From Amycolatopsis albispora (GTDB lineage Bacteria > Actinomycetota > Actinomycetes > Mycobacteriales > Pseudonocardiaceae), in the NCBI RefSeq assembly GCF_003312875.1, contig NZ_CP015163.1:7812001-7876000 (forward strand): DNA of 64,000 nt, in the 5' to 3' direction. Positions 1 to 64,000 of this stretch are shown piece by piece. Position 1 is the first letter of the stretch. Each line of letters begins with the position of its first letter. A program made the position numbers and the translations under genes. The notes beneath the pieces are model-generated. The model did no database searches and was not told the DNA's origin. It worked only from the letters and a program-made list of their open reading frames with translations.

Positions 1-1
1 T

Positions 2-604
2 CAATGGAATGACAACGTTGTCGTGCTGCCGAACCAGGTCCCGGCGTGGCTGCTCGACCACGAGCGCCCGACCGCTGGCGACCTGGTGACGGTCGGCTGG
101 CGCGGTGGGGACTCCCACGGCCGGGACTTCGGCGAGCTGGCCAAGCCGCTGCGGGGCTTCCTGCAGCGCCCCGCCAGCCGCGGGCAGGTCGAGTTCCACG
201 CGATGGGCGCGGACTACACCCCGAGGGTGGCCAGCAGGCACGTCCGGACCCGGCACACCGCGTGGACCGCTGGCGTTGCCGACTTCCTGAAGAAGGTGGA
301 CTTCGATCTGGCCGTTGTTCCGCTGCGAGACACCCGGTTCAACCAGTCCAAGTCGGATCTGGCCGTGCTGGAGATGGCCGCGCTGGGCATCCCGGCGATC
401 ACTTCGGACGCAGGCCCGTACGCCACGGTGCACGGCGGCCCCAACATCCCGTGCTCGACCTCGGCGCAGTGGACGGCCGCGCTCGCCGAGTTGGTCGAGA
501 ACCCGGAGTACCGGGTGCAACTGGGCAAGCAGGCCCGGGAGTGGGCGGCCAGCCGAACGATCGAGGGCAACGCCCACCTGTGGGAGGAGGCGTACGAGCA
601 ATGA
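2..604 (+). CDS. Phage glycosyltransferase, group-1-like (5' end outside window)
   Basis: The frame is open from the first base, so this is the C-terminal ~200 residues of a longer protein. It reads as a GT-B fold, GT4-like glycosyltransferase: a segment VVPLRDTRFNQSKSDLAVLE is followed by AALGIPAITSDAGPY, the usual nucleotide-sugar binding region with an E at the end of the helix. The C-terminus (NPEYRVQLGKQAREWA) is also typical. It overlaps the next gene by four bases (ATGA), so the three genes to 1508 form one translationally coupled cassette. In actinobacteriophages such genes are thought to decorate virion proteins; that role here is inferred from location only. Confidence 0.75.
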   Translation, partial: QWNDNVVVLPNQVPAWLLDHERPTAGDLVTVGWRGGDSHGRDFGELAKPLRGFLQRPASRGQVEFHAMGADYTPRVASRHVRTRHTAWTAGVADFLKKVDFDLAVVPLRDTRFNQSKSDLAVLEMAALGIPAITSDAGPYATVHGGPNIPCSTSAQWTAALAELVENPEYRVQLGKQAREWAASRTIEGNAHLWEEAYEQ

Positions 605-834
605 TCAACGTGAAGTGCCATGACTACACGGACCACCCGGCCGGGACAGTCCACTCGTTCACCGAGCAGGAAGCGGCCCGGCTGCTCGAAACGGTGTCCT
701 GTGAGGATTTCGAGAACGGACCGCGCTGCGTGAAGGCAGCTCTCGACCAGGAGACCTGGTGCACGTGCCCGCGTGGCGCCAGCGGTCCGACGCGGTCCGA
801 GTTCGACGTGTACGGGACTGGTGATCGGGGATGA
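601..834 (+). CDS. Small hypothetical phage protein between two glycosyltransferases
   Basis: This 77-residue protein begins MINVKCHDYTDHPAG and has five cysteines, two of them in a CTC pair near residue 60. The ATG overlaps the stop of the upstream glycosyltransferase (ATGA), and its own stop overlaps the ATG of the next gene in the same way. That double coupling is the main reason to call it. I do not recognise the family. It has no signal peptide or membrane segment. Its position suggests a partner or modulator of the glycosylation cassette, which is inference. Confidence 0.65.
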   Translation: MINVKCHDYTDHPAGTVHSFTEQEAARLLETVSCEDFENGPRCVKAALDQETWCTCPRGASGPTRSEFDVYGTGDRG

Positions 835-1508
835 GCATCGCCGTCATCATCCCGTGGGGCACTGACCACGGGCAGCGTGAGCGTGTCTGGACGAAGCTCC
901 GCGCCGAGTGGGAGCTGACCGGCCTCGACCTGATCGTGGCCGCCGATCCATTGTTCCGGCGCCCGACGAACGCCGAGTCCGGCATCGACCGGCATCCGTT
1001 CAGCGTGGGCCGCGCCATCAACAACGCGGCCAGGCTGGCGCCGCCGGAGTACGACCGGTTCATGTTGTGGGGCGCGGACCAGCTTCCCGACCCGGGCGCG
1101 ATCGCCTGGACGGCCGAGCTGATGGAGCGCCACGGCCTGGACTGGGCGTTCCCGTACAACTCCAGCGCGATGCTGTCCGGAGAGGACACCGAGCGCTACT
1201 TGGCCGGCGAGCCGGTCGAGTGGGTCACCCAGACCACCGGCTGCGTCATGCCGGGCCTGATGCTCATTACCCGCTCCGCCTTCGACAAGGTGGGCGGCTT
1301 CGACGAGCGATATCAGGGCTGGGGCTGGGAGGACGTGGACCTGATGAACCGGCTGTGCCGCGATGTGCACCCGTACCGCTCAGAGTTCTACAGCGGGCCG
1401 CTGCGGGGACTGTGGCACGACAACGAGGGTCACGCCTTCCGGGACGACACGTCCGAGGCCAATCCCAACACACGGCTGTACTTGGACACGTGGGTCCGCG
1501 GACGCTGA
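831..1508 (+). CDS. Phage glycosyltransferase, GT-A / GT7 C-terminal type
   Basis: This 225-residue protein opens with MSIAVIIPWG, a typical GT-A N-terminal strand. Near residues 140-170 it carries the galactosyltransferase C-terminal signature GGFDERYQGWGWEDVDLMNR, where the WGWED core binds the acceptor and contributes the catalytic acid in GT2/GT7-like enzymes. The start ATG overlaps the preceding stop. It is the last gene of the glycosyltransferase cassette; the next gene is on the other strand. The likely role is sugar transfer onto a virion or host-surface molecule. The sugar and acceptor cannot be told from sequence. Confidence 0.8.
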   Translation: MSIAVIIPWGTDHGQRERVWTKLRAEWELTGLDLIVAADPLFRRPTNAESGIDRHPFSVGRAINNAARLAPPEYDRFMLWGADQLPDPGAIAWTAELMERHGLDWAFPYNSSAMLSGEDTERYLAGEPVEWVTQTTGCVMPGLMLITRSAFDKVGGFDERYQGWGWEDVDLMNRLCRDVHPYRSEFYSGPLRGLWHDNEGHAFRDDTSEANPNTRLYLDTWVRGR

Positions 1509-1514
1509 CGGGCG

Positions 1515-2153
1515 TTAGGACCGGAGCGCAATAAAGCGCGCCCGCGTTTTTGTGGTGATTACAGGGTCCTCGCGCAGAATAATGCCTTCTCTATCCCGCT
1601 CCCACCGTTGCCCCTCGCTATCATAGAACTGGTATTCAAGGGAAGCTGACGAGATGCAGTAGTCGACGATTTGTAGCACTTTTTGATCGCGATTCCCCTT
1701 GTTGTCAATGAACTTCGCTTCGGCCTCGCTCTCGGCATAGCTGACGACCCGTTGGAAGTAATCTTCGGAGAACTTTATGAGCTTCTGCGGTTCTGTTGTT
1801 GGTCCAAGATCACCAATGTCCCGCCAGTTGCCAAAGTGAAAAGCTTCGTCGCCGTAGTTGACCCAAACGCGGACAGCGACGTTGTAGACGGGTAGCGAGC
1901 CTGCGTTGCTGTAGAAGACCGCGAAGTCGTCTAAATCCCGGGTTACCCACATGCCGAAGCTGTAGGCGTGTCGCTCTGCGTCGCGTTGGGTGAGTTGGTC
2001 CAGTTGCTTCCTCTGATGTTCGTTAGTTCTCCACGCGGCGGTTGCCGCGATGATGGCGGCGATCAGGGCGATTAGTGCAATGACACCTGACCCGACCGAG
2101 GCCCAAAAACTGGCCACCTCGGTCCACTTCGGTTCTTCGGCTGCAAAGTTCAC
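1515..2153 (-). CDS. Hypothetical membrane-anchored protein, moron-like
   Basis: This 212-residue protein starts at a GTG (2151-2153). One strong N-terminal transmembrane helix (about residues 18-42, VGSGVIALIALIAAIIAATA) is followed by a short charged segment and a soluble domain of about 150 residues rich in aromatics. The DNA is visibly AT-richer than the flanking phage genes, and the gene is antisense to the virion operon. Both features fit a moron, a separately expressed lysogenic gene. Single-helix anchored proteins of this sort are sometimes exclusion or defence factors, but I see no motif that proves it. Confidence 0.6.
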   Translation of the reverse strand: MNFAAEEPKWTEVASFWASVGSGVIALIALIAAIIAATAAWRTNEHQRKQLDQLTQRDAERHAYSFGMWVTRDLDDFAVFYSNAGSLPVYNVAVRVWVNYGDEAFHFGNWRDIGDLGPTTEPQKLIKFSEDYFQRVVSYAESEAEAKFIDNKGNRDQKVLQIVDYCISSASLEYQFYDSEGQRWERDREGIILREDPVITTKTRARFIALRS

Positions 2154-2174
2154 GGCGGGACGTTGGTTCCAATC

Positions 2175-2195
2175 TGGCCTGCCCAGAGCAGGCCA
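2175..2195. terminator. Perfect 8-bp hairpin between two minus-strand genes
   Basis: The arms TGGCCTGC and GCAGGCCA pair perfectly around a five-base loop (CCAGA). It lies just upstream of the GTG of the membrane protein gene and downstream of the small gene ending at 2292. It could terminate or attenuate the minus-strand transcript. No T-run follows, so rho-independent termination is uncertain. Confidence 0.4.
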
Positions 2196-2291
2196 CGCGG
2201 CGAGCTACACGACACGCTCTCTGGCGGAGCCGGGGAGAGCCCTCGGTCCAGGCCCGCGCACGGGCAGGACGCGGAGGGCACTGCCACGTAA

Positions 2292-2456
2292 TCAGTTCTT
2301 CGGCTTAACCTGGGCGTTCCGCCAATTCGAAGGTGCGTAGATCGCAATCACCTGACGGTCTGCGCCGTAGACGTACAAGTGACCATCCGACACGTTGACG
2401 TCAACGCCGTCTTCCCGGTCGTCGGAACCGCTTGGTTTGGAAATCACGACTGCCAC
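2292..2456 (-). CDS. Small hypothetical protein, 54 aa
   Basis: The frame starts at GTG (2454-2456), preceded by an AGAAGGGG ribosome binding site about eight bases upstream, and ends at TGA. The product contains VISKPSGSDDREDGVDVNV and HLYVYGADRQVIAIYAPSNW, regular alternating hydrophobic and polar residues as in a small beta-rich protein, unlike the low-complexity text of antisense frames in this genome. No family is recognised. It sits just upstream of and antisense to the terminase gene, with the moron-like gene downstream. Confidence 0.5.
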   Translation of the reverse strand: MAVVISKPSGSDDREDGVDVNVSDGHLYVYGADRQVIAIYAPSNWRNAQVKPKN

Positions 2457-2531
2457 TGGACCGTCCCCTTCTGGCTTGAGCCTGCGGAAGAGAGTCGTCG
2501 CAGCTGATCAAGGTGTTACGGGTGGTGAGCG

Positions 2532-4037
2532 ATGTTCGATCTTGCCGCCTACCTCGCGAAGTTTGACCCGCGGTTGCTGGCCGAGCCCGAGGGCCGCCGG
2601 ATCTTGACCCGCCTTGATCCGCTGCTGTTCGCGCTGACCTACTTGCCGCACCACCTGCGCGGGCCGGAGACCGGTAACCAGATCACGTTCTCGGAGTTCC
2701 ACGTAGAGCTGGCCGAGCACGCGAAGCGGTACGTCCGGCCGATCGGCGGCGAGCCGGGACAGCTCCGAGACGCGTACGTCGCCCCGCGAGGTGTCGGTAA
2801 GTCGACCTGGCTGTTCACGATCCTGCCGTTGTGGCTGGCGGCGCACGGGCACCGGTCGTTCCTGGCCGCGTTCGCGAACTCGGCGACGCAGGCGATGGAC
2901 CACCTGATGACGTTCAAGCGGGAACTGGAGAGCAACCGGCTTCTGCGGCGGGACTTCCCGGAGCTGTGCACGCCTGCGCGGCGCCCGTCCGGGGTGACGG
3001 TCTCGGACAGCCAGAGCATGTACATCGCGCGCAGCGACTTCGTGTTCGTCGCGCGCGGCATCGACTCGGCGAACCTCGGGATGAAGATCGGTACCCGGCG
3101 GCCGGATCACCTGATCTTGGACGACATCGAAGGCACCGAAGGCAACTACACCGAGACGCAGAAGAAGCACCGGCTCGCGACGCTGCTGTCCGGGATTTTG
3201 CCGCTGAACGTGTACGCCTCGGTGACGATGGCGGGCACCGTGGCGATCCCGGGCGCGATCATCGACGACATCGCGGCGAAGCAGCGCGGCGAGGATTATC
3301 CGGACTGGGTGGACGACGAGGGGTTCACGCCTCGGTACTACCCGGCGATCGTGACCGACCCGGAGACGGGCGAAGAGCGGTCGCTGTGGCCGGAAAAGTG
3401 GACGCTGGCCTACCTGCTCTCGGTGCGGCACACGCGCCAGTTCCAGAGCCAGATGATGAACAACCCGATGGCCGCGGACTCAGCGTTCTGGACCGGTGAG
3501 GACTTCACCCACCGGTCCGATCTGCCGATCACGCACCAGCTGCTGACCATCGACCCGGCTGTCACGACCAAGGAGAAGTCCGACTTCACCGCGCTGGCCG
3601 TGATCGGTGCGACGGCGAAGGGGTCACGACGCCAATGCGTGGTTCGCGACGCGTGGCAGGTGAAGATCCCGCCCGGCGAGAAGCTGCGCGCCCGCGTGCT
3701 GGTGATCCTGGAGCAGTTCCCGGACATCGCCGGTGTGGTGGTGGAGACGAACCAGGGCGGGGATACCTGGCTGGCCATCCTGCACGGCCTGCCGGTGCCG
3801 GTACGCACGGTGCACCAGGACGAGCCGAAGGAAGTGCGCGCGGGATCGCTGCTGGCGAAGTACCAGCGCGGCCGGGTAGTCCACGAGAAGCGGATTCCGG
3901 TGCTGGAAGCACAGATGGTCCGGTTCCCGCTCGGGCACGACGACCTGGTGGACGCGGTGGGAACTGGCGTGCAGGTGTTCCTCAAGGACGACAAGAAGCC
4001 GCAGCGGGCCGCCGGCCGGTCGCGGGACTACGCGTAG
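2532..4037 (+). CDS. terL: Phage terminase large subunit
   Basis: This 501-residue protein is the ATP-driven DNA packaging motor. The N-terminal ATPase has a Walker A-type APRGVGKST at about residues 84-92 and a Walker B-type LILDDIEG at about 194-201. The C-terminal RNase H-fold nuclease starts at LTIDPAVTTKEKSDF (about 338) and ends with GHDDLVDAVG (about 468-477), supplying the acidic metal ligands. It is the first gene of the virion operon and lies ten bases upstream of the portal gene. No small terminase gene is seen beside it. The ribosome binding site (GGTGGTGAG) is weak. Confidence 0.93.
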   Translation: MFDLAAYLAKFDPRLLAEPEGRRILTRLDPLLFALTYLPHHLRGPETGNQITFSEFHVELAEHAKRYVRPIGGEPGQLRDAYVAPRGVGKSTWLFTILPLWLAAHGHRSFLAAFANSATQAMDHLMTFKRELESNRLLRRDFPELCTPARRPSGVTVSDSQSMYIARSDFVFVARGIDSANLGMKIGTRRPDHLILDDIEGTEGNYTETQKKHRLATLLSGILPLNVYASVTMAGTVAIPGAIIDDIAAKQRGEDYPDWVDDEGFTPRYYPAIVTDPETGEERSLWPEKWTLAYLLSVRHTRQFQSQMMNNPMAADSAFWTGEDFTHRSDLPITHQLLTIDPAVTTKEKSDFTALAVIGATAKGSRRQCVVRDAWQVKIPPGEKLRARVLVILEQFPDIAGVVVETNQGGDTWLAILHGLPVPVRTVHQDEPKEVRAGSLLAKYQRGRVVHEKRIPVLEAQMVRFPLGHDDLVDAVGTGVQVFLKDDKKPQRAAGRSRDYA

Positions 4038-4047
4038 GGGGTGACCA

Positions 4048-5562
4048 GTGTCCGATCTGGACGACGCCCTGAACGCGATGAAGAAGGCCCGGCCCGGGTA
4101 CGACAAGGCCAAGGCGTACAGCGAGGGCCCGGTGTCGGAGACGTTCGTCAGTCCGAAGCTGCGGCGCCTGCTGCGCGCCAAGGGGAACAGCTTCATCACG
4201 CTGCTCGGTGACGTGGTGATCGATGGCGTGGCGGACAAGCTGGAGATCACGGCGATCACCGGCCAGGACGACGCCCAGACTCAGGCGGTCGCTGCGGTGG
4301 ACGAGGCCAACAACATGGCCCTGACCCGCCCGGAGACCAACCGGCGCGCGCTCCAGTTCGGCGACGCCTACCTGTCGGCCTGGCCTGCGCTGGACGAGGA
4401 CGGCAACGAAGTCGCCGGGCAGGTCAAGGTCTCGGTGTGGGACCCGCGCACCTGCCGGGTGCTCTACGACCCGGAGAATCCGGGCGTGCCGAAGCTGGCG
4501 ATCTTCCGGTGGGAGGTGGGTAAGCGGGTCCGCGTGGACCTGGCCTACGCCGACCGCATCGAGCACTACATCTCGAAGTCCGACGGCGGCCGGGCCAGCT
4601 CGGCGAACGACTTCGTGCCCTACACCGAGGACGGTCGGGAGGCCGAGGAACCGAACCCGTACGGCGAGGTCCCGGTGTTCCACTTCCATGGCACTGGCCT
4701 GCCAGGCGAGTACGGCACGCCGGAGCACCGCCCGTTCTACGGCACGCAGGACAAGCTGATCAAGCTGACCGTTGGGCACATGGCTGGCGTGGACTTCAAC
4801 TCGGCGCCGCAGCGGGTGGCCCTGCGGGAGCTGGGCAGCAACTCGTCCGAAGCCGCCGAACTCGATGAAGACGACTTCGCGATCTCGCCCGACGGCGAGC
4901 GCACCACCACCAAGTCCGGAGAGGACGACCTGTCCACGCTGACCAGCGGGCCCGGCACGCTCTGGGACCTGTCTGGGGTGAAGGACGTCAAGGAGTTCTC
5001 GACCGGTGACCCGGCAGCGTTCCTGGACCCGGCGACCCATTACCTGCGCGAAGGTGCGCTGGCGAGCAAGACCCCGCTGCACCTGTTCGACCGCACAGGC
5101 CAGATTCCCAGCGGCGAGAGCCTGAAGACGGCGAACGAGCCGCTGGACAAGAAGACCAACAAGCGGCTGCTGTCGCTGGACGGGACGTGGCGGCAGTTCT
5201 ACCGGTTCGTGCTGAAGCTGCTGGGGCACGAGGACGCCACGGTGTCGATCTCCTGGGCGCCGGTGGAGTCCACCGACGACACGACCAAGCTGGCGCAAGC
5301 CGCGCAGCGCCGTGACGTGGGCGTGCCCCCGGCACAGTACCTGCGCGAGCTGGGCTACCGCGGCGAGGACGTGGACGAGTGGCTGAAGACCGGCGAGGGC
5401 GACCTCGCTGCCCGGGTGGAGCTGCTGGCACGGCTCGGCGATGCGGTTTCGTCGATGGCCACCGCGGTAGCAGCCGGGGTGCTGGACGAGTCCGTGGTGG
5501 CCGCGACCGTGGCGAAGGTGATCGGGGATATCGACGGCGGCAGCGATGACGGCGGCGAATGA
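4048..5562 (+). CDS. Phage portal protein
   Basis: This 504-residue protein forms the dodecameric ring at the head vertex through which DNA passes. Support comes from its place directly after the terminase, its length, and a portal-like layout: alpha/beta body, then a long helical region ending in KTPLHLFDRTGQIPSGESLK near residues 343-362 and a C-terminal acidic, glycine-rich tail. Start is GTG at 4048 with GGGGGTGA upstream. The 3' end overlaps the next gene by 17 bases, indicating coupled synthesis. Confidence 0.88.
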   Translation: MSDLDDALNAMKKARPGYDKAKAYSEGPVSETFVSPKLRRLLRAKGNSFITLLGDVVIDGVADKLEITAITGQDDAQTQAVAAVDEANNMALTRPETNRRALQFGDAYLSAWPALDEDGNEVAGQVKVSVWDPRTCRVLYDPENPGVPKLAIFRWEVGKRVRVDLAYADRIEHYISKSDGGRASSANDFVPYTEDGREAEEPNPYGEVPVFHFHGTGLPGEYGTPEHRPFYGTQDKLIKLTVGHMAGVDFNSAPQRVALRELGSNSSEAAELDEDDFAISPDGERTTTKSGEDDLSTLTSGPGTLWDLSGVKDVKEFSTGDPAAFLDPATHYLREGALASKTPLHLFDRTGQIPSGESLKTANEPLDKKTNKRLLSLDGTWRQFYRFVLKLLGHEDATVSISWAPVESTDDTTKLAQAAQRRDVGVPPAQYLRELGYRGEDVDEWLKTGEGDLAARVELLARLGDAVSSMATAVAAGVLDESVVAATVAKVIGDIDGGSDDGGE

Positions 5563-6703
5563 CCCTCGGCCCACGATCATCCAGGACCACGACGGCGAGG
5601 CGCTGTCGCTGGAGGAGGCTGCCGCGATCGCAGCCGCGGGACCCGTCCGCGAAGCGCTGAAAGTCGCGGTGTCGTGGGCGCACGCGGAGTGGGCTCGCCG
5701 GTTCCGCCGCCCGAGGGAACTGCAGTCCGGCCCGGCGTTCCAGCAGTTCCTAGGCGAACTGGTTGCGCGGCTGCTGGGAATCCAGATCGACCCGGCTCCG
5801 GCGCTGCTGGAGTACGCCGAACTGGGTCGCCTGCTCGGGATCGAGCAGGGCCGCCGGGAGGCGAATGTCCCGCCGGCCACCGGAGTGCCTGGGATCTCGC
5901 CGGAAACCCAGCTGGTCGTCGAGCACTCGGTGTCCCGCGTGCGGGAGAAACTGGCGCTCGCCCCGCTCCAGGTCGCCGGGCTGCAGCGGGGCAGTTTGCT
6001 GACGATCCACCGCGCACTCGCTCCGGCGCAGCAGGCGGCCAACATCGTCGAGCGGACCGCCCGCACCGTGGTCAACGCCGAGCTGAACGAGGGCCTGGCC
6101 GAAGTGATCGACGAGACCGGCGCCCGCGCCTTGTGGGTCGCTGAGCGAGATGCCTGCGTGGCGTGCCTGGCGCTGTCGGGGCACTTCGCGCGTAGCGGGG
6201 TGTTCAACTGGCGCCGCACGTTTGGCAAGAAGGCGTACCCGCCGACCGACGCGAGCGGCGACCAGGTCGAGCTGACCGGACCGCCCCGCCATCCGAACTG
6301 CCGGTGTCGGCTAACCCCGTGGATCGGGCACGACACGGCTGCCGCGCGGCAGCGCACCCACGACTGGGCTGGTGCCATCGCGGACGCACAAGCGCGGGGC
6401 GGCCAGGTGGCGGAGGCAGCAGCCCGCAAGGCCGCAACAGCGGCTGATCAGTCGGCCGCGTACGACTTGCCACGGGCACTGCGCCGGGAGGCGGAGCGCT
6501 CGATCCTGAACGGCTACGCGCTGCCCACCGAGTCCGAGGGTGTGCGCGTGCGCGCCGCCGAGAAGCTGCTGACCCAGATCGGCAGCGGCCGTAACGCTCC
6601 CAGCCCGAGCGGCTGGAAGGTTCCCGCTTCAGTCAAGAAGCGGGCCGAGCGCGCTCTCAAGCAGGGCACGTTCATCACCGGTCCCGTTCCGACGAACTGG
6701 TGA
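5546..6703 (+). CDS. MuF-like minor head protein (phage head morphogenesis)
   Basis: This 385-residue protein belongs to the Mu F / SPP1 gp7 group found inside many phage heads. The diagnostic C-terminal metal-binding motif is present: DACVACLALSGHFA followed by GPPRHPNCRCRLTPW, with His249 at the start of HPNCRC. These cysteines and the histidine probably bind zinc. The helical N-terminal half carries no obvious fused toxin or enzyme. Its location between portal and scaffold is the standard one. Confidence 0.85.
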   Translation: MTAANDPRPTIIQDHDGEALSLEEAAAIAAAGPVREALKVAVSWAHAEWARRFRRPRELQSGPAFQQFLGELVARLLGIQIDPAPALLEYAELGRLLGIEQGRREANVPPATGVPGISPETQLVVEHSVSRVREKLALAPLQVAGLQRGSLLTIHRALAPAQQAANIVERTARTVVNAELNEGLAEVIDETGARALWVAERDACVACLALSGHFARSGVFNWRRTFGKKAYPPTDASGDQVELTGPPRHPNCRCRLTPWIGHDTAAARQRTHDWAGAIADAQARGGQVAEAAARKAATAADQSAAYDLPRALRREAERSILNGYALPTESEGVRVRAAEKLLTQIGSGRNAPSPSGWKVPASVKKRAERALKQGTFITGPVPTNW

Positions 6704-6770
6704 TCCGCCCCGAGATGGGGCACAGGTGGCTCCGAGATGGAGCATTTGCATTCGCACGGAGGTAGCCGAG

Positions 6771-7385
6771 ATGGCTGTGAAGATGCTCAACGACCGGTTC
6801 CGACGCTTCTCCCGCGACACGGGAGGGGACGGGGGCACCGGAGGTGGCGGAGGCGGTACGAGTCCCGGGACGGCCAACGGAGACGGCAAGGACGGCACCG
6901 GGAGCGATAACAAGCCGCCGGAGTGGAAGCCGCCCACGCAGGCCGAGTGGGAGGACCACCAGCGCAAGTTGCGGGAGGCCAACTCCGAGAGCGCGGCGCG
7001 GCGCAAGAAGATCGAGGAGCTGACCAGGCAGCAGGAGACCGAGGCGGACAAGAAGGTCCGCGAGGCGGTCGAGGCTGCGCGGGCCGAGTCCAAGCCCGCC
7101 GTGATCGCCGCGGTGGCCGAGGCTGCGCTGCTGCGCGCGGATGCCAAGGCTGAGCGGCTGGCCGGGCTGACCAAGCTGCTCGACCACAGCAAGATCGAGC
7201 TGGACGGCGGCAAGGTGACCGGCCTGGACGACGAGGTCAAGCGCGTCAAGGCCGAGTACCCCGAGCTGTTCAAATCCTCGCAGGAGGAAAAGCCGAAGCC
7301 GGGCAAGATCCCGGCCGGTGGCAAGGCTCCCGCCGAGGAGGCCCGCACGCCCGGCGAGATCATCGCCGCCTCCCGCAACCAGTAG
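6771..7385 (+). CDS. Capsid scaffolding protein
   Basis: The 204-residue product has a glycine-rich, disordered N-terminus (about residues 18-45), a highly charged helical, coiled-coil middle (REANSESAARRKKIEELTRQ and beyond) and a proline/lysine-rich tail. This is the usual make-up of a phage scaffold, which templates shell assembly and then leaves. ATG at 6771 is chosen because GGAGG lies eight bases upstream; an in-frame GTG at 6726 lacks a site. It lies directly before the major capsid gene. Function is inferred from composition and order, as sequence conservation in this class is poor. Confidence 0.75.
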   Translation: MAVKMLNDRFRRFSRDTGGDGGTGGGGGGTSPGTANGDGKDGTGSDNKPPEWKPPTQAEWEDHQRKLREANSESAARRKKIEELTRQQETEADKKVREAVEAARAESKPAVIAAVAEAALLRADAKAERLAGLTKLLDHSKIELDGGKVTGLDDEVKRVKAEYPELFKSSQEEKPKPGKIPAGGKAPAEEARTPGEIIAASRNQ

Positions 7386-7473
7386 CACCCCGCGCCGAGA
7401 CGGCGCACCAGCCGCACCCGTGAGGGATGACGGCGTTTCTGTTGTCCCATAACGAAAGGAAGGGAGCAGCGTC

Positions 7474-8406
7474 ATGGCTGCGTCCACGTTCACCGGTGCT
7501 GGCTGGATTCCGGTCGGCACCCACCCCGACGTTCTGCAGAAGATCCAGCAGTCCTCGTTCGTCGAGCGCTTCGGCAACAAGGTCCCGATGGCCACTCGCA
7601 CCAAGCTGGTCCCGCGTTCCGGCGGTGTCGTGCTCGGCCGCGTGGCCAAGGGCGACCCGTTCGGCGAGTCCGGCGACGCCAACGACTCGGTAACCATGTA
7701 CGTCGACAAGATCGGCGGCGTCGTGCGCATCGACGAGGAGGACGTGGAGGACTCTCTGGCCGATGTGATCGACACCAAGTCGGTCGACGCGGCGGACTCC
7801 TACGCCCGCCTGCTCGACAACTCGGCCATCGCCGTCACCGCGGCCAAGGGCACCCACGGCTGGCTGTACGACTCGCTGTACTACGTGCTCACCCAGAACG
7901 ACACGGTGACCGGGTACACCGCGAACTCGAACATCACCAAATCGGCCACGGCGACCTACGACAACCTGTCGGCGACGCTGGGCAAGGTCGAGCAGGGCGA
8001 CTTCTTCGACCCGGCCGACACCGTGATCGGTGCCCACCCGGCGTTCGCGCAGACCCTGCGCGGGATCAAGGGCACCGACGGCCGCCCGATCTTCAACGAG
8101 TCGACCGCCGGTGTTGCTGGCGGTGGCCAGGGCGGTGGCCTGTCGCTGTTCGGGCACCCGTTCAACTGGTCCATGGGCCTCAAGACCTCGGCGGCCGGGA
8201 CCTCCGCGCCGATCGGGAACCCGCTGCTGGTGATCGGCAACCGTCGCTACCTGCAGCGCGGCGACCGCTCCGAACTGGAAGTCCAGTTCCAGGGGGCCGA
8301 CGAGGGCGCAGGGTTCCTCACCGACCAGAACCTGCTGAAGTTCCGAGCGCGTAAGGGCGTGGTTTACGGCGCCCCGGGCGCGTTCGCGATCTTCGAACTG
8401 GGCTGA
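7474..8406 (+). CDS. Major capsid protein, HK97 fold
   Basis: The 310-residue product is the shell subunit. Landmarks are an N-arm region, then PRSGGVVLGRVAKGDPFGES, the acidic strand IGGVVRIDEEDVEDS characteristic of this capsid family, a glycine-rich loop (GVAGGGQGGGLSLFG) and a terminal strand GVVYGAPGAFAIFELG. A strong AAGGAAGGGAG site precedes the ATG. Codon choice is very biased to C-ending codons, as expected for the most highly expressed phage gene. A strong hairpin follows immediately. Confidence 0.92.
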   Translation: MAASTFTGAGWIPVGTHPDVLQKIQQSSFVERFGNKVPMATRTKLVPRSGGVVLGRVAKGDPFGESGDANDSVTMYVDKIGGVVRIDEEDVEDSLADVIDTKSVDAADSYARLLDNSAIAVTAAKGTHGWLYDSLYYVLTQNDTVTGYTANSNITKSATATYDNLSATLGKVEQGDFFDPADTVIGAHPAFAQTLRGIKGTDGRPIFNESTAGVAGGGQGGGLSLFGHPFNWSMGLKTSAAGTSAPIGNPLLVIGNRRYLQRGDRSELEVQFQGADEGAGFLTDQNLLKFRARKGVVYGAPGAFAIFELG

Positions 8407-8411
8407 TCCGC

Positions 8412-8446
8412 AACCGAGCGCCCTGCAAAGAGCGGGGCGCTCGGTT
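8412..8446 (+). terminator. Strong hairpin after the major capsid gene
   Basis: Arms AACCGAGCGCCC (8412-8423) and GGGCGCTCGGTT (8435-8446) form a perfect 12-bp stem with an 11-base loop, six bases after the capsid stop. Placed here, it probably terminates part of the transcript, so that capsid protein is made in excess over the connectors. No long T-run follows, as is common in high-GC actinobacteria. Confidence 0.7.
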
Positions 8447-8466
8447 CTGGCCGGAAGGGGAGTGCG

Positions 8467-8880
8467 ATGGCGGACACCTGGGCCACCGAAGCCGATGTGC
8501 TGGAACTGACCAACACCACCGTGGCCGCCTCGGGCATGGTGCAAGCACAGGCGACGATCGACCTGCACGCGGGCCGGATCTACGCCGACCGGGATCGGAT
8601 CGGCGCGCGGGACCGGTACTGGCTGAAGCTGGCCACCGCCTACCAAGCCGCGTGGCTGGCCGCGCAGCCGGACGCCTTCGACCGCACCGAGATCACCTCG
8701 ACGGGCGGCAGCAGCGACGGCGTGGACTTCGCCCCGGAGGCGCTGATCCTCGCCCCGTTCGCGGCCAAGGCGCTCGGTCGCGTGTCCTGGCGGAGGTCGC
8801 GGTCGCTGCGGGTTCGCCCGCCCGGCGGTTACGACCACGGCAGCGAGGACGACGAGCGGTTCCCCTGGGTGGAGGTGTAG
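8467..8880 (+). CDS. Head-tail connector protein (gp6-like adaptor)
   Basis: This 137-residue helical protein has a typical adaptor start, MADTWATEADVLELTNTTVA, in which the DVLELT helix contacts the portal in related phages, followed by a helix around residues 50-70 (YWLKLATAYQAAWLAAQ). Its length and its place right after the capsid gene match adaptor proteins of siphoviruses. The ribosome binding site is GGAAGGGGAG. It is separated from the capsid gene by the hairpin, so it is probably made at lower level. Confidence 0.72.
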   Translation: MADTWATEADVLELTNTTVAASGMVQAQATIDLHAGRIYADRDRIGARDRYWLKLATAYQAAWLAAQPDAFDRTEITSTGGSSDGVDFAPEALILAPFAAKALGRVSWRRSRSLRVRPPGGYDHGSEDDERFPWVEV

Positions 8881-8883
8881 CCG

Positions 8884-9219
8884 ATGCGCGCGCTCGCGAC
8901 CTGCCGTGCGTCGCTGTTCCGCGGCTACACCACCGACCCGCACACCGGCGACGAGATGCCCAGCACCGAGCCGGTTGGCACGCCGTTCCCCGCCGCGATC
9001 GACGAGCGTGAGTCGCGGGTGTGGGACTCCAGCACGCAGACACCTCGGGTGGTTCGGGTCATCCGCTGCACGGTGCCGTCCACGCTCGAAGTCGAGATCG
9101 GCGATCGGCTACGCGACGACACGAACGGCGAGACGTTCACGGTGCAGCTAGTTACCCGACCCCGAGCGCCCGCCGGCCACCGCCCGGAAACGGTGCTGGA
9201 GCTACGTCGCGTCGGCTGA
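8884..9219 (+). CDS. Head closure (stopper)-like protein
   Basis: This 111-residue protein is predicted to be mainly beta (RVIRCTVPSTLEVEIGDRLR then GETFTVQLVTRP), as in head-closure or stopper proteins that seal the portal channel. It starts three bases after the adaptor stop. Identity rests on size, predicted fold and gene order: adaptor, stopper, gp10-like, tail terminator. No catalytic motif is present. Confidence 0.6.
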   Translation: MRALATCRASLFRGYTTDPHTGDEMPSTEPVGTPFPAAIDERESRVWDSSTQTPRVVRVIRCTVPSTLEVEIGDRLRDDTNGETFTVQLVTRPRAPAGHRPETVLELRRVG

Positions 9220-9229
9220 CGAGCGGGGT

Positions 9230-9358
9230 GCGTCCCAATGCGTCCCAATGCGTCCCAGGACGCGGTGCGGCATATGCGTCCCGCGTCCCGCGCTTATAGC
9301 GGAACGCGTGGACGCACTCCCGCCGGACTCGTTGGTGCGTCCCGGGGACGGGACGCAC
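9230..9358. repeat. Cluster of GCGTCCC repeats with a hairpin
   Basis: The 181-base gap between two head genes holds six direct copies of GCGTCCC, at 9230, 9240, 9250, 9276, 9283 and 9337, the first three exactly 10 bp apart, plus one inverted copy at 9350. The last two face each other as a perfect 9-bp hairpin (arms GTGCGTCCC 9335-9343 and GGGACGCAC 9350-9358, six-base loop). The gap is the longest inside the virion operon. It may be a protein-binding array, an attenuator or an RNA-processing site. Confidence 0.6.
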
Positions 9359-9400
9359 TCCGGATGCTCTCGGGCTGGCCTCTCAGGAAGGGGGTGCGCC

Positions 9401-9721
9401 GTGGCGCAGTACGTGCCTAACCCGCACTGGCGCGAGGGCATCGCGGCCGACGTGCGCGAGTGGTTCGGGGACCTGGTGGGCGAGGTCCGCGACGACGCCG
9501 TACGTGGTGTGCCCGTCGACACCGGGACCCTGCGGGACTCCGTGTACGCCACGGTCGACGGTGACGTGGGCCGGATCGGCACGGAGCTGAACTACGGGCT
9601 CTACGTCGAGGAGGGCCACCGAGTGGCCTACGTCGGGCCGGACGGGGAGACCGTCTACACCGGCGACGTGGTGCCCCCGCAGCCCTGGTTGCGTCCGGCG
9701 CTGTACCGGAATCGGGGGTGA
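9401..9721 (+). CDS. HK97 gp10-like head-tail completion protein
   Basis: This 106-residue protein has the family signature VPVDTGTLRDSV near residues 35-46, then YGLYVEEGH and the C-terminal QPWLRPAL, all characteristic of HK97 gp10-type neck proteins. GTG at 9401 is chosen because AGGAAGGGGG lies just upstream. The frame stays open further upstream into the repeat cluster, but those alternatives lack a ribosome binding site and read as low-complexity sequence. It overlaps the next gene's region by four bases if the alternative GTG there is used. Confidence 0.85.
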   Translation: MAQYVPNPHWREGIAADVREWFGDLVGEVRDDAVRGVPVDTGTLRDSVYATVDGDVGRIGTELNYGLYVEEGHRVAYVGPDGETVYTGDVVPPQPWLRPALYRNRG

Positions 9722-9723
9722 GC

Positions 9724-10170
9724 ATGGCCGTTCGCTACGCCACCGCCGAAGCGGTCGCGGTCGCCTGGGCGCTCGCTGCGCCGGACGTCACCGCGGACAT
9801 GGCGGGGGAGACCCTGCCGCGCAACAACGCCTCCTGGTCGGCCTCCGGGTTCATCACCCCGACCATCGTCGGCGGCGACTCTGGGATGAACTACCGCACC
9901 CAGAGCCCGGTGGTCACCTTCCAGTGCTTCGCCAACACGCCGAACTCCGACGTGCCGCCGTGGAATAAGGCGCGCCAGCTCGCCGAGCGGCTGCGGGTGG
10001 CCACGTATCGGCGCGTGCCGATCCTGCTTGGCCTGCCCTACTCCGACGAGAAGGCGAAGGTCAACAGCGCGGTGGTGCGCGGCAACCCGCGCAAGACGTT
10101 CGGGGACTTCGGCGGCTACGCCGTCTACTCCACCGACATTCAGCTGTTCTGGGCGCCGATCGCCCAGTGA
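9724..10170 (+). CDS. Tail terminator / tail completion protein
   Basis: This 148-residue protein sits between the gp10-like protein and the tail tube, the usual place of the tail terminator that caps the tube and joins it to the neck. Features include an N-terminal helix (YATAEAVAVAWALAA) and a beta strand motif SPVVTFQCFA that matches the fold of the family. ATG 9724 follows GGGGGTGA; an in-frame GTG at 9718 would overlap the upstream stop. Function is assigned mainly by position. Confidence 0.65.
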   Translation: MAVRYATAEAVAVAWALAAPDVTADMAGETLPRNNASWSASGFITPTIVGGDSGMNYRTQSPVVTFQCFANTPNSDVPPWNKARQLAERLRVATYRRVPILLGLPYSDEKAKVNSAVVRGNPRKTFGDFGGYAVYSTDIQLFWAPIAQ

Positions 10171-10218
10171 CGCAAGGACTTCCGCCCGCGCGCGGAGGGA
10201 TCAACGAACCGCGAATTC

Positions 10219-10234
10219 GGGATCGATCGATCCC
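10219..10234. repeat. Perfect 16-bp palindrome upstream of tail tube gene
   Basis: GGGATCGATCGATCCC is fully self-complementary and lies in the 85-base gap before the tail tube gene, 21 bases upstream of its ATG. It could be an operator or a transcript-stabilising hairpin. No partner copy was noticed elsewhere in the window. Confidence 0.4.
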
Positions 10235-10255
10235 AGCGCAAAGGAGAGTCACACC

Positions 10256-10846
10256 ATGGCAACGACTTTCGAGCCCGGCAACGTCCTCATGGGACCGTGC
10301 GAGGTCTACTACGGCCTCCAGGGCCTGAACACCCTCGAACCCGCCAGCGGCGCGATCAACGAGGCCCCGGCCGCCTCGGCGTGGGATCACATGGGCGGCA
10401 CCCTCGGCGACGTGACCCTGCTGGTGCAGCCGACGTTCACCCCGCTCACCATCGACCAGATCCCCGACGAGGCCGACCAGCAGATGACCGGCCGGGTCAT
10501 CTCCCTGGCGATCCCGCTGGCCGAGGTCACGCTGAAGAACCTGGCGCGCGCGTCGATGGGCACCTACTCGGGCACCCCGGAGACCGGCGAGAACTTCAAG
10601 CTGACCAGCGGCCCGCAGGCGTTCCGGCAGCCCGCGGTCAAGCTGCTGATGGATGGGTTCGCACCGGACCCGTCCGGCCTGTTCCGGCGGCGTCGGCTGG
10701 TGCTGCGCAAGACCAAGAACACCGGCGGGCTGAGCCTGGTGTACGGCAAGGCCACGCAGCAGACCCTGGCGAACGTGTTCAACGTCTTCTACTTCAAGAA
10801 GGACATCGAGCCGCTGGAGGCGTGGGACGCCCCGCTCGCGGCCTGA
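10256..10846 (+). CDS. Major tail tube protein
   Basis: The 196-residue protein begins MATTFEPGNVLMGPCEVYYG, a common start in actinophage tube proteins, and alternates predicted strands through TFTPLTIDQIPDEADQQMTG to a C-terminal FNVFYFKKDIEPLEAW. It precedes the G/GT chaperone pair and the tape measure, the invariant siphovirus order. ATG 10256 has AAAGGAGAG upstream; the frame is open further 5' but that segment overlaps the tail terminator gene in another frame. Confidence 0.87.
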   Translation: MATTFEPGNVLMGPCEVYYGLQGLNTLEPASGAINEAPAASAWDHMGGTLGDVTLLVQPTFTPLTIDQIPDEADQQMTGRVISLAIPLAEVTLKNLARASMGTYSGTPETGENFKLTSGPQAFRQPAVKLLMDGFAPDPSGLFRRRRLVLRKTKNTGGLSLVYGKATQQTLANVFNVFYFKKDIEPLEAWDAPLAA

Positions 10847-10931
10847 TCCCACCGGCTCCCGCCCGGTCACCGGCGCCTGGATCGCCGTGCTGATCGGGCG
10901 GGACCCGACTTTCCTATCTAGGAGGAAACCC

Positions 10932-11342
10932 ATGGGCAGCAACAGAAACCGCAACCGCAAGCGGCGCACCGAGGCCGCGCAGCGTCCGCCCGAAGGCAAG
11001 ACCGTGCGCAAGCTCGGGATCGTCCTCGACCGGCCAGACGCCGAACTGAACTTGGAGCGCGAGCCGCTGTTCACCGCTGGCGGTATCACCTACGACATCC
11101 CCGTCACCGCGCCCGCGGGCTGGCAGGCGATATTCGCGCTCGTGGTCAAGGACGAAGGCGTGGACGCTGCCGTGGCCTGGGCGATGAAGCGGATGCTCGG
11201 TGAGAAGGGTTTGGCCGCGCTGCGCGACTCGTTGATGTTCGACGAGGACCTGGTGCTCATTTCGGCCGAGGTCATCAAGCGCCTGCGCCCGGGAGTGGCG
11301 GCCGACCCAAAAGACCAGCCGTCGAAGCCTGGGCAGCAGTAG
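10932..11342 (+). CDS. Tail assembly chaperone G (zero-frame product)
   Basis: The 136-residue protein is the upstream member of the tail assembly chaperone pair that coats the tape measure during tail assembly and is absent from the virion. A strong TAGGAGGAAACCC site precedes ATG 10932. Near the 3' end a slippery heptamer (11306-11312) allows ribosomes to shift -1 into the next frame, giving a longer GT fusion of about 246 residues. The zero frame ends 30 bases past that site, with the TAG at 11340-11342 sharing one base with a possible GTG start. Confidence 0.8.
   Translation: MGSNRNRNRKRRTEAAQRPPEGKTVRKLGIVLDRPDAELNLEREPLFTAGGITYDIPVTAPAGWQAIFALVVKDEGVDAAVAWAMKRMLGEKGLAALRDSLMFDEDLVLISAEVIKRLRPGVAADPKDQPSKPGQQ
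11306..11312 (+). promoter_or_regulatory. Programmed -1 frameshift site CCCAAAA
   Basis: In the chaperone G frame the codons here are GAC CCA AAA GAC, so the heptamer reads C CCA AAA, the X XXY YYZ form needed for tandem -1 slippage. The -1 frame is open through this point, crosses the G stop codon and is exactly the frame of the following T region. Gene order (tail tube, G, T, tape measure) is where such shifts occur in siphoviruses. Confidence 0.85.
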
Positions 11343-11671
11343 TGGCGGAAGTCGGCTGGATGGGCACCTTCTTCCCCGAGATCGCTTCGGACCTGTCTGT
11401 GTTCCATCGGCAGCACGATCTGACCGCCTGGGAGGCCGAGCGGTTCGGCGCCCTGGTCGACCGGCTCGCCCACTACGACGGCGCGGTTCGGGCGGCGCGC
11501 GCAGTCCAGCAGGCGCCCGCCGGCGCCCCGGTCACCGCTCCGGCGCCAAGACCAGTACCGCAGACCGTCCGGCCGGGCTACGCCTCGCCGGACCCCGAGA
11601 ACGACCCGATGTTCGGCGCCGCTCCACACCTGGGGCAGAACGTGCCCGTCTTGAAGGTCAACCGGCTGTAG
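11342..11671 (+). CDS. Tail assembly chaperone T region (made as G-T fusion)
   Basis: This 109-residue frame carries the T part. Read through the -1 shift, the join is natural: ...DPKRPAVEAWAAVVAEVGW and on into GTFFPEIASDLSVFHR, with no interruption. A GTG at 11342 could serve as a separate start but has no ribosome binding site, so the fusion (10932-11671) is the likelier product. The C-terminal third is proline-rich and probably disordered. The tape measure gene follows after 24 bases. Confidence 0.8.
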   Translation: MAEVGWMGTFFPEIASDLSVFHRQHDLTAWEAERFGALVDRLAHYDGAVRAARAVQQAPAGAPVTAPAPRPVPQTVRPGYASPDPENDPMFGAAPHLGQNVPVLKVNRL

Positions 11672-11695
11672 CTCGACTTCCCCGGAGGTGAGAAC

Positions 11696-14600
11696 GTGGC
11701 CGACGGTGAAGACGTGAAGCTCGGCGGTGCGTACGTCGAGGTCCACCTGCGGGACAAGACGCAGCAGGACGAAGCCGCGATCCGGCGCAAGCTGGAGCAG
11801 GGCAAGCCGGTCGACTTCGACACCGCGCTGAAGAACCCGAAGAACGCCGCAGCGATCCGCAAGGCGGTCGAGTCCGGCCCGGCCGCGAAGATCGCGACCG
11901 AGATCGATGTTCAGCAGGCGATCCGGCTCGCCCAGGCGAAGCTGAACGAGCTGTCGGCCAAGAAGAACGCCATCACGCTGGCCTACGACGCCGACGTGCG
12001 CAAGGCCGAAGCGGCGATCGAGGCGCTGCGCAAGAAGGCGGCCGACAAGAAGGTCGATGTCGACGCCGACGTAGCGAAGTACCAGGCCAAGATCGAGCAG
12101 ATTAAGGCCACGAAGGTTCGCACGGTCGCGGAGATCGAGGTCAACGAGAACAAGATCCGTGCCCAGATGCGCGCGCTCGGCGAGCAGGCTGGGAAGGCGC
12201 TCGGGGACGGTCTCGCGCAGGGCGTGAAGTCCAAGGCCAAGGATACCGACGACGCACTGTCCAGTGTGGCCAAACGCGCCAACGCGCAGTTCAAGGCGCT
12301 GGAGTTTGGCGCTTACTTCGCCGGGCTGCCGATTGCCGCGGCTGCGGCCGGAGCGTCGACCGCCGCCGCGCTGAGTGGCGTGCCGCTGCTGTTCGCCGCG
12401 ATCGCCGTCGCCGCGTCGCAGAGCAACCCGAAGGTCGCGAAGTCGTTCGACGACTTGGCCTCGCACGTGGTGTCGAGCACCGAGGCGATGGCCAAGCCGC
12501 TGGAGGACGATCTTGTCGACATCGCCGACAAGGTGGGCGCCTCGTTCGATCGGATGGCACCCCAGATCGCGTACGCGATGGAGGCCGGGGTCGACGCGAT
12601 CGACCCGCTGATCGACGGCGTGACCGGCTTCGCCGAGCGGGCCATGCCCGGCTTCGTCCGCGCGATCCAGAACAGCGACGCGCCGATGCGCGGCTGGGAG
12701 GCCCTGCTCAAGTCGGCGGGCTCCGGGCTGACCGACTTCCTCGACAACCTGTCCGAGGGAGCCGAGGGCTCCGAGGAGATCCTGAAGACTCTCGGCCACA
12801 TGATCCAGGACTTCCTTGGCGGCACGGGGGAGATCTTCGGGAACCTGTCGGCCAACGGCGGTCCCGCGCTGGAGGACTTCCGGGCGGCCTTGCAGTCGGT
12901 CTACTCGCTGCTGGAAAGCGTCACCGACGAGGGCTCGGCGCTGTACAGCTTCTTCAGCGGCTTCTCCGGCGCGGTGACCACCGTGGCCGGGGCGTTCAAG
13001 GGGCTCAACGAGGTGCTGGGCGGCTCGCTGGGGCCGCTGGCGTCGATGCTCGGCGCCTACAAGGCGCTGAACATGCTGTCGTTCGGCAAGCTCGGCGACG
13101 CCATCGGCGGTATCGGGAAGAACGCCAAGTCCGCCAAGGGCGACGTGGAAGGGCTGGGCGGCGGGTTCGCCAGCACGGCCAAGGGCGCCGGTGCGATGGT
13201 CGCGTTCGCCGCGATCCTCGAAGGTGCCATGTTCTCCGTGCAGCGGCGCGCCAAGGAGGGCACCGCGCAGCTCGACGAGCATCGCGACGCCATCGACACG
13301 CTGACCGCGGCACTCCAGGCCAGCGGGGGTGTGTTCGACGACTACGCGGCCAGCCAGCTCCAGGCCACCGACCTGTGGAAACTGGCCGCTGGCAACGCCC
13401 GCGCGGTCGGCCTGGACGTGAACGCGATGACCGACGCGGTGGGGCGTGGCGGCCCGGCGTACGACTCGTTCCGGGACTCGGCGGTCGGGGCGTTCAAGAG
13501 CCTGGTCACCGAGTCGGGCCGTGCCGACGAGACCACCGAGAGCGTGTTCCGCAAGATCGAGGAGTTCGCCCAGCAGGGCGGCAGCGCCTCGCAGATGGTC
13601 GCCCAGATCGACGACATCGCCCGGTCCTGGCAGAAGTCGACCGGTGCGTCCGACGCCGAAACCGAGTCGTACAAGAACAAGCTGATCGCGGCGGCTAACC
13701 TGGTCGGTCAGTTGAACTCGATGAAGGGCGCGGTCGAGGAAGCCGCGGCAGCGTTCAAGAAGGACGAGGAGGCGCGGCGCAACGTCGACACCGCCTCGCA
13801 GAACGCGGCCCAGGCGACCAAGGAACTCGGTGCGGCCTACGAGGTCATCGCCGACCGCGCGGCGTCCGCAGAGGACAAGACGGCCGCGTTCCTGGACGTG
13901 CTGGAGAAGATCCAGGACGCGGACTTCTCGCAGGAAGCCTCGATCAAGGGCATGAACGACACCCTGCGGGAATTCGAAAAGGGAGTCGGCGGACTGTCGG
14001 ACAAGCTGCTTGATGCCAACGGGAAGATCAACACCACCAGCGAGGTCGGGTCGAAGCTGTTCGACGTGGTGACCCAGCTCGGCGGCGGCTTCGCCAACGC
14101 CGGGATGTCGATCGACGACCTGGTGCAGGCCGGTGTCCCGCTCGGCGAGGCGTTGACGACGACGAACAACGAGCTGCTGACCGCGCGCGAGCGTTTCATC
14201 CAGATGGCCGACGCGCAGGGGCTTTCCCGGGAGGCGGCAGAGAAGCTGGCCGACCGGTACGGCCTGTCCACCGAGGCGCTGGGGCAGTACCTGCACAGCG
14301 TCGGCGAAGGCACCCTGGCCACCGAGGGCATCACCAAGCGGGTCGATGAACTGGGCAACGAGATCTACACCTTGCCGGACGGCAAAGAGATCACGTTCAC
14401 GGCGGATACCGGCCAGGCCAAGGAAGCGCTCTACGGCTTCAAGAACGACCTGGAGCACCTGGAGTTCATCACCCAGATCACCGCCAACACCCACCAGGCG
14501 AGCCAGAAGTTCCAGGAATGGGGCTGGGGCGTCGAGAACTCGACGTCCACAGCGGACCTGGACGCCGACCCCGGCGGCGCTTTCGGTGCGCTCAAGGGCT

Positions 14601-15208
14601 GGCTGGGCGCCGGGAACTCGGCGGTGGCGATCGGTAGGCAGGACGCGAACAACGACGCGGCCCTGAAGTCGCTGGCCTACTGGTCGGCGGCGGTCCGAGC
14701 CACCACCGCGACCGGCAAGGTGAACGCGGACATCAGCTCGGCCATGAAGACCTGGGCTTGGTGGCAGCCCGCCTCCAAGGTCGCGAACATCTTCACCAAA
14801 ATCTGGGGCGGCGCCGCGACCGGCGGCGAGGTCCGCGGGTACGCCGACGGCGGCCAGGTCCAGAACTTCGACGACGGCGGCCCCGTCGTCGGGCCGGGTA
14901 CCGGCACGTCGGACTCCATCCCGGCGATGCTCTCCAACGGAGAGATCGTCATCAAGGAGAAGGAATCCCAGGAACACCGCGAAGGTCTGCTGGCCGTCAA
15001 CGCCGGTGTCCCACCGGAACAGGCGTTCGGCCTGAACCTCGGCGACGGCAAAGGCGGCTCGGCAGCAGGCGGCACGGTCGTGCACTGGACAGGCGACGTG
15101 GTGATCGACGCGAAGTCCATTCAGGACATCAGTGACATCGCTGAGTTCTTCGACAAGGTGATTCCGGCCGCGCGGCAGGGATCGGGCTCGCTGGCGGGGG
15201 TGAAGTAG
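11696..15208 (+). CDS. Tape measure protein
   Basis: The 1170-residue protein sets tail length; at about 0.15 nm per residue it predicts a tail near 175 nm, so a siphovirus. The N-terminal ~180 residues are lysine/glutamate-rich helix, followed by alanine- and glycine-rich hydrophobic stretches (around residues 200-245 and 430-520) and long helical repeats. The C-terminus has the recurrent tape-measure motif GPGTGTSDSIPAMLSNGE. No lysozyme or peptidase domain is recognised. GTG 11696 is preceded by CGGAGGTGAG. Confidence 0.92.
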   Translation: MADGEDVKLGGAYVEVHLRDKTQQDEAAIRRKLEQGKPVDFDTALKNPKNAAAIRKAVESGPAAKIATEIDVQQAIRLAQAKLNELSAKKNAITLAYDADVRKAEAAIEALRKKAADKKVDVDADVAKYQAKIEQIKATKVRTVAEIEVNENKIRAQMRALGEQAGKALGDGLAQGVKSKAKDTDDALSSVAKRANAQFKALEFGAYFAGLPIAAAAAGASTAAALSGVPLLFAAIAVAASQSNPKVAKSFDDLASHVVSSTEAMAKPLEDDLVDIADKVGASFDRMAPQIAYAMEAGVDAIDPLIDGVTGFAERAMPGFVRAIQNSDAPMRGWEALLKSAGSGLTDFLDNLSEGAEGSEEILKTLGHMIQDFLGGTGEIFGNLSANGGPALEDFRAALQSVYSLLESVTDEGSALYSFFSGFSGAVTTVAGAFKGLNEVLGGSLGPLASMLGAYKALNMLSFGKLGDAIGGIGKNAKSAKGDVEGLGGGFASTAKGAGAMVAFAAILEGAMFSVQRRAKEGTAQLDEHRDAIDTLTAALQASGGVFDDYAASQLQATDLWKLAAGNARAVGLDVNAMTDAVGRGGPAYDSFRDSAVGAFKSLVTESGRADETTESVFRKIEEFAQQGGSASQMVAQIDDIARSWQKSTGASDAETESYKNKLIAAANLVGQLNSMKGAVEEAAAAFKKDEEARRNVDTASQNAAQATKELGAAYEVIADRAASAEDKTAAFLDVLEKIQDADFSQEASIKGMNDTLREFEKGVGGLSDKLLDANGKINTTSEVGSKLFDVVTQLGGGFANAGMSIDDLVQAGVPLGEALTTTNNELLTARERFIQMADAQGLSREAAEKLADRYGLSTEALGQYLHSVGEGTLATEGITKRVDELGNEIYTLPDGKEITFTADTGQAKEALYGFKNDLEHLEFITQITANTHQASQKFQEWGWGVENSTSTADLDADPGGAFGALKGWLGAGNSAVAIGRQDANNDAALKSLAYWSAAVRATTATGKVNADISSAMKTWAWWQPASKVANIFTKIWGGAATGGEVRGYADGGQVQNFDDGGPVVGPGTGTSDSIPAMLSNGEIVIKEKESQEHREGLLAVNAGVPPEQAFGLNLGDGKGGSAAGGTVVHWTGDVVIDAKSIQDISDIAEFFDKVIPAARQGSGSLAGVK

Positions 15209-18200
15209 ATGGCGGTGGTCACCAACGCGTACGTCAGCACGTCCACCGAGCTGGAGAGCACCGGGTCCGGCTTCTACAACGACGTTCGCAACGGAAGCGG
15301 CGCCGGTGTGACAACCAGCGCAACCGCGGACAACTTCCCGGATGTCGGACAATTCCGCTTCGGCGAATACGCCATCCGCGAGTCGGTGCAGCGGCATCCC
15401 TGCACCGCCGTGCCCGCCGGACAGCGCACGGTTTACGCCTCGCTGGACGCGCGCTGGGACCTCGCCAGCACCAGCCCGTTCACCCTGGAGTGGCGTGCGC
15501 ACGCCCACAACGCGGCCTACGTGCCCGGCGGGAACCTGGCAGCCAAGCAGTTGCTAGCGCGGCTGCCGATCCCGGCCGGGGACAGCGGGAGTTACTTCCC
15601 GCGCCAGGTGGTGGGCAGCGAAGCACTGATCAATGCCGCACAGGCCAGCTCCGGCCTGATCGACACCATCGCGGTCTCGGCGGAAACCACCGAGAACCGG
15701 TTCCCCGGCGAGGGCGCCGGTACCCAGTACGACCGCATCCGGCTGTACAACTCCGACGCTCGGATGATCAACGGCACGCTGACCACGCACCTGCTCAACT
15801 ACACCCGCAACGCGCAGGTACAGCTGAGCGACGGTACGGAGGTCTGGCTGGAGACCACCGGCACACCGACCGCGCCGGGAATCGCACTGCGGTACCGGAC
15901 ACGCACCGGCTCGCCGACCACGATCGCGACTATCCAGGTCGGCACCACCGCGGCGCAGTTCGCCATGCCGGTGGCCGCGCAGGCGCTCACGCTCGCGGTC
16001 GACCCATCGGACAACCTGTTTGTGGTCGGCCGCCAAGGCAGCGCGAGCAACAGCCTGGCGGTGCAGGCGTTCGCCAAAGGCTCCGGGCACACGTGGGTGG
16101 CCAAGGCGCTGCTGGCGGTGCCGCTGCTGGCCTACGACCTCGGCGGGATCAACAACGTAGCCGCGACCTGGCACCCGATGAACTCGGGCACGCTCGCGGT
16201 GGCGGTCGGTCACAACCAGGGGACCGAGTCCTACAACCAGCTGGTGCTGGTGGCGTTGAACTGCCGGGTCGCCCTCGGCCTGGTGGCCGGCGCGGTGCTT
16301 GGCGAGCAGGAGCCGTTCATCACCGATTCGGACGGGTCCGTCTCCGGACGGCAGCGCGGGCGGATCAACCCCACTGGCTCGAACCTCGGCATCGCGCGCC
16401 TGGGCGACACCACCGAAGGCGTCATCGTCACGTCGGTGGGGGATTCCACCGAGGCGTACCGGTACTCGATCTCTTCCAGCGGGCAGATCTCGGCGGTGGC
16501 TGCCCGCGCCGCGCTGTCGTTCACCGGCGGGGCGCGAACGCCGCAGGACCCCAACGCGAACGTGCGGGTAATCCCGGTCAGTAGCGGCCGGTTCATCGTC
16601 CAGGCGGGAACGTCCTGGGCTCTCTACGACTCCAGCGTCGCGCGGCTAGCCTCAGGTTCGCTGAGCGGGCTGGCTCCCGTCTGGTATTCGGCTCGAACCA
16701 ACTCGCTGTACCACTACGGCGTGGACGCCAGCCGCAACCTGGTGCGCTACGGGTATGACATCGGCACCGGGGTGTCAAGCACGGTCACCGTGGCGGCCAC
16801 GGTCACACCTTCGGGCTCGACCACCCTGGCGACATCAGTGGCCTCGGCCGCGCTGGACGACCGGTACGCGCTCGTGCGCATCGCCTACCTCGCGGGCGAC
16901 GGCACCACGCACGGGCTGGTGTACACCGCGGATACGACACTGAACGTCGCGCCGAACAGCCCGATTCAGAGCGGCTCGCCGAGCACGGTCAACGCGGCCG
17001 TGGCGAACACGCTGTCCTGGGTGTTCTCGGACCCGAACACCGCCGACGTGCAGACCGCCTACCAACTCCAGGTGTCCAACGCCTCCACCGGCGTGAGCGC
17101 CTACGATACTGGCAAGGTCAGTTCGGTGACCGGCGCGCACAGCATCCCGGGCAGCACGCTGTCCAACGGGGTCGGCTACCAGTGGCGCGTCCGCAACTGG
17201 GACGTGGCCGACGCCGCCGGGGCTTGGTCGCCACAGCAGGCTCTCGCCACTACCTCGACCGGCGTGGTCGCGATCGTCGACCCCGCGAACGATTACCCGC
17301 CCGGACTGGTGTCCTCAACGCTGACCGTGGAGTGGTCGTTCTCATCCGGTTCCGGGGCCACGCAGGCGGAGTACCGGGTCGCGGTGGTGCGCACCGACAC
17401 GAACACCACGGTCTATGACACGGGGTTCGTCGTCGGCTCGGGGGTCACCGAGCACACGATCACCGGGCTACTGTCCGATGTGGACCAGCGCATCGAAGTG
17501 ACCGTCAAGGACACCAACGCGCAAACATCTGGTGTCGGCACGCGTCTGATCCGGCCGGTGTTCTCCTCCCCGAAGCCCCCAGCGGTCACGGTGTCGGCAG
17601 GGCAGGTGTGGGTGGACGTCGCCGTAACGAACCCGGCGAACGAGCCTGAGGAGTCGTTCCCGTCGGCGCAGCGCAACGACATCTACCGGCGCACGGCTGC
17701 GCTGGGGGCGCTTCCGGCCGGGCTGTACGAGCGCGTCGGTTCGTGCGGTCCGAACGAGACGTTCGCCGACTACACCGCCGGGTCCAACGTGCTCTACGAG
17801 TACTACGCGCTCGCGATTGGCGACCCGGGCGCCTCGGCGAGCGAACCTGCGCCCGGCTTGGTCTACCTCAACGGGGTCTGGTTGCACGACCCCGCCAACC
17901 CGGCGGGCACGAGCAGGCAGTTTCAGTACGACGGCGACAGCCGCCGGAACTTGCGCATCGGCCGCGCTAGGACCGAACTCCGGTTCGTCGGCAGGCGGCA
18001 TCCGGTGTTCGATTTCGGCGACGAGGAGACCCACGTGCTTCAGGTAAAGGTGCTGATCCCGAGCGGCGAGGACACCTGGGCGGAGCAGGTACGCGCCGCC
18101 GAATCGCTGCCAGTGCGCGGGCAAGTCGTGCACTACCGGGACGTGCGCGGGCGGGCGCTCTACGCGGTGGTCACCGACTTCGACGAGACCGACGTAGCCG

Positions 18201-18253
18201 CGGGTACCGAGGTGGCCATCACCTTGACCCGCTCGGAGTTCCAGGGGGTGTAG
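15209..18253 (+). CDS. Minor tail protein with fibronectin-like domains
   Basis: The ATG follows the tape measure stop with no gap. The 1014-residue protein has an all-beta N-terminal region (about 1-560), then two fibronectin III-like modules (about 575-690 and 690-790; for example YQWRVRNWDVADAAGAWSP), and a C-terminal domain ending HPVFDFGDEETHVLQVKV and VTDFDETDVAAGTEVAITLT that resembles distal-tail proteins. It probably forms part of the tail tip and contacts the cell surface. Host specificity is not readable from sequence. Confidence 0.72.
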   Translation: MAVVTNAYVSTSTELESTGSGFYNDVRNGSGAGVTTSATADNFPDVGQFRFGEYAIRESVQRHPCTAVPAGQRTVYASLDARWDLASTSPFTLEWRAHAHNAAYVPGGNLAAKQLLARLPIPAGDSGSYFPRQVVGSEALINAAQASSGLIDTIAVSAETTENRFPGEGAGTQYDRIRLYNSDARMINGTLTTHLLNYTRNAQVQLSDGTEVWLETTGTPTAPGIALRYRTRTGSPTTIATIQVGTTAAQFAMPVAAQALTLAVDPSDNLFVVGRQGSASNSLAVQAFAKGSGHTWVAKALLAVPLLAYDLGGINNVAATWHPMNSGTLAVAVGHNQGTESYNQLVLVALNCRVALGLVAGAVLGEQEPFITDSDGSVSGRQRGRINPTGSNLGIARLGDTTEGVIVTSVGDSTEAYRYSISSSGQISAVAARAALSFTGGARTPQDPNANVRVIPVSSGRFIVQAGTSWALYDSSVARLASGSLSGLAPVWYSARTNSLYHYGVDASRNLVRYGYDIGTGVSSTVTVAATVTPSGSTTLATSVASAALDDRYALVRIAYLAGDGTTHGLVYTADTTLNVAPNSPIQSGSPSTVNAAVANTLSWVFSDPNTADVQTAYQLQVSNASTGVSAYDTGKVSSVTGAHSIPGSTLSNGVGYQWRVRNWDVADAAGAWSPQQALATTSTGVVAIVDPANDYPPGLVSSTLTVEWSFSSGSGATQAEYRVAVVRTDTNTTVYDTGFVVGSGVTEHTITGLLSDVDQRIEVTVKDTNAQTSGVGTRLIRPVFSSPKPPAVTVSAGQVWVDVAVTNPANEPEESFPSAQRNDIYRRTAALGALPAGLYERVGSCGPNETFADYTAGSNVLYEYYALAIGDPGASASEPAPGLVYLNGVWLHDPANPAGTSRQFQYDGDSRRNLRIGRARTELRFVGRRHPVFDFGDEETHVLQVKVLIPSGEDTWAEQVRAAESLPVRGQVVHYRDVRGRALYAVVTDFDETDVAAGTEVAITLTRSEFQGV

Positions 18254-18255
18254 CG

Positions 18256-20217
18256 ATGCGACTGGACGCGCAGAACGGGTACGACCCGGCCGAGATCCGG
18301 CAGGTTCTCCAGGGCGTGCGCGGGCCGCGTGCCTGGTCGTTCCGCTACGACCTCTATAACGCTGACAGCGAATACGTCCGGCCGCTGACGAACGTGCTGT
18401 CTGGGTCGGTGACCTACGACTCGCTCGCCGACATCAAGCGAGCGGCGAAGTTCGAGGTGGTCGACGACGGGAGTGTGGACTTCGCCGGGGACCGGATCAA
18501 GCCGTTCGCCCGGCTGGACATGTCCGCGGTCACCGACACCCGGCCCTACGACGAGGTGTTCGGGTCGGTGGTGCCGGACCCACTCGGCCGCTGGCGGATG
18601 AACGAGACCACCGGAGCCACCGGCACGCCGAGCGCGGACCAGACCTGGGGAGCGATGGCAACCCGGAAGTGGGGAGAGCTGGGCACCTGGGGCGCCCCGG
18701 TCGTGGACTGGATGCTTGCCGGGGTCGAGGACTCCTCGGGCAACGGCAGGCACGGCGTGATGGGCCAGCTCGCCACCGCCGCCCGGCCGCCACTGTTCGC
18801 GGGGAGCGTTCGCGCGCTCGGCACAGCGAGCGGAAGCCCGCGCGGCAAGGGGTCCGTCTCGGTTGCTGGCGCGACTTGGCTCACCGGGCACACCGAATTG
18901 TCATTCGGCGGCTGGGCTCGGGCAGACGGCTCACCCGCCGGCCAGGGCCTGCTCGCCCTGTCGCAGTCGGTCGGCTCGGCCAGCATTGCACTGGTCTACA
19001 TGGGCTCGGTGCTGACTGCTTACCTGTACGTCTTCCCGCAACCCGGCTCACCCGGCACGCTGCTATCGGCGCAGGTGTCCGGTCCTGCGGTGACGATGGC
19101 CGACCCGACTCACGTCGTGGTCACCTGGCGCTCCGGCGCAGGGCTGCGCATCTACATCAATGGCGAGGATCGCACCGGCGCGGTCACCAACGCAACTGCG
19201 ATCGGCCAGACCTACGCCGCCTCGTCGACGTTGTACCTCGGTGAGCACTACAACGACAGCGCGGGATGGAACGGCGACCTTGACGACTGGTTCGTCACCG
19301 CGCGGAGGTTGGCAGCTGACGACGTGCGCATGCTCTACCGTGCGGGCGCTCGCTCCGACGACTTCCGCAGTGGCTTCGTCGAATGGCCACAAGGACTGTT
19401 CGTGCTGTCCAGCCCAGAACGCGAAGCGGGGGACACCGGCGTAGTCACTCGCGACATCAACGCCTACGACCAGCTCGTGGTGCTGCGCGCGGACAAAGTG
19501 CCCGAGCCGTACTACGTGGGGGCGGGCGAGAAGTACACCGACGCGGTGGCAGAGCTGCTGTCCGGCGTGGACGGCATCGCCCGGTACTCGGTGGTGCCGA
19601 ACGCGGCGACTCTTCCGGTGTCGAAGATGTGGGACACCGGGACGACGCGGCTGCAGATCGCCAACGACCTGCTCGGCGCGATCAATTACGAGGGGCTGCA
19701 CTTCGACGAGGACGGCACCGCGGTCGCCCGGCCGTACCAGTCGCTCGCCGAGCGGGCACCCGGCTACGTCTACGACGACAGCGAGGTCTCGGTGCTGCTG
19801 CCGGGAATGACCCAGACCCTGGACACCTTCGACCAGCCCAACAAGTGGGTGCTGACCGTCAGCGACCCAGACCGGCCAGTGCTGCGAGCCGAAGCGACCA
19901 ACAGCAATCCGAACTCCCCGGTGTCCACGGTGGCACGCGGCCGAACCATCGTCGAGGTTCGCGACGAGCAAGACGCGGTGGACCAGGCGGCGCTACAAGC
20001 CAAAGTGGACCGGCTCGCGCAGGAATCGAGCATGGTGTTCGAGCAGGTCGAGTTCTCCACCGGTCTGATGCCGGTGCACCAGCACGCCGACACCTACCGG
20101 ATCGCGTACTCCGCGCTCGGAATCGGCGACAAGTACTCGGAATACCGCTGGTCCTACGAGCTGCGCCAAGGCGCTCGGATGCGTCACACCGCACGGAAGG
20201 TGGTGAACCTGTCGTGA
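18256..20217 (+). CDS. Tail hub protein with nested LamG-like domain
   Basis: The 653-residue protein has hub-like flanks (GDRIKPFARLDMS near residue 85 and FVEWPQGLFVLSSPEREAGD near 375) separated by a 280-residue insertion with concanavalin/LamG character: LSFGGWARADG, THVVVTWRSGAGLRIYINGE, TLYLGEHY and DLDDWFVTARRL. In related hub proteins the two flanking segments are adjacent, so a sugar-binding domain seems to have been inserted in one loop. The nested domain is a good candidate for host polysaccharide binding. It overlaps the next gene by four bases (GTGA). Confidence 0.78.
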   Translation: MRLDAQNGYDPAEIRQVLQGVRGPRAWSFRYDLYNADSEYVRPLTNVLSGSVTYDSLADIKRAAKFEVVDDGSVDFAGDRIKPFARLDMSAVTDTRPYDEVFGSVVPDPLGRWRMNETTGATGTPSADQTWGAMATRKWGELGTWGAPVVDWMLAGVEDSSGNGRHGVMGQLATAARPPLFAGSVRALGTASGSPRGKGSVSVAGATWLTGHTELSFGGWARADGSPAGQGLLALSQSVGSASIALVYMGSVLTAYLYVFPQPGSPGTLLSAQVSGPAVTMADPTHVVVTWRSGAGLRIYINGEDRTGAVTNATAIGQTYAASSTLYLGEHYNDSAGWNGDLDDWFVTARRLAADDVRMLYRAGARSDDFRSGFVEWPQGLFVLSSPEREAGDTGVVTRDINAYDQLVVLRADKVPEPYYVGAGEKYTDAVAELLSGVDGIARYSVVPNAATLPVSKMWDTGTTRLQIANDLLGAINYEGLHFDEDGTAVARPYQSLAERAPGYVYDDSEVSVLLPGMTQTLDTFDQPNKWVLTVSDPDRPVLRAEATNSNPNSPVSTVARGRTIVEVRDEQDAVDQAALQAKVDRLAQESSMVFEQVEFSTGLMPVHQHADTYRIAYSALGIGDKYSEYRWSYELRQGARMRHTARKVVNLS

Positions 20218-20495
20218 TTCCCGACCCCCGAACCTTCCTCGACGAGGTGGCGGCGTACATCAAGGCGCAGCTGGCATCGGCCGCTGACCGCGCGCCCCGG
20301 TTGGCCACGGTCAACCCGGCGCACCCGGCGGCCCCTCCGTCGACCAAGCCGCGGGTGACCTTCGACGGAGACACCGCGCTGGGCGAGAAGTCCTTGCCCT
20401 ACCTGGCCAGCTACACCCCGACCGCCAGCGATCGCGTGTTGGTGCTGCCCGTCGGCAACACCTACGTGATCGTCGGCAAGGTCCAGAACTCCTAG
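20214..20495 (+). CDS. Small tail-tip protein
   Basis: GTG 20214 overlaps the hub gene's stop. The 93-residue product has an amphipathic N-terminal helix, a proline-rich linker and a C-terminal beta part (ASDRVLVLPVGNTYVIVGKV). Small proteins of this pattern follow the hub gene in many actinophages, probably as a tail-tip cap or spike component. No enzyme motif is present, and its function is inferred from position. Confidence 0.65.
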   Translation: MIPDPRTFLDEVAAYIKAQLASAADRAPRLATVNPAHPAAPPSTKPRVTFDGDTALGEKSLPYLASYTPTASDRVLVLPVGNTYVIVGKVQNS

Positions 20496-20505
20496 GAGGC
20501 CCGCC

Positions 20506-21390
20506 ATGGCAACGACTTCCGCCCGCCTGGGCCTGCGCAAGCCCGCCGACGCCGATGACGCGGACGTGGACCTGGACATCAACCCGCTCGTCCAGCACAT
20601 CGACGACAACGTGCCGAGCAAGGCGGCGGCTCTGGTCGCGGGCGCCACCGGCTCGGCTGCCGCGCTGCGCACCGACACCACGAGCACGCTGGCGGGCAAC
20701 CGCGCGCAGAGCTACCGCAAACAGGGCGAGACCAACGACGCGCACTCCGTCGACTTCGACGGCAAGCACCAGTGGGGGTCTGGCGGGAACACCGCGCTGG
20801 ACACCAACCTCTACCGCGCCGCCGCGGATAAGCTGAAGACCGACGACGCGTTCGAGGTGGCCGGAGCGCTGACCGCGCTGAGCAACCTGACCGTGAGCGG
20901 CACCGGCTCGAACCTGTCGGTGGGCGGGTCGGGCTCGGTGGCCGGAGCCCTGGCCGTCGGCGGCGCTATCACCGGCCCCGGCGTCAAGCCCAAGATCTAC
21001 ACGGGCACCTGGCTGGGCGCTGGCGGCGCGAACGTCACCATGGGCACCGGCGGCACGTACGTCTCGATTTACTCGGTGAGCATCCCGAGCCCTGGCTACG
21101 CCTACTGCCTGAAGCTGAATGCCGGGTTCCCGGTGAGCTTCGGCGGCTCGTCCGCTCGCTATGGCTACATCACGTTCGTGGTGGGCAGCGAGACCGGAAC
21201 GGCGCTGTACACCTTCGATGTCGGGTACCAGACCGAGTCGTGGACCGCATTCCAGATCCCTTCGGTCACTGACCTCACCTCGCGCACCGGCGCCACCACG
21301 GTCTGGGTGCGCGGCACCTCGAACGTGGGCAGCACCGCCGCGGTCAACATCCGGAACTGGTGCCAGGTCGAGGTCCTGCCCGCTCCGTAG
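20506..21390 (+). CDS. Tail fibre-like minor tail protein
   Basis: The 294-residue protein has an N-terminal attachment region (about 1-110), a glycine/serine-rich short-repeat shaft (SGTGSNLSVGGSGSVAGALA) and a beta-rich C-terminal domain of about 120 residues (YVSIYSVSIPSPGYAYCLKL) that is probably the receptor-binding or trimerising head. A strong AGGAGG precedes the ATG. It is the last large gene of the tail module. Confidence 0.7.
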   Translation: MATTSARLGLRKPADADDADVDLDINPLVQHIDDNVPSKAAALVAGATGSAAALRTDTTSTLAGNRAQSYRKQGETNDAHSVDFDGKHQWGSGGNTALDTNLYRAAADKLKTDDAFEVAGALTALSNLTVSGTGSNLSVGGSGSVAGALAVGGAITGPGVKPKIYTGTWLGAGGANVTMGTGGTYVSIYSVSIPSPGYAYCLKLNAGFPVSFGGSSARYGYITFVVGSETGTALYTFDVGYQTESWTAFQIPSVTDLTSRTGATTVWVRGTSNVGSTAAVNIRNWCQVEVLPAP

Positions 21391-21406
21391 TCCGAAAAGG
21401 ATAGAC

Positions 21407-21838
21407 ATGGTTATTCGAATCCGAAGCGGGCGGCACCCGCACGAGGTGGCGCTTCTACTGGCCGCCTTCATCATGGGGGTGACTGGAACGTTCACCTTCC
21501 AAGTGGTTGCCAGCACCACGGTCCGCGCGCTGCCCGAGCCGTTCGGCCACGTGCTTTACGCCTCGCTCGCGGTCGGCTCGGTGATCAGCCTCGCCGGGGT
21601 GTTCTGGCCTGGCGTCACCGGTGCGCTTGTCGAGCGGGCCGGACTGATCGGACTAATCGGCCTGAGCTTCTGCTACGCCGGGATGATCCTGGTGGTGAAC
21701 GGCTGGCGGGGCACTGCCTTCACCGTGTTCCTGACGGCGTTCGGGCTGGCGAACCTGTTCCGCGCCTTCCAGATCAGCCGGGAGATCAAGGAGCTGACCG
21801 CCGCGAGAGCCTTCCTGAACGGAGGCGATGCCGAATGA
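21407..21838 (+). CDS. Small membrane protein, holin candidate (four helices)
   Basis: ATG 21407 follows AAAAGGATAGAC. The 143-residue protein has four predicted transmembrane helices, at about residues 14-34, 47-66, 77-97 and 102-118, and a charged C-terminus. Location after the tail genes and overlap (ATGA) with a second small membrane protein fit a holin or a holin partner. No endolysin gene is next to it, so the lysis role is a position-based inference. Confidence 0.6.
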   Translation: MVIRIRSGRHPHEVALLLAAFIMGVTGTFTFQVVASTTVRALPEPFGHVLYASLAVGSVISLAGVFWPGVTGALVERAGLIGLIGLSFCYAGMILVVNGWRGTAFTVFLTAFGLANLFRAFQISREIKELTAARAFLNGGDAE

Positions 21839-22191
21839 TCCCGCAGTGGGTAAGTCTCTTGGTAGGCGCCGGCGGGCTGGTGGCCGGGGTGGTTGCGCTG
21901 GTGATGATCCCGGCACAGCGGCGCAAGCTGGCCGCCGAGTCCGAGCAGTCCAAGGCCGATGCCGCTTCGGTCCTGTCCAGCGCCTCGGTCGCGCTGCTGG
22001 CCCCGATGAAGGCCCAGCTCGACGAGGTGAACGCGAAGCTCGCGCAGGCCAACGCCCGCGTGTCCGAACTGGAAACCGGCCTGCAGCTCGCACAAACCGA
22101 GGTGAGCGACCTGCGCGGCCAGGTCGAACACCTGACCAAGGACCTACAGGCGAAACAAGCCGAGATCGATGGAATGAGGGGCGAGCACTGA
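21835..22191 (+). CDS. Small membrane protein with coiled-coil, holin-like partner
   Basis: The 118-residue product has one N-terminal transmembrane helix (about residues 5-25, VSLLVGAGGLVAGVVALVMI) and then an uninterrupted coiled coil to the C-terminus (KAQLDEVNAKLAQANARVSE). It overlaps the preceding gene by four bases. In actinophages such a protein often follows the four-helix holin candidate. Its own stop overlaps an ATG that opens a frame of only nine codons (22191-22220). Confidence 0.6.
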   Translation: MIPQWVSLLVGAGGLVAGVVALVMIPAQRRKLAAESEQSKADAASVLSSASVALLAPMKAQLDEVNAKLAQANARVSELETGLQLAQTEVSDLRGQVEHLTKDLQAKQAEIDGMRGEH

Positions 22192-22209
22192 TGGGTCAGA
22201 GCGGCGGTT

Positions 22210-22875
22210 CTACTTCTTGACCAGCACGGCCACCAAAACGCCCGCAAGGGCGATGCAGGCCGCGATTGCTGCAATGGCGATAGTCTGCCAGTGCCTGTTC
22301 GCGAGTGTCCTGTTCTTGCGGAATTCGTCGAGGGTCGTAGGCACGACGACCGTCGGCATAGGCATCTGTGAATAGCCGTAGGCGATCATTCCGCCTGAAA
22401 CCCCAAACATGACGGCGAATACCCACGGTGCGGCCTGAGCGTCAGACGGCAGCCATTCGAGGGTGGTTCCCGTAAATCCGGCAACGACGGAAATACCGGC
22501 GATGAGCAGACCCCAGTATTTGGCCCACCAGCGCCTGGACTTGCCTAAGCTCGACTGTCGCGTCCTCGCCCAACTCTCGTGTACCGCGTAAACCAGATTC
22601 CCCTGCCCGACAGCACGGGCGCCTTGCTTCGATAAGGTGATTTCAACACCCGCCGTCTTGACGGTAATATGCAGCAGTTCGCTGTCTGAAAGTTCCCGGA
22701 GGTCGTCTGGGGTGTCGATCGTTCCGCCAGAGAACTCAATCACAGGCGCCTCGCCCATCTCGGTGAGAAGGTCGCGTAACGCGCGGAGGTCGTCGATAGT
22801 GACAAGCAAGGGACCGAGGTAGCGGCTGGGCGGGCGCGACTCTGGACGCTCCGCACCTCGCCTGTGGACTGCCAT
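22210..22875 (-). CDS. Hypothetical membrane protein of the lysogeny region
   Basis: The 221-residue protein has a soluble N-terminal half (about residues 1-115) and then three likely transmembrane helices (about 120-140, 150-172, 198-217). Its 3' end is convergent with the tail operon and overlaps the nine-codon frame there. A TATGAT hexamer sits 11 bases upstream of the ATG, with no ribosome binding site between, so the message may be nearly leaderless. An independently transcribed membrane protein at this spot could be a lysogeny-expressed exclusion factor, but no family is recognised. Confidence 0.6.
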   Translation of the reverse strand: MAVHRRGAERPESRPPSRYLGPLLVTIDDLRALRDLLTEMGEAPVIEFSGGTIDTPDDLRELSDSELLHITVKTAGVEITLSKQGARAVGQGNLVYAVHESWARTRQSSLGKSRRWWAKYWGLLIAGISVVAGFTGTTLEWLPSDAQAAPWVFAVMFGVSGGMIAYGYSQMPMPTVVVPTTLDEFRKNRTLANRHWQTIAIAAIAACIALAGVLVAVLVKK

Positions 22876-22905
22876 GGCGCGGGATCATACCTACGACCGC
22901 AACGA

Positions 22906-22947
22906 AAGCCCCCGTACTGCCGGTTCGCCGGGTCGGTGCGGGGGCTT
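22906..22947. terminator. Hairpin with 9-bp stem
   Basis: Arms AAGCCCCCG (22906-22914) and CGGGGGCTT (22939-22947) pair perfectly around a 24-base loop. It stands between the promoter of the membrane protein gene at 22875 and the end of the XRE operon. With the next hairpin it separates two minus-strand transcripts. Confidence 0.55.
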
Positions 22948-22969
22948 CGCCGTGCCCGGATGCGCACCG

Positions 22970-23003
22970 GGGGGCAGCCTGGGTGTCGTAGCAGGCTGCC
23001 CCC
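22970..23003. terminator. Strong 12-bp hairpin ending the XRE operon
   Basis: Arms GGGGGCAGCCTG and CAGGCTGCCCCC pair perfectly around a ten-base loop. It lies downstream of the minus-strand XRE gene (ends 23206) and is probably its terminator, working in both directions. Apart from the two hairpins I see no gene in 22876-23205. Confidence 0.65.
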
Positions 23004-23205
23004 GGCCGACCCCCGGCCGCGCTACGGGATAGACGCGCGTTCTCGGGGACCGCTGCCGGTGCCCGGTGAGGCCCGGCAGGCGGGACCGTTGGTGCGGACC
23101 CAACCGATGCCCCAGTCGAGGGGGAGGTGCCAGAACACCGGTCGGTCCGCGAGTCCGGGACGCCTGCACGAGGGGGTTGCGCAGGCACACCGGACCGTCT
23201 TTGGG

Positions 23206-23631
23206 CTAGATGCGCTGCATCTTCAGCAGCCGCCGCCGTAACCAGTCCGGCTTCACCCCGCACAGCTCGGCCGCCACGGCGATGGCCTCCGGGGTGAGCC
23301 GGATCAGGTCACGCCCGTAGCCGCGTGCCCACGCGGCGAGCGGCTGAAGCTTCGGATCCTCGGCCAGCACCAGGCGTGGAGCATGGATCACCTGAGCCGG
23401 GCCGTCGTCCGTCGGGATCACCGCCGCGACTGGGCGGCCGACCACCCGGCAGAAGTCCACCAGCCGAAATGTCGGTGTGGAGCGTTCACCCGCTTCCCAG
23501 CTACGGACGGTGGGTTCCTTCACCGGCGGCAACATCCGCTCGCCGACCTGCTCGCGGGTCAGCATGGCCTCGGCCCGCGCGATCCGCATGTTCTTGCCGA
23601 GTCTGACTTGGAACGTCCGGTCGAAGGTCAT
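23206..23631 (-). CDS. XRE-family helix-turn-helix regulator
   Basis: The 141-residue protein has an N-terminal XRE domain (about residues 9-65): RLGKNMRIARAEAMLTREQV, then EPTVRSWEAGERS, the recognition-helix pattern. The C-terminal ~70 residues have a second helical segment (LTPEAIAVAAELCGVKPDWL). ATG overlaps the stop of the gene upstream (ATGA), so it is the last cistron of a three-gene operon starting at 24052. It is a candidate lysogeny regulator. Confidence 0.8.
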   Translation of the reverse strand: MTFDRTFQVRLGKNMRIARAEAMLTREQVGERMLPPVKEPTVRSWEAGERSTPTFRLVDFCRVVGRPVAAVIPTDDGPAQVIHAPRLVLAEDPKLQPLAAWARGYGRDLIRLTPEAIAVAAELCGVKPDWLRRRLLKMQRI

Positions 23632-23801
23632 GAGCCCTCGCCCTCCCGCGCCGGAGGCTGTTCCTCTGCTGCTGCCTCGCGCGCCTCCCGCTCGGCCTGG
23701 AGCCGCCGAGCCGTGCGCCCCAACTCGGCCGAGTACGCCTCGTCCGAGAGCCGGGCGCCTCGCGCCGCCGCGTCGCCGATACCCGAGCTGCCGCCCCTCA
23801 C
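23628..23801 (-). CDS. Small charged protein, coupled to XRE gene
   Basis: This 57-residue product is short but tightly framed: its GTG (23799-23801) overlaps the stop of the upstream gene as GTGA, and its own stop overlaps the ATG of the XRE gene as ATGA. The sequence is helical and charged (LSDEAYSAELGRTARRLQAE then REAREAAAEEQPP). A GAGGACG site precedes the start. The frame can be extended upstream as antisense text, but the overlaps fix the start. No family is recognised. Confidence 0.6.
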   Translation of the reverse strand: MRGGSSGIGDAAARGARLSDEAYSAELGRTARRLQAEREAREAAAEEQPPAREGEGS

Positions 23802-24052
23802 CGGGCGCCGTCCTCGTCCTCGGTGGGCCAGTCCGGGCCGCACTCGCCCCGGCACTGCCGCTGATGCATCAGTACGTCGAAAATCGACCGCGCCCTTCGG
23901 CGGCATCGGCCGCACGACCACCACCAGCGCAACGCGGCTGCCGCGCTCTCGGGTTCCTCCCAACGCGGCACCGGTAGCTCACCGACCGTCGGCAGCTCGC
24001 CGGACGTGGGCAGCAGCGGCTCGATCTCGCCGAATTTCAGCCTCGCGCTCAT
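23798..24052 (-). CDS. Small cysteine-containing protein, first gene of XRE operon
   Basis: This 84-residue protein has a good ribosome binding site (GGGAGGGG) before its ATG. The middle holds SCGRCRRRARSIFDVLMHQR followed by CRGEC, a C-x2-C...C-x3-C pattern that could bind one zinc. It is the first of three coupled genes leading to the XRE regulator. The role is unknown; small zinc-binding proteins are common in actinophage lysogeny regions. Confidence 0.6.
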   Translation of the reverse strand: MSARLKFGEIEPLLPTSGELPTVGELPVPRWEEPESAAAALRWWWSCGRCRRRARSIFDVLMHQRQCRGECGPDWPTEDEDGAR

Positions 24053-24145
24053 CGTCGCGCCCCTCCCACTGCGAGGGCTCGCGGTTGGTCGCTCTCAGTC
24101 ACCAATCCAGCATCGGCTAGCGATACTGCCTGGTGGAAGGGGTAG

Positions 24146-24161
24146 AGCTGTGCGCACAGCT
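24146..24161. promoter_or_regulatory. Perfect palindrome upstream of the XRE operon, operator candidate
   Basis: AGCTGTGCGCACAGCT is a 16-bp perfect palindrome in the leader of the operon starting at 24052, overlapping the stop codon of the gene at 24160. The core TGCGCACA recurs 12 bp to the right (24163-24170). One of the two XRE proteins could bind it; this is inference from placement. Confidence 0.4.
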
Positions 24162-25218
24162 ATGCGCACAACGCTCGCAAACGCGCCTCGACGCGCGCGC
24201 TGTCCGCGCCGGGGGTGGCCGCAAGCAGGCGCCGTGCCTCATCCAGTTCGCCGGATTTCGCCAGTGCCTCGGCCAGGTAGGTGGTGTACAGCCCGCGTTC
24301 CCGGACCAGCGACGGGTCGTACCGGTCGATCGCGGTGGTGAGCAGGTCGATCGCTGCGGCGGGGCGGTCGAGTTCAACCATGCATCGGCCGCGCATCACC
24401 GTGATCTCGTCCTCGTTGAGCCAGTACGCCCACTGCGGTGCGGGCTCGTCGGCAGTGGCGTAGATCTCGTCCACCGCGTCGAGTACTCGTGCGGCCGAGC
24501 TGGCGTCACCGATGCGCGCATGCGCCCACGCGAGACGTTCGAGCAGCAGCGCCTGCCCGACACCAGTGGCACGGTCCGCGACGGACGAGGCTAATAGCAC
24601 CGCCTCAGCGCGGTCGGTCATCGAGTCCGAGTTCGCCAGCTGGTAGGCCAGGCTGGAGAGCGCGGAGGCTGCGAGGTCGGGGCGTTCGGCCTGGTCGGCT
24701 GCCTGTGCCGCGGTGAGGTAGTGCCCAGCCGCCGCGTCCTGCTTGCCCGCATCCGAGGCGACCCAGCCGCCGACCTGGCCGAGTTCGGCGAGGTTCGGCA
24801 GGGCGCGGGCGTTGCTCGTGGCTGCTCGGCTGGCCGCCGCCAACGCTCGGCGAACGACGGGGTACAGCTCACGACCACCGACGAAATCGTCCAGCTGCTG
24901 GAACTGCCGAGTCTGCTCGGCGATCACCGCACCTAGGTCGGAGGCGGTCGCGTAGACAAGATCGATTCCACTGGGAGTCGGCAGTGCAGCCGCCGGCCGA
25001 GCGGCGGCTGCACGAACTAGGTCGCCCTCCGCCCCGAGCAGCGCGTCCAGGCGCTCGACCACTGTCGGATCCGGGTCCTGCCGGTCGGCCTCGTAGCGGC
25101 TGATGTTGGACGGGGAGACCGGGACAGCGCGAGCGAGGGCGGACTGCGAGGCAAATCCCGCCACTTCCCGTAGGCGCTTCAGCATCGCGCCAAAGGTCTC
25201 CGCCAACCCGGTCCCCAT
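24160..25218 (-). CDS. XRE regulator with TPR-like C-terminal domain
   Basis: The 352-residue protein has an N-terminal XRE domain (about residues 8-65: MLKRLREVAGFASQSALARA, then SNISRYEADRQDPD) and about 280 residues of alpha-helical, TPR-like repeats (AAGHYLTAAQAADQAERPDL). This architecture is abundant in actinomycetes as ligand- or peptide-sensing regulators. No ribosome binding site is obvious, so the start may lie a few codons downstream. In this position it is a candidate lysis-lysogeny switch. Confidence 0.75.
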   Translation of the reverse strand: MGTGLAETFGAMLKRLREVAGFASQSALARAVPVSPSNISRYEADRQDPDPTVVERLDALLGAEGDLVRAAAARPAAALPTPSGIDLVYATASDLGAVIAEQTRQFQQLDDFVGGRELYPVVRRALAAASRAATSNARALPNLAELGQVGGWVASDAGKQDAAAGHYLTAAQAADQAERPDLAASALSSLAYQLANSDSMTDRAEAVLLASSVADRATGVGQALLLERLAWAHARIGDASSAARVLDAVDEIYATADEPAPQWAYWLNEDEITVMRGRCMVELDRPAAAIDLLTTAIDRYDPSLVRERGLYTTYLAEALAKSGELDEARRLLAATPGADSARVEARLRALCA

Positions 25219-25226
25219 TCGTGCGT

Positions 25227-25236
25227 AAGTGCACTT
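25227..25236. promoter_or_regulatory. Palindrome AAGTGCACTT upstream of XRE-TPR gene
   Basis: A perfect 10-bp palindrome lies eight bases upstream of the ATG at 25218, in the 64-base gap between two minus-strand genes. It is well placed for autoregulation of the XRE-TPR gene. It is short, so chance occurrence is possible. Confidence 0.3.
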
Positions 25237-25282
25237 CCAGGCTACTCGTCACCTGGGCGGTGCTTGTGCGCCGCCAGCGTGG

Positions 25283-25492
25283 TCACTCGTCGTCCTTCGT
25301 GACCGCGGCGATCTCGGCGCCGCACCCCGGGCAGTCGCCGTACCACCGGGTGGACTTGGGCAAGGTCACGCCCGGCCGCATCTCCGCGAGGACCGACCGG
25401 GCGCACTTCGGGCAGGCGATGGTCATCCGCCGGAACGTGAAGCAGCGGTCAGCCAGCTGGCGTGGCGTGAGCTGCGAAATGAACTCGCTCAT
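25283..25492 (-). CDS. Small zinc-ribbon protein
   Basis: The 69-residue protein carries two knuckles, CPKC at about residues 27-30 and CPGC at about 54-57, spaced as in a single zinc ribbon. GAGGAGACCCC precedes the ATG. It belongs to a chain of short minus-strand genes running from 26373 leftward. Zinc ribbons of this size usually bind DNA, RNA or a protein partner; the target is unknown. Confidence 0.7.
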   Translation of the reverse strand: MSEFISQLTPRQLADRCFTFRRMTIACPKCARSVLAEMRPGVTLPKSTRWYGDCPGCGAEIAAVTKDDE

Positions 25493-25517
25493 GGGGTCTC
25501 CTCACCTTCCGGATCCT

Positions 25518-25964
25518 TCATAGTCGACACCCGCCGCGATACCAGGCGGCTAGCTCCTCAACGGTAGGTAGTGGCACGCTCGGAGTGACGGCGGTGCGCA
25601 GCGCCACGGGAACGGTCTCGCCAGTTCGTCGAGCTCGGCGGCGGGCCACATCCAGTGCGTGGCAGGGCCTGCAACGGGACCGCATCTTGCGGCGGCCGAC
25701 TCGCTTCTCCATGTACTGCGGGAACTCGGCGATGGGCTTCGTCTGCCCACAATCCCGGCAGGTTCGTTCCGGGTCTCCCTGTCGGTAGAGCTGGGGCCTG
25801 ACGTCGGTCGCGTGGCGCCTGGCCCGGCGTTGGTCTGAGGCGCAGGTCCGGCACGTCTTCCGGTGAACTGGGGCGCCGTCGCTGCCCAGGTAGGTGCGGA
25901 ACGCGTCGATCGGCTTGATGGTCTGGCACCGGTTGCAGCGCTTCTCCGTGATCGTCTCGGTCAT
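25518..25964 (-). CDS. Tandem zinc-finger protein, HNH-accessory type
   Basis: The 148-residue protein contains two copies of a module: KRCNRCQTIKPIDAF...CRTC and RTCRDCGQTKPIAEF...CRPC, each C-x2-C, then a K-P-x3-F strand and a second C-x2-C. This module is found at the N-terminus of phage HNH and endonuclease VII-like enzymes, but the nuclease H-N-H part is missing here. ATG 25964 is fixed by a TGATG overlap with the upstream small gene. It probably binds DNA. Confidence 0.7.
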   Translation of the reverse strand: MTETITEKRCNRCQTIKPIDAFRTYLGSDGAPVHRKTCRTCASDQRRARRHATDVRPQLYRQGDPERTCRDCGQTKPIAEFPQYMEKRVGRRKMRSRCRPCHALDVARRRARRTGETVPVALRTAVTPSVPLPTVEELAAWYRGGCRL

Positions 25965-26134
25965 CAGATGTACCGCCACGGACCACCGGTCACGATCACC
26001 GCGACGATCGGCCCCCAAATAATTGTGGAAATCGCGAAGCGAAAGCTCAGCGGGAACACCACTTCCGGCCGCGAGGCCAAGGCGCGCCCTGCGCGAATCA
26101 GAATTCGTTTCGACCAAACCCCAAATGATTTCAT
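25964..26134 (-). CDS. Small single-pass membrane protein, 56 aa
   Basis: This short gene starts ATG at 26134, two bases after the stop of the upstream gene, and ends at TGA sharing one base with the next ATG. The product begins MKSFGVWSKRILIRAGRALA, basic and amphipathic, and has one likely transmembrane helix near residues 33-50 (ISTIIWGPIVAVIVTGG). Coupling on both sides and lower GC support it. The function is unknown. Confidence 0.6.
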   Translation of the reverse strand: MKSFGVWSKRILIRAGRALASRPEVVFPLSFRFAISTIIWGPIVAVIVTGGPWRYI

Positions 26135-26136
26135 TT

Positions 26137-26373
26137 CTAGTCTTCAGTCTGAACGCCGCTGCTGCGGAATGGCGACTTCAGGCACCAGTCGACAGCGCGC
26201 GAAATCAGCTTGTGTGAGATCTGCTCGCCGGTGGCGCGGTGGTCATCCAGGTGGTCAATCACCCCGAGCCGGCCGAACATCGAGTTGAACGCAACCGTCT
26301 GTCCGTGGAATACTCTGCAGAACTCGCAAATGACGAGCCCGTCGTATTCCTTCACGCGATTTGTGGAAAGCAT
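26137..26373 (-). CDS. Small hypothetical protein with CxxC and histidines
   Basis: The 78-residue protein has CEFC at about residues 16-19, with HLDDH further on, a plausible metal site. The ATG is preceded by GAGGGAG with nine-base spacing, the best ribosome binding site in this segment. It is the first of a coupled chain (26373, 26134, 25964). The DNA is AT-richer than the virion genes, pointing to separate origin. Confidence 0.65.
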   Translation of the reverse strand: MLSTNRVKEYDGLVICEFCRVFHGQTVAFNSMFGRLGVIDHLDDHRATGEQISHKLISRAVDWCLKSPFRSSGVQTED

Positions 26374-26425
26374 CGGTGAGAACTCCCTCTTGGTTCGAAA
26401 CGGGGAAGCCCTCGGCAGGGGTCAG

Positions 26426-26665
26426 CTATTTCGCTGCCTGTCGGCGGCGGTACTCGCGAAAGAAGTGCTTGTAGCAGAGTTTCCAGCAGATGCGGACGTA
26501 CGTGCACCCATCAATCGCGCACTGCTCTGCCGGGTTGTCGGTCTTGAGTTTCCTGCGGTAAGCCTTGTAGTGAGATGCGCAAAAGCCTTTAGTTCTGACT
26601 TTCCGACTACAGCCGGAAACGCCACATCTCCGGTGGCTGGTCTCGACTGTGATGCTGTCCGCCAT
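26426..26665 (-). CDS. Small protein with duplicated zinc-finger module
   Basis: The 79-residue protein has two similar units: CGVSGCSRKVRTKGFCASHY and CAIDGCTYVRICWKLCYKHF, each C-x4-C-x9-10-C-x2-H, likely binding one zinc apiece. The module is common in actinophage proteins and in homing-nuclease DNA-binding regions. An in-frame ATG at 26701 would add 12 residues; neither start has a clear ribosome binding site. The gene is divergent from the one at 26778. Confidence 0.65.
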   Translation of the reverse strand: MADSITVETSHRRCGVSGCSRKVRTKGFCASHYKAYRRKLKTDNPAEQCAIDGCTYVRICWKLCYKHFFREYRRRQAAK

Positions 26666-26777
26666 AAGAAAAGACAAGCATGGCAATGGTATTGCGTACA
26701 AGTATTGTGTGTCGTCTGGATTGCGTGTTTCGATTTACCTAGATGGTAAATTAGTAATTCGGATTAGGGATGCTGAG

Positions 26778-26963
26778 ATGACCGACGAATACGGTTTCGA
26801 CCCCGCCGACGACTGGAAGCCCGGCGACACGGTAACGACCACCTCGGGTCGGTCGGGTGTAGTCCGGGCCCGCAACGGCGCGCACCCCGAAACCTTCGTG
26901 GCGTTCGTGCCGGGCGAGACCCCCGAATGGGTGTCGGACCACCTGCTCGCCAAAGCCTCCTGA
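26778..26963 (+). CDS. Small hypothetical protein, 61 aa
   Basis: ATG 26778 opens a 61-residue acidic protein (MTDEYGFDPADDWKPGDTV...) with a beta-rich middle resembling an SH3-like or KOW-like barrel (GRSGVVRARNGAHPETFVAF). The frame continues upstream to 26649 and that segment would add GLRVSIYLDGKLVIRIRDAE, also protein-like, so a longer form is possible. It is the first plus-strand gene leading to the integrase. Confidence 0.55.
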   Translation: MTDEYGFDPADDWKPGDTVTTTSGRSGVVRARNGAHPETFVAFVPGETPEWVSDHLLAKAS

Positions 26964-26999
26964 TCCGCCTCAACCACCCATCGAGCAAGGGGAATCGAG

Positions 27000-27503
27000 A
27001 TGACCAAGACTGCCACCGCGCCGCGTGCCTGTGCCGACAACTGCGGCTTGCCTGTGAAGGGGCGCAAGTCCACTTTCCTGCAGGGCCACGACCAGCGTCT
27101 GGTGTCGACCCTGGCGACGACCACCACCTACGGCGAGTTGGATGCGCATTGGATCGAGCGGCTGGGGCTGTCGGCAGGGGTGAACCGGGCTGACATCCAG
27201 GACCGGATCAACGAAGTCGCCGACAGCCTGCGGCGCGTGTTCACGCCTGCCCTAGCCGCCAAGTACGTCTCGGCTGCGCACAACCGGTGGGCCAAGGCGG
27301 GGCGAGGCACCGCGGCGCCGGACGAGCCGCCGGCGCAGGAGCCGCAGGCGCCTGCTGAGCCGGAGCGCGTGAAGGTCAAGGTCGGCCGCTGGACCTACGA
27401 CGGCGTGATCGAGGCGCGGGACGAGGCGGGTACTCCGATCGCGGTGACCTACACCGATGGAAAGGGAAACGAGAAGACCGTTGGCAAGTTTTCCCTGGTC
27501 TAG
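27000..27503 (+). CDS. Hypothetical phage protein upstream of integrase
   Basis: The 167-residue protein begins MTKTATAPRACADNCGLPVK, with two cysteines and a FLQGHDQRL motif (about 29-37) typical of small actinophage proteins. A helical middle is followed by a proline/alanine linker (about 100-122) and a beta-rich end (KVKVGRWTYDGVIEARDEAG). AAGGGG precedes the ATG. It lies 118 bases upstream of the integrase gene and may share its transcript. The function is unknown. Confidence 0.65.
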   Translation: MTKTATAPRACADNCGLPVKGRKSTFLQGHDQRLVSTLATTTTYGELDAHWIERLGLSAGVNRADIQDRINEVADSLRRVFTPALAAKYVSAAHNRWAKAGRGTAAPDEPPAQEPQAPAEPERVKVKVGRWTYDGVIEARDEAGTPIAVTYTDGKGNEKTVGKFSLV

Positions 27504-27621
27504 ACACTGTGCGTTCTGCAACGTGTTCTAGCAGCTAGCCTCAATAGACCTGCTGGTGGCTCGGCCTCGAACGTGAACCGGGGCCGGGTCGCTGGCCTGA
27601 GCACCTTTGAACGGAAGCCTT

Positions 27622-29298
27622 ATGCCCGAACCGTCCGTGATCAGAAGAGCAGTGATTTACGCCCGGGTCTCCACCGAGAAGCAGGCGGGCGAGGAACAAA
27701 CCAGCATCCCGGATCAGCTGCGACGGGGCCGCGAGGTCTGCACGGTCCAAGGCTGGGACCTCGTCGACGAGTACGTGGACCCCGGCGTCTCCGGTGAGGC
27801 GCTGGAAGAGCGGCCGGAGATGATGCGACTGCTGCACGATGCCCAGCTCGGGCGGATGGACGTAGTCGTCGCGATCGACCTTCGCCGCATCGGGCGCGAG
27901 GACTTCGTGTTCGCGCAGATCTTCCGGGCCCTGGACACGGCCGAAGTGTGGGTGCACGCAGACGGCCAATTGTACGACCCGGAGAACAACACCCAGCGGC
28001 TGATGCGCGGGATCTCGGCGGTGGTCTCGTCGCACGACCGCCGCGAACTGCTGCGCAAGATGGCAAACGGCCAGCGGGCGCGTGCTCTGGTTGGCGGCTG
28101 GCCGGGCGGAATCCCGCCGTACGGTCGTCGCCTGGTGTGGCCGGGCACCTCGGAGGGCGTCCGCCCCAAGGCGGTGGTCGAGCTGGACCCAACCGAAGTG
28201 GAGATCGTGCTGACCGCCACCGAACTGCTGGTGGACGGCGACGGCTCCGGCGCGGTGCTCAGCACCGGCGATGTGGCCCGGAGGCTGAACGCGCTTGGGT
28301 ATCGGACCCGGGGAGGCTCGGGCAGGCCCGGCAGCCGCGTGCCGCAGCTGTGGACCGCGGACACCGTGCAGTGGATGCTGCGTAACCGCGCGCTGCTGGG
28401 GGAGGTGATCTGGGGCAAGCCCGGCAAACCGGGACGCCAAAGACAGCGCGAATCTCGAGTCCGCCGCACGCAGGTTCGTCGCGACGGCAGCCCGATTTAT
28501 GGCGAACCGATCCGGATGCAGCTCGAACCGATCCTGACTGAGCAGCGGTTCCAGCAGTTGCAAGTCGCGCTTGATCGCTCGGCAATAAGCCACAGGTCGC
28601 CAAACCGGGTGTACCCGCTGTCCGGAGCGCAGACCGTCTGCGGCAACACCTTGGGCGGGTTCTACCGCAACGACCGCCGCAACGGACGCAACTACGTGTG
28701 CAGCAACCGCAAGCGCCCTCGCCCGAACGAACCGAAGTGCAGCTGCGTGTACTTGCTGGCGGACACCCTAGAAGCTGCGGTCTGGGCCGAAGTGACGGCG
28801 TTGCTGTCAGACCGGGCGCGGCTGGAGCAGATGGCAGCCGACTTCGCCGCCTTGAGCGAACGGCAGGCACCGGACGCCGGGCGGCGGCTGGCGGAAGTCC
28901 AGCGCCGGGCGCAGCGGCTGGAGGAGGCGAAGGTCACGCAGGTGGCCGACGCGATGAAGGCCGGACTCGAGATGAAGCTGGTCGCGGAGGCGGTCGCGCG
29001 GATCGAGGTCGAGCTGAAGGACCTGCAGGTGGAGCAGGCGCGGCTGCAGGCGGCAGCCCAGGGCGAGGCGGCCGTGCGAGCCCAGGTCGCCACGGTGGGA
29101 CAGCTCGCCGACCACGCGGCGGCCCGGCTGCCGCAGCTGGGTCTGGCCGACCAGCACCGGGTGCTGCAGCTGCTCGGGGCCAAAATCACCCTAATGGACC
29201 AGTCCAAGCAACCCCGGCTGCGGATCGAGGGGTACCTGCCCGAGCTTCCCCAAGTGGACGGCCCTTTTTTAACCCGTCCGGTAACCCACAGCAGGTAG
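27622..29298 (+). CDS. int: Large serine recombinase (phage integrase)
   Basis: The 558-residue protein catalyses site-specific integration through a serine nucleophile. The N-terminal resolvase domain has IYARVSTEKQ with Ser17, SIPDQL and DLRRIGRED. The recombinase domain follows (about 160-290), then a zinc ribbon (VCGNTLGGFY ... YVCSNRKR ... CSCVYLL) and a long coiled coil (about 400-520) that controls direction. ATG 27622 has GGAAG upstream; a TTG at 27607 is also in frame. The 3' end runs into the host junction, so the last codons may come from host DNA. Confidence 0.93.
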   Translation: MPEPSVIRRAVIYARVSTEKQAGEEQTSIPDQLRRGREVCTVQGWDLVDEYVDPGVSGEALEERPEMMRLLHDAQLGRMDVVVAIDLRRIGREDFVFAQIFRALDTAEVWVHADGQLYDPENNTQRLMRGISAVVSSHDRRELLRKMANGQRARALVGGWPGGIPPYGRRLVWPGTSEGVRPKAVVELDPTEVEIVLTATELLVDGDGSGAVLSTGDVARRLNALGYRTRGGSGRPGSRVPQLWTADTVQWMLRNRALLGEVIWGKPGKPGRQRQRESRVRRTQVRRDGSPIYGEPIRMQLEPILTEQRFQQLQVALDRSAISHRSPNRVYPLSGAQTVCGNTLGGFYRNDRRNGRNYVCSNRKRPRPNEPKCSCVYLLADTLEAAVWAEVTALLSDRARLEQMAADFAALSERQAPDAGRRLAEVQRRAQRLEEAKVTQVADAMKAGLEMKLVAEAVARIEVELKDLQVEQARLQAAAQGEAAVRAQVATVGQLADHAAARLPQLGLADQHRVLQLLGAKITLMDQSKQPRLRIEGYLPELPQVDGPFLTRPVTHSR

Positions 29299-29302
29299 CG
29301 CC
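29285..29302. other. Probable prophage-host junction (att half-site)
   Basis: The integrase frame ends at 29298, while the truncated transporter frame is open from 29285 and clearly native by EESPVF (29303 onward). The crossover must lie at or just before this point. The exact core needs the left junction, which is outside the window. A GGACGG/CCGTCC inverted repeat just upstream (about 29256-29279) may belong to the phage half-site. Confidence 0.6.
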
Positions 29303-29965
29303 GAGGAGTCGCCGGTGTTCCAGGCGGCGCGGGCGCACGCGGCGGAGAAACCGCGGTCCGGCGTGCTCGAGGCACTGGCGCGGCCGAAGGCGGTGCTGCG
29401 CGGCCTCGGCATGCGCCTCGGCGAGAACATCGCCTTCTACATCTACACGGTTTTTGTGGTCGCCTACGCCACGAACTACTTCGACTTCCAGCGCGACGAC
29501 GTCATTCTCGCGGTCACCTTCGCTTCGGTGTGCCAGCTGATCGGCATGGTCGGCGGTGGCTGGTGGTCCGACCGGGTCGGCCGCCGGGTCGCGATGCTGG
29601 TGCCGGCGGTGGCGCTGCTGGTCTGGGCGCCGGTGTTCTTCTGGCTGGTGCACTGGGAAAGCCTGCCGCTGCTGTGGCTCGGCGTGTGTGTCGGCGCGTT
29701 CTGCCACGGCCTGCTCGCCGGTCCCGAGGCCGCCTGGATCGCCGAGCTGTTCCCGACGCACTGCCGGTACGCCGGATCCTCGCTGGTGTTCCAGGGCTCG
29801 TCGATCATCGCCGGTGCCCCGGCGCCGTTGATCGCCGTCGCGCTGGTCGACGGCATCGGCGCCGGGGCGGTCGTCGCCTACCTGGTGGTGACCATGGTGA
29901 TCACCGGGGTCGCGGTGCTCAGCAGCCGCGAGACCAAGGGCGTCGACCTCGGCGAAATCCGCTAG
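29300..29965 (+). pseudogene. 5'-truncated MHS-family MFS transporter, disrupted by the prophage
   Basis: The readable part starts AEESPVFQAARAHAAEKPRS and covers the C-terminal half of a metabolite:H+ symporter (MFS): six transmembrane helices, GMRLGENIAFYIYTVFVVAY at the start of the second half, GGGWWSDRVGRR in the helix 8-9 loop and AAWIAELFPTHCRYAGSS before helix 11. Family members are about 430-450 residues; about 220 remain. The N-terminal half should lie left of the prophage. Its 3' end overlaps the GH16 gene by three bases (tail to tail). Confidence 0.85.
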
Positions 29966-30804
29966 TTGGTCACCCGCACGTAGTCGACCACCAGCTGCTG
30001 CGGGAACTGGGTGTTGCCGTCGGGGGCGCCCGGCCAGTCACCGCCCACCGCGAGGTTCAGGATCATGAAGAACGGGTGGTCGAACACCCACCTGTTGCCG
30101 TTGAGATCGGCGGGCGTGCGGGTCTGGTAGGCGTTGCCGTCGACCGACCAGGTGATCTTGTCCGGCGCCCAGTCCACGGTGAAGGTGTGGAAGTCGTCGG
30201 AGAAGTTCGGGCCGGTGTACACCCCGCCGATGCCGCCCGCGCCCGAATAACCCGGGCCGTGCAGCGTTCCGTGCACGCTGTTCGGCTCGAAGCCGACGTT
30301 CTCCATGAAGTCGATCTCACCGCAGTTCGGCCAGGGATTGGTGCCGATGTCCTCGCCCAGCGCCCAGAACGCCGGCCACATGCCCTGCCCGCGCGGGAGT
30401 TTCATGCGGGCTTCGAAGCGCCCGTAGGTCTGGGTGAACTTGCCTGCGGTGTTCAGCCGCGCGGAGGTGTACTCGCACCGGCCGTACCAGCAGTTGTAGT
30501 CGGCCGGGTTCTCCTTCTTGGCGGTGATCACCAGGTTCCCGTTGCCGTCGAGCGCGGCGTTGTTCGTGCCGCTGGTGTAGTACTGCAGCTCGTGGTTGTT
30601 GCCGTTGTTGTCGCCGGTTTCCAGCTGCCACTTGCCGCCGTCGACGGCACTGCCGGCCGGACCGTCGAAATTGTCCTCGAACGTCACGGCCGCCGGTGCG
30701 GCTGGGGCGGCACTGCTCAGCGGGACGGCGAGCACCCCGGCGGCGGCCAGCACCGCGAGCGGGACCAGCAGCCGTCGTGCCGCCTTCGACATCTTCGTTG
30801 ACAT
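29962..30804 (-). CDS. Secreted GH16 beta-glucanase
   Basis: The 280-residue protein has a signal peptide (about 1-32, RRLLVPLAVLAAAGVLAVPL, cleaved near SSAAPA) and a single GH16 jelly-roll domain. The catalytic motif GEIDFMEN supplies Glu163 (nucleophile) and Glu168 (acid/base), and the flanking MWPAFWALG is typical of endo-1,3- or 1,3(4)-beta-glucanases. No carbohydrate-binding module is attached. A GAGGTGAGAG site precedes the ATG. It is divergent from a GH6 cellulase. Confidence 0.9.
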   Translation of the reverse strand: MSTKMSKAARRLLVPLAVLAAAGVLAVPLSSAAPAAPAAVTFEDNFDGPAGSAVDGGKWQLETGDNNGNNHELQYYTSGTNNAALDGNGNLVITAKKENPADYNCWYGRCEYTSARLNTAGKFTQTYGRFEARMKLPRGQGMWPAFWALGEDIGTNPWPNCGEIDFMENVGFEPNSVHGTLHGPGYSGAGGIGGVYTGPNFSDDFHTFTVDWAPDKITWSVDGNAYQTRTPADLNGNRWVFDHPFFMILNLAVGGDWPGAPDGNTQFPQQLVVDYVRVTN

Positions 30805-30845
30805 CAGCTCTCACCTCGTGGGGACGCGGGTGGGGGCGGAGCTCC

Positions 30846-30866
30846 TTTGTTGCTAGCCACAACAAA
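30846..30866. promoter_or_regulatory. Inverted repeat TTTGTTG-N7-CAACAAA, operator candidate
   Basis: Two perfect 7-bp arms (30846-30852 and 30860-30866) with a seven-base spacer lie in the gap between the divergent GH16 and GH6 genes, 42 bases from the GH16 start. The AT-rich dyad stands out in this GC-rich gap. It is probably bound by a sugar-responsive repressor; which family is not clear. Confidence 0.55.
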
Positions 30867-31009
30867 TTAGCCCGCGACCGTCGGTGAGGACAAGGCTTGC
30901 GGGTGGAAAATTTCTGTCCTGATTCCTGACAAATGTCCCTGGGCACGAAACCGGACGGCGTGCCACGATCCGGAACTGTCCTTGTTCCCCGTTCTGGTCA
31001 GGAGATTCC

Positions 31010-31966
31010 GTGCGCCGTCTCGCTGCCGCACTCGGCACGCTCGCCCTGCTGGTCACCGCCGCCCCGGCGACCGCGCTCGCCGCCGAGGGCAATCCGCTGG
31101 AGAAGACCAACGGTTTCTACGTCGATCCCGACTCCAACCCGAACCGGTGGGTGCGCGACCACGCGAGCGACCCGCGGGCCACCAAGATCAAGCAGGCCAT
31201 CGCGGACAGACCGGGCGCGCGCTGGTTCGGCGACTGGAGCGGCAACATCCGCACCGCCACCGACCAGTACACCTACGCCGCCGACGTGGTGGACAAGCTG
31301 CCGGTGCTGGTGGCGTACAACATCTTCGGCCGCGACTGCGGCAGCCACTCCGGCGGCGGCGCGAAAACCGAGGCGGAGTACCGCACCTGGATCTCGGAGT
31401 TCGCCAAGGGCATCGGCGGCAAGCCGAGCGTGGTGATCCTCGAGCCGGACGCGCTCGCGCAGCTCGACTGCGTGCCCACCACCGGGAAGAAGATCCGGCT
31501 GGACCTGCTGAAGTACGCCACCGAGCAGCTGAAGACCTACGCCACCAACACCTGGGTCTACCTCGACGCCGGGCATTCGGGCTGGCACCCGGCCGCGACC
31601 ACCGTGCAGCGCCTGGCCGACGCCGGGGTGGCCAACGTCCGCGGTTACTCGCTCAACGTGTCGAACTACCACACCACCGCGGACAACGTGGCCTACGGCA
31701 ACGCGGTGAAGTCCGGCCTGGCCGGGCGCGGGCTGACCAAGACCTTCGTCATCGACACCAGCCGCAACGGCAACGGCCCCGGTGACGACTGGTGCAACCC
31801 GGCCGGGCGCAAGCTCGGTGTGCCGTCGCAGCTCGGTGGTGGCTCGGACCTGCTGCTGTGGGTGAAGGTGCCCGGTGACTCCGACGGCGACTGCGGGATC
31901 GGCGCGGGCATTCCGGCAGGCCAGTTCAGCCCGGAGATCGCGGTCCGCCTGATCGACGGCAAGTAG
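31010..31966 (+). CDS. Secreted GH6 endoglucanase
   Basis: The 318-residue protein begins at GTG after a CAGGAG site and has a signal peptide (about 1-26, ending ATALAAEG). The GH6 domain shows the two expected motifs: VAYNIFGRDCG with Asp109 as likely general acid, and VVILEPDAL with Asp147. It is an inverting cellulase without a carbohydrate-binding module. It probably works with the divergent GH16 enzyme on beta-glucans. Confidence 0.9.
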   Translation: MRRLAAALGTLALLVTAAPATALAAEGNPLEKTNGFYVDPDSNPNRWVRDHASDPRATKIKQAIADRPGARWFGDWSGNIRTATDQYTYAADVVDKLPVLVAYNIFGRDCGSHSGGGAKTEAEYRTWISEFAKGIGGKPSVVILEPDALAQLDCVPTTGKKIRLDLLKYATEQLKTYATNTWVYLDAGHSGWHPAATTVQRLADAGVANVRGYSLNVSNYHTTADNVAYGNAVKSGLAGRGLTKTFVIDTSRNGNGPGDDWCNPAGRKLGVPSQLGGGSDLLLWVKVPGDSDGDCGIGAGIPAGQFSPEIAVRLIDGK

Positions 31967-31969
31967 TGC

Positions 31970-32572
31970 TCAGCGCAGTCCCGCTGCCCACCTGACTTCC
32001 CAGAGGCGCTCGCCGTCGGGGGACTCGGAGATCTCGAGTTCCTCGGCGGCGAGTGCCTGGAAGTAGGCGTCGGCGCCGGGCGCGAGCACGCGTCGCTCGT
32101 CCTCGTCCGGCCCCATGATGATGAACTGCCCGTGCGTGCCGCCGTCGAGCGGTGTGGTGTCCACGGCGATCGCGTTGCCGCCGCCGTCGAGCCCGATCGG
32201 CAGCCAGCCCGGGATCCAGTACTCCGCGGCCACCTTCTCCGGCTCCGGCACGCTGACCGCCTCGGCGTGGTCGGCCATGCCGTCCGGGCCCTCCTGCTCC
32301 GCGAGTTCCTGCCAGAACCGCCACTGCGTGATCGCCAGTTCGATGGGCAGGAACCGGTAGTGCGGGAAGACGTACGCGGCCGCCGAGTATTCGCGGCCGC
32401 CCGACTGGCCGTCGGACAGCCGGTAGAGCGCCTCCACCTCGGCGGGCAGCACGATCCCGGTCGCCTCGGTCAGCGCGGCGAGGTCCGCGTCGGACGCGCC
32501 GGGCCGCAGCGTGTCGCGCACCGCGAAGCCGTGAGCTTCCAGTTTGTCCAGCCAGTGGTGCCAGGACCGCAT
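31970..32572 (-). CDS. SMI1/KNR4 family protein
   Basis: The 200-residue protein has the SMI1/KNR4 (SUKH) fold signature: LTEATGIVLPAEVEALYRLS near residues 34-53, then DGQSGG and, further on, WLPIGLDGGGNAIAVDTTP, matching the ipIg-x-dgggd-x-l-xld pattern. SUKH proteins often serve as immunity proteins against secreted toxins, but also occur alone; no toxin gene is adjacent. It is convergent with GH6 and divergent from TetR. Confidence 0.8.
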   Translation of the reverse strand: MRSWHHWLDKLEAHGFAVRDTLRPGASDADLAALTEATGIVLPAEVEALYRLSDGQSGGREYSAAAYVFPHYRFLPIELAITQWRFWQELAEQEGPDGMADHAEAVSVPEPEKVAAEYWIPGWLPIGLDGGGNAIAVDTTPLDGGTHGQFIIMGPDEDERRVLAPGADAYFQALAAEELEISESPDGERLWEVRWAAGLR

Positions 32573-32616
32573 TCGTTCCCCCAGGTTGCGTGTCGGTGAG
32601 AGGGCACGATAGCGTC

Positions 32617-32632
32617 TTGCTCAGTTGAGCAA
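32617..32632. promoter_or_regulatory. Palindromic operator TTGCTCA-GT-TGAGCAA
   Basis: A perfect 7-bp inverted repeat with a two-base centre lies 23 bases upstream of the TetR ATG. A partial second copy (TTGAGTGAGCAA, 32641-32652) lies next to the start codon. The arrangement is typical of TetR autoregulation and would also block the coupled esterase gene. Confidence 0.7.
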
Positions 32633-32654
32633 AATCTAGCTTGAGTGAGCAACC

Positions 32655-33236
32655 ATGGCATCGGTGACGGAACAGGCCCGCCGCAAGCAGATCGTCGACG
32701 CCGCGGTGGCGGTGATCGCGGGCGACGGGTACGCGAAGGCCTCCTTCGGGCGCATCGCCAAGCAGGCCGGGTTGAGCAGCACCGGGCTGATCTCGTACCA
32801 CTTCGCGAACAAACGCGAGCTGATGGACGAGGTGGTCCGCACGGTGCTGGCCGAGTTCACCGAATTCGTGCTGGCGCGGACCGACACCGGCGAAGGACCC
32901 GCCGCGCAGCTGCGGGCGTTCATCGCGGCGAACGTCGAATTCGCCAGCACTCATCGGACGCACCTGCTGGCCATGCTCGACGTCGCGCGCGCCGAACCGT
33001 CCGACGGCCCGGATCCCTTGCTGGAGGCCGATTTGCGCGGGCTGGCCGAGTTGCTGCGTGAAGGACAGCGGCTCGGTGAATTCCGGGAGTTCGACGCCGA
33101 CGTGATGGCGATGGCCATTCGGTCCGCGCGTGACGGCCTGCTGCTCCGGCTGCGTGCCGATCCCGGCCTGGACCTGGCCGTCTACACCGAGGAACTCCTC
33201 ACCCTGTTCGATCTCGCCACCAGGAGGACCCGATGA
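32655..33236 (+). CDS. TetR-family regulator
   Basis: The 193-residue protein has an N-terminal HTH: RKQIVDAAVAVIAGDGYAKA, then SFGRIAKQAGLSSTGLISYH, the classic TetR recognition-helix region ending YHFANKRELM. The C-terminal ligand domain is helical. It is coupled to the esterase gene by ATGA overlap (33233), suggesting it senses a compound linked to that esterase. A palindromic operator lies just upstream. Confidence 0.88.
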   Translation: MASVTEQARRKQIVDAAVAVIAGDGYAKASFGRIAKQAGLSSTGLISYHFANKRELMDEVVRTVLAEFTEFVLARTDTGEGPAAQLRAFIAANVEFASTHRTHLLAMLDVARAEPSDGPDPLLEADLRGLAELLREGQRLGEFREFDADVMAMAIRSARDGLLLRLRADPGLDLAVYTEELLTLFDLATRRTR

Positions 33237-34771
33237 GGATCGCCGCCGCGCTCGCCGCCCTGCTCCTGCTGGCCACCGCCTGCGCCACGCCGGAACCGGA
33301 ACCCGCCGACGTCGCCCGCCCGCAGGCCGGTCCGGTGCGCGGTGTGGTGACCGAGCACCAGCGCCAGTTCCTCGGCATTCCCTACGCGGCCAAGCCGGCG
33401 CGCTGGGAGCCGCCGCGGCCCGCCGAGCCGTGGACGGAACCGCGTGACGCGACCAAGCCGGGCAGCCTGTGCCCGCAGGAGGGCACCGAGTACGCAAAAA
33501 CCAGCAGCACCAACGAAGACTGCCTGTTCCTCAACATCACCACGCCGAAAACCGGGGAGGGCAAACCGGTATTGGTGTGGATCCACGGCGACGGTGTGGT
33601 CGGCGGCGGCAGCCTGTTCGACCCGTCCGCGCTGGTGCGCACCGGGGACGCCGTGGTGGTCACGGTCAACTACCGGCTCGGTGTGTTCGGCGCCTTCGGT
33701 TACCCGGGCCTCGTGGGCTCGGGCACCTTCGGACTTCAGGACCAGCAGGCGGCGTTGCGCTGGGTGCGCGACAACATCGCGGCGTTCGGCGGTGACCCCG
33801 GAAACGTCACGCTGATGGGCGAGTCGTACGGCGCCCAGGCGGTGAGCGCGCACCTGATCGCGCCCGCGTCGGCCGGGTTGTTCCATCGCGCCGTGCTGCA
33901 GAGCCCGATGACGCTGCTGGACATGCCCGCCGGTGCGCTGATGCCCGGACTCGAAGCCGGTCCGTGGCTGGCCTGGCGCAGCACGGAGGAGGTGACCGGG
34001 GTGGGGGCCGCGATGGCCGCGCAGGCCGGGTGCGCCGATCCGGCCACCGCGCTCGACTGCCTGCGCGCGTTGCCCGCCGAGCAGTTGTTCCCGCTGATGA
34101 GGGTGTTCCAGGCCGTCGCATACGGCAACGACGTGCTGCCCGACGCGCCGGACGCCGCGTATGAACAGGGGAAGTTCCACCAGGTTCCGGTGTTGCTCGG
34201 CACCACGCGGGACGAGCACCGCACGTTCGTCGGCTTGTTCTACGAGCTGGCCGGGCAGCCGGTGACCGCCGAGTCGTACCCGGGGTTGCTGCGGAACGCC
34301 TTCGGGGACAAAGCGGACCGGATCGCCGCCGAGTACCCGCTGAGCGCGTTCCCGTCACCGGGCATCGCCTGGGCCGACGTGCTCACCGACCACCTGTGGG
34401 CCCGTGGCACCGACCGGCTGGCGAACCTGATCGCTGCCCGGAATCCCTTGTACACCTACGAATTCGCCGACCGGGAAGCGCCGTCGTACCTGCCGTTCCC
34501 GGACACCTTCCCGACCGGCGCGTACCACGCCGCCGAAGTGCCGTACCTGTTCCGCGACGCCGGTTTCGAACGGGACGCGAAACCACCGCAGAAGGAGCTG
34601 TCCGAGGCGATGATCCGGTACTGGACCGGGTTCGCGAGGACCGGTGTGCCCGCCGCCGACGGCCTCCCGGCGTGGCCACCACGCGAAGTGCTGTCGCTGG
34701 CGCCCGACGGCATCCGGCCGGTCGACTTCGCCGCCGAGCACCGCCTCGGCTTCTGGGCGGCGCTGGGGTAG
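33233..34771 (+). CDS. Type B carboxylesterase, putative lipoprotein
   Basis: The 512-residue alpha/beta hydrolase has a short hydrophobic signal ending LLLATAC, a plausible lipobox with Cys17, so it is probably membrane-anchored outside the cell. Family motifs are EDCLFLNI, then the oxyanion segment VWIHGDG and the nucleophile elbow GESYGA with Ser198. The usual GESAGA alanine is tyrosine here, an uncommon variant. It is regulated with the preceding TetR gene. Confidence 0.85.
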   Translation: MRIAAALAALLLLATACATPEPEPADVARPQAGPVRGVVTEHQRQFLGIPYAAKPARWEPPRPAEPWTEPRDATKPGSLCPQEGTEYAKTSSTNEDCLFLNITTPKTGEGKPVLVWIHGDGVVGGGSLFDPSALVRTGDAVVVTVNYRLGVFGAFGYPGLVGSGTFGLQDQQAALRWVRDNIAAFGGDPGNVTLMGESYGAQAVSAHLIAPASAGLFHRAVLQSPMTLLDMPAGALMPGLEAGPWLAWRSTEEVTGVGAAMAAQAGCADPATALDCLRALPAEQLFPLMRVFQAVAYGNDVLPDAPDAAYEQGKFHQVPVLLGTTRDEHRTFVGLFYELAGQPVTAESYPGLLRNAFGDKADRIAAEYPLSAFPSPGIAWADVLTDHLWARGTDRLANLIAARNPLYTYEFADREAPSYLPFPDTFPTGAYHAAEVPYLFRDAGFERDAKPPQKELSEAMIRYWTGFARTGVPAADGLPAWPPREVLSLAPDGIRPVDFAAEHRLGFWAALG

Positions 34772-34780
34772 GAGGAAAGC

Positions 34781-34827
34781 GAGAGAACTGGATTTCATAC
34801 CAGGAAAGGGTGGGAGGAAGTTCTCTC
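34781..34827. terminator. Hairpin between convergent genes
   Basis: Arms GAGAGAACT (34781-34789) and AGTTCTCTC (34819-34827) pair perfectly across a 29-base loop, in the gap between the convergent esterase and TerD-domain genes. It may end transcription from both sides. Confidence 0.45.
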
Positions 34828-34859
34828 ATGGCCTCGCTGCCCCGACGATAACCGCCGCG

Positions 34860-36995
34860 CTACGCCGGGATCAACTCCGTTATCCGGTCGATCGGGTAGA
34901 CCGCCGAGTCCGGGTGCAGTCCCTCGGGCCGCGCCAGCCCGAGATAGGTGACCGGCTCGGGCAGCCGCTGCCACGGACGGTGGGTCACCACCGAGCCCGC
35001 CTTGGCCGCGAGCAGGTCGGTCAGGTGGGAAACCGGCAGGTAGGCCCGCTCGGTCACGGCGCGCGCGAGCATGCTCGCGCTGACCCGGTTGCCTTCGACC
35101 CGGTTTGCCCAGCGGTGCCCGCGCAGGTACAGGTGCAGCCACTTCGCGGCCCAGCGGCCGTCGTCGCCGCGCCTGAACACCAGCGGCAGCAGGACCCGCC
35201 CGCTCCCGCGCAGGCCCGACTTCATCCGGACCGTGCGCGGCTCGAACGGGAGGCCCTTCTGCTCGGGCGAGCGCACCATGAAGCCGAAGAACACCTCCGC
35301 CACCTCGTCGAAGTTCTCGCCGTCGAACACGTTCACCTGCGGCACCGCGTACCGTGCGCCGACCCGGCCGAGGTCGATGTCGATGAACTCGGACGCGCCG
35401 TCCGCGGCGGTGGTGAGGTCACCGGAGTGCGTCGCCCCGTACACGGACAGGTTGGTGTAGGAGACCTGGTCCGTCATGCGGAACTCGTCGTCGAGCAGCA
35501 GCAGCGACAGGTCGTAGTCGGTCCGCCGCGCGCGCTCGCGCCAGTAGACGAACAACCGCAGCGTCTCGCCGTCCACCGGCACCACCGAGCCGCGTGGCAG
35601 CACGCCGAAGCCGTCCTCCTTGGCCTGTCCGGAGAACGGCATGGCGATACCGGCCAGCTCGGGGTCGATGACCAGCCGCTCGAAGGCGGGCAGGCGGCGG
35701 GAAAGTTCGGCGTCCAGCAGCGTGTTCACCCGCTCCACCACCGCCGGTGAGAGCGTTGCCCGGTCGTCCGGCCCGGCCCACGCCCGGCCGGCGCGATTGA
35801 CGAAGATCCTTGCCGCGTCCGGGGTTTCGCGGTTCATCAGGTGCTCGCGCAGGCTCAGCAGCACCCGTCCGGACACCTGGTGCACCACCTTCCCGGCGAC
35901 CGTCAGCACCTGTTCCATGTCCACTTCGGACAATTCGGACCGCAGGATCCGGTCCAGCGCGCGGAAGAACAGGCCGGGTGCGCCCGCCAGCAGGTCGACG
36001 GCGGCCGTGACGTCACCGGCCGCGAAGGCGATCTCCGCGCGGGCGGGCAGTGAGCGCGCCACCTTGGTGCCGTAAGCGACCGCGAAGACGTCCTGTGCGT
36101 GGGGCAGGTGGCCGAACTCGTACGGGTGCAGCCGTTCCCCGAGCCGCTTCCACGGCTCGCGGTACCGGTTCACGTCGGCCACGCGGCCCGGGTTCTCACG
36201 CACGATCTCGTCGAGCGCGCTCAGCAGCGTCCGGCGGCGAGCCCTTGGCAGGGAACGGAACCGAGTCGGCTTCACCAGCCGGACGTCCCCTTCGGACAGT
36301 GCGCAGGCGACCCGCAGCACGTCGGTCACCGTGTCGGCGAGCAGCGGCTTCCCGGCCAGCAACCGGGCGTGGTTGAGCACCGCGCGCTGCTCGCGCGCGG
36401 GCACCGACTCCGGCTGCGGGCCGTCCACGCAGTCCACCGCGAGTGCGGTCAGCAGCGCGAGATCCGCGTCGTTCAGCGGAGCGGGGTCACCCGCCAGCGA
36501 CAGGTACAGCGCCCGCGTTTCCTCTTCGAGCGAAGCGCCGAGGTGCAGCACGGTCACGCGGTCCTTGATGGACGGGATGAGTTCCTGGTGTGCGGCCACC
36601 ATTTCCGCGTAACTGTGCAGGTACCGGCCGTACCGCGGCAGGTCGAGCAGGTTGATGCGGCGCTTCGGGAGCCTCTCCCGGCCCACCGCGCCGGTCAGGC
36701 AGCGCAGCCAGAACTCCACGGTGTCCGGCACCCCGGCGGGGAAGTCGCGGAAGTAGACGTTGTGCTCGACGTGGTCACCCACCAGCTCCCGGACCGCGCC
36801 GAGCACCAGCACCGCGCGGTCCAGCGCCACCCCGGCGTCCAATTCGGACAGGTGCGCCAGCAGGTCGCCGCCCGCCTTGAACCCGGCGGTCAGCAGCACG
36901 GCGTCGAGCTGGCGCGCGAGCGTGCCGTCGTTCCCGCTCCCGGCGGGCAGCGCCGGGACACGCAGCGTCTTCTGGATGATCGTGGTTTCCCGCAC
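34860..36995 (-). CDS. Large protein with C-terminal TerD-like domain
   Basis: The 711-residue cytoplasmic protein has a helical N-terminal region of about 480 residues with no motif I recognise. A TerD-like beta domain follows (about 495-620): YDLSLLLLDDEFRMTDQVSY, HSGDLTTAADGASEFIDIDL. TerD domains bind calcium and belong to actinobacterial stress or surveillance systems. The C-terminal ~90 residues are conserved in style and end PIDRITELIPA. No signal peptide. It stands alone, without terA/terC partners beside it. Confidence 0.7.
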   Translation of the reverse strand: MRETTIIQKTLRVPALPAGSGNDGTLARQLDAVLLTAGFKAGGDLLAHLSELDAGVALDRAVLVLGAVRELVGDHVEHNVYFRDFPAGVPDTVEFWLRCLTGAVGRERLPKRRINLLDLPRYGRYLHSYAEMVAAHQELIPSIKDRVTVLHLGASLEEETRALYLSLAGDPAPLNDADLALLTALAVDCVDGPQPESVPAREQRAVLNHARLLAGKPLLADTVTDVLRVACALSEGDVRLVKPTRFRSLPRARRRTLLSALDEIVRENPGRVADVNRYREPWKRLGERLHPYEFGHLPHAQDVFAVAYGTKVARSLPARAEIAFAAGDVTAAVDLLAGAPGLFFRALDRILRSELSEVDMEQVLTVAGKVVHQVSGRVLLSLREHLMNRETPDAARIFVNRAGRAWAGPDDRATLSPAVVERVNTLLDAELSRRLPAFERLVIDPELAGIAMPFSGQAKEDGFGVLPRGSVVPVDGETLRLFVYWRERARRTDYDLSLLLLDDEFRMTDQVSYTNLSVYGATHSGDLTTAADGASEFIDIDLGRVGARYAVPQVNVFDGENFDEVAEVFFGFMVRSPEQKGLPFEPRTVRMKSGLRGSGRVLLPLVFRRGDDGRWAAKWLHLYLRGHRWANRVEGNRVSASMLARAVTERAYLPVSHLTDLLAAKAGSVVTHRPWQRLPEPVTYLGLARPEGLHPDSAVYPIDRITELIPA

Positions 36996-37108
36996 CCGGT
37001 CAGCATGACAGCGCGCACCCCGGCCGCAGTACCGAATTTGGCCGCGGACCTCCCCCGTCCGGGCGGGTCGTGCAGACCTGGAGCGCCCATGGCGGTTAGT
37101 AATGGTCC

Positions 37109-38119
37109 GTGCACAATCTCCCCGCGCGCCTCCGTGCCCGGTACCGCTCGGTCGACCACCTCTTCCGCGCGGTCGACCGGTACATCGGTTACCACGGCTA
37201 CCACTACGTCGCCTCGATCACCTACTTCAGCCTGCTGTCCGTGGTGCCCATGCTGATGGTCGCCTTCTCGGTGGCCGGGTACGTGCTCGCCGGGCAGCCG
37301 GAACTGCTGAAGGAGCTGTCCGACGGCATCCTGCGCGTGGTGCCCGGCCCGCTCGGCGAGGGCGTCGGCGAGCTGCTCGGCAAGCTGATCGAGCAGCGCA
37401 CCTCGGTCGGCGTGTTCGGGCTGCTGATCGGCCTGTACTCCGGCTGGAACTGGATCAACTCGCTGCGGGACGCGCTGACCGCGATGTGGGACCAGGACCG
37501 CACCGATCCGCCGTTCTTCCAGATGATCGTCAAGGACTTCCTGGCGCTGCTGAGCCTGGTCGCCGCGTTGATCGTGTCGTTCGCGCTGACCGTGTCCGGC
37601 GGGGCGTTCGGCGACTGGCTGCTGCGGTTGAGCGGTCTGGACCACACCGGCTGGGCATCGGTGCTGCTCGGCGTCGGCTCGGTGGTGCTGGCGCTGGTCG
37701 CCGACGCGCTGGTGTTCCTCTGGGTGCTGGTGAAGCTGCCGCGGCAGCCGGTCGGCACGCGCAGCGGCATCCGCGGCGCGATCGCCGCGGCGATCGGGTT
37801 CGAGGTGCTCAAGCAGGCCGGTGGCATCTACCTGCGGCTGGTCAGCAGCTCACCGACCGGCGCCGCGTTCGGCTCGGTGATCGGCGTGCTGGTGTTCATC
37901 TCGCTGGTGTCCAGGATGCTGGTGTTCCTCACCGCGTGGACGGCCACCGCCCGCGACGCCCCGGTCACCGTCCGGCCGCCGGAGCCGGTGGTGATCCGGC
38001 CCGTGCTGCCCCCGCGCCGCCCGGCTTCGGCGCTGCCCGCGGCCGCCGGGGTGCTCACCGGCGTGGTGGCCACCCTCGGCGTCCTGCGACACCGTCGTCG
38101 CCGTCGTGGACTCGGCTAG
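37109..38119 (+). CDS. YihY/UPF0761 family membrane protein
   Basis: The 336-residue protein starts at GTG and shows the YihY/BrkB layout with six helices. The N-terminal YHYVASITYFSLLSVVPMLM is the family signature, followed by GLYSGWNWINSLRDALTAMW. The C-terminal ~60 residues are proline- and arginine-rich and cytoplasmic. The family was once called ribonuclease BN in error; its transport role remains unclear. Confidence 0.85.
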   Translation: MHNLPARLRARYRSVDHLFRAVDRYIGYHGYHYVASITYFSLLSVVPMLMVAFSVAGYVLAGQPELLKELSDGILRVVPGPLGEGVGELLGKLIEQRTSVGVFGLLIGLYSGWNWINSLRDALTAMWDQDRTDPPFFQMIVKDFLALLSLVAALIVSFALTVSGGAFGDWLLRLSGLDHTGWASVLLGVGSVVLALVADALVFLWVLVKLPRQPVGTRSGIRGAIAAAIGFEVLKQAGGIYLRLVSSSPTGAAFGSVIGVLVFISLVSRMLVFLTAWTATARDAPVTVRPPEPVVIRPVLPPRRPASALPAAAGVLTGVVATLGVLRHRRRRRGLG

Positions 38120-38221
38120 TATCGCTTCCGGTTCCGTTGAGACGCAGCGGCCGATTTCGGATCGAAGTCCGGGTTCGCACGCGTTTCGCGGGCTCCCGGC
38201 GACGGCTGGGAGCGGGATGAG

Positions 38222-38950
38222 ATGGAAACTGTGGAGCAGTCCTTGAGACACCTGGACGAGGTCACCGGGGCACTGGAGGACCTGGCCGCCGCGCTCGGCA
38301 ACGCCGACGAGATGGGCCCGGTCCTGCAGGCGGTGTGCGAGCAGGTGATCCGGGTGGTGCCCGGCGCGGACATCGCCAGCATCACCCTGCGGGCGGGCAG
38401 CGGCTACGAGACAGCCGCGTCGACCGACGAGCGCGCTTCCGCGATCGACGGCAAGCAGTACGAGCAGGGCGACGGCCCCTGCCTGCGCGCGATGGAGACC
38501 GGCAAGGTGATCCGGGTCGAGGTGGAGACGGCCGTGGAGATGTGGCCGGAGTTCACCGCGGTGGCCCGCGACCTCGGCGTCGGCAGTTACCTGGCCTCAC
38601 CGCTGACGGTGGCTTCGGACTTCGTCGGCGCGATCAACCTCTTCGGCTTCGGCGGGCACGGGTTCCGCGAGCTGGACGAGAAGTACCTCGAGATGTACAC
38701 CGTCATGGTCGAGACCACCGTGCGCGGCACGCACCGGTACCTCCAGGCGAAGGAGCACATCACGCAGCTGCGCCGGGCGATGGAGTCACGCGCGGTGATC
38801 GAGCAGGCCAAGGGCATCCTGATGGCGGCCCGCGGGATCACCGCGGACCAGGCGTTCCAGGAGCTGGTGGACCGCTCACAGCACGAGAACGTGAAGCTGC
38901 ACACCGTCGCGGAGCGGTTCGTCGCGCAGATGTCGGCCGACCCGGCCTGA
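38222..38950 (+). CDS. GAF-ANTAR domain transcription antitermination regulator
   Basis: The 242-residue protein combines an N-terminal GAF sensor domain (about 20-165, with GDGPCLRAMETGKVIRVEVE) and a C-terminal ANTAR RNA-binding domain (about 180-235, SRAVIEQAKGILMAARGITA). Such actinobacterial proteins act at the RNA level in response to stress signals. It faces, tail to tail with a three-base gap, an anti-sigma-type ATPase gene, a common pairing. Confidence 0.88.
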   Translation: METVEQSLRHLDEVTGALEDLAAALGNADEMGPVLQAVCEQVIRVVPGADIASITLRAGSGYETAASTDERASAIDGKQYEQGDGPCLRAMETGKVIRVEVETAVEMWPEFTAVARDLGVGSYLASPLTVASDFVGAINLFGFGGHGFRELDEKYLEMYTVMVETTVRGTHRYLQAKEHITQLRRAMESRAVIEQAKGILMAARGITADQAFQELVDRSQHENVKLHTVAERFVAQMSADPA

Positions 38951-38953
38951 ACC

Positions 38954-39352
38954 TCAGGCGGGTGGCAGGTCCTTGACCAGCCGGACCGTGGTGCCGCCCG
39001 GCCCGCCCTCGATGGTGACCTTGTCCATCAGCTGCTCCATGATCCGGCGGCCGTGCCCGCGCGTGCCGGAGTCCAGCGGCGGCGGGCGCCAGGCACCCCG
39101 GTCGCTGACCACCACTTCCAGCCGGTCGGTCTCGAAGGTCGCATGCACCAGCACCTTCTCCGCTCCGGCACCGCGGTAACCGTGCTCGATGGCGTTGGCG
39201 CAGGCCTCGCCGGTGGCGACCAGCACGTCCTGCACGTCCTCTTCGGGCAGACCGGCCGTGGTGAGCCAGGCACGCAGCGCGTGCCTGGCCGGGGCCAGCG
39301 CCGCCGGATCGGCGGGCAGGGTGTCGGAGAAGGCACGCTGGTTGTCCCGCAC
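38954..39352 (-). CDS. RsbW-like ATP-binding anti-sigma/kinase protein
   Basis: The 132-residue protein is a single HATPase_c domain of the anti-sigma type: N box VLVATGEACANAIEHGY, then the G1 segment VVSDRGAWRPP and G2 region GHGRRIMEQLMD. It probably binds a sigma factor or phosphorylates an anti-anti-sigma protein. GTG start with GAGGTGGTG upstream. A GAAACC-N4-GGTTTC dyad lies in its leader. Confidence 0.85.
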   Translation of the reverse strand: MRDNQRAFSDTLPADPAALAPARHALRAWLTTAGLPEEDVQDVLVATGEACANAIEHGYRGAGAEKVLVHATFETDRLEVVVSDRGAWRPPPLDSGTRGHGRRIMEQLMDKVTIEGGPGGTTVRLVKDLPPA

Positions 39353-39371
39353 AACACCACCTCGGCAGGGA

Positions 39372-39387
39372 GAAACCGCCAGGTTTC
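39372..39387. promoter_or_regulatory. Inverted repeat GAAACC-GCCA-GGTTTC
   Basis: A 6-bp perfect dyad with a four-base centre lies 20 bases upstream of the GTG of the anti-sigma-type gene. It may be an operator or a small leader hairpin. Confidence 0.35.
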
Positions 39388-39467
39388 CCTGTCTGGTAAG
39401 GAAATCACCCGAACGGCCGGTTTTCTGCGAGGCTACGCGCCGGGTCGGGGCCGCGCAATCCGGGCGG

Positions 39468-40904
39468 TCACGGTGCCGCGTTGAGCAGGTCGAGCGCGCT
39501 GTGCTGGCGGGCGGCGTCGGCGGAGTCGAACGGGCCCGCCCAGCGCAGTCCGTAGGTGTCCAGCGCGGTCCGGTTGTGGGTGTACGCCGAATCCGCCTGC
39601 CGCTTCAGATAGCTGGTGTAGGGCCGGTCGGGCAGCGCGTTGTTGAGCTTGCCGAGTCCGCGTGCGTAGGCGCCCTTGAAGCTCGGCCCGTCGGCGGCGC
39701 AGTTCACCGGTTCGCACGGGTCGCGCAGGATGCCGCCGGGATTGAGCGTGGGGTCGGTGGTGGAGGCGTCGGCCAGCTGCCGCGCCTTGGCCAGCAGCCC
39801 GCCGTCGCCGGTCGCGCGGTGCAGTTCGGTCAGCCCGGCGACCAGCACGCCCTGGTTGTAGGACCACACCGGCTTGCCGTCGTTGACGCACGACGAGGTC
39901 AGCCCGTCGTTGACCAGGTTCGCGGAGTTGATCATGCCGCTGGCGCTGAACCAGGCCCAGCCCGCGCTGGCCCGCTGCCGGAACACCGTGTCGCCCGGGA
40001 TCCGGTTGTGCAGGGCCGCGTTGAGCTGGATGTACAGCGAGTTGGTGATGGCGTTCTTCACCGGCCGGTCGGTCCGCCACCACACCCCGCCACCGCACAC
40101 GCCGTCCCAGTACGCGGCCATGTGCTCCGCGTCGATCCGGGCGGTGGCCAGGTACCGGCTGTCGCCGGTCAGGTCGTAGGCGGCCACCCAGGCCAGGCCC
40201 CACCAGGCGGTGTCGTCGAGGTACTCGTTGCGGAATTCGCCCTGGTGCGCGGACCGGTTGCGGTCGTAGGTGGTCGCGATCGCGTACCGGTAGCTGTCCA
40301 CCCCGGACACCCGGATGCCGTCGATGACGCCGGTGAGCGCGTTCGCCGCGTTCCACCAGCCGGTGGTGCGGAACAGGCCGGTGCCGGTGTCGTAGAACTG
40401 CATCAGCGCGGTGACCGCGGCGGTGCGCCGGTCCCAGGCGTTCCAGGTGGTCCGCGCCCACGCGGTGCAGGCGATCGCGGTCTGGCCGGTGGGCCTGCCG
40501 CAGGCCCGCAGCGCGCCGACGCCCCGGTTGGCCCAGTCGTCCACGTTGTACATCAGCGTGCGCCAGCCGGTGGCCCCGGCCGGGACCGTCGTGGCGCCGA
40601 GCTTGCTGCCCGAGGCCCAGGTGTGCCCGCCGTCGAAGGAGCGGTCGAGCCACACCTCGTCACCGCCGGTGCCGCCGGACACCGCGGCCCAGCCCATCGC
40701 GGCGGAGTCGTCGAAGTGCAGGGTGTACCGGCGGCCGGCCAGCTCGGTGGTCACCGACTGCCGCGGCTGGGGCGCGAGCGCCGGATCCCGTGGTTCGCAG
40801 TACTTGTTGCAGATGGCCGCTTCAGCCTGCGCTGTTTCGGCCGGGGTGGCCAGGGTGAGCAGGACGGCCGCGGACACGACGGCACCGAGCAGTGATCTCG
40901 CCAT
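39468..40904 (-). CDS. Secreted GH76 family glycoside hydrolase
   Basis: The 478-residue protein has a signal peptide (about 1-27, MARSLLGAVVSAAVLLTLAT) and an alpha/alpha-barrel GH76 domain. The diagnostic double acid is at YLDDTAWWGLAW, with consecutive aspartates typical of alpha-1,6-mannanases, and WSYNQGVLVAGLTEL is also family-like. The N-terminal ~130 residues before the barrel form an extra beta region. ATG 40904 is chosen because GGAGGTCTCA precedes it. The substrate is probably fungal or mycobacterial-type mannan. Confidence 0.85.
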   Translation of the reverse strand: MARSLLGAVVSAAVLLTLATPAETAQAEAAICNKYCEPRDPALAPQPRQSVTTELAGRRYTLHFDDSAAMGWAAVSGGTGGDEVWLDRSFDGGHTWASGSKLGATTVPAGATGWRTLMYNVDDWANRGVGALRACGRPTGQTAIACTAWARTTWNAWDRRTAAVTALMQFYDTGTGLFRTTGWWNAANALTGVIDGIRVSGVDSYRYAIATTYDRNRSAHQGEFRNEYLDDTAWWGLAWVAAYDLTGDSRYLATARIDAEHMAAYWDGVCGGGVWWRTDRPVKNAITNSLYIQLNAALHNRIPGDTVFRQRASAGWAWFSASGMINSANLVNDGLTSSCVNDGKPVWSYNQGVLVAGLTELHRATGDGGLLAKARQLADASTTDPTLNPGGILRDPCEPVNCAADGPSFKGAYARGLGKLNNALPDRPYTSYLKRQADSAYTHNRTALDTYGLRWAGPFDSADAARQHSALDLLNAAP

Positions 40905-41004
40905 TGAGACCTCCGGAAGGGAATGGGGGAGCACTTCGGACGGTAAGCAGGCGACCACCCCCGGTCAACGGGAATGTCCGGTACTGACTGGCGTTGGAAC
41001 CGGT

Positions 41005-41991
41005 GTGACCATTCCGGACCGGTTGTCGGTACTCGACCGCTCGCCCCTGCCGCGGGGCTCGACCCACGCGGCGGCACTGCGGGACACCGTGCGTTTCGCG
41101 GTCGAGCTGGAGAAGCTCGGCTACCACCGGTTCTGGGTGTCCGAGCACCACTCCGTGCCGGGGATCGCGGGCTCGGCGCCGACCGTGCTGGCCGCCGCGG
41201 TCGCGGCCGCCACCACCCGCATCCGCGTCGGCACCGGTGGCGTGATGCTGCCGAACCACCAGCCGCTGGTGGTCGCCGAGCAGTTCGGGGTGCTGGAGTC
41301 GCTGTATCCCGGCCGCATCGACATGGGACTGGGCCGTTCGGTGGGCTTCACCGGCGGTATCCGGCGTGCCCTCGGCCACGACAAGGCCGACGCCGAGGCG
41401 TTCCCGGCGCAGCTCGGCGAGCTGCTCGGCTACTTCACCGGCGACCAGGACGTGCATCCGTCCGTGCACGCCCGCCCGGCCGAAGGGCTGCCGGTCTCAC
41501 CCTTTGTGCTCGCCACCGGTGCGGGCGCGGACCACGCCGCCGACTTCGGCCTGCCACTGGTGATCGCTGCGATCGGCGGTGACGACCGGATGACGCAGAC
41601 CATCGCGCGCTACCGCTCGCGGTTCCGCCCCGGCCCGTGGGGCTCGGCGCCGTACGTGGTGGTGAGCCGGGCGGTCGCGGTGGCCGAGACGACCTCGCGG
41701 GCGCGGGACCTGCTCGTCTCGGAGGCCTGGTCCAGCGCGTACTCCCGCACCCGCGGCGAGTTCCCGCCGCTGCTTCCGCCCGCGGAAGTGCACGCGCTGG
41801 AGATGACGGACCGCCAGCGCGAGTACTTCGAGGACTCCCTGCGCGGCCAGATCTACGGCACCGCCGACGAGGTGAGGCAGGAGCTGGAAAAGCTGGCCCA
41901 CCTCACCGACGCCGACGAATTCCTGATCACCACGAGTGGTTTCGACCGCGCCGAGCTGCTGGATTCGTACCGCAGGCTGGCCGCACTCTAG
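41005..41991 (+). CDS. LLM-class flavin-dependent oxidoreductase
   Basis: The 328-residue protein is a luciferase-like TIM barrel: ELEKLGYHRFWVSEHHSVPG near residue 32, then AAATTRIRVGTGGVMLPNHQ and YPGRIDMGLGRS, the hallmark segments of the single-component LLM group that uses FMNH2 or F420. GTG 41005 is chosen to begin just before the first strand; its ribosome binding site is weak. The substrate is unknown. Its 3' end overlaps the ABM-globin gene by four bases, tail to tail. Confidence 0.85.
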   Translation: MTIPDRLSVLDRSPLPRGSTHAAALRDTVRFAVELEKLGYHRFWVSEHHSVPGIAGSAPTVLAAAVAAATTRIRVGTGGVMLPNHQPLVVAEQFGVLESLYPGRIDMGLGRSVGFTGGIRRALGHDKADAEAFPAQLGELLGYFTGDQDVHPSVHARPAEGLPVSPFVLATGAGADHAADFGLPLVIAAIGGDDRMTQTIARYRSRFRPGPWGSAPYVVVSRAVAVAETTSRARDLLVSEAWSSAYSRTRGEFPPLLPPAEVHALEMTDRQREYFEDSLRGQIYGTADEVRQELEKLAHLTDADEFLITTSGFDRAELLDSYRRLAAL

Positions 41992-42743
41992 GCGGGCTGC
42001 CATGGCCGGACCGCACCCCAGCCCCAGCGCGGCATCGGCTCGTCGAGCTTCGGGTCGGCTCCCGGCTGTGAGAGCAGCAAGGCCATCCGGCTGCCCCATT
42101 CCAGGTACGCGGCGAAGGCCGAGCGGAATTCGGGGTCCGCGGGCAGGCCGACCTCGTCGGCGGTGTCCATCAGCAGCGCCACCCAGCGCCGTCGCTGCGG
42201 TTCGGTGAGCGCCCGCCCGAGGTGCCTGCCGACCATGCGCGCGTGCCCGCCCGCATACGCCGGCGGTCCGCCGAACACCTCACTGAGCCACGTCGCCACG
42301 TGCTTCGCGTGGTCGGGGTGCATGTCCGCGAACACCGGGGCGAGCACGTCGTCCTGCGGCACCCGCCGGTAGAAGGCGGTGAACAGCCGGTCCAGCGCTT
42401 CCGCGCCGCCCGCCCACTCGTAGAGCGTCGGTGTCGCGGCGCCGTCGCCTTCGACACCGATCTGTTCGTAGTGCCGCATTTCCTGGATGTCCGGTACGTA
42501 ATCCCTGATCTCGGCGAGGAATTCACCGAACAGCTCGCTGCCGCGGAACCCTTCGAGGTGGTCGCGGGTGGAGGTCCAGCGAATGCGCAGCACGTAGTTT
42601 TCGGCGTCCTCCGTGCAGCGGGTCAGTTCGTAGTCGACGCACTGGGGCGCCCGGCTCAACGGCCCCGCCGCGCGGCGGTAGGCGGCTTCGAAGGCGGTTC
42701 TTCGCTCGGCGGGCACGCGATAGCGGATGTATTCGACGATCAC
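41988..42743 (-). CDS. ABM domain-truncated hemoglobin fusion
   Basis: The 251-residue protein joins two domains: an N-terminal antibiotic biosynthesis monooxygenase fold (about 1-100: VEYIRYRVPAERRTAFEAAY, then YVLRIRWTSTRDHLEGFRGS) and a C-terminal group II truncated globin (about 120-245: LYEWAGGAEALDRLFTAFYR, then HAKHVATWLSEVFGGP with the haem-binding histidine). Chimeras of these domains are known from Streptomyces. GTG 42743 is the start consistent with domain limits. The product may oxidise or detoxify quinones or reactive nitrogen species. Confidence 0.85.
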   Translation of the reverse strand: MIVEYIRYRVPAERRTAFEAAYRRAAGPLSRAPQCVDYELTRCTEDAENYVLRIRWTSTRDHLEGFRGSELFGEFLAEIRDYVPDIQEMRHYEQIGVEGDGAATPTLYEWAGGAEALDRLFTAFYRRVPQDDVLAPVFADMHPDHAKHVATWLSEVFGGPPAYAGGHARMVGRHLGRALTEPQRRRWVALLMDTADEVGLPADPEFRSAFAAYLEWGSRMALLLSQPGADPKLDEPMPRWGWGAVRPWQPA

Positions 42744-42777
42744 GCGTCGATTCGAGCAGGCTGGCCGAAGTCCCGGC

Positions 42778-42789
42778 AAGTACGTACTT
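42778..42789. promoter_or_regulatory. Palindrome AAGTACGTACTT, HxlR operator candidate
   Basis: A perfect 12-bp palindrome lies nine bases upstream of the HxlR GTG, in the 54-base gap shared with the divergent ABM-globin gene. HxlR-family regulators bind short dyads with TACT/AGTA arms in similar places. It probably controls both genes. Confidence 0.6.
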
Positions 42790-42797
42790 TGTGGTGC

Positions 42798-43142
42798 GTG
42801 AACGTTCGGCGTACGCGGTACCACTGCCCGGTCGAAGTCACCGTCGAGCTGATCGGCGGCAAATGGACCGTGGTGCTGCTCGCCCACCTGAAGCAGGGCA
42901 AGCGGTACTACGGCGAACTGCGGCGCCTGATGCCGGGCATCACCGAGAAGATGCTCACCCAACGGCTGCGTCAACTGGAACGCGACGGCCTCGTCGTGCG
43001 CGAACCCGAGCACGGCCGCGTCGGGTACCGCCTGAGCGAGGAGGGCGCCGGCCTCGCGCCCGCATTGCAGGCGCTCTACGACTGGGGCGAGGGTCGTGCC
43101 CGCCGTGCGGGCATCCGGATCGAGCCGGTCAGCGCCGGTTGA
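42798..43142 (+). CDS. HxlR-family regulator
   Basis: The 114-residue winged-helix protein has the family N-terminus YHCPVEVTVELIGGKWTVVL with Cys10 at the position used as a redox switch in several HxlR proteins, and a recognition region MPGITEKMLTQRLRQLERDG. It is divergent from the ABM-globin gene, an arrangement suggesting control of that gene by quinone, aldehyde or disulfide stress. GTG 42798 is the start that gives the usual family length. Confidence 0.87.
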   Translation: MNVRRTRYHCPVEVTVELIGGKWTVVLLAHLKQGKRYYGELRRLMPGITEKMLTQRLRQLERDGLVVREPEHGRVGYRLSEEGAGLAPALQALYDWGEGRARRAGIRIEPVSAG

Positions 43143-43268
43143 ACTCGTTCACCGGCGTCAGCCCGACACGCTCGGCCAGTGGCATCAGCTGGTGCCTTCC
43201 AGCTCAGCCGTTCGGTGCCGTCGGGGCCGTTCGCCGGGCATACCCCCAACCCATCGCTTATCGATGGG
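43143..43268. other. Gap between convergent genes, with a terminator hairpin
   Basis: An 8-bp perfect hairpin (ACCCATCG 43249-43256, CGATGGGT 43262-43269) lies at the 3' end of the minus-strand kinase gene and is its likely terminator. On the minus strand an 18-codon frame (43140-43196) starting MPLAERVGLTPV is preceded by GGAAGG; it may be a gene remnant. Nothing else is evident. Confidence 0.4.
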
Positions 43269-44687
43269 TCAAGGGAGGTAGCCACGCTCCCGCAGCTCGG
43301 CCAGGAACCGGTGGTACGACTCGTCGAGCGCGTCCTGTTCCGCCGGATCGGGCGTGACCACCGCCGCCGGTGCCGGGATGCGTTCGCAGGCTTCGGTGAT
43401 GCCGCCCGCCAGCAGCCCGCCCGCCGCGAGCAGCGCGGCCCCGTACCCAGTCTCCGCGTTGGGCGAGACGGTGATGTCCATCCCGGTGACCGTCGCCCTG
43501 ATCTTTGTCCACAGTGCACTCCGGCTGCCGCCGCCCGCGGCGAACAGCGGGCCGCTCACCGCGACGCCGAGTTCGGCCAGGTGCTCCAGCGCCAGTCGTT
43601 CGACAAACGCCACGCCCTCAAGGCGAGCGCGGTGCAGATCGACCTCGTCTTCCGGTTCTCCCGCCACAAACCCGCGTGCATCCGACGTGGCGAAAGGAAA
43701 CCGCTCGCCTTCCCGGCGCAGCGGATAAGCGACCACAGTGGACGGTCCGCGTCGCGCCGCGGCCTCGTCCAGGTCGGCCAACCCCGGGGTGCCGGAAACC
43801 GACTCCCCGCCGGTGTTCGACGCCCCACCCGGCAACCACCAGCCATCGGGGTGCCGGTGGCTGTACATCGCACCGGACGGATCGGCGACCAGCTCCTCGG
43901 TGACCCCCTTGAGCACATACGTGGTGCCGAGAATGCCGACGAACTGCCCCGGCCGCACCGCCCCGGCGGCCAGCTGACCGGCGCAGCCGTCGGTCATGCC
44001 GCTCACCACCGGGCAGCCACGCGGCAACCCGGTGGCCGCGGCGGCTTCCGCGCTGACCTCACCCAGCACGGTCGACGGCGCCACCACCTCCGGCAGCCAG
44101 CTCTCCGGCACGCCCAGCCCGTCGAACACCTCGTGCGGCCACTGCCCGGTCAGCGGGTCGTACCCGCTTTTCAGGGCGTGCGACCAGTCCGTGGCCACCG
44201 GGGTGCCGGTCAATCGTCCGGCCAGGAGGTCGGGCGTGTGCCGGATGCCGTGCGCCCGCGGGAAATGCTCGTGCAGCCAGGCGATCCGGCCGAGCGCGGC
44301 GGTGGGGGACACGGTCAGCCCCAGCGCCCGCCAGCGCGCTTCGCCCAGTTCCCCGGCCTTGGCGTTGTACTCGGCGCCCCGCCGGTCGTCGTACATCAGC
44401 GCGGGACCGGCCGGTGCCCCCGCTTCGTCCACCGCGACGATCGTGCCCGAGGTCGCCGCGATGGCCACCGCGCCGACCGGTGCGCGCACCTGCCCGGTCA
44501 CCGCCCGCAACACCTCCCGGGCGGCTGGCCACCAGCTCGCCGCGTCCTGCTCGCTGAACCCCGGCCGGCTCCGCCGGGGCTCGGGCAGCCGGACCGAGGC
44601 CGAGCCGAGCACCCGCCCGTCCGCGGCGACCGCGAGGGCCCGCACCCCCGCCGTCGCCACGTCCAGGCCGATCGTCACTGCGTTCAC
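43269..44687 (-). CDS. FGGY-family carbohydrate kinase, xylulokinase-like
   Basis: The 472-residue kinase shows both FGGY halves: N-terminal TIGLDVATAGVRALAVAADG (phosphate 1 loop) and C-terminal GPLFAAGGGSRSALWTKIRA (adenosine region). The middle segment ALKSGYDPLTGQWPHEVFDG and SGMTDGCAGQLAAGAV resemble xylulokinases and related pentulose/tetrulose kinases. GTG 44687 overlaps the permease stop (GTGA) and has GGGAAGG upstream. It probably phosphorylates the sugar brought in by that permease. Confidence 0.85.
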   Translation of the reverse strand: MNAVTIGLDVATAGVRALAVAADGRVLGSASVRLPEPRRSRPGFSEQDAASWWPAAREVLRAVTGQVRAPVGAVAIAATSGTIVAVDEAGAPAGPALMYDDRRGAEYNAKAGELGEARWRALGLTVSPTAALGRIAWLHEHFPRAHGIRHTPDLLAGRLTGTPVATDWSHALKSGYDPLTGQWPHEVFDGLGVPESWLPEVVAPSTVLGEVSAEAAAATGLPRGCPVVSGMTDGCAGQLAAGAVRPGQFVGILGTTYVLKGVTEELVADPSGAMYSHRHPDGWWLPGGASNTGGESVSGTPGLADLDEAAARRGPSTVVAYPLRREGERFPFATSDARGFVAGEPEDEVDLHRARLEGVAFVERLALEHLAELGVAVSGPLFAAGGGSRSALWTKIRATVTGMDITVSPNAETGYGAALLAAGGLLAGGITEACERIPAPAAVVTPDPAEQDALDESYHRFLAELRERGYLP

Positions 44688-46024
44688 GCGGTGCTGACCT
44701 TCCCTCCCACGTCCTGCAGGCTCACGTCCTGCTCGATCGCGCGTTCCGTTTCCTCCGGCAGCTTGAGGAAGCGCACCAGCACCGCGGCCACCACGTACAG
44801 CGCGGCGAAGATGATCACCACGCCGGCCGCGCCCACCGGGCCGAGGAACAGGCTGACGATCGCCGGGCCGACAAAGGCCGCCGCACCGGCACCGAAGTTC
44901 AGCAGCGCCATCGCGCCGCCCTTGTTCTCCGGCGACAGCGAGGGCAGCAGCGCCGAGATCGGCACGAACCCGGCCAGCGTGGCGCCGTAGAGCGCGCCCA
45001 CGAGCAGCGCCACCCAGTAGTAGTCCGCGCCTAGTGCCAGCGGCACGAAGTAGAGCAGCAGGATGGAGATCGCGCAGCCGATCGCGCCGAACCAGAAGAT
45101 CGTGGTCCGCCAGCCGATCTTGTCGCTGAGCACGCCGAAGATCAGGTTGAAGAAGATGTTCGTGCCGTAGATGACCGAGACCAGCAGCAGCCACCGGCTC
45201 TCGCCGAAGCCGATCTGGGTGATGAAGATGGTCGGGAAGAACACCAGCATGCCGAACTCGGGCGCGGTGTTGATCACGCGGACGACCATGCCGATGCCGA
45301 TCCGCGGCTTGCGCCAGGCGATGGACAGGCTGGAGACCATGCTCTGCACCGGCTTCACCTCGGGCGGCGCCAGCCGCTGGTAACCGGTGCGCTCCCGCAC
45401 GCCGAGCAGGCAGACCAGCCCGCCGAGGCCGAGGATCGCCACCGACAGCCACAGCGTGCCGGTCTGCCCCATGATCGGGTTGGTGAAGCTGGCCACCAGC
45501 GAGCCCAGCGTGGGCAGGCCGCCGGTGAAGGCGAAGTAGAACCAGCCGACCGCCGCGCCGAGCCTGGCCACCGGCGCCACCGCGGTGATCCACACCAGGA
45601 AACCGAAGGCGAACATCGGATAGCCGAACCCGCGCAGCCCGTAGAAGATCAGCATCAGCGGGTAGTTCTCGCCGGCCACCGCGACGGCCAGGAACAACGC
45701 GTCGAACACCAGCCAGATGGCCAGCCCGGCGAGCATCACCCGGCGCGGGCCCCACAGTTCGGACAACGCGCCCGACAGCCAGGACGCCAGCATCACCGCG
45801 ACCCCGTACACGGTGATCACGTAGGACGCCCGGATCTCCGTGCCCGCCCCGTTCTCGGCCATGTACGGCGCGATGAACCCGGCCTCGACCCCGTCACCGA
45901 TCATGAACAGCAGCAGGCCGACGTAGCCGAGGAACAGCGGAGCCGGCAGCCCCCACTTGGTGAGCAGCCGGTGGAACGAGCCCGGTTCGGCCGGGGACAA
46001 CCGCGTTGTTGCCGTCGATGTCAT
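44684..46024 (-). CDS. MFS transporter, polyol permease type
   Basis: The 446-residue protein has twelve transmembrane helices. The second-half start (RKPRIGIGMVVRVINTAPEF), GFGYPMFAFGFLVWI in helix 4-5 and PLALGADYYWVALLVGALYG match the polyol permease group that carries ribitol, arabinitol and similar compounds. ATG 46024 is chosen because GGAGGCGTTC precedes it; an earlier ATG at 46036 lacks a site. A 13-bp DeoR-type operator lies 40 bases upstream. It is the first gene of a permease-kinase operon. Confidence 0.85.
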   Translation of the reverse strand: MTSTATTRLSPAEPGSFHRLLTKWGLPAPLFLGYVGLLLFMIGDGVEAGFIAPYMAENGAGTEIRASYVITVYGVAVMLASWLSGALSELWGPRRVMLAGLAIWLVFDALFLAVAVAGENYPLMLIFYGLRGFGYPMFAFGFLVWITAVAPVARLGAAVGWFYFAFTGGLPTLGSLVASFTNPIMGQTGTLWLSVAILGLGGLVCLLGVRERTGYQRLAPPEVKPVQSMVSSLSIAWRKPRIGIGMVVRVINTAPEFGMLVFFPTIFITQIGFGESRWLLLVSVIYGTNIFFNLIFGVLSDKIGWRTTIFWFGAIGCAISILLLYFVPLALGADYYWVALLVGALYGATLAGFVPISALLPSLSPENKGGAMALLNFGAGAAAFVGPAIVSLFLGPVGAAGVVIIFAALYVVAAVLVRFLKLPEETERAIEQDVSLQDVGGKVSTA

Positions 46025-46063
46025 GAACGCCTCCATGATGTGTTACCGGCCTATCATGGAGGC

Positions 46064-46076
46064 TGTTAAGTTAACA
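46064..46076. promoter_or_regulatory. DeoR-type operator copy 1, TGTTAAGTTAACA
   Basis: A perfect 6-bp inverted repeat with a single central G. The identical 13-mer occurs at 47568-47580. Both flank the DeoR gene's transcription unit, which strongly suggests they are its binding sites. This copy controls the permease-kinase operon. Confidence 0.8.
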
Positions 46077-46113
46077 CGCAAGATGTGATGACGAACTTTT
46101 TCGCCAGTTGCGT

Positions 46114-46902
46114 TCAGGCGTTGCTCCAGGCGGCCCGCTCCGCCTTGGTGTGCCCGCGGACCTCCGCGACCACCTCCATCGGCGAGTTCGGCCCGAAGAC
46201 GACCAGGTCGAAGTCGCGTACCGGGGCCAGCCGGTGCAGTGCCGTCTTCGGGGCCTTGCTGCTGTCCATCAGCAGCACCTTCTGCCGAGCGCTGGCCAGC
46301 ATCGCGCGCTTGACCATGACGATCTCGGGCTCCTGGTGGTAGGTCAGCTCCGTGGTCATCGCCGAGGTGGACACGACGGCCATGTCCACGGTGAGCCGCT
46401 CGATCGCTTCCAGGCAGGCCATGCCGAGGAACGAGTCGTGCGTGGGGGAGTAGTCCCCGCCGATGCCGATCAGGCGCACGTCGTCGAGCTTCTTCAGCGC
46501 GTCGATCGCACGCAGGTAGTTCGTCGCCACGGTCAGCGGGGTGACCTCGGCCAGCAGGTTCACCAGCGCGAGCGCCGAGGTCGAGTCGTCCAGCAGCAGG
46601 GACATCCCGGGTTCGAGGTGCTTGGCCAGGTGCGCCGCCATCGAGGACTTCTCCTCGGTGTTCGCGTTGAGCCGGTATTCGGCGTTGCTCTCGAAAACCG
46701 ACGTCGGCAGCGCCGAAACGCCGCCGCGGAACTTGCGCAGCAGGCCGCGCCTGGCCAGCTCGTCCACGTCGCGGTGCACGGTCATGTGGCTGACCCCGGT
46801 CAGCTCCACCAGGTCGGCCTGGGTGGCCGTGCCGTGCTTCAGCACGTAGTCCGCGATCATGGCCTGCCGCGCGCTGCGGGAACGCGGGTGCTCGTTGCTC
46901 AT
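46114..46902 (-). CDS. DeoR/GlpR-family repressor
   Basis: The 262-residue protein has an N-terminal DeoR HTH (RQAMIADYVLKHGTATQADL, VSHMTVHRDVDELARRGLLR) and a C-terminal DeoRC sugar-phosphate sensing domain (MSLLLDDSTSALALVNLL, then KVLLMDSSKAPKTALHRL). ATG 46902 is fixed by ATGA overlap with the phosphatase gene. It should respond to a phosphorylated intermediate of this pathway and bind the two TGTTAAGTTAACA sites. Confidence 0.88.
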   Translation of the reverse strand: MSNEHPRSRSARQAMIADYVLKHGTATQADLVELTGVSHMTVHRDVDELARRGLLRKFRGGVSALPTSVFESNAEYRLNANTEEKSSMAAHLAKHLEPGMSLLLDDSTSALALVNLLAEVTPLTVATNYLRAIDALKKLDDVRLIGIGGDYSPTHDSFLGMACLEAIERLTVDMAVVSTSAMTTELTYHQEPEIVMVKRAMLASARQKVLLMDSSKAPKTALHRLAPVRDFDLVVFGPNSPMEVVAEVRGHTKAERAAWSNA

Positions 46903-47528
46903 TGTTCGATTATCACGCGTGGTGGGATCGAGTTGAGGCTCAGCAGGCCGGTTCGTGTGCCGTCGATGTCGATTTCCGACGGCGAGGCGTTGGCCAGCAG
47001 CGGCAGCACCGTGCGGTAGGTGTGCAGCGGGATGCCCAGCAGCTCGCACAGGCTCAGGCGCAGCAGCGTGTTGTGTGCGACGACCAGCACCGGGCCGGTC
47101 TCCGCCGCGGCGATCTCCCGCAGGGCGCGTGCCCCTCTCGCGGCGGCCTCGGCCGGGGGTTCCGCACCGGGGAAGGCGCCGGTCACCGGGTTCGCCAGGA
47201 ACCGTTCGACCAGCTCGGGATCGGTTTCGGCCAGTTCCGCCCTGGTCCGGCCCTCACCGACGCCGAAGTGGGTTTCGCGCAGGTCGTCGACGATGTGCGG
47301 CCGCAGGCCGAGCGCGCGGGCGGCGGGTTCGGCGGTGCGCCGCGCGCGGTCCTGCGGTGAGCAGTACAGGGCGACCGGCGGGTCCTGGCGCGCGGCGACC
47401 AGCGTGGCCAGCCGTTCCGCCTGCGCGACCCCCTCTTCGGTGAGGCCGACCTCGCTGGAGCCGGCGTACCGGTTCTCCGCGTGCCAGACGGTCTGGCCGT
47501 GCCGGGTCAGCAGGAGCCGCGTGCCCAT
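46899..47528 (-). CDS. Histidine phosphatase family protein
   Basis: The 209-residue protein has the catalytic RHG motif at LLTRHGQTVWHAENRY (His10) and a second histidine at VLVVAHNTLLRL. It is of the phosphoglycerate mutase-like phosphatase type; the substrate in this setting is probably a sugar phosphate. GGAGGAACC precedes the ATG. It forms an operon with the DeoR gene and is divergent from the HAD gene across an operator. Confidence 0.85.
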   Translation of the reverse strand: MGTRLLLTRHGQTVWHAENRYAGSSEVGLTEEGVAQAERLATLVAARQDPPVALYCSPQDRARRTAEPAARALGLRPHIVDDLRETHFGVGEGRTRAELAETDPELVERFLANPVTGAFPGAEPPAEAAARGARALREIAAAETGPVLVVAHNTLLRLSLCELLGIPLHTYRTVLPLLANASPSEIDIDGTRTGLLSLNSIPPRVIIEQ

Positions 47529-47567
47529 GGTTCCTCCGAATTCGTTGGTGACATATCTCAGCGACGA

Positions 47568-47580
47568 TGTTAAGTTAACA
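47568..47580. promoter_or_regulatory. DeoR-type operator copy 2, TGTTAAGTTAACA
   Basis: Identical to the site at 46064-46076. It lies in the 77-base gap between the divergent phosphatase-DeoR and HAD-DhaKL operons, so binding would repress both and autoregulate the DeoR gene. Confidence 0.8.
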
Positions 47581-47605
47581 CCGACGATGTGAAAGGGGAT
47601 CCCGC

Positions 47606-48289
47606 ATGGCGCTCGCCGCGGTCGTGTTCGACCTGGACGGAGTCCTGGTCGAGAGTGAACACCTCTGGGAGGAGAACTGGGTGGCCTACGCCGCCCGGCA
47701 CGGGGTCGGCTGGACCGCCGAGGACACCTCGACGGTCCAGGGCATGAGCGCGCCCGAGTGGGCCGCCTACCTGGCCGAGCGCAGCGGCACCACCGAATCG
47801 GTCGAGCGGGTCGAGCGCGCCGTGGTGGACGGCATGATCGCCGCGATCGAGGGCGGTGAGGCGCCGCTGCTGCCCGGCGCGGGCGAGATGGTCCGCGAGG
47901 TGAGCGCCAGGGTGCCGGTCGCGCTGGCCTCCTCGGCCGCCCGCCGGGTGATCGACGCGGTGCTGGACACGCACGGCCTCACCGGGGAGTTCACCGCCAC
48001 GGTCAGCAGCGCCGAGGTGCCGAAGGGCAAGCCGAGCCCGGACGTCTATCTCGAGGCGGCCGCCCGGCTCGGCCGGTCCGGTGCGGAATGCCTGGGCGTG
48101 GAGGACTCGAGCAACGGCATCCGCGCGGCCGCCGCGGCCGGGCTGACCGTGATCGCGCTGCCGAACCCGACCTATCCGCCGAAGCCCGACGCGCTGGAGC
48201 TGGCCAGCGCGGTGGCCGAGGACAACCACGACGTGCGGCGCAAGCTGCTCGCCTACCTGTCCGGTGAGCTGGTGGGGGAGCGGGCATGA
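47606..48289 (+). CDS. HAD-superfamily sugar phosphatase / mutase-like
   Basis: The 227-residue protein has HAD motif I VVFDLDGVLVESE (Asp9, Asp11), motif II VALASSAARR, a lysine at PKGKPSPDVY and the acidic motif GVEDSSNG. The cap and length fit the beta-phosphoglucomutase/phosphatase subgroup. AAAGGGG precedes the ATG. It overlaps the DhaKL gene by four bases and starts the second catabolic operon. Confidence 0.87.
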   Translation: MALAAVVFDLDGVLVESEHLWEENWVAYAARHGVGWTAEDTSTVQGMSAPEWAAYLAERSGTTESVERVERAVVDGMIAAIEGGEAPLLPGAGEMVREVSARVPVALASSAARRVIDAVLDTHGLTGEFTATVSSAEVPKGKPSPDVYLEAAARLGRSGAECLGVEDSSNGIRAAAAAGLTVIALPNPTYPPKPDALELASAVAEDNHDVRRKLLAYLSGELVGERA

Positions 48290-49977
48290 CCACGCTGGGC
48301 ACGGCGAGCACCTTCAAGCGCGACTGGGTGGACGGGTTCGTCACCGCGTACGGCCGGACCGTGCGCAAGGTCCCCGGTGCCTACGGGGTGGTCGGCAGGC
48401 AGGTGCCGCGGCCGGGCAAGGTGGCCGTGGTGATCGGCGGCGGCTGCGGGCACTACCCGGCCTTCGCCGGGCTGGTCGGCCCTGGCCTGGCCGACGGGGC
48501 CGTGGTCGGTGACGTGTTCACCAGCCCCAGCGCCGAGCAGGTGTACCGCACCGCACGCGCGGCCGATGGCGGTGCCGGCGTGCTTTTCGGTTACGGCAAC
48601 TACCAGGGCGACGTACTGCACTTCGGGCTGGCCGCGCGGCGGCTGGCGGCCGAGGGCATCGAGAGCCGCACCATCCTGGTCACCGACGACATCGCCAGCG
48701 GCCCCGCCGACAACGTGGACCGCCGGCGGGGCGTGGCGGGCGACTTCCTGGTGTTCAAGATCGCCGGCGCGGCCGCCGAACGCGGTGACGACCTGGCCGG
48801 GGTGCACGCGGCGGCGGTGAAGGCGAACGCCGCCACCCGCACCTTCGGGGTGGCTTTCGGGGGCTGCACGCTGCCCGGCGCCGCCGAGCCGCTGTTCACC
48901 GTGGACGAGCGGAAAATGGAGCTGGGCCTCGGCATCCACGGTGAGCCGGGGGTGCGCACGGTGGGCAGGCTGAGCGCGCGGGACCTGGCCGACGAGCTGG
49001 TGTCGGGCCTGCTGCCGGAACTGCCGCCGGGCAGGCGGGTGGTGGCGCTGGTCAACGGGCTGGGCCGGACCAAGTACGAGGAGATGTTCGTCGCCTACAC
49101 GCGGGTGCACGAGCGGCTCGCCGAAGCCGGGCTCGAGGTGGTCGACACCCAGGTCGGCGAGTTTGTCACCTCGCTGGACATGGCCGGGGTGTCGCTGTCG
49201 CTGATGGTGCTCGACGACGAACTGGCCGAGCTGTACGCCGCACCGTGTGACACGCCGGGATACCGCAGTACCGGGGCGGAACTGGCCACCGTGCCGCTGG
49301 AGTCCACAGTGGACGAGACGCTGGCGCGGCCGGACGGCGCGGCGGGCGAGCGGCTGGTGGACCGGGTGCTCACCGCAGCGCTCGACGCCATCGAGGCGGC
49401 GGAGGACGAACTGGGCAGGCTCGACGCGGTCGCCGCGGACGGCGATCACGGCCTGGGCATGACCCGTGGCATGCGAGCCGCCGTGGCCGCCGCGCGCTCA
49501 CCGGAAGCCGGGGACACCCTGTCGGGCGGCTTGCTCGTCGCGGGCACCGCCTTCGCGGATGCCGCCGGTGGCGCCTCGGGCGCGCTCTACGGGGTACTTC
49601 TGGCCGAAACCGGCGCCGGTCTCCGGGGCGAGGTCACCGGCGAAACCCTCGCGAACGCGGTGGACAACGCGGTGCGCGCCTTTGTTGAACTGGGCAAGGC
49701 CGAGCCAGGCGACAAGACCATGCTCGACGCGATCCTGCCCTTCGCCGAGACACTCCGAGCACGCGCCGATGATGGCCCGGTGGCCGCCTGGGTCGCCGCC
49801 GCGCAGCGAGCCACCGAAGCCGCGCGGGCGACCGCGGACCTGGTGCCCGCCAAGGGCAGGGCGGCCCGCCTCGCCGAACGCAGCAAAGGCCACGCAGACC
49901 CGGGCGCGACTTCGTTCGCACTGCTCGTCACAGCCGTCGGCGAGGCCCTGTCAGCCAAAACGGCGGTCGGCGCATGA
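48286..49977 (+). CDS. Fused DhaK-DhaL ketose kinase (dihydroxyacetone/erythrulose type)
   Basis: The 563-residue protein joins a DhaK domain (about 1-330) and a DhaL domain (about 360-563), the ATP-dependent form. DhaK has GGGCGHYPAFAG and LGLGIHGEPG with His218, the residue that binds the ketone as a hemiaminal in the family. DhaL has ADGDHG with Asp385 and Asp387 for Mg-ADP. Beside an EryI-like isomerase the substrate could be erythrulose rather than dihydroxyacetone, as for related mycobacterial kinases; this is inference. Confidence 0.85.
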   Translation: MTTLGTASTFKRDWVDGFVTAYGRTVRKVPGAYGVVGRQVPRPGKVAVVIGGGCGHYPAFAGLVGPGLADGAVVGDVFTSPSAEQVYRTARAADGGAGVLFGYGNYQGDVLHFGLAARRLAAEGIESRTILVTDDIASGPADNVDRRRGVAGDFLVFKIAGAAAERGDDLAGVHAAAVKANAATRTFGVAFGGCTLPGAAEPLFTVDERKMELGLGIHGEPGVRTVGRLSARDLADELVSGLLPELPPGRRVVALVNGLGRTKYEEMFVAYTRVHERLAEAGLEVVDTQVGEFVTSLDMAGVSLSLMVLDDELAELYAAPCDTPGYRSTGAELATVPLESTVDETLARPDGAAGERLVDRVLTAALDAIEAAEDELGRLDAVAADGDHGLGMTRGMRAAVAAARSPEAGDTLSGGLLVAGTAFADAAGGASGALYGVLLAETGAGLRGEVTGETLANAVDNAVRAFVELGKAEPGDKTMLDAILPFAETLRARADDGPVAAWVAAAQRATEAARATADLVPAKGRAARLAERSKGHADPGATSFALLVTAVGEALSAKTAVGA

Positions 49978-50971
49978 CCCCCTCCACCGCCGCCCGGCTC
50001 CCCAAGCGAGGCCGCGTCCCCGGCCAGAAGGCCACCAGCGCAGGCCGGGGCCGAGCCGTAACTCCCAGTCGCAGCCACGCACCGGGCCGCGTCACCGACG
50101 CCCTGTCCGCCCGGCGAGGCGCTGTCTGCGAACTCGGTGGCAGGAGCATGACCCGCGCCGCCGCCGCTCGGCTCCCCAAGCGAGGCCGCGTCCCCGGCCA
50201 GGAAGCGACCGCCGCAAGCCGGGGCCGAGCCGTAACTCCCAGTCGCAGCCACGCACCGGGTCGCGTCACCGACGCCCTATCCACCCGGCGAGGCCTTGCC
50301 TTCGAACACGGTGGCAGGAGCATGACCCCCTCCACCGCAACCCGGCTCGCCGAGCGTGGCCGCGTCCCCGGCCAGAAGGCGACCAGCGCAGGCCGGGGCC
50401 GAGCCGTAACTCCCAGTCGCAACCACGCACCGGGCCGCGTCACCGACGCTCCATCCGCCCGGCGAGGCCTTGTCCGCGAACTCAGTGGCAGGAGCATGAC
50501 CCGCGCCGCCACCTGGCTCACCGAGCGTGGCCCAGCCGCCGGTCAGGAAGCGACCAGCAAGCGCCGAGGCCTTGTCAGCAAACACGGTGGCAGGAGCATG
50601 ACCTCCGCCACCGCCGCCCGGCTCACCAAGCGTGGCCGCGTCGCCGGTCAGGAGGCGACCAGCACAGGCCGAGCCCGAGCCGCGGCTTCAGGCCTTGTCC
50701 GCGAACTCGGCGGTAAGGGCCTGACCCCCGCCGCCACCGGAGTCAGGCTCGTCGAACGGGGCCCAGCCGCCGGTCAGGAGGCGACCAGCAAGCGCCAAGG
50801 CCGAGCCGCGGCTTCCAGCCGTGCACGGGCCCGCGTCACTGAATCTCTGTCCGTCGGGCGAGGCCTTGTCCGCCAACTCGGTGGCAAGGGCATGACACCC
50901 GCCACCACAGCCCGGCTCATCCCGTGCGGCCGCCGCACTGAAGCTCCGTCCGTCAGGAAAGTGGTGAAAGC
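49974..50971 (+). repeat. Imperfect tandem repeat array, 174-bp unit
   Basis: Units begin at 49974, 50148, 50322, 50496, 50598, 50721 and 50892, giving lengths 174, 174, 174, 102, 123 and 171, then a broken end of 80 bases. The first three units are close copies; later ones carry internal deletions. Most junctions contain GGTGGCAGGAGCATGACC or a close variant, which looks like a ribosome binding site plus start codon. The first six lengths are all multiples of three. Confidence 0.9.
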
Positions 50972-50975
50972 ATGA
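49974..50975 (+). CDS. Arginine-rich tandem-repeat protein between catabolic genes
   Basis: One 333-residue frame spans the whole space between the DhaKL and RpiB genes, overlapping the first by ATGA at 49974 and the second by ATGA at 50972. It consists of seven imperfect units; the first three are 58 residues each and begin MTPSTAARLPKRGRVPGQ, MTRAAAARLPKRGRVPGQ and MTPSTATRLAERGRVPGQ. Each unit is rich in Arg, Ala, Gly and Ser and ends (E/H)-(L/H)-x-G-(R/K)-(S/G). It is very basic and probably disordered. Whether protein is made, or translation merely couples the neighbours, is not known. Confidence 0.5.
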   Translation: MTPSTAARLPKRGRVPGQKATSAGRGRAVTPSRSHAPGRVTDALSARRGAVCELGGRSMTRAAAARLPKRGRVPGQEATAASRGRAVTPSRSHAPGRVTDALSTRRGLAFEHGGRSMTPSTATRLAERGRVPGQKATSAGRGRAVTPSRNHAPGRVTDAPSARRGLVRELSGRSMTRAATWLTERGPAAGQEATSKRRGLVSKHGGRSMTSATAARLTKRGRVAGQEATSTGRARAAASGLVRELGGKGLTPAATGVRLVERGPAAGQEATSKRQGRAAASSRARARVTESLSVGRGLVRQLGGKGMTPATTARLIPCGRRTEAPSVRKVVKA

Positions 50976-51433
50976 AGATCGTCGTCGCCGCCGATAATGC
51001 GGGGGCGGAGCTGAAGAACCAGCTGCGTGACCTGCTGCGTGCCGACGAGCGCGTGGCCGAGGTGACCGATCTCGGCGTGCCGGACGCCGCCGACGAGCGG
51101 CCGTATCCGGAGCTGGGGCTGGCCGCCGCCGAGGTGGTGGCCCGTGGTGAGGCCGATCGCGGGGTGCTGGTCTGCGGCACCGGGATCGGCGTGGCCATTT
51201 CGGCGAACAAGGTGCCGGGGGTGCGCGCCACCGTGGTGCACGACTCCTACTCCGCCGAGCGCTCGGTGAAGTCGAACGACTGCCAGATCATCACCTTCGG
51301 CGCCCGCGTGATCGGGCCCGAGCTGGCCAAGAAGATCGTCAGCGAATGGCTGGACCACCGCTTCGACCCGGAGTCGGCCAGTGCCGGCAAGGTCGCCCGC
51401 ATCACCGCCTACGAGCAGGCCCATTCGTCCTGA
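50972..51433 (+). CDS. RpiB-family sugar phosphate isomerase, EryI/DerI-like
   Basis: The 153-residue protein has the RpiB fold: KIVVAADNAGAELKNQL, then VLVCGTGIGVAISANKVPG with catalytic Cys68. The later segment SAERSVKSNDCQIITFGARV differs from classical RpiB (usually HNDANVLALG) and resembles isomerases of tetrose phosphates in erythritol-type pathways. The start ATG overlaps the end of the repeat frame. It probably turns a ketotetrose phosphate into erythrose 4-phosphate, a link to the pentose phosphate pathway. Confidence 0.83.
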   Translation: MKIVVAADNAGAELKNQLRDLLRADERVAEVTDLGVPDAADERPYPELGLAAAEVVARGEADRGVLVCGTGIGVAISANKVPGVRATVVHDSYSAERSVKSNDCQIITFGARVIGPELAKKIVSEWLDHRFDPESASAGKVARITAYEQAHSS

Positions 51434-51475
51434 CGGACAATTCCGTCGAGTTCCGGGTTCAAGGAGGAACCACAA

Positions 51476-52507
51476 GTGCGCATTCTCGCCGCAGGAGACG
51501 AGTTCGTCGGCACCGAGCTGCTCAAGCACGCGGTGCGCGCCGAGCTGGGCACCGAGCCGGTGTTCAGCGAGCTGTCGCTGCCCTGGCCGGTGGTGCCGTT
51601 CGGCCCGGTCGGCGGGGTGAACGAGGCCAGCGGCACCGAGGAGCAGGTGATCGAGGCGCTGGCGGGAGCCGAGGTCGCGGTCACCCAGATGGCGCCGTTC
51701 ACCAAAGCCGTGTTCGCCGCCGCGCCGCAGCTGAAAATGGTGTCGGTGAGCCGGGGCGGTCCGGTGAACGTGGACCTGCGCGCGGCCACCGAGGCCGGGG
51801 TCGCGGTGACCTACGCGCCCGGCCGCAACGCCGCGGCGGCGGCGGAGTTCGCCGTCGGCATGATCTTGGCCGCCATGCGGCGGCTGGCCACCTCCTCGGC
51901 CGAGCTGCTCGGCGGGACCTGGCGCGGGGACTACTACGCCTACGACAAGGCCGGGATCGAGCTGGAAGGCAGCACGGTCGGACTGGTCGGCTACGGCGCG
52001 ATCGGTTCGCGGGTGACGAAGGTGCTGGCCGCCTTCGGCGCCAGGGTGCTGGTGTCCGACCCGTACGCCGACCCGGCCGCGATCAAGGCCGACGGCGCGG
52101 CGCCGGTCGAGCTGGACGAACTGCTGCGGTCGAGCCAGGTGGTCAGCCTGCACGCCCGGCTCACCGAGGAGACCCACCACCTGATCAACGCGGAGAAGCT
52201 GGCCCTGCTGCCGCACGGCGCGGTGCTGGTCAACACCGCGCGCGGCGGGCTGCTGGACTACGCGCCGCTGCCCGAGCTGCTGCGTTCCGGGAAGCTGGGC
52301 GCGCTCGGGCTGGACGTGTACGACGTGGAGCCGCCGCCAGCCGACTGGGCGCTGCGGGACGCGCCGAATGTGATCGCCACCCCGCACCTGGCCGGAGCGA
52401 GCAGGCAGACCGCGGAGCGCGCGGCCCGCATCGTGGCGGCCGAGGTCGGCCGGTACGCCCGCGGGGAGCGCCTCGCGCACGTGGCCAATCCCGAAGTGCT
52501 CGGCTGA
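51476..52507 (+). CDS. D-2-hydroxyacid dehydrogenase
   Basis: The 343-residue NAD-dependent enzyme has GLVGYGAIGSRVTKVLAAFG (Rossmann loop, about 168-187), VNTARGGLLD with the substrate arginine, and TPHLAGAS with the catalytic histidine. AAGGAGG precedes GTG 51476. The N-terminal substrate region is unlike standard 3-phosphoglycerate dehydrogenases. In this operon it probably acts on a sugar acid or its phosphate. Confidence 0.85.
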   Translation: MRILAAGDEFVGTELLKHAVRAELGTEPVFSELSLPWPVVPFGPVGGVNEASGTEEQVIEALAGAEVAVTQMAPFTKAVFAAAPQLKMVSVSRGGPVNVDLRAATEAGVAVTYAPGRNAAAAAEFAVGMILAAMRRLATSSAELLGGTWRGDYYAYDKAGIELEGSTVGLVGYGAIGSRVTKVLAAFGARVLVSDPYADPAAIKADGAAPVELDELLRSSQVVSLHARLTEETHHLINAEKLALLPHGAVLVNTARGGLLDYAPLPELLRSGKLGALGLDVYDVEPPPADWALRDAPNVIATPHLAGASRQTAERAARIVAAEVGRYARGERLAHVANPEVLG

Positions 52508-52511
52508 AGCC

Positions 52512-53969
52512 ATGGCCGGTCGCATCATCGGAGTGGACATCGGCACCTCGCTGACCAAGGCGGTGGTGTTCGACGACGCCGGGGTGTCCATTGTGGACGC
52601 GTGCGCCCCGTCGGAGGTGCACCACCTGCCCGGCGGGCGGGTGGAACAGGACCTGGAGCAGGTGATCGGCACCGTGGCCACGGTGGTCCGCGAGGTCACG
52701 GCGCGGCTGGACGAGCCGGTCGCGGCGCTGGCGCTCACCGGCCAGGGCGACGGGCTGTGGCTGCGTGACGCCGAGGGGCGCCCGGTGCGGCCCGCGTTGT
52801 CCTGGCTGGACGGGCGAGCGAACTCGCTGGTGGCCAAGTGGCAGGCCGAAGGGGTGGCCAGGGAGATCTACCGGCGCACCGGCTCCGGCGTGTTCCCCGG
52901 CTGCCACGCGCCACTGCTGTCCTATTTGGACAAACATGAGCCGGAGTCGCTGGACCGCGCCGCGGTGGCCGGGTACTGCGTGGACGCCGTGGTGCAGCGG
53001 CTGACCGGCGAGATCACCGTCGACGTCTCCGATGCCTCCCTGCCCTTCCTCGACCCGGTGACCAGGCAGTACGACGAAGGCGCCATCGAAGCCTGCGGGC
53101 TCGGGCACCGGCGTGGCCTGCTGGTCGAGCCCGCCCCCGGCCGCTCGGTGTTCCGGCTGAACCGGACCGGTGCCGAACTGCTCGGCCTGCCGGTCGGGCT
53201 GCCGGTCACCGCCGGGCCGTTCGACCTGCCGGCCAGCGCCATCGGCGCCGGGGTGCGCGAACCGGGTGACGGCATCCTGACCGCGGGCACCACGCTCGCC
53301 TGCCAGGTGCTCACCAGGGACGTCACCTGGGATCGCGAGGGCGAACCGGCTGGCATGTTCCTGGCCACCCCGGCCGAGGCCGACTACCTCCGCGCGATGC
53401 CCGCGATGGTCGGCACCGCGGGCATCGACTGGATCTGCGGGTTGCTGGGCATCGGCGTCGAGCAGATCGGCGGGCTGCTCGCGGAGAGCACCCCGGGCGC
53501 CGGGCGGGTGCGGGCCCTGCCGTTCCTGTCCGCGTCCGGGGAGCGCGCTCCGTTTGTCGACGCCTCGGCTCGCGCGCAGTTCGCCGGGCTGAGCCTGGAG
53601 AGCACCCGTGCCGATCTCGTGCGCGCGCTGTGCGAGTCGATCGCTTACGCGGCAAGGCATTGCTTCGAGGCCGCCGGGCTGTCCGGCACGCTGTACGCGT
53701 GTGGTGGCGGCGTGCGCTCGGCCGAATGGACGCAGATCTTCGCGGACGTGCTGGGCCGCCCGATCGTCATTCCCGGTGACCCGGGCGTCGGCGCGCGGGG
53801 CGCGGTGCTGACCGCGGCGGAATCGCTCGGGCAGCCCTTCGATGTGGAACTCTGGGCAGCGAACTCGCGCACCGTGCGGGTGCGCCCGGAAAACGCCGAC
53901 GTCTACCAGCAGGGGTACCGCGAGTACACCGAATCGCTGGAGTCGGCCCGAGCTTTGTGGAGGCTGTAG
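52512..53969 (+). CDS. FGGY-family kinase, erythritol-kinase-like
   Basis: The 485-residue kinase has N-terminal IGVDIGTSLTKAVVFDDAGV, then LALTGQGDGLWLRDAEGRPV and SWLDGRANS, a pattern close to erythritol and related alditol kinases. The C-terminal half has ILTAGTTLACQVLT and LYACGGGVRSAEWTQIFADV. It lies four bases after the dehydrogenase and abuts the aldolase gene. With the DhaKL kinase and EryI-like isomerase it supports a tetritol pathway; the substrate is unproven. Confidence 0.83.
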   Translation: MAGRIIGVDIGTSLTKAVVFDDAGVSIVDACAPSEVHHLPGGRVEQDLEQVIGTVATVVREVTARLDEPVAALALTGQGDGLWLRDAEGRPVRPALSWLDGRANSLVAKWQAEGVAREIYRRTGSGVFPGCHAPLLSYLDKHEPESLDRAAVAGYCVDAVVQRLTGEITVDVSDASLPFLDPVTRQYDEGAIEACGLGHRRGLLVEPAPGRSVFRLNRTGAELLGLPVGLPVTAGPFDLPASAIGAGVREPGDGILTAGTTLACQVLTRDVTWDREGEPAGMFLATPAEADYLRAMPAMVGTAGIDWICGLLGIGVEQIGGLLAESTPGAGRVRALPFLSASGERAPFVDASARAQFAGLSLESTRADLVRALCESIAYAARHCFEAAGLSGTLYACGGGVRSAEWTQIFADVLGRPIVIPGDPGVGARGAVLTAAESLGQPFDVELWAANSRTVRVRPENADVYQQGYREYTESLESARALWRL

Positions 53970-54620
53970 ATGCTGCTCGCCGACGAGCGCGCCCAGGTGT
54001 GCGAGTACGCGCGGCGGCTGACCGCGGACGGGCTCGTGGTCGGGACGTCGGGGAACATCTCGGTGCGGGTGGGTGAGCACGTCGCGGTGACGCCGACCGG
54101 CGTGGCCTACGAGGACCTGCGCCCGGCCGACGTGCCGGTGGTCGCGCTGGACGGCTCACCCGTCGACGGTGAACTGCGGCCGACCAGCGAGCTGCCGATG
54201 CACCTGACCATCTACCGGCGCGCCGAAGATCCCGACGGCGCGCCGGTCACCGCGGTCGTGCACACCCATTCCGCCCACGCGACCGCGGTGTCCACGCTGG
54301 TGGACGAGGTGCCGCCGATCCACTACATGCTGGCGTCGATCGGCCCGACCGCGCGGGTGGCCGAGTACGCCACCTACGGCACCGAGGCCCTCGCGGAGGC
54401 CATGCTCACCGCGCTGGACGGTCGCCGTGGCTGCCTGCTGGCGAACCACGGCACCGTCACCTACGGCGACGGCCTGTCCGCCGCCTACCACCGGGCGCAG
54501 CAACTGGAATGGTGCTGCCAGGTCTGGCTGCTCGCCCGCTCGGCCGGTGCCCCCGCGGTCCTCCCGAAATACGAAGTGGAACGCGTCGCCGACAAGCTCC
54601 GGACCTACGGCCAGCCCTGA
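53970..54620 (+). CDS. Class II aldolase (fuculose-phosphate aldolase family)
   Basis: The 216-residue zinc aldolase has VVGTSGNISVRV near residue 23, HTHSAHATAVST with zinc ligands His98 and His100, and LLANHGTVTYG with His160. Such enzymes split ketose 1-phosphates to dihydroxyacetone phosphate and an aldehyde. ATG follows the kinase stop with no gap, so the product of that kinase is its likely substrate. It is the last gene of the operon. Confidence 0.87.
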   Translation: MLLADERAQVCEYARRLTADGLVVGTSGNISVRVGEHVAVTPTGVAYEDLRPADVPVVALDGSPVDGELRPTSELPMHLTIYRRAEDPDGAPVTAVVHTHSAHATAVSTLVDEVPPIHYMLASIGPTARVAEYATYGTEALAEAMLTALDGRRGCLLANHGTVTYGDGLSAAYHRAQQLEWCCQVWLLARSAGAPAVLPKYEVERVADKLRTYGQP

Positions 54621-54626
54621 GGTCCG

Positions 54627-55358
54627 CTACACCGCGACGGCGCCGCCGTCGGCGGTGATGGTGGTGCCGGTGAGATAGCTCGACCGCGGCGAGGCGAGGA
54701 ACAGGACCACCTCGGCGATCTCCTCGGGCGCGGCGGTGCGGCCGAGCAGGGTGGTGCGGCCGAGTTCCGCCACCAGGTCGCCGTTCTGCGCGAGCACCTT
54801 TTCGGTGTGCACCGGGCCCGGCGAGAGGTTGTTCACGCGTACTCCCGAGCCCCTGAACTCGGCCGCCCAGGTGCGGGTCAACGATTCCAAGGCCGCCTTG
54901 CTGGCGCCGTAGACCGACGAGTCCGGCATGCCGACGGAGGCGGCGATCGAGGTGACGTTGATGATGCTGCCGGCGCCCTTCGCGAGCATTTTCGGCACCA
55001 GCGCCGCGGTGAGGAAGTACGGCGCCCGCACGTTCACGTCGAACATCGCGTCGAAGTCGGGCACATCCTGCTCGAGCGTCGGCGCGAACGGGAAGATGCC
55101 CGCGTTGTTGACCAGGACGTCCACGTCGCCGACCTCGGCGGCCAGTCGTCGCACCGAGTCGAGGTCGGCCATGTCGGCGGCGATGAAGCTCGCCCGGCCG
55201 CCGTCGGCTTCGATCTCGGCGACGACCTTCGCGCCGCCCTCGGCGTTGCGGCCGGTGACGATCACGGTGGCGCCCTCACGGGCGAGGGTCTTCACCGTCG
55301 CGCGGCCGATTCCGCTGGTGGCACCGGTGACAAGCGCGCGCTGGTCCTGGAGTTCCAT
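54627..55358 (-). CDS. SDR-family oxidoreductase
   Basis: The 243-residue short-chain dehydrogenase has ALVTGATSGIGRATVKTLAR (NAD(P) binding), NNAG, the catalytic serine in INVTSIAAS and the YGASK motif, and a C-terminal SSYLTGTTITADGG. ATG 55358 is chosen because AAAGG lies six bases upstream; an ATG at 55364 is too close to it. It is divergent from an ArsR gene and carries two operator copies upstream. Confidence 0.88.
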   Translation of the reverse strand: MELQDQRALVTGATSGIGRATVKTLAREGATVIVTGRNAEGGAKVVAEIEADGGRASFIAADMADLDSVRRLAAEVGDVDVLVNNAGIFPFAPTLEQDVPDFDAMFDVNVRAPYFLTAALVPKMLAKGAGSIINVTSIAASVGMPDSSVYGASKAALESLTRTWAAEFRGSGVRVNNLSPGPVHTEKVLAQNGDLVAELGRTTLLGRTAAPEEIAEVVLFLASPRSSYLTGTTITADGGAVAV

Positions 55359-55369
55359 GCCCATCCTTT

Positions 55370-55394
55370 GTTCGATATTCGTCAACTATCGAAC
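55370..55394. promoter_or_regulatory. ArsR operator copy 1, GTTCGATA-N9-TATCGAAC
   Basis: Perfect 8-bp arms with nine-base spacer, directly upstream of the SDR start. A second, slightly degenerate copy starts exactly 40 bp to the right, so both lie on the same face of the helix. Regulation by the adjacent ArsR protein is likely. Confidence 0.75.
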
Positions 55395-55409
55395 AAGCTA
55401 GCATCGCGC

Positions 55410-55434
55410 GTTCGATGTTCGCCAGTCTTCGAAC
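55410..55434. promoter_or_regulatory. ArsR operator copy 2, GTTCGATG-N9-CTTCGAAC
   Basis: Same arms and spacing as the site at 55370, with one mismatched pair. It lies 17 bases upstream of the ArsR ATG, fitting autoregulation of that gene. Confidence 0.7.
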
Positions 55435-55450
55435 AAGTATCGTGGATGAC

Positions 55451-55813
55451 ATGCGGCAGCCAGCACATCCCGAGGTCGACGAGCTGAAGCTGACCGAGGT
55501 GATGGCCGCGCTCGGCGACCCGCTGCGCGTCGGCCTGGTGCGGTTGCTGTCCGACGGGGTGGAGCGCAACTTCGGCGAGCTGCGCGCGCCGGTCGCCAAG
55601 TCGACATTGAGCCACCACCTCAAGGTGCTCCGCGCGGCGGGCATCACCTGCAGCCGCGGCGAAGGCACCCGCTGCTACGTCCGGCTGCGCCGCGACGACC
55701 TCGAAACCCGCTTCCCGCAACTGCTCGACGCAGTGCTGGCCGCGGCGGCGGACGAGGGCGTCGGCGAGCACGTCGGGCTGAACAGCACGCCGACGCCGGA
55801 CGGCTGCGCCTGA
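55451..55813 (+). CDS. ArsR-family regulator
   Basis: The 120-residue winged-helix protein has KLTEVMAALGDPLRVGLVRL and the recognition helix KSTLSHHLKVLRAAGI. It lacks the metal-binding ELCVCDL-type motif, so it probably senses an organic ligand or redox change. ATG 55451 gives the usual family length; a GTG at 55442 is close by. It probably controls the divergent SDR gene. Confidence 0.87.
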   Translation: MRQPAHPEVDELKLTEVMAALGDPLRVGLVRLLSDGVERNFGELRAPVAKSTLSHHLKVLRAAGITCSRGEGTRCYVRLRRDDLETRFPQLLDAVLAAAADEGVGEHVGLNSTPTPDGCA

Positions 55814-55816
55814 ACC

Positions 55817-56785
55817 TCAGGCGGTGAGCGTGCTGAACCGGCGGCGGTAGGCCGTCGGCGTGAGCCCGGTCCGGCGGCGGATCTGGGCCCGCAGGTTCGA
55901 CGCCGTGCCCAGCCCGCTCGCCCGCGCGACCAGTTCCAGCCGCTGCTCCCCGCGTTCGATCAGGCGGCAGGCCAGCGAAACCCGCTCGCCGGTCAGCCAG
56001 GCCAGCGGCGTCGTGCCGAGTTCCGCCCGGAACCAGCGGTGCAGCGTCGCTGGGCTGACCGCGGCGAAGGCGGCCAGGTCACCGATGGTCAGCGGCTGGT
56101 CGAGGTGTTCCTGTGCCCAGGCGAGCACCGGCGCCAGCGAGGCGTCGGGGACCTCGGGCACCGGGCGTTCGATGAACTGCTGCTGCCCACCGTCCCGGTG
56201 CGCGGCGAACACCAGGCGCCGGCTGACCGCGTTCGCGATCTCGGCACCGTGGTCCTGGCGGATCACGTACAGGCCGAGGTCGAGCGCGGCGGCGCTCCCG
56301 GCGGCGGTGAGCACGTTGCCGTCGTGCACGAAGAGCACGTCCGGCGCGAGTTCCACGTCGGGGAAGCGCTCGGTGAAAACCGAGGCCCAGCGCCAGTGCG
56401 TGACGGCACGCCGCCCGTCGAGCACACCCGCCGCGGCGAGCGTGAACGTGCCGGTGCAGAAGCTCATCAGCCGGGCGCCGCGCCGGTGCGCGCGGCGGAT
56501 CGCGTCGAGCACCCGCGGGTCGGGCGCGGATTCGGGATCGGGTCGGTTCGGCGCGATCACCGTGCCCGCCTCGTCCACGGCGTCGAGGCCGCGCACCCCG
56601 GACAGCGTGAAGAATCCCTCGTGCATGCGGATCGACGGCTCGGCCGCGCACAGCCCGAACTCGTACCACGGCCGGTCCAGTTCCGGCCGTCGCAGCCCGA
56701 ACAGCTCGGTGGCCACGCCCAGTTCGAACGGGTTCGACCCGTCGTCGACGATGGCGACCACTCGATGCGAGGATTCACGCGACAT
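55817..56785 (-). CDS. GlxA-type AraC-family regulator
   Basis: The 322-residue protein has an N-terminal DJ-1/PfpI amidotransferase-like domain (about 8-180, with LMSFCTGTFTLAAAGVLDGR) and a C-terminal AraC HTH (about 225-318: WAQEHLDQPLTIGDLAAFAA, SPATLHRWFRAELGTTPLAW). Such actinobacterial regulators often control nearby stress or efflux genes. It is divergent from a small cupin gene, its most likely target, and convergent with the ArsR gene. Confidence 0.87.
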   Translation of the reverse strand: MSRESSHRVVAIVDDGSNPFELGVATELFGLRRPELDRPWYEFGLCAAEPSIRMHEGFFTLSGVRGLDAVDEAGTVIAPNRPDPESAPDPRVLDAIRRAHRRGARLMSFCTGTFTLAAAGVLDGRRAVTHWRWASVFTERFPDVELAPDVLFVHDGNVLTAAGSAAALDLGLYVIRQDHGAEIANAVSRRLVFAAHRDGGQQQFIERPVPEVPDASLAPVLAWAQEHLDQPLTIGDLAAFAAVSPATLHRWFRAELGTTPLAWLTGERVSLACRLIERGEQRLELVARASGLGTASNLRAQIRRRTGLTPTAYRRRFSTLTA

Positions 56786-56837
56786 ATGCGATTCCTAGCA
56801 CTCACACCCGCGTGGCGCCAGCACCCATGCTGGGGCC

Positions 56838-57227
56838 ATGAGCAAGCAGCCGATCTCCCTCGACGAGGCGCTGGCGGGTTTCGACCAGGTGTGGAGCCCG
56901 CGGATCGTCGCCTTTGTCAACGACTACGACGTGCGCGTGGCCAAGTTCGCCGGTGAGCACGTGTGGCACGTCCACGAGCACACCGACGAGTTCTTCCTGG
57001 TGCTGGACGGAGAAATCCGCATCGCCCTGCGCGACGGCGAGGAACGCGAAGTCGTGCTGCCAAAGGGATCCGCGTTCGTCGTGCCGCGCGGGGTGTACCA
57101 CAAACCGTCCTCAGTGGACGGTGCTTCGGTCCTGCTGTTCGAACCGACCGGCACCCTCTCCGTCGGCGACGAGCACGACCCGGTCCCCGAGCACGTCGAC
57201 ACCACCACCGGTCACGTCGTGGCCTGA
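56838..57227 (+). CDS. Cupin-domain protein
   Basis: The 129-residue single-domain cupin has motif 1 HVWHVHEHTDEFFLVLDG with metal-binding His residues and Glu, and motif 2 PKGSAFVVPRGVYHKPSS. It has no signal peptide. It is probably a small enzyme or sensor protein under control of the divergent GlxA-type regulator. Its 3' end overlaps the convergent transporter gene by 16 bases. Confidence 0.85.
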   Translation: MSKQPISLDEALAGFDQVWSPRIVAFVNDYDVRVAKFAGEHVWHVHEHTDEFFLVLDGEIRIALRDGEEREVVLPKGSAFVVPRGVYHKPSSVDGASVLLFEPTGTLSVGDEHDPVPEHVDTTTGHVVA

Positions 57228-58267
57228 CGGCGGGCGAAGCGCAGGGTCTTGGGGGCGACCGTGAGCCACGCCGTCACCAAGGCCGCGTACCCGGCCACCG
57301 CAACCACCGCAAAAAGTCCGGTGTGGACTCGGGTGAACAGGGCGCTCGCCCCGGTGACCACGGTGCCGACCGGGAAGGTGAAGCTCCACCAGGACAGGGT
57401 GAACGGCAGGCCCCGGCGGGCGGCGCGCAGGGTGAGCGAGGCGGCGATCGCCGACCAGACGAGCGCGAACCCCAGCGTGGGTACCCCGTACAACAGTCCA
57501 AAAGCGACGGCGGCCTGGCCGTACGGGGCGGGCAGCGCCTCGGCGGCCGGGCCCGCCAGCAGGTTCGCGGCGGTGATCGACTGGCCCAGCGGACCCAGCA
57601 CGATCCAGCTCGTGGGCACGTTGTCCGCCCGTCCCAGCACCAGTTGCTGCCAGATCTGCGGCAGCAGGCACAACGTCGCGAACAGGCTCACCCCGAACAT
57701 CGCGTAGCAGCCCACCACCATGGCGGGCCGGAGGTCCGGCGGCAGGTGTGGCGCCAGCAGCGCGCCACCGGAGGCCGAGACCATCGGCGGCACCACCGGC
57801 ATCAGCCAGCCGGCGAAGGTGTGCGCCGCGCGCACCTGCTGCGTGGTCATCATCTTCACCGGCACCCAGATCGCCGTGCCCAGCCCGAACGCCGTGCCGA
57901 TCGTCCACAGTGTCCAGTCGATGGCCAGTGCGGCGTCCAGGCCGATCCAGTCCTTGCCGAGCAGCAGTGCGCCGGAGCCGACCGTGCACAGCGCCATCGG
58001 CGGCGCGCCCCAGAACTGCGCCATCACCGGGTCGTCGGCGTACGACCGCCGCAGCCGGGCCAGCGCCACCCCGCACACCACCACCAGCAGTACCGCGGCC
58101 ACGGCCCAGACCAGGGTGGCGGCCGTGCGCAGGCCGGGGAACTGCAGCGGAAGCGTCGCCGCGGCGGTGGCGACGATGCCGGTGCCCATGATCGAGGCAA
58201 ACCAGTTCGGGCCGAACGCGGGCGCGCAGACAACGGGGGCCGGGCGGGTCAAGGTGCTGGTCACCAC
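57212..58267 (-). CDS. TDT-family transporter (TehA/SLAC1-like)
   Basis: The 351-residue protein has ten hydrophobic helices in the voltage-dependent anion channel/TDT pattern, with the first loop FGPNWFASIMGTGIVATAAA and a repeated two-helix hairpin layout. Family members export dicarboxylates, sulfite or other anions. GGAGGGTGAG precedes two adjacent GTG codons. The divergent LysR gene is of the CysL-like type, so sulfite or a related anion is a reasonable guess. Confidence 0.83.
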   Translation of the reverse strand: MVTSTLTRPAPVVCAPAFGPNWFASIMGTGIVATAAATLPLQFPGLRTAATLVWAVAAVLLVVVCGVALARLRRSYADDPVMAQFWGAPPMALCTVGSGALLLGKDWIGLDAALAIDWTLWTIGTAFGLGTAIWVPVKMMTTQQVRAAHTFAGWLMPVVPPMVSASGGALLAPHLPPDLRPAMVVGCYAMFGVSLFATLCLLPQIWQQLVLGRADNVPTSWIVLGPLGQSITAANLLAGPAAEALPAPYGQAAVAFGLLYGVPTLGFALVWSAIAASLTLRAARRGLPFTLSWWSFTFPVGTVVTGASALFTRVHTGLFAVVAVAGYAALVTAWLTVAPKTLRFARRQATT

Positions 58268-58319
58268 CTCACCCTCCGGGTGAACACGGGCGGGCGGTAG
58301 TCCCCAAAGCGCTATGGAT

Positions 58320-58338
58320 GCATAAACTGTCGTTATGC
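58320..58338. promoter_or_regulatory. Inverted repeat GCATAA-N7-TTATGC, LysR site
   Basis: Perfect 6-bp arms around seven bases, containing the T-N11-A pattern of LysR sites, overlap the start codon of the LysR gene (58335). The site faces the divergent TDT transporter gene, 53 bases from its start. Confidence 0.65.
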
Positions 58339-59249
58339 CTCTGTCCGCCAGGGTGAGCGAGCTGACCAGCTATGACCTGCTGCTCAGCGTGGCCGAGCTG
58401 GGCAGCATCGGCCGGGCCGCGCGGGTGCACGGCATGTCGCAGCCCGCGGCCAGCGTGCGGCTGCGGCAGCTCGAAGCCCGCGCCGGTGTGCCGCTGCTGG
58501 AACGCGGCACGCGTGGCGCGCGGCTCACCACCGAGGGGCAGCTCGTCGCGAGCTGGGCGCAGCCGGTGCTCGACGCGGCCTCGGATCTGGAGGCGGGGAT
58601 CGCCGCGCTGCGGGCCGATCGCGAGAGTCACGTGCGGATCGCCGCCAGCCTGACCGTCGCCGAATACCTGCTGCCGCGCTGGCTGATCGCGCTCAAGGCG
58701 GTCGATCCGGGCACCGTGGTCGCACTGACCTCCGGCAACTCCGCCGACGTCGCGGCTCAGGTGCTCGCGGGCGCGGTGGAGCTGGGCTTCGTCGAGGGCC
58801 CCGACATCCCGGATGGCTTGCAGGCCAAGGAAGTCGCGCGTGACGAGCTGGTGCTGGTGGTCGCGCCGACGCACCCGTGGGCGACGCGCCGCCGTCGCCC
58901 ACGCGCCGCCGAGCTGGCGGCCACGCCGCTGGTCAGCCGCGAACCGGGATCCGGCACCCGCCAGGCGCTGGAACGGGCTCTGCGGGCGCACGTCGGTGGT
59001 GCGCTCGCCGAGCCCGCGCTGGAGGTGTCCTCGACCACGGCGATCAAGGCGGCCGCGGTCGGCGGCATCGGGCCCGCGGTGCTCAGCGCGTACGCCGTCG
59101 CGCCGGAGCTGGCCGCGGGCACGCTGGTCCGCCTGCCGGTGCCCGACCTCGACCTGAGCCGGCGGCTGCGCGCTATTTGGCAGGCCGGCCGGACGCCGCG
59201 AGGTCCCACTCGCGATCTGCTCGCGATCGCCCTGCAACCGACCGGATGA
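58335..59249 (+). CDS. LysR-family regulator, CysL-like
   Basis: The 304-residue protein has an N-terminal LysR HTH (LTSYDLLLSVAELGSIGRAA, MSQPAASVRLRQLEARAGVP) and a periplasmic-binding-fold effector domain. The effector domain contains LVSREPGSGTRQALERAL, the EPGSGTR segment seen in CysL/CbbR-like regulators that bind small anions. It is divergent from the TDT transporter, its likely target. The last 77 bases overlap an antisense gene. Confidence 0.88.
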   Translation: MPLSARVSELTSYDLLLSVAELGSIGRAARVHGMSQPAASVRLRQLEARAGVPLLERGTRGARLTTEGQLVASWAQPVLDAASDLEAGIAALRADRESHVRIAASLTVAEYLLPRWLIALKAVDPGTVVALTSGNSADVAAQVLAGAVELGFVEGPDIPDGLQAKEVARDELVLVVAPTHPWATRRRRPRAAELAATPLVSREPGSGTRQALERALRAHVGGALAEPALEVSSTTAIKAAAVGGIGPAVLSAYAVAPELAAGTLVRLPVPDLDLSRRLRAIWQAGRTPRGPTRDLLAIALQPTG

Positions 59250-59640
59250 CCAGCCAGACCAACGCGCCGATCGGGGCGAGCAGGATGGTCAGCACCAGCA
59301 GCGGCGCCATCACCAGCGGGTGCACGCCCAGCTCGCGGCTCTCCAGGTACATCCACCGGCCGACAAAGAGGTCGAAGGCGATGATGTGCGCCCAGACCAG
59401 CGTCGCCGCGCCCGGCTCGGCCATCAGCTCCTGCAGCCCGGTCAGCGACGGCTGCGCCACCGCGGGCAGCACCTCGGCCAGCCGCGGTACCGCGATCACC
59501 AGGTAGAGCAGGGCGGGCGGCGCGAACACCAGCGGGGACGACACGATCCGCCGGGTCCACGACCAGCCCGGCGCCAGGATCATCAGCGCCCAGAACGGCG
59601 CCGCCAGCACGAAGGTCAGGTCGAACAGGTTGGACATCAT
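59173..59640 (-). CDS. ABA4-like (DUF4281) membrane protein
   Basis: The 155-residue protein has four transmembrane helices and the family motif VWAHIIAFDLFVGRWMYLES. ABA4-like proteins are named after a plant carotenoid-pathway protein; their bacterial role is not settled. Its ATG overlaps the stop of the upstream membrane protein gene. Its 3' end is antisense to the end of the LysR gene. Confidence 0.8.
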   Translation of the reverse strand: MMSNLFDLTFVLAAPFWALMILAPGWSWTRRIVSSPLVFAPPALLYLVIAVPRLAEVLPAVAQPSLTGLQELMAEPGAATLVWAHIIAFDLFVGRWMYLESRELGVHPLVMAPLLVLTILLAPIGALVWLVIRSVAGRSRADREWDLAASGRPAK

Positions 59641-60572
59641 CGCTGGTGCTCCAGAACTCGTTGCGGGACAAGGGCTTTACCGGTGGCGAGCGCGGTGCCG
59701 AGCACCAGCAGCGCGAACGCGCCGAGGGTGAGGGCGTCCGGGTCCGTGAGCGGCTGGCCACGCAGGGCCTGCCAGGTGACCAGGCCGAGCAGGCCGGTGT
59801 ACGCGCCGGCGGCCACCCAGATCAGGCGACGGCGGACTTCGCCGTCACCCAGCACCGGGACCCGGCGCGCGGCGGCGGTCAGCGCGATCAGCAGCAGCGG
59901 CAGCACCTGCAGCGCGTGCATGCCGACGAAGTGCGGGATGCGCAGGTCGCCGCCGGTGGTGCTCCAGCCGGTGACCGGCAGGCCCGGCCCGCCGTCGGGC
60001 ACGCCGACCGAATGCGCGCCGACGGTGTCGGTGATGCCGGTGGCCAGCTGGTTTGCCGTCGGCAGCACCATCAGCACGCCCAGCGCCAGGCCGACGCCGG
60101 AGAGCAGCATGCCGAGCCGGATCGCGGTGGCCGACGCGCGGTCGGCGTACTTCCCGGCCAGCAGCACCGCGCCGAGCAGGAAGTGCGCCACCAGCAGGAC
60201 CGAGATGGTGGCGCCCATCAGGTCGAACACCAGCGAGTCGAACTCGGTGCCCACGTTGAAGTGGCTGCGCGTGCCGCGGACCACCTGGCCGACGATGGCG
60301 ATCATCTCGATGGTGCCCGCCGCGGCGATCACCGTGCCGGTCCACCAGCCCAGCCGCGGCCAGCGGCTCTGGAAGGACAGCATCCACGCCCAGGTCAGCG
60401 CGTAGGCCAGGAACGACACCGCGAACTTGAACGGCTTGAGCCAGATCGGCGCCCCGAGTAGCACCCGGTCGTCGAGCACCAGCCCGGCCGCCGCGAACAC
60501 GGCCGTTCCGGCCATCGCGGCGGCGAACAGCATGAGCGGCCGATGCCACTCACGCATCGAGCGCGGGTCCAT
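59637..60572 (-). CDS. Hypothetical multi-pass membrane protein
   Basis: The 311-residue protein has eight or so predicted transmembrane helices and conserved-looking internal polar residues (PIWLKPFKFAVSFLAYALTW, then GMHALQVLPLLLIAL with histidines). GGGAGGAACC precedes the ATG. It forms an operon with the ABA4-like gene and is divergent from a MerR-family regulator. The function is unknown. Confidence 0.75.
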   Translation of the reverse strand: MDPRSMREWHRPLMLFAAAMAGTAVFAAAGLVLDDRVLLGAPIWLKPFKFAVSFLAYALTWAWMLSFQSRWPRLGWWTGTVIAAAGTIEMIAIVGQVVRGTRSHFNVGTEFDSLVFDLMGATISVLLVAHFLLGAVLLAGKYADRASATAIRLGMLLSGVGLALGVLMVLPTANQLATGITDTVGAHSVGVPDGGPGLPVTGWSTTGGDLRIPHFVGMHALQVLPLLLIALTAAARRVPVLGDGEVRRRLIWVAAGAYTGLLGLVTWQALRGQPLTDPDALTLGAFALLVLGTALATGKALVPQRVLEHQR

Positions 60573-60587
60573 GGTTCCTCCCAGTAT

Positions 60588-60664
60588 GGATAGTGGCGCT
60601 GTCTACTATCGGATACCGTCACTATCCACTCTGCTCGACCAGAAGGCAAGCGAAAATGGATAGC
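60588..60664. promoter_or_regulatory. Cluster of GGATAG/CTATCC repeats, MerR operator candidate
   Basis: GGATAGTG (60588-60595) and CACTATCC (60620-60627) are perfect inverted partners. ACTATC recurs at 60605 and GGATAG at 60659. All lie between the divergent membrane protein gene and the MerR gene. Confidence 0.6.
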
Positions 60665-60706
60665 GATGGTGTCCGTAGGCTGAGTGGCCGAAGGACGGGA
60701 GGCGCG

Positions 60707-61336
60707 ATGCGCGTAGCGGAACTGAGCAGGCGGACCGGGGTGGCGGTGCCGACGATCAAGTACTACCTCCGCGAAGGCCTGCTGCCGCCCGGCGAGCTGA
60801 CCAGTCCCAACCAGGCGCGGTACTCCGAGGAGCACGTCCGGCGGCTCAAGCTGGTGCGGGCGCTGCTCGACGTCGGCGGGCTGTCCGTGGCGGCGGTGCG
60901 CGAAGTGCTGGACACCATGGCGAACGACGACAAGTCGATGTTCAACGTGCTCGGCAAGGTGCAGCACAACCTGGCCGGGCAGCTCGCCGCGACCGAGGGG
61001 GAGCGGCAGGAGACGGCGAGCCGGATCGCGCACGAGCTGATCGAGCGGCACGGCTGGCAGATCAAGCCGGGCTCCCCGCCGCTGGCGTCGCTGATCACGG
61101 CGCTCGCGACGCTGATCGAACTGCACGGCGAGGACCTGCTGGAACTGCTCGACGCCTACGCCGACGCCTCCGAGCGCGTCGCCGAATTCGACATCGAGTA
61201 CACCCGCCGCGGTGCCGACCGGGCCGACGCGGTGGAGCGCATGGTGATCGGGACCGTGGTGGGTGACGCGATCCTGAGCGCACTACGCCGGCTGGCCCAC
61301 GAAAACGAGGCCGCTCGCCGTCTCACCGGGGGTTAA
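60707..61336 (+). CDS. MerR-family regulator
   Basis: The 209-residue protein has a MerR winged HTH (MRVAELSRRTGVAVPTIKYY, LREGLLPPG) and then a helical effector domain of about 130 residues, longer than metal-type MerR dimers and of TetR-like helical character. ATG 60707 is chosen because GGGAGG lies five bases upstream; an upstream in-frame ATG at 60656 has none. It probably controls the divergent membrane protein operon. Confidence 0.85.
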   Translation: MRVAELSRRTGVAVPTIKYYLREGLLPPGELTSPNQARYSEEHVRRLKLVRALLDVGGLSVAAVREVLDTMANDDKSMFNVLGKVQHNLAGQLAATEGERQETASRIAHELIERHGWQIKPGSPPLASLITALATLIELHGEDLLELLDAYADASERVAEFDIEYTRRGADRADAVERMVIGTVVGDAILSALRRLAHENEAARRLTGG

Positions 61337-61373
61337 CGTTGAGTGGTCGCGCGGGTGGAAGGGGTGAGCGGTG

Positions 61374-62237
61374 ATGGGGCGGAACAGGGCGGGCACGCCG
61401 GGGCCGGGGCAGTACCCGGTGCGGTTCGGCACCGCGGAGCTGTTGCGGGACCTCGATCGCGCCAACGGCTGGCAGCTCAACGTCGACGGCATCCCGCAGT
61501 CCTATGTGGATCTTGACCGGCCGTCGCACCTGGAGTTCGAGTACGTGCGCCGGATCGGCGACGTGATCGACTGCCTGCCGGGGCTCGCGCTGGACGTGCT
61601 GCACGTCGGCGGCGGCGCGTGCACGCTGCCCCGGTACGTCGCGGCCACGCGGCCGGGTTCGCGCCAGCTGGTGTTCGAGGCCGACGGCCCGTTGATCGAA
61701 CTGGTGCGGGAACACCTGGACTTGCGCTCGGTGCCGGGGTTGCGGGTGCGCGAGTCAGACGGCCGCGAAGGCATCGCCAGCCGCCGCGGCGATTCCGCGG
61801 ATCTGGTGGTGCTGGACGCCTTCGAGCGCGCGGCCATGCCGAGCAAGCTGGCGACGCTGGAGTCCACCAGGGACATCGCGCGGGTGCTGCGATCGTCCGG
61901 TACCTACCTGGTGAACATCTCCGACGGTCCGGGGCTGCGGTTCGCCCGGCGGGTGGTCGCGACGGTGACCTCGGTGTTCGAGCACGCGCTCCTGCTGGCG
62001 GAACCGGCGATCCTGCGGGGCAGGCGGTTCGGGAACCTGGTGCTGGCCGCGTCGGCGGTCGAGCTGCCCTTCGCCGAGGTCGCCCGGCGCTCGGCGTCGG
62101 CGGCGTTCCCCGCGCGCTGCCTGGCCGACGACGAGCTGAAGTCCTTGCGCGGCAAGGCAAAACCGCTCACCGATGGGGAGCCGGTGAGCGCGCCGGTGCC
62201 CCCGGACGACGCCTTCGGCCTGGCCGGACGGCGTTGA
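61374..62237 (+). CDS. Spermidine synthase-like protein
   Basis: The 287-residue protein has the Rossmann methyltransferase fold of the spermidine synthase group: YVDLDRPSHLEFEYVRRIGD, then DVLHVGGGACTLPRYVAATR (nucleotide loop) and LVVLDAFERAAMPSKLATLE. Residues needed for polyamine binding are not all evident, so it may be a divergent methyltransferase-like protein. ATG 61374 follows GGGGTGAGCG. The MFS gene follows after seven bases. Confidence 0.75.
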   Translation: MGRNRAGTPGPGQYPVRFGTAELLRDLDRANGWQLNVDGIPQSYVDLDRPSHLEFEYVRRIGDVIDCLPGLALDVLHVGGGACTLPRYVAATRPGSRQLVFEADGPLIELVREHLDLRSVPGLRVRESDGREGIASRRGDSADLVVLDAFERAAMPSKLATLESTRDIARVLRSSGTYLVNISDGPGLRFARRVVATVTSVFEHALLLAEPAILRGRRFGNLVLAASAVELPFAEVARRSASAAFPARCLADDELKSLRGKAKPLTDGEPVSAPVPPDDAFGLAGRR

Positions 62238-62244
62238 GCCCGCC

Positions 62245-63459
62245 ATGGCCCGCGCGTCCTACGCCGCGGTGTTCCGGGTGCCGTCGTTCACCGCGATGTG
62301 GTTGTCGCAGGTGGTGTCGGTGGCCGGTGACCAGCTCGCCAGGGTGGCGCTCGCGGTGCTGGTCTTCGAACGCACCGGCTCGGCTGGATGGACCGCGCTC
62401 GCCTGGGCGCTGACGTTTCTAGCGGACCTGCTCGGCGGGCTGTTCCTGGCCGGGCTGGCCGACCGGTACCCGGCACGCGTGGTGCTGATCGCCGCGGACC
62501 TGGTGCGGGCCGGGCTGGTCGCGGTGATGCTGGTGCCCGGACTGTCCATTGTGGCCCTGTGTGCGGCGGTGTTCGCCGTGCAGCTGCTGTCCGCGCCGTT
62601 CTCCGCGGCCCGTGCCTCGCTGCTGGTGAAGTGGTTGCGGCCGTTGGGTTTGCACGATCTCGGGGTGAGCGTGGTGAGCACCACGTTCCAGGTGGCGCTG
62701 CTGATCGGGCTGCCGCTGGGCGGGGGACTGGTCGCACTGCTCGGGGTGCCCGCCGTGCTGCTGATCGACGTGGCGACGTTCCTGTTGTCCGCCTTGGTGA
62801 TCGCGATCGGCGTGCGGGCGGATGTCCGGATGGGACCGGTCGCCGGGATGACACCGTGGGAACGCGCGCGGGCGGGCGCGCGGCTGATCTCGCGGCGGCC
62901 GAAGCTGCGGACGTTGTTGTTGCTGGCTTGTGTGGCGGGGTTCTACACCGCGCCGGAAGGGCTGGCGATCCCGTACGCCGAGCAGATCGGCGCCGGACCG
63001 GCCGGGGCCGGCTGGCTGCTGGTGGCGAACCCGGCGGGGACCGTGCTCGGGAACCTGGTGCTCGCGCGATGGGTTCCCCAGCGGTGGCGGTTGCGGTTGC
63101 TGGGGCCGCTCGCGATCGCCAGCTGCGTGGTGCTGCTGCCCTCGTTCGCCGCGCCGGAACTGTGGATTTCGTTGCTGCTGTGGACTTTGTGCGGGGTGGC
63201 GTCGGCACACGACATGGTCACGCAGGCGGCTTTTGTGCGTGAGACCCCGGAAGAGCAGCTCGGGCAGGCGTTCGGTCTCGCGGGCGCGGCGCTGCGCGTG
63301 GCGCAGGGGCTGGGCATCGTGGCGACCGGCGCGCTGGCCGGGCTGACCGGTCCCGCGGTGGCCATCGGGCTCACCGCCGCGGTCGGCACGGTGGCGGCCG
63401 TGGTCGCGGCCGGGGCCTGGCGGCGGGCGTCGGCATCCCCGCCCGCGGCGGCCGGTTGA
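62245..63459 (+). CDS. MFS exporter (DHA3-like)
   Basis: The 404-residue protein has twelve transmembrane helices with the motif DRYPARVVLIAADLVRAGLV in loop 2-3 and a DHA3-style second half. It probably exports drugs, siderophores or peptides; the substrate is unknown. It lies seven bases after the spermidine synthase-like gene, so the two are probably co-transcribed. Confidence 0.82.
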   Translation: MARASYAAVFRVPSFTAMWLSQVVSVAGDQLARVALAVLVFERTGSAGWTALAWALTFLADLLGGLFLAGLADRYPARVVLIAADLVRAGLVAVMLVPGLSIVALCAAVFAVQLLSAPFSAARASLLVKWLRPLGLHDLGVSVVSTTFQVALLIGLPLGGGLVALLGVPAVLLIDVATFLLSALVIAIGVRADVRMGPVAGMTPWERARAGARLISRRPKLRTLLLLACVAGFYTAPEGLAIPYAEQIGAGPAGAGWLLVANPAGTVLGNLVLARWVPQRWRLRLLGPLAIASCVVLLPSFAAPELWISLLLWTLCGVASAHDMVTQAAFVRETPEEQLGQAFGLAGAALRVAQGLGIVATGALAGLTGPAVAIGLTAAVGTVAAVVAAGAWRRASASPPAAAG

Positions 63460-63499
63460 CGATCCCGGCGGACGCGGGCGGGGGGCGGCCGCTGCTCGG

Positions 63500-63526
63500 T
63501 CACCAGTTGTTCTCCTGCTTGCGCAT
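63500..63526 (-). CDS. Tiny ORF encoding MRKQENNW
   Basis: An eight-codon frame runs from ATG (63524-63526) to TGA. GAGGTGA lies eight bases before the ATG, a strong ribosome binding site. The last four residues and the stop are identical to the second tiny ORF at 63589, while flanking bases differ. The family is not recognised. Confidence 0.45.
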   Translation of the reverse strand: MRKQENNW

Positions 63527-63588
63527 GGGGAATGTCACCTCTTCTCGTACTGAGGATTCGACGGAATCGACTCGCGGACCCGGACGGC

Positions 63589-63609
63589 TCACCAGTTGTT
63601 CTCGCGCAT
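63589..63609 (-). CDS. Tiny ORF encoding MRENNW
   Basis: A six-codon frame runs from ATG (63607-63609) to TGA, preceded by GGAGGTGA with six-base spacing. Conservation with the ORF at 63500 is confined to GAGGTGA, ATGCGC and GAGAACAACTGGTGA, exactly the translated parts. It is upstream of the other on the same strand. Confidence 0.45.
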   Translation of the reverse strand: MRENNW

Positions 63610-63698
63610 GGCGGCTCACCTCCCCCCCCAGCAAGGCGGAACCCCGGACTCGGCTGTCCGGGTGGTTTCAGCATCCGGTATGAGCGGGCCTGTACACA

Positions 63699-63712
63699 AA
63701 CCGTGATCGGTT
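63699..63712. promoter_or_regulatory. Inverted repeat AACCG-TGAT-CGGTT
   Basis: A perfect 5-bp dyad lies 15 bases upstream of the membrane protein start at 63728 and upstream of the divergent tiny ORFs. It may be a shared operator. The rest of 63460-63727 holds no other evident feature. Confidence 0.4.
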
Positions 63713-63727
63713 GGTTACGGTGAAGAT

Positions 63728-64000
63728 ATGGGTTCGTTGGGCCGCCCGACCGGCTGGGCCCTCTGGTCAGCACCACGCCAGGTCGTGGTGTGGGTGCTGG
63801 CCGTCGAGGTGGTGGCGCTGGTGGCCACCGCGGCCACCGCGTCGCTGGCGCCGGTGGACGCCGCCGGGCTGGCCCGCTTCGGACTGCTCGGCGCCTGCCT
63901 GGTCGCGCACGTCGAGCTGTCCAGGACGATCGAGCGCAAGCGGGAGGTCGCCGCCGGCTCGGGTCCCTATCTGAGCACGACGAGCGTGTGGAACTTCGCC
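63728..64000 (+). CDS. Membrane protein, N-terminal part (GGDEF-protein-like), runs off window
   Basis: ATG 63728 opens a frame that remains open to the last base, 91 residues. It starts MGSLGRPTGWALWSAPRQVV, then has two transmembrane helices (about 19-38 and 50-66) and HVELSRTIERKREVAAGSGP followed by TTSVWNFA. This resembles the N-terminal membrane region of actinobacterial diguanylate cyclase-type proteins; the GGDEF domain would lie beyond the window. The ribosome binding site is weak (GGTGAAG). Confidence 0.55.
   Translation, partial: MGSLGRPTGWALWSAPRQVVVWVLAVEVVALVATAATASLAPVDAAGLARFGLLGACLVAHVELSRTIERKREVAAGSGPYLSTTSVWNFA

Follow-up and report, generated by a model that had tools for sequence, protein, structure and literature searches.

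The overlap of a stop and a start codon in the sequence ATGA is the usual geometry of termination-reinitiation between neighbouring genes. Among repeated elements that use a similar geometry are the mycobacterial interspersed repetitive units (MIRUs), for which the 1997 work of Supply et al. is cited. The excerpted text of one account describes MIRUs as repeats whose open reading frame (ORF) is coupled to the neighbouring gene with a −4 spacing (PMC12548453). Excerpts of another give them a length of 40-100 bp and 41 places in the M. tuberculosis H37Rv chromosome, and report for the MIRU between rnc and fpg1 that relatives are without the insert and have a few base pairs at the site (PMC2734929). 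Bacterial satellites are arrays of long repeats, of which 23 are counted in Amycolatopsis mediterranei in the excerpts of a third source, where long triplet repeats are read as parts of genes that code for amino-acid repeats (PMC6749651).

The window, which is the whole stretch of 64,000 nucleotides analysed here, comes from the 9.12-Mb genome of Amycolatopsis albispora, assembled as one contig, and holds a tandem-repeat array between dhaKL and rpiB (Table 1). Pfam matches among the scanned proteins place a HAD hydrolase, the Dak1/Dak2 kinase, the RpiB-type isomerase, a 2-hydroxyacid dehydrogenase, an FGGY kinase and a class II aldolase on the plus strand, and a DeoR regulator and an MFS transporter further upstream on the minus strand. 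The gap between dhaL and rpiB, which amounts to 994 nt in this genome, is occupied by seven repeat units, as an earlier note on this DNA had claimed with exact boundaries and lengths, and the single 333-codon frame that it had described as overlapping both neighbours by ATGA was also borne out (ORF 49974-50975). The array was picked up by two programs, namely a repeat finder, which followed it to 50933, and TRF, which reported it as 49938-50558 and 50463-50673. Units 1-3 have a mutual identity of 86-92%, and the repeat homology begins 36 nt upstream of the array, within dhaL. With copies arranged head to tail and a unit within the range of tens to 200 bp, the array belongs among the minisatellites.

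Table 1. Features of the dhaKL-rpiB locus (positions are those of the window).
Feature	Position	Strand	Basis
dhaKL, fused dihydroxyacetone-kinase-type protein (Dak1 + Dak2), upstream of array	48286..49977	+	Pfam PF02733, PF02734
J0, dhaL 3′ end including the stop/start overlap, kin to the junction closing every unit	49938..49977	+	
ATGA, dhaKL stop over array-ORF start	49974..49977	+	
Array-spanning ORF, 333 codons + stop, Arg/Ala/Gly-rich	49974..50975	+	
Unit 1, 174 nt	49974..50147	+	repeat detection, junction positions
Unit 2, 174 nt	50148..50321	+	repeat detection, junction positions
Unit 3, 174 nt	50322..50495	+	repeat detection, junction positions
Unit 4, 102 nt, net −72	50496..50597	+	junction positions, unit alignment
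Unit 5, 123 nt, net −51	50598..50720	+	junction positions, unit alignment
Unit 6, 171 nt, net −3, CTG replaces ATG at start	50721..50891	+	junction positions, unit alignment
Unit 7, broken, 80 nt (2 mod 3)	50892..50971	+	length count to rpiB
AGGAAAGTGGTGA, likely Shine-Dalgarno region of rpiB, duplex −11.0 kcal/mol	50955..50967	+	
ATGA, array-ORF stop over rpiB start	50972..50975	+	
rpiB, ribose/galactose-isomerase-type protein, downstream of array	50972..51433	+	Pfam PF02502

Like the MIRUs of the excerpted accounts, the array consists of tandem repeats between operon genes, has an ORF which by its geometry would be coupled at −4 to the flanking genes (ATGA at 49974 and 50972), and sits between genes that in relatives adjoin without an insert (34/34 congener junctions). 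The view of the earlier note, which knew of no described element of this kind, has to be given up, because MIRUs with ORFs coupled at −4 are described in the excerpts of PMC12548453. The array is different from the MIRUs of these excerpts in the size of the repeat, which is 174 nt for the full unit and 102-171 nt for the shortened ones as against 40-100 bp, in being found at one place, with one weak 54-nt match elsewhere, instead of being dispersed, and in a unit whose terminus is related to that of the local upstream gene. The architecture is thus known from MIRUs, and it is in these three respects that the array departs from them. The degenerate long repeats arranged head to tail are similar to bacterial satellites and minisatellites as the excerpts of PMC6749651 present them; unlike the satellites presented there, the array has a triplet frame over six units, apparently neutral residues and no known protein. 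The ATGA at both array ends is also as in translational coupling by stop/start overlap in the excerpts of PMC12548453, but the coupled ORF here is a 1-kb repeat array that seems to have formed through duplication of the overlap. Among the papers listed by literature searches, no similar locus was recognised outside the MIRU papers, which is not proof of absence.

The dhaL/rpiB border was compared in relatives using genome collections with one genome per species. A search for RpiB across 80 genomes of the genus gave a match in 36, from which the A. albispora genome and G077 (49% identical, a weaker RpiB match that was its sole match) were set aside, which left 34. Six genomes, that of A. albispora among them, had weaker RpiB matches (49-61% identical), which did not enter the gap reading. 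The data showed that the gap was −4 to +2 nt in 29/29 congener loci and −1 to +1 nt in 5/5 further congeners (L211-L215). The absence of an insert at this junction from all 34 congeners read indicates that the array is particular to the A. albispora genome among those sampled. In the two genomes with the closest RpiB (97% identical) the ATGA junction holds no insert, and the three closest by this protein share the −4 overlap of A. albispora. At 25 loci of other genera a recognisable dhaL-rpiB pair was present in 15, with gaps of −1 to +4 nt, and no pair was found by motif in 10. Of the 12 named loci L058-L069 that were put through the pair motif, L058 alone gave a pair; it belongs to a record named Amycolatopsis suaedae, and over 160 nt its dhaL-rpiB border is by eye the same as that of the congener L011, which we take for A. 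suaedae. In all 49 relatives with a recognisable pair, dhaL and rpiB lie within 4 nt of each other.

DNA searches with the array and its unit were consistent with this distribution. When the array was searched in 79 congeners, with at most five first-look candidates scored per genome, the matches outside it were 27-84 nt only, and when a single unit was compared with 60 genomes, the matches outside the window did not exceed 48 nt. Elsewhere in the A. albispora genome, the search for the unit gave one weak 54-nt match (40 of 147 first-look candidates scored). The junction 21-mer, allowing at most three mismatches, occurs at five sites in the 9.12-Mb genome (0, 1, 1, 1 and 3 mismatches), all of them in the array, as compared to one match of the reversed pattern used as control; the remaining internal junction has CTG for ATG.

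The origin of the junctions was examined by comparing the 40 nt that end in ATGA (CTGA at unit 6), which comprise 36 nt of the unit and the overlap. The seven later junctions are identical to the dhaL end at 31, 30, 30, 32, 26, 30 and 23 of 40 positions, while unrelated ATGA sites of the window (n = 174; 181 ATGA in all) reached at most 20/40, which suggests that every junction is derived from a dhaL end. With the first junction, the dhaL ends of the two sisters gave 31, the same as the A. albispora dhaL end; with the next five junctions they gave 21-29, which is below the A. albispora value (26-32), and with the last junction 26, which is above it (23). The dhaL end in the sisters retains GGTGGTAGGAGTATGA, which is near to the GGTGGCAGGAGCATGA repeated in the array. 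Judged from these sequences, the array is a local minisatellite formed at the dhaL/rpiB coupling junction. Outside the 40-nt junction the similarity of the units to dhaL was weak, with a fraction of 0.009-0.257 of random windows (n = 1500) scoring equally. By these comparisons, the 40-nt junction alone is the securely dhaL-derived part of the unit, and the remaining ~134 nt are without a proven source.

Other sources of the unit were also considered. In a whole-unit test against dhaL, units 1-4 and 6 scored above all 1022 windows, and unit 5 was equalled by five of them. The possibility that the whole unit is a dhaL copy was rejected, since the similarity of the units to the DhaL tail was not significant at the protein level (equal shuffles 0.075-0.571); unit 7 scored under the shuffle mean against the dhaL tail of its own genome. 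A stretch of 47 nt in unit 5 (window 50641-50687) is 87% identical to another place in the A. albispora genome (G000:C1:4436866-4436911), and stretches of a coiled-coil gene in congeners are similar to the same 47 nt. The derivation of the core from such a coiled-coil gene (DivIVA-like by eye) was not retained; the likeness is probably due to chance, since an E value of 7e-7 is reached by an unrelated stretch in a non-congener.

The synonymous divergence (dS) from the two nearest sampled relatives was 0.31-0.39 for dhaKL and 0.20-0.27 for rpiB, and dS between units was 0.10-0.49, for the most part inside or under the 0.20-0.39 spanned by the two genes. By these values, most copies can post-date the split from the two nearest species. 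Unit 6 is separated from units 1 and 2 by a dS of 0.41 and 0.49, beyond the sister-species range, which could mean either that part of the array is older, with a loss in the sisters, or that the repeats change faster. Hence, some copies may predate the species split.

The earlier note had claimed that even the shortened units are multiples of three. This is correct for units 4-6 (102, 123 and 171 nt), while it does not apply to unit 7 (80 nt), whose length shifts the phase, so that at rpiB the array frame reads TGA and not ATG. A unit 7 of triplet length would put the rpiB ATG in phase with the array ORF, which would result in a fusion. Other frames across the array are also long and open (416 aa on the plus strand, 197 aa on the minus strand), and because of these frames and the GC-rich DNA, openness alone means little. 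When the 111 substitutions of units 1-6 were relocated at random, the mean was 0.90 stops and 40% of the trials had none, which makes the lack of stops uninformative (P = 0.40). A sequence of the same composition was open over 999 nt in a given frame in 0.5% of simulations, a value that ignores the fact that the units are copies.

The gaps between the copies were compared with those in other arrays of the A. albispora genome. Units 1-6 have four non-triplet gaps for 119 substitutions (0.034 per substitution), as compared to 79 for 532 (0.148) in 32 other intergenic arrays and 18 for 316 (0.057) in 14 in-gene arrays. The Poisson P of so few non-triplet gaps in the array was 1e-4, in a control that was post hoc, used home-made gene calls and left out unit 7, the length change of which is not a triplet. 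The four gaps fall into two pairs, with sums of 69 and 51 nt, and taking each pair as one event is our own reading. The intergenic arrays are heterogeneous, with 7/32 having no non-triplet gap; one of this class (L174) was removed for the per-substitution rates as an apparent acidic coding repeat, and was kept for the copy-step counts. TRF rows overlapping a better row were dropped, and two "mixed" arrays were not in the comparison. A 120/360-bp array at a tile edge (L134:1-841; G000:C1:3278001-3278841), which by eye resembles the gene of a tandem helical-repeat protein, was counted as intergenic, because the gene caller made no call there. Length changed in 44/76 copy-to-copy steps of the intergenic arrays, by a triplet in 6/44, four of these six from L174, and in 1/31 steps of the in-gene arrays. 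The length changes of units 4, 5 and 6 are −72, −51 and −3, for which the automatic alignment gave two steps, −72 and −54. When unit 7 is counted, 3/4 changes are triplets, which has a P of 0.11 if one in three is a triplet and of 0.009 if the rate is taken from the other intergenic arrays. These counts provide moderate evidence that the frame was under selection while the residues were not.

The earlier note had proposed calculating dN/dS between the units and searching for the unit and its translation. The ratio was about 1 (0.62-1.46 for 15 unit pairs), and the searches gave neither a homologue nor dispersed copies. Variable columns are spread over codon positions 1, 2 and 3 as 24, 20 and 23 of 56. 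The GC content per codon position is 0.72/0.73/0.75 in the array, as against 0.71-0.77, 0.47-0.54 and 0.90-0.95 in five neighbouring genes, and the codon score of the array ORF is −70.9, i.e., −0.21 per codon, as compared to +0.30 for dhaKL and +0.38 for rpiB. Neither the purifying selection nor the codon signature of a coding repeat was found. On the other hand, the 14 arrays inside predicted genes have a pooled pN/pS of 0.76 with values that vary widely, which means that coding is not excluded by a high ratio on its own; the ratio for units 1-3 was 1.19 in the ORF frame and 0.52 and 0.95 in the other two, which suggests that such ratios are noisy here. The array ORF had no Pfam match, and no protein homologue was returned from the collection searched, which also did not return the window's own ORF, so that such ORFs are perhaps not predicted there. 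In these measures the array residues look neutral.

The strength of ribosome binding was estimated as the energy of the duplex with the 16S end. The duplex of the rpiB Shine-Dalgarno region in the two sisters was −11.3 kcal/mol, similar to that in A. albispora (Table 1), while the values at the seven array starts were −6.2 to −6.6 kcal/mol (−6.2 at the first array ATG, −6.6 at the repeated junction). In the repeated junction of units 2-5 one base separates AGGAG from ATG. The suggestion in the earlier note that a ribosome binding site plus start is repeated along the array is therefore doubtful, because of this one-base distance and because the rpiB site is stronger and better placed. The FGGY kinase gene of the operon (−4.0 kcal/mol) and rpiB of one congener (L011, −6.6 kcal/mol) also have weak duplexes, which means that duplex strength alone is not decisive. 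The comparison of the array duplexes with that of rpiB suggests that strong internal starts are unlikely, and that rpiB is perhaps translated both through coupling and from its own site. No Rfam match was found in 49400-51500 at E up to 1, none of five stretches folded better than its shuffles (z from −0.63 to 1.04), and a simple consensus scan of 49800-51100 gave no promoter or terminator.

The best explanation, which on balance we consider probable, is that the array is a lineage-specific minisatellite that arose by tandem duplication at the dhaL/rpiB overlap, and that its frame was kept for translation from dhaL to rpiB. Ribosomes ending dhaKL at TGA 49977 would restart at the overlapping ATG 49974, read the 333-codon spacer, stop at TGA 50975 and restart at the rpiB ATG 50972, a start which would also be served by its own Shine-Dalgarno region. 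Frameshifts would have been largely kept out of the spacer because rpiB would be weakened by a kilobase in the operon that is untranslated or out of phase, while the amino acids of the spacer would be immaterial. The truncation of unit 7 could be the change that gave a terminal stop in place of an in-frame RpiB fusion. The translational relay considered in the earlier note is compatible with the ATGA kept at both ends and with the few frame-shifting gaps, although the repeated start signals that belonged to it are doubtful. The further proposal, that this is DNA translated for translation alone, in which the frame of a degenerate minisatellite is kept and its amino acids drift freely, is a tentative one. 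It is also possible, although short of probable, that an array of the same origin is a neutral, unselected spacer, open by luck and GC-rich composition, with RpiB made from its own site. This would agree with the probability of a stop-free frame, the flat GC by codon position, the negative codon score, the rpiB Shine-Dalgarno region being as strong as in the sisters (−11.0 versus −11.3 kcal/mol), and the plentiful minisatellites of the genome, while it does not account for a rate of non-triplet gaps per substitution that is about one fourth of that in the other intergenic arrays, or for the triplet change of each of units 4-6 where 6/44 changes in intergenic arrays are triplets. Of the two, we somewhat favour the spacer that is translated over the one that is wholly neutral.

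The two other readings start from the product of the array or from its arrival from elsewhere. The single long ORF with coupled start and stop, the 56 Arg and 12 Lys among its 333 residues and a calculated pI of 12.00, which we take to be the ceiling of the calculator, are what a strongly basic repeat protein, as envisaged in the earlier note, would show. That such a protein is functional is nevertheless unlikely, in view of the dN/dS of about 1 with changes flat over codon positions, the flat GC, the negative codon score, the lack of a protein relative or Pfam match in the searches described above, and the failure to find the array in 79 congeners (at most five first-look candidates per genome scored); as an explanation of the ORF we regard it as very improbable. 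The insertion of a mobile MIRU-like element at the ATGA, followed by amplification, would explain both the architecture, which is as described for MIRUs in the excerpts of PMC12548453, and a unit core that is not clearly dhaL-derived. This reading we consider improbable, because no copy was found elsewhere in the genome save the weak 54-nt match (40 of 147 candidates scored), because congeners and other relatives have short matches only, and because the unit end resembles the local dhaL end. If the relay from dhaL to rpiB is true, nature has made an experiment on translational coupling at this locus, with a kilobase between genes that lie within 4 nt of each other in the 49 relatives with a recognisable pair, across which the frame and not the sequence seems to have been kept. 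It would also represent a route for a new open frame in an operon that is already being translated. By duplicating a stop/start overlap, operons could then grow spacers, and raw coding frames for new genes, with coupling retained. If the relay is false, the array is one more decaying minisatellite in a genome with many.

Minisatellites are plentiful in the A. albispora genome. A sample of 2.46 Mb, made up of 120 stretches and the window, contained 42 merged tandem arrays with a period of at least 40 nt, including the one at dhaL/rpiB, and 23 of the 42 did not overlap a gene predicted by a simple home-made caller. In one array of the genome (G000:C1:636358-636849; L099:6358-6849) a gene end including the stop is repeated 2.9 times in 168-bp units of 97% identity; the gene is regulator-like (TetR-like by eye), and a plus-strand gene lies directly downstream. 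This array is a young parallel in the same genome, and gene-end duplication is not confined to the dhaL/rpiB border. In other species (L022, L063) the C-termini of DhaL contain small in-frame repeats of the TPASR and ETR types, which suggests that the dhaL end tolerates expansion elsewhere too.
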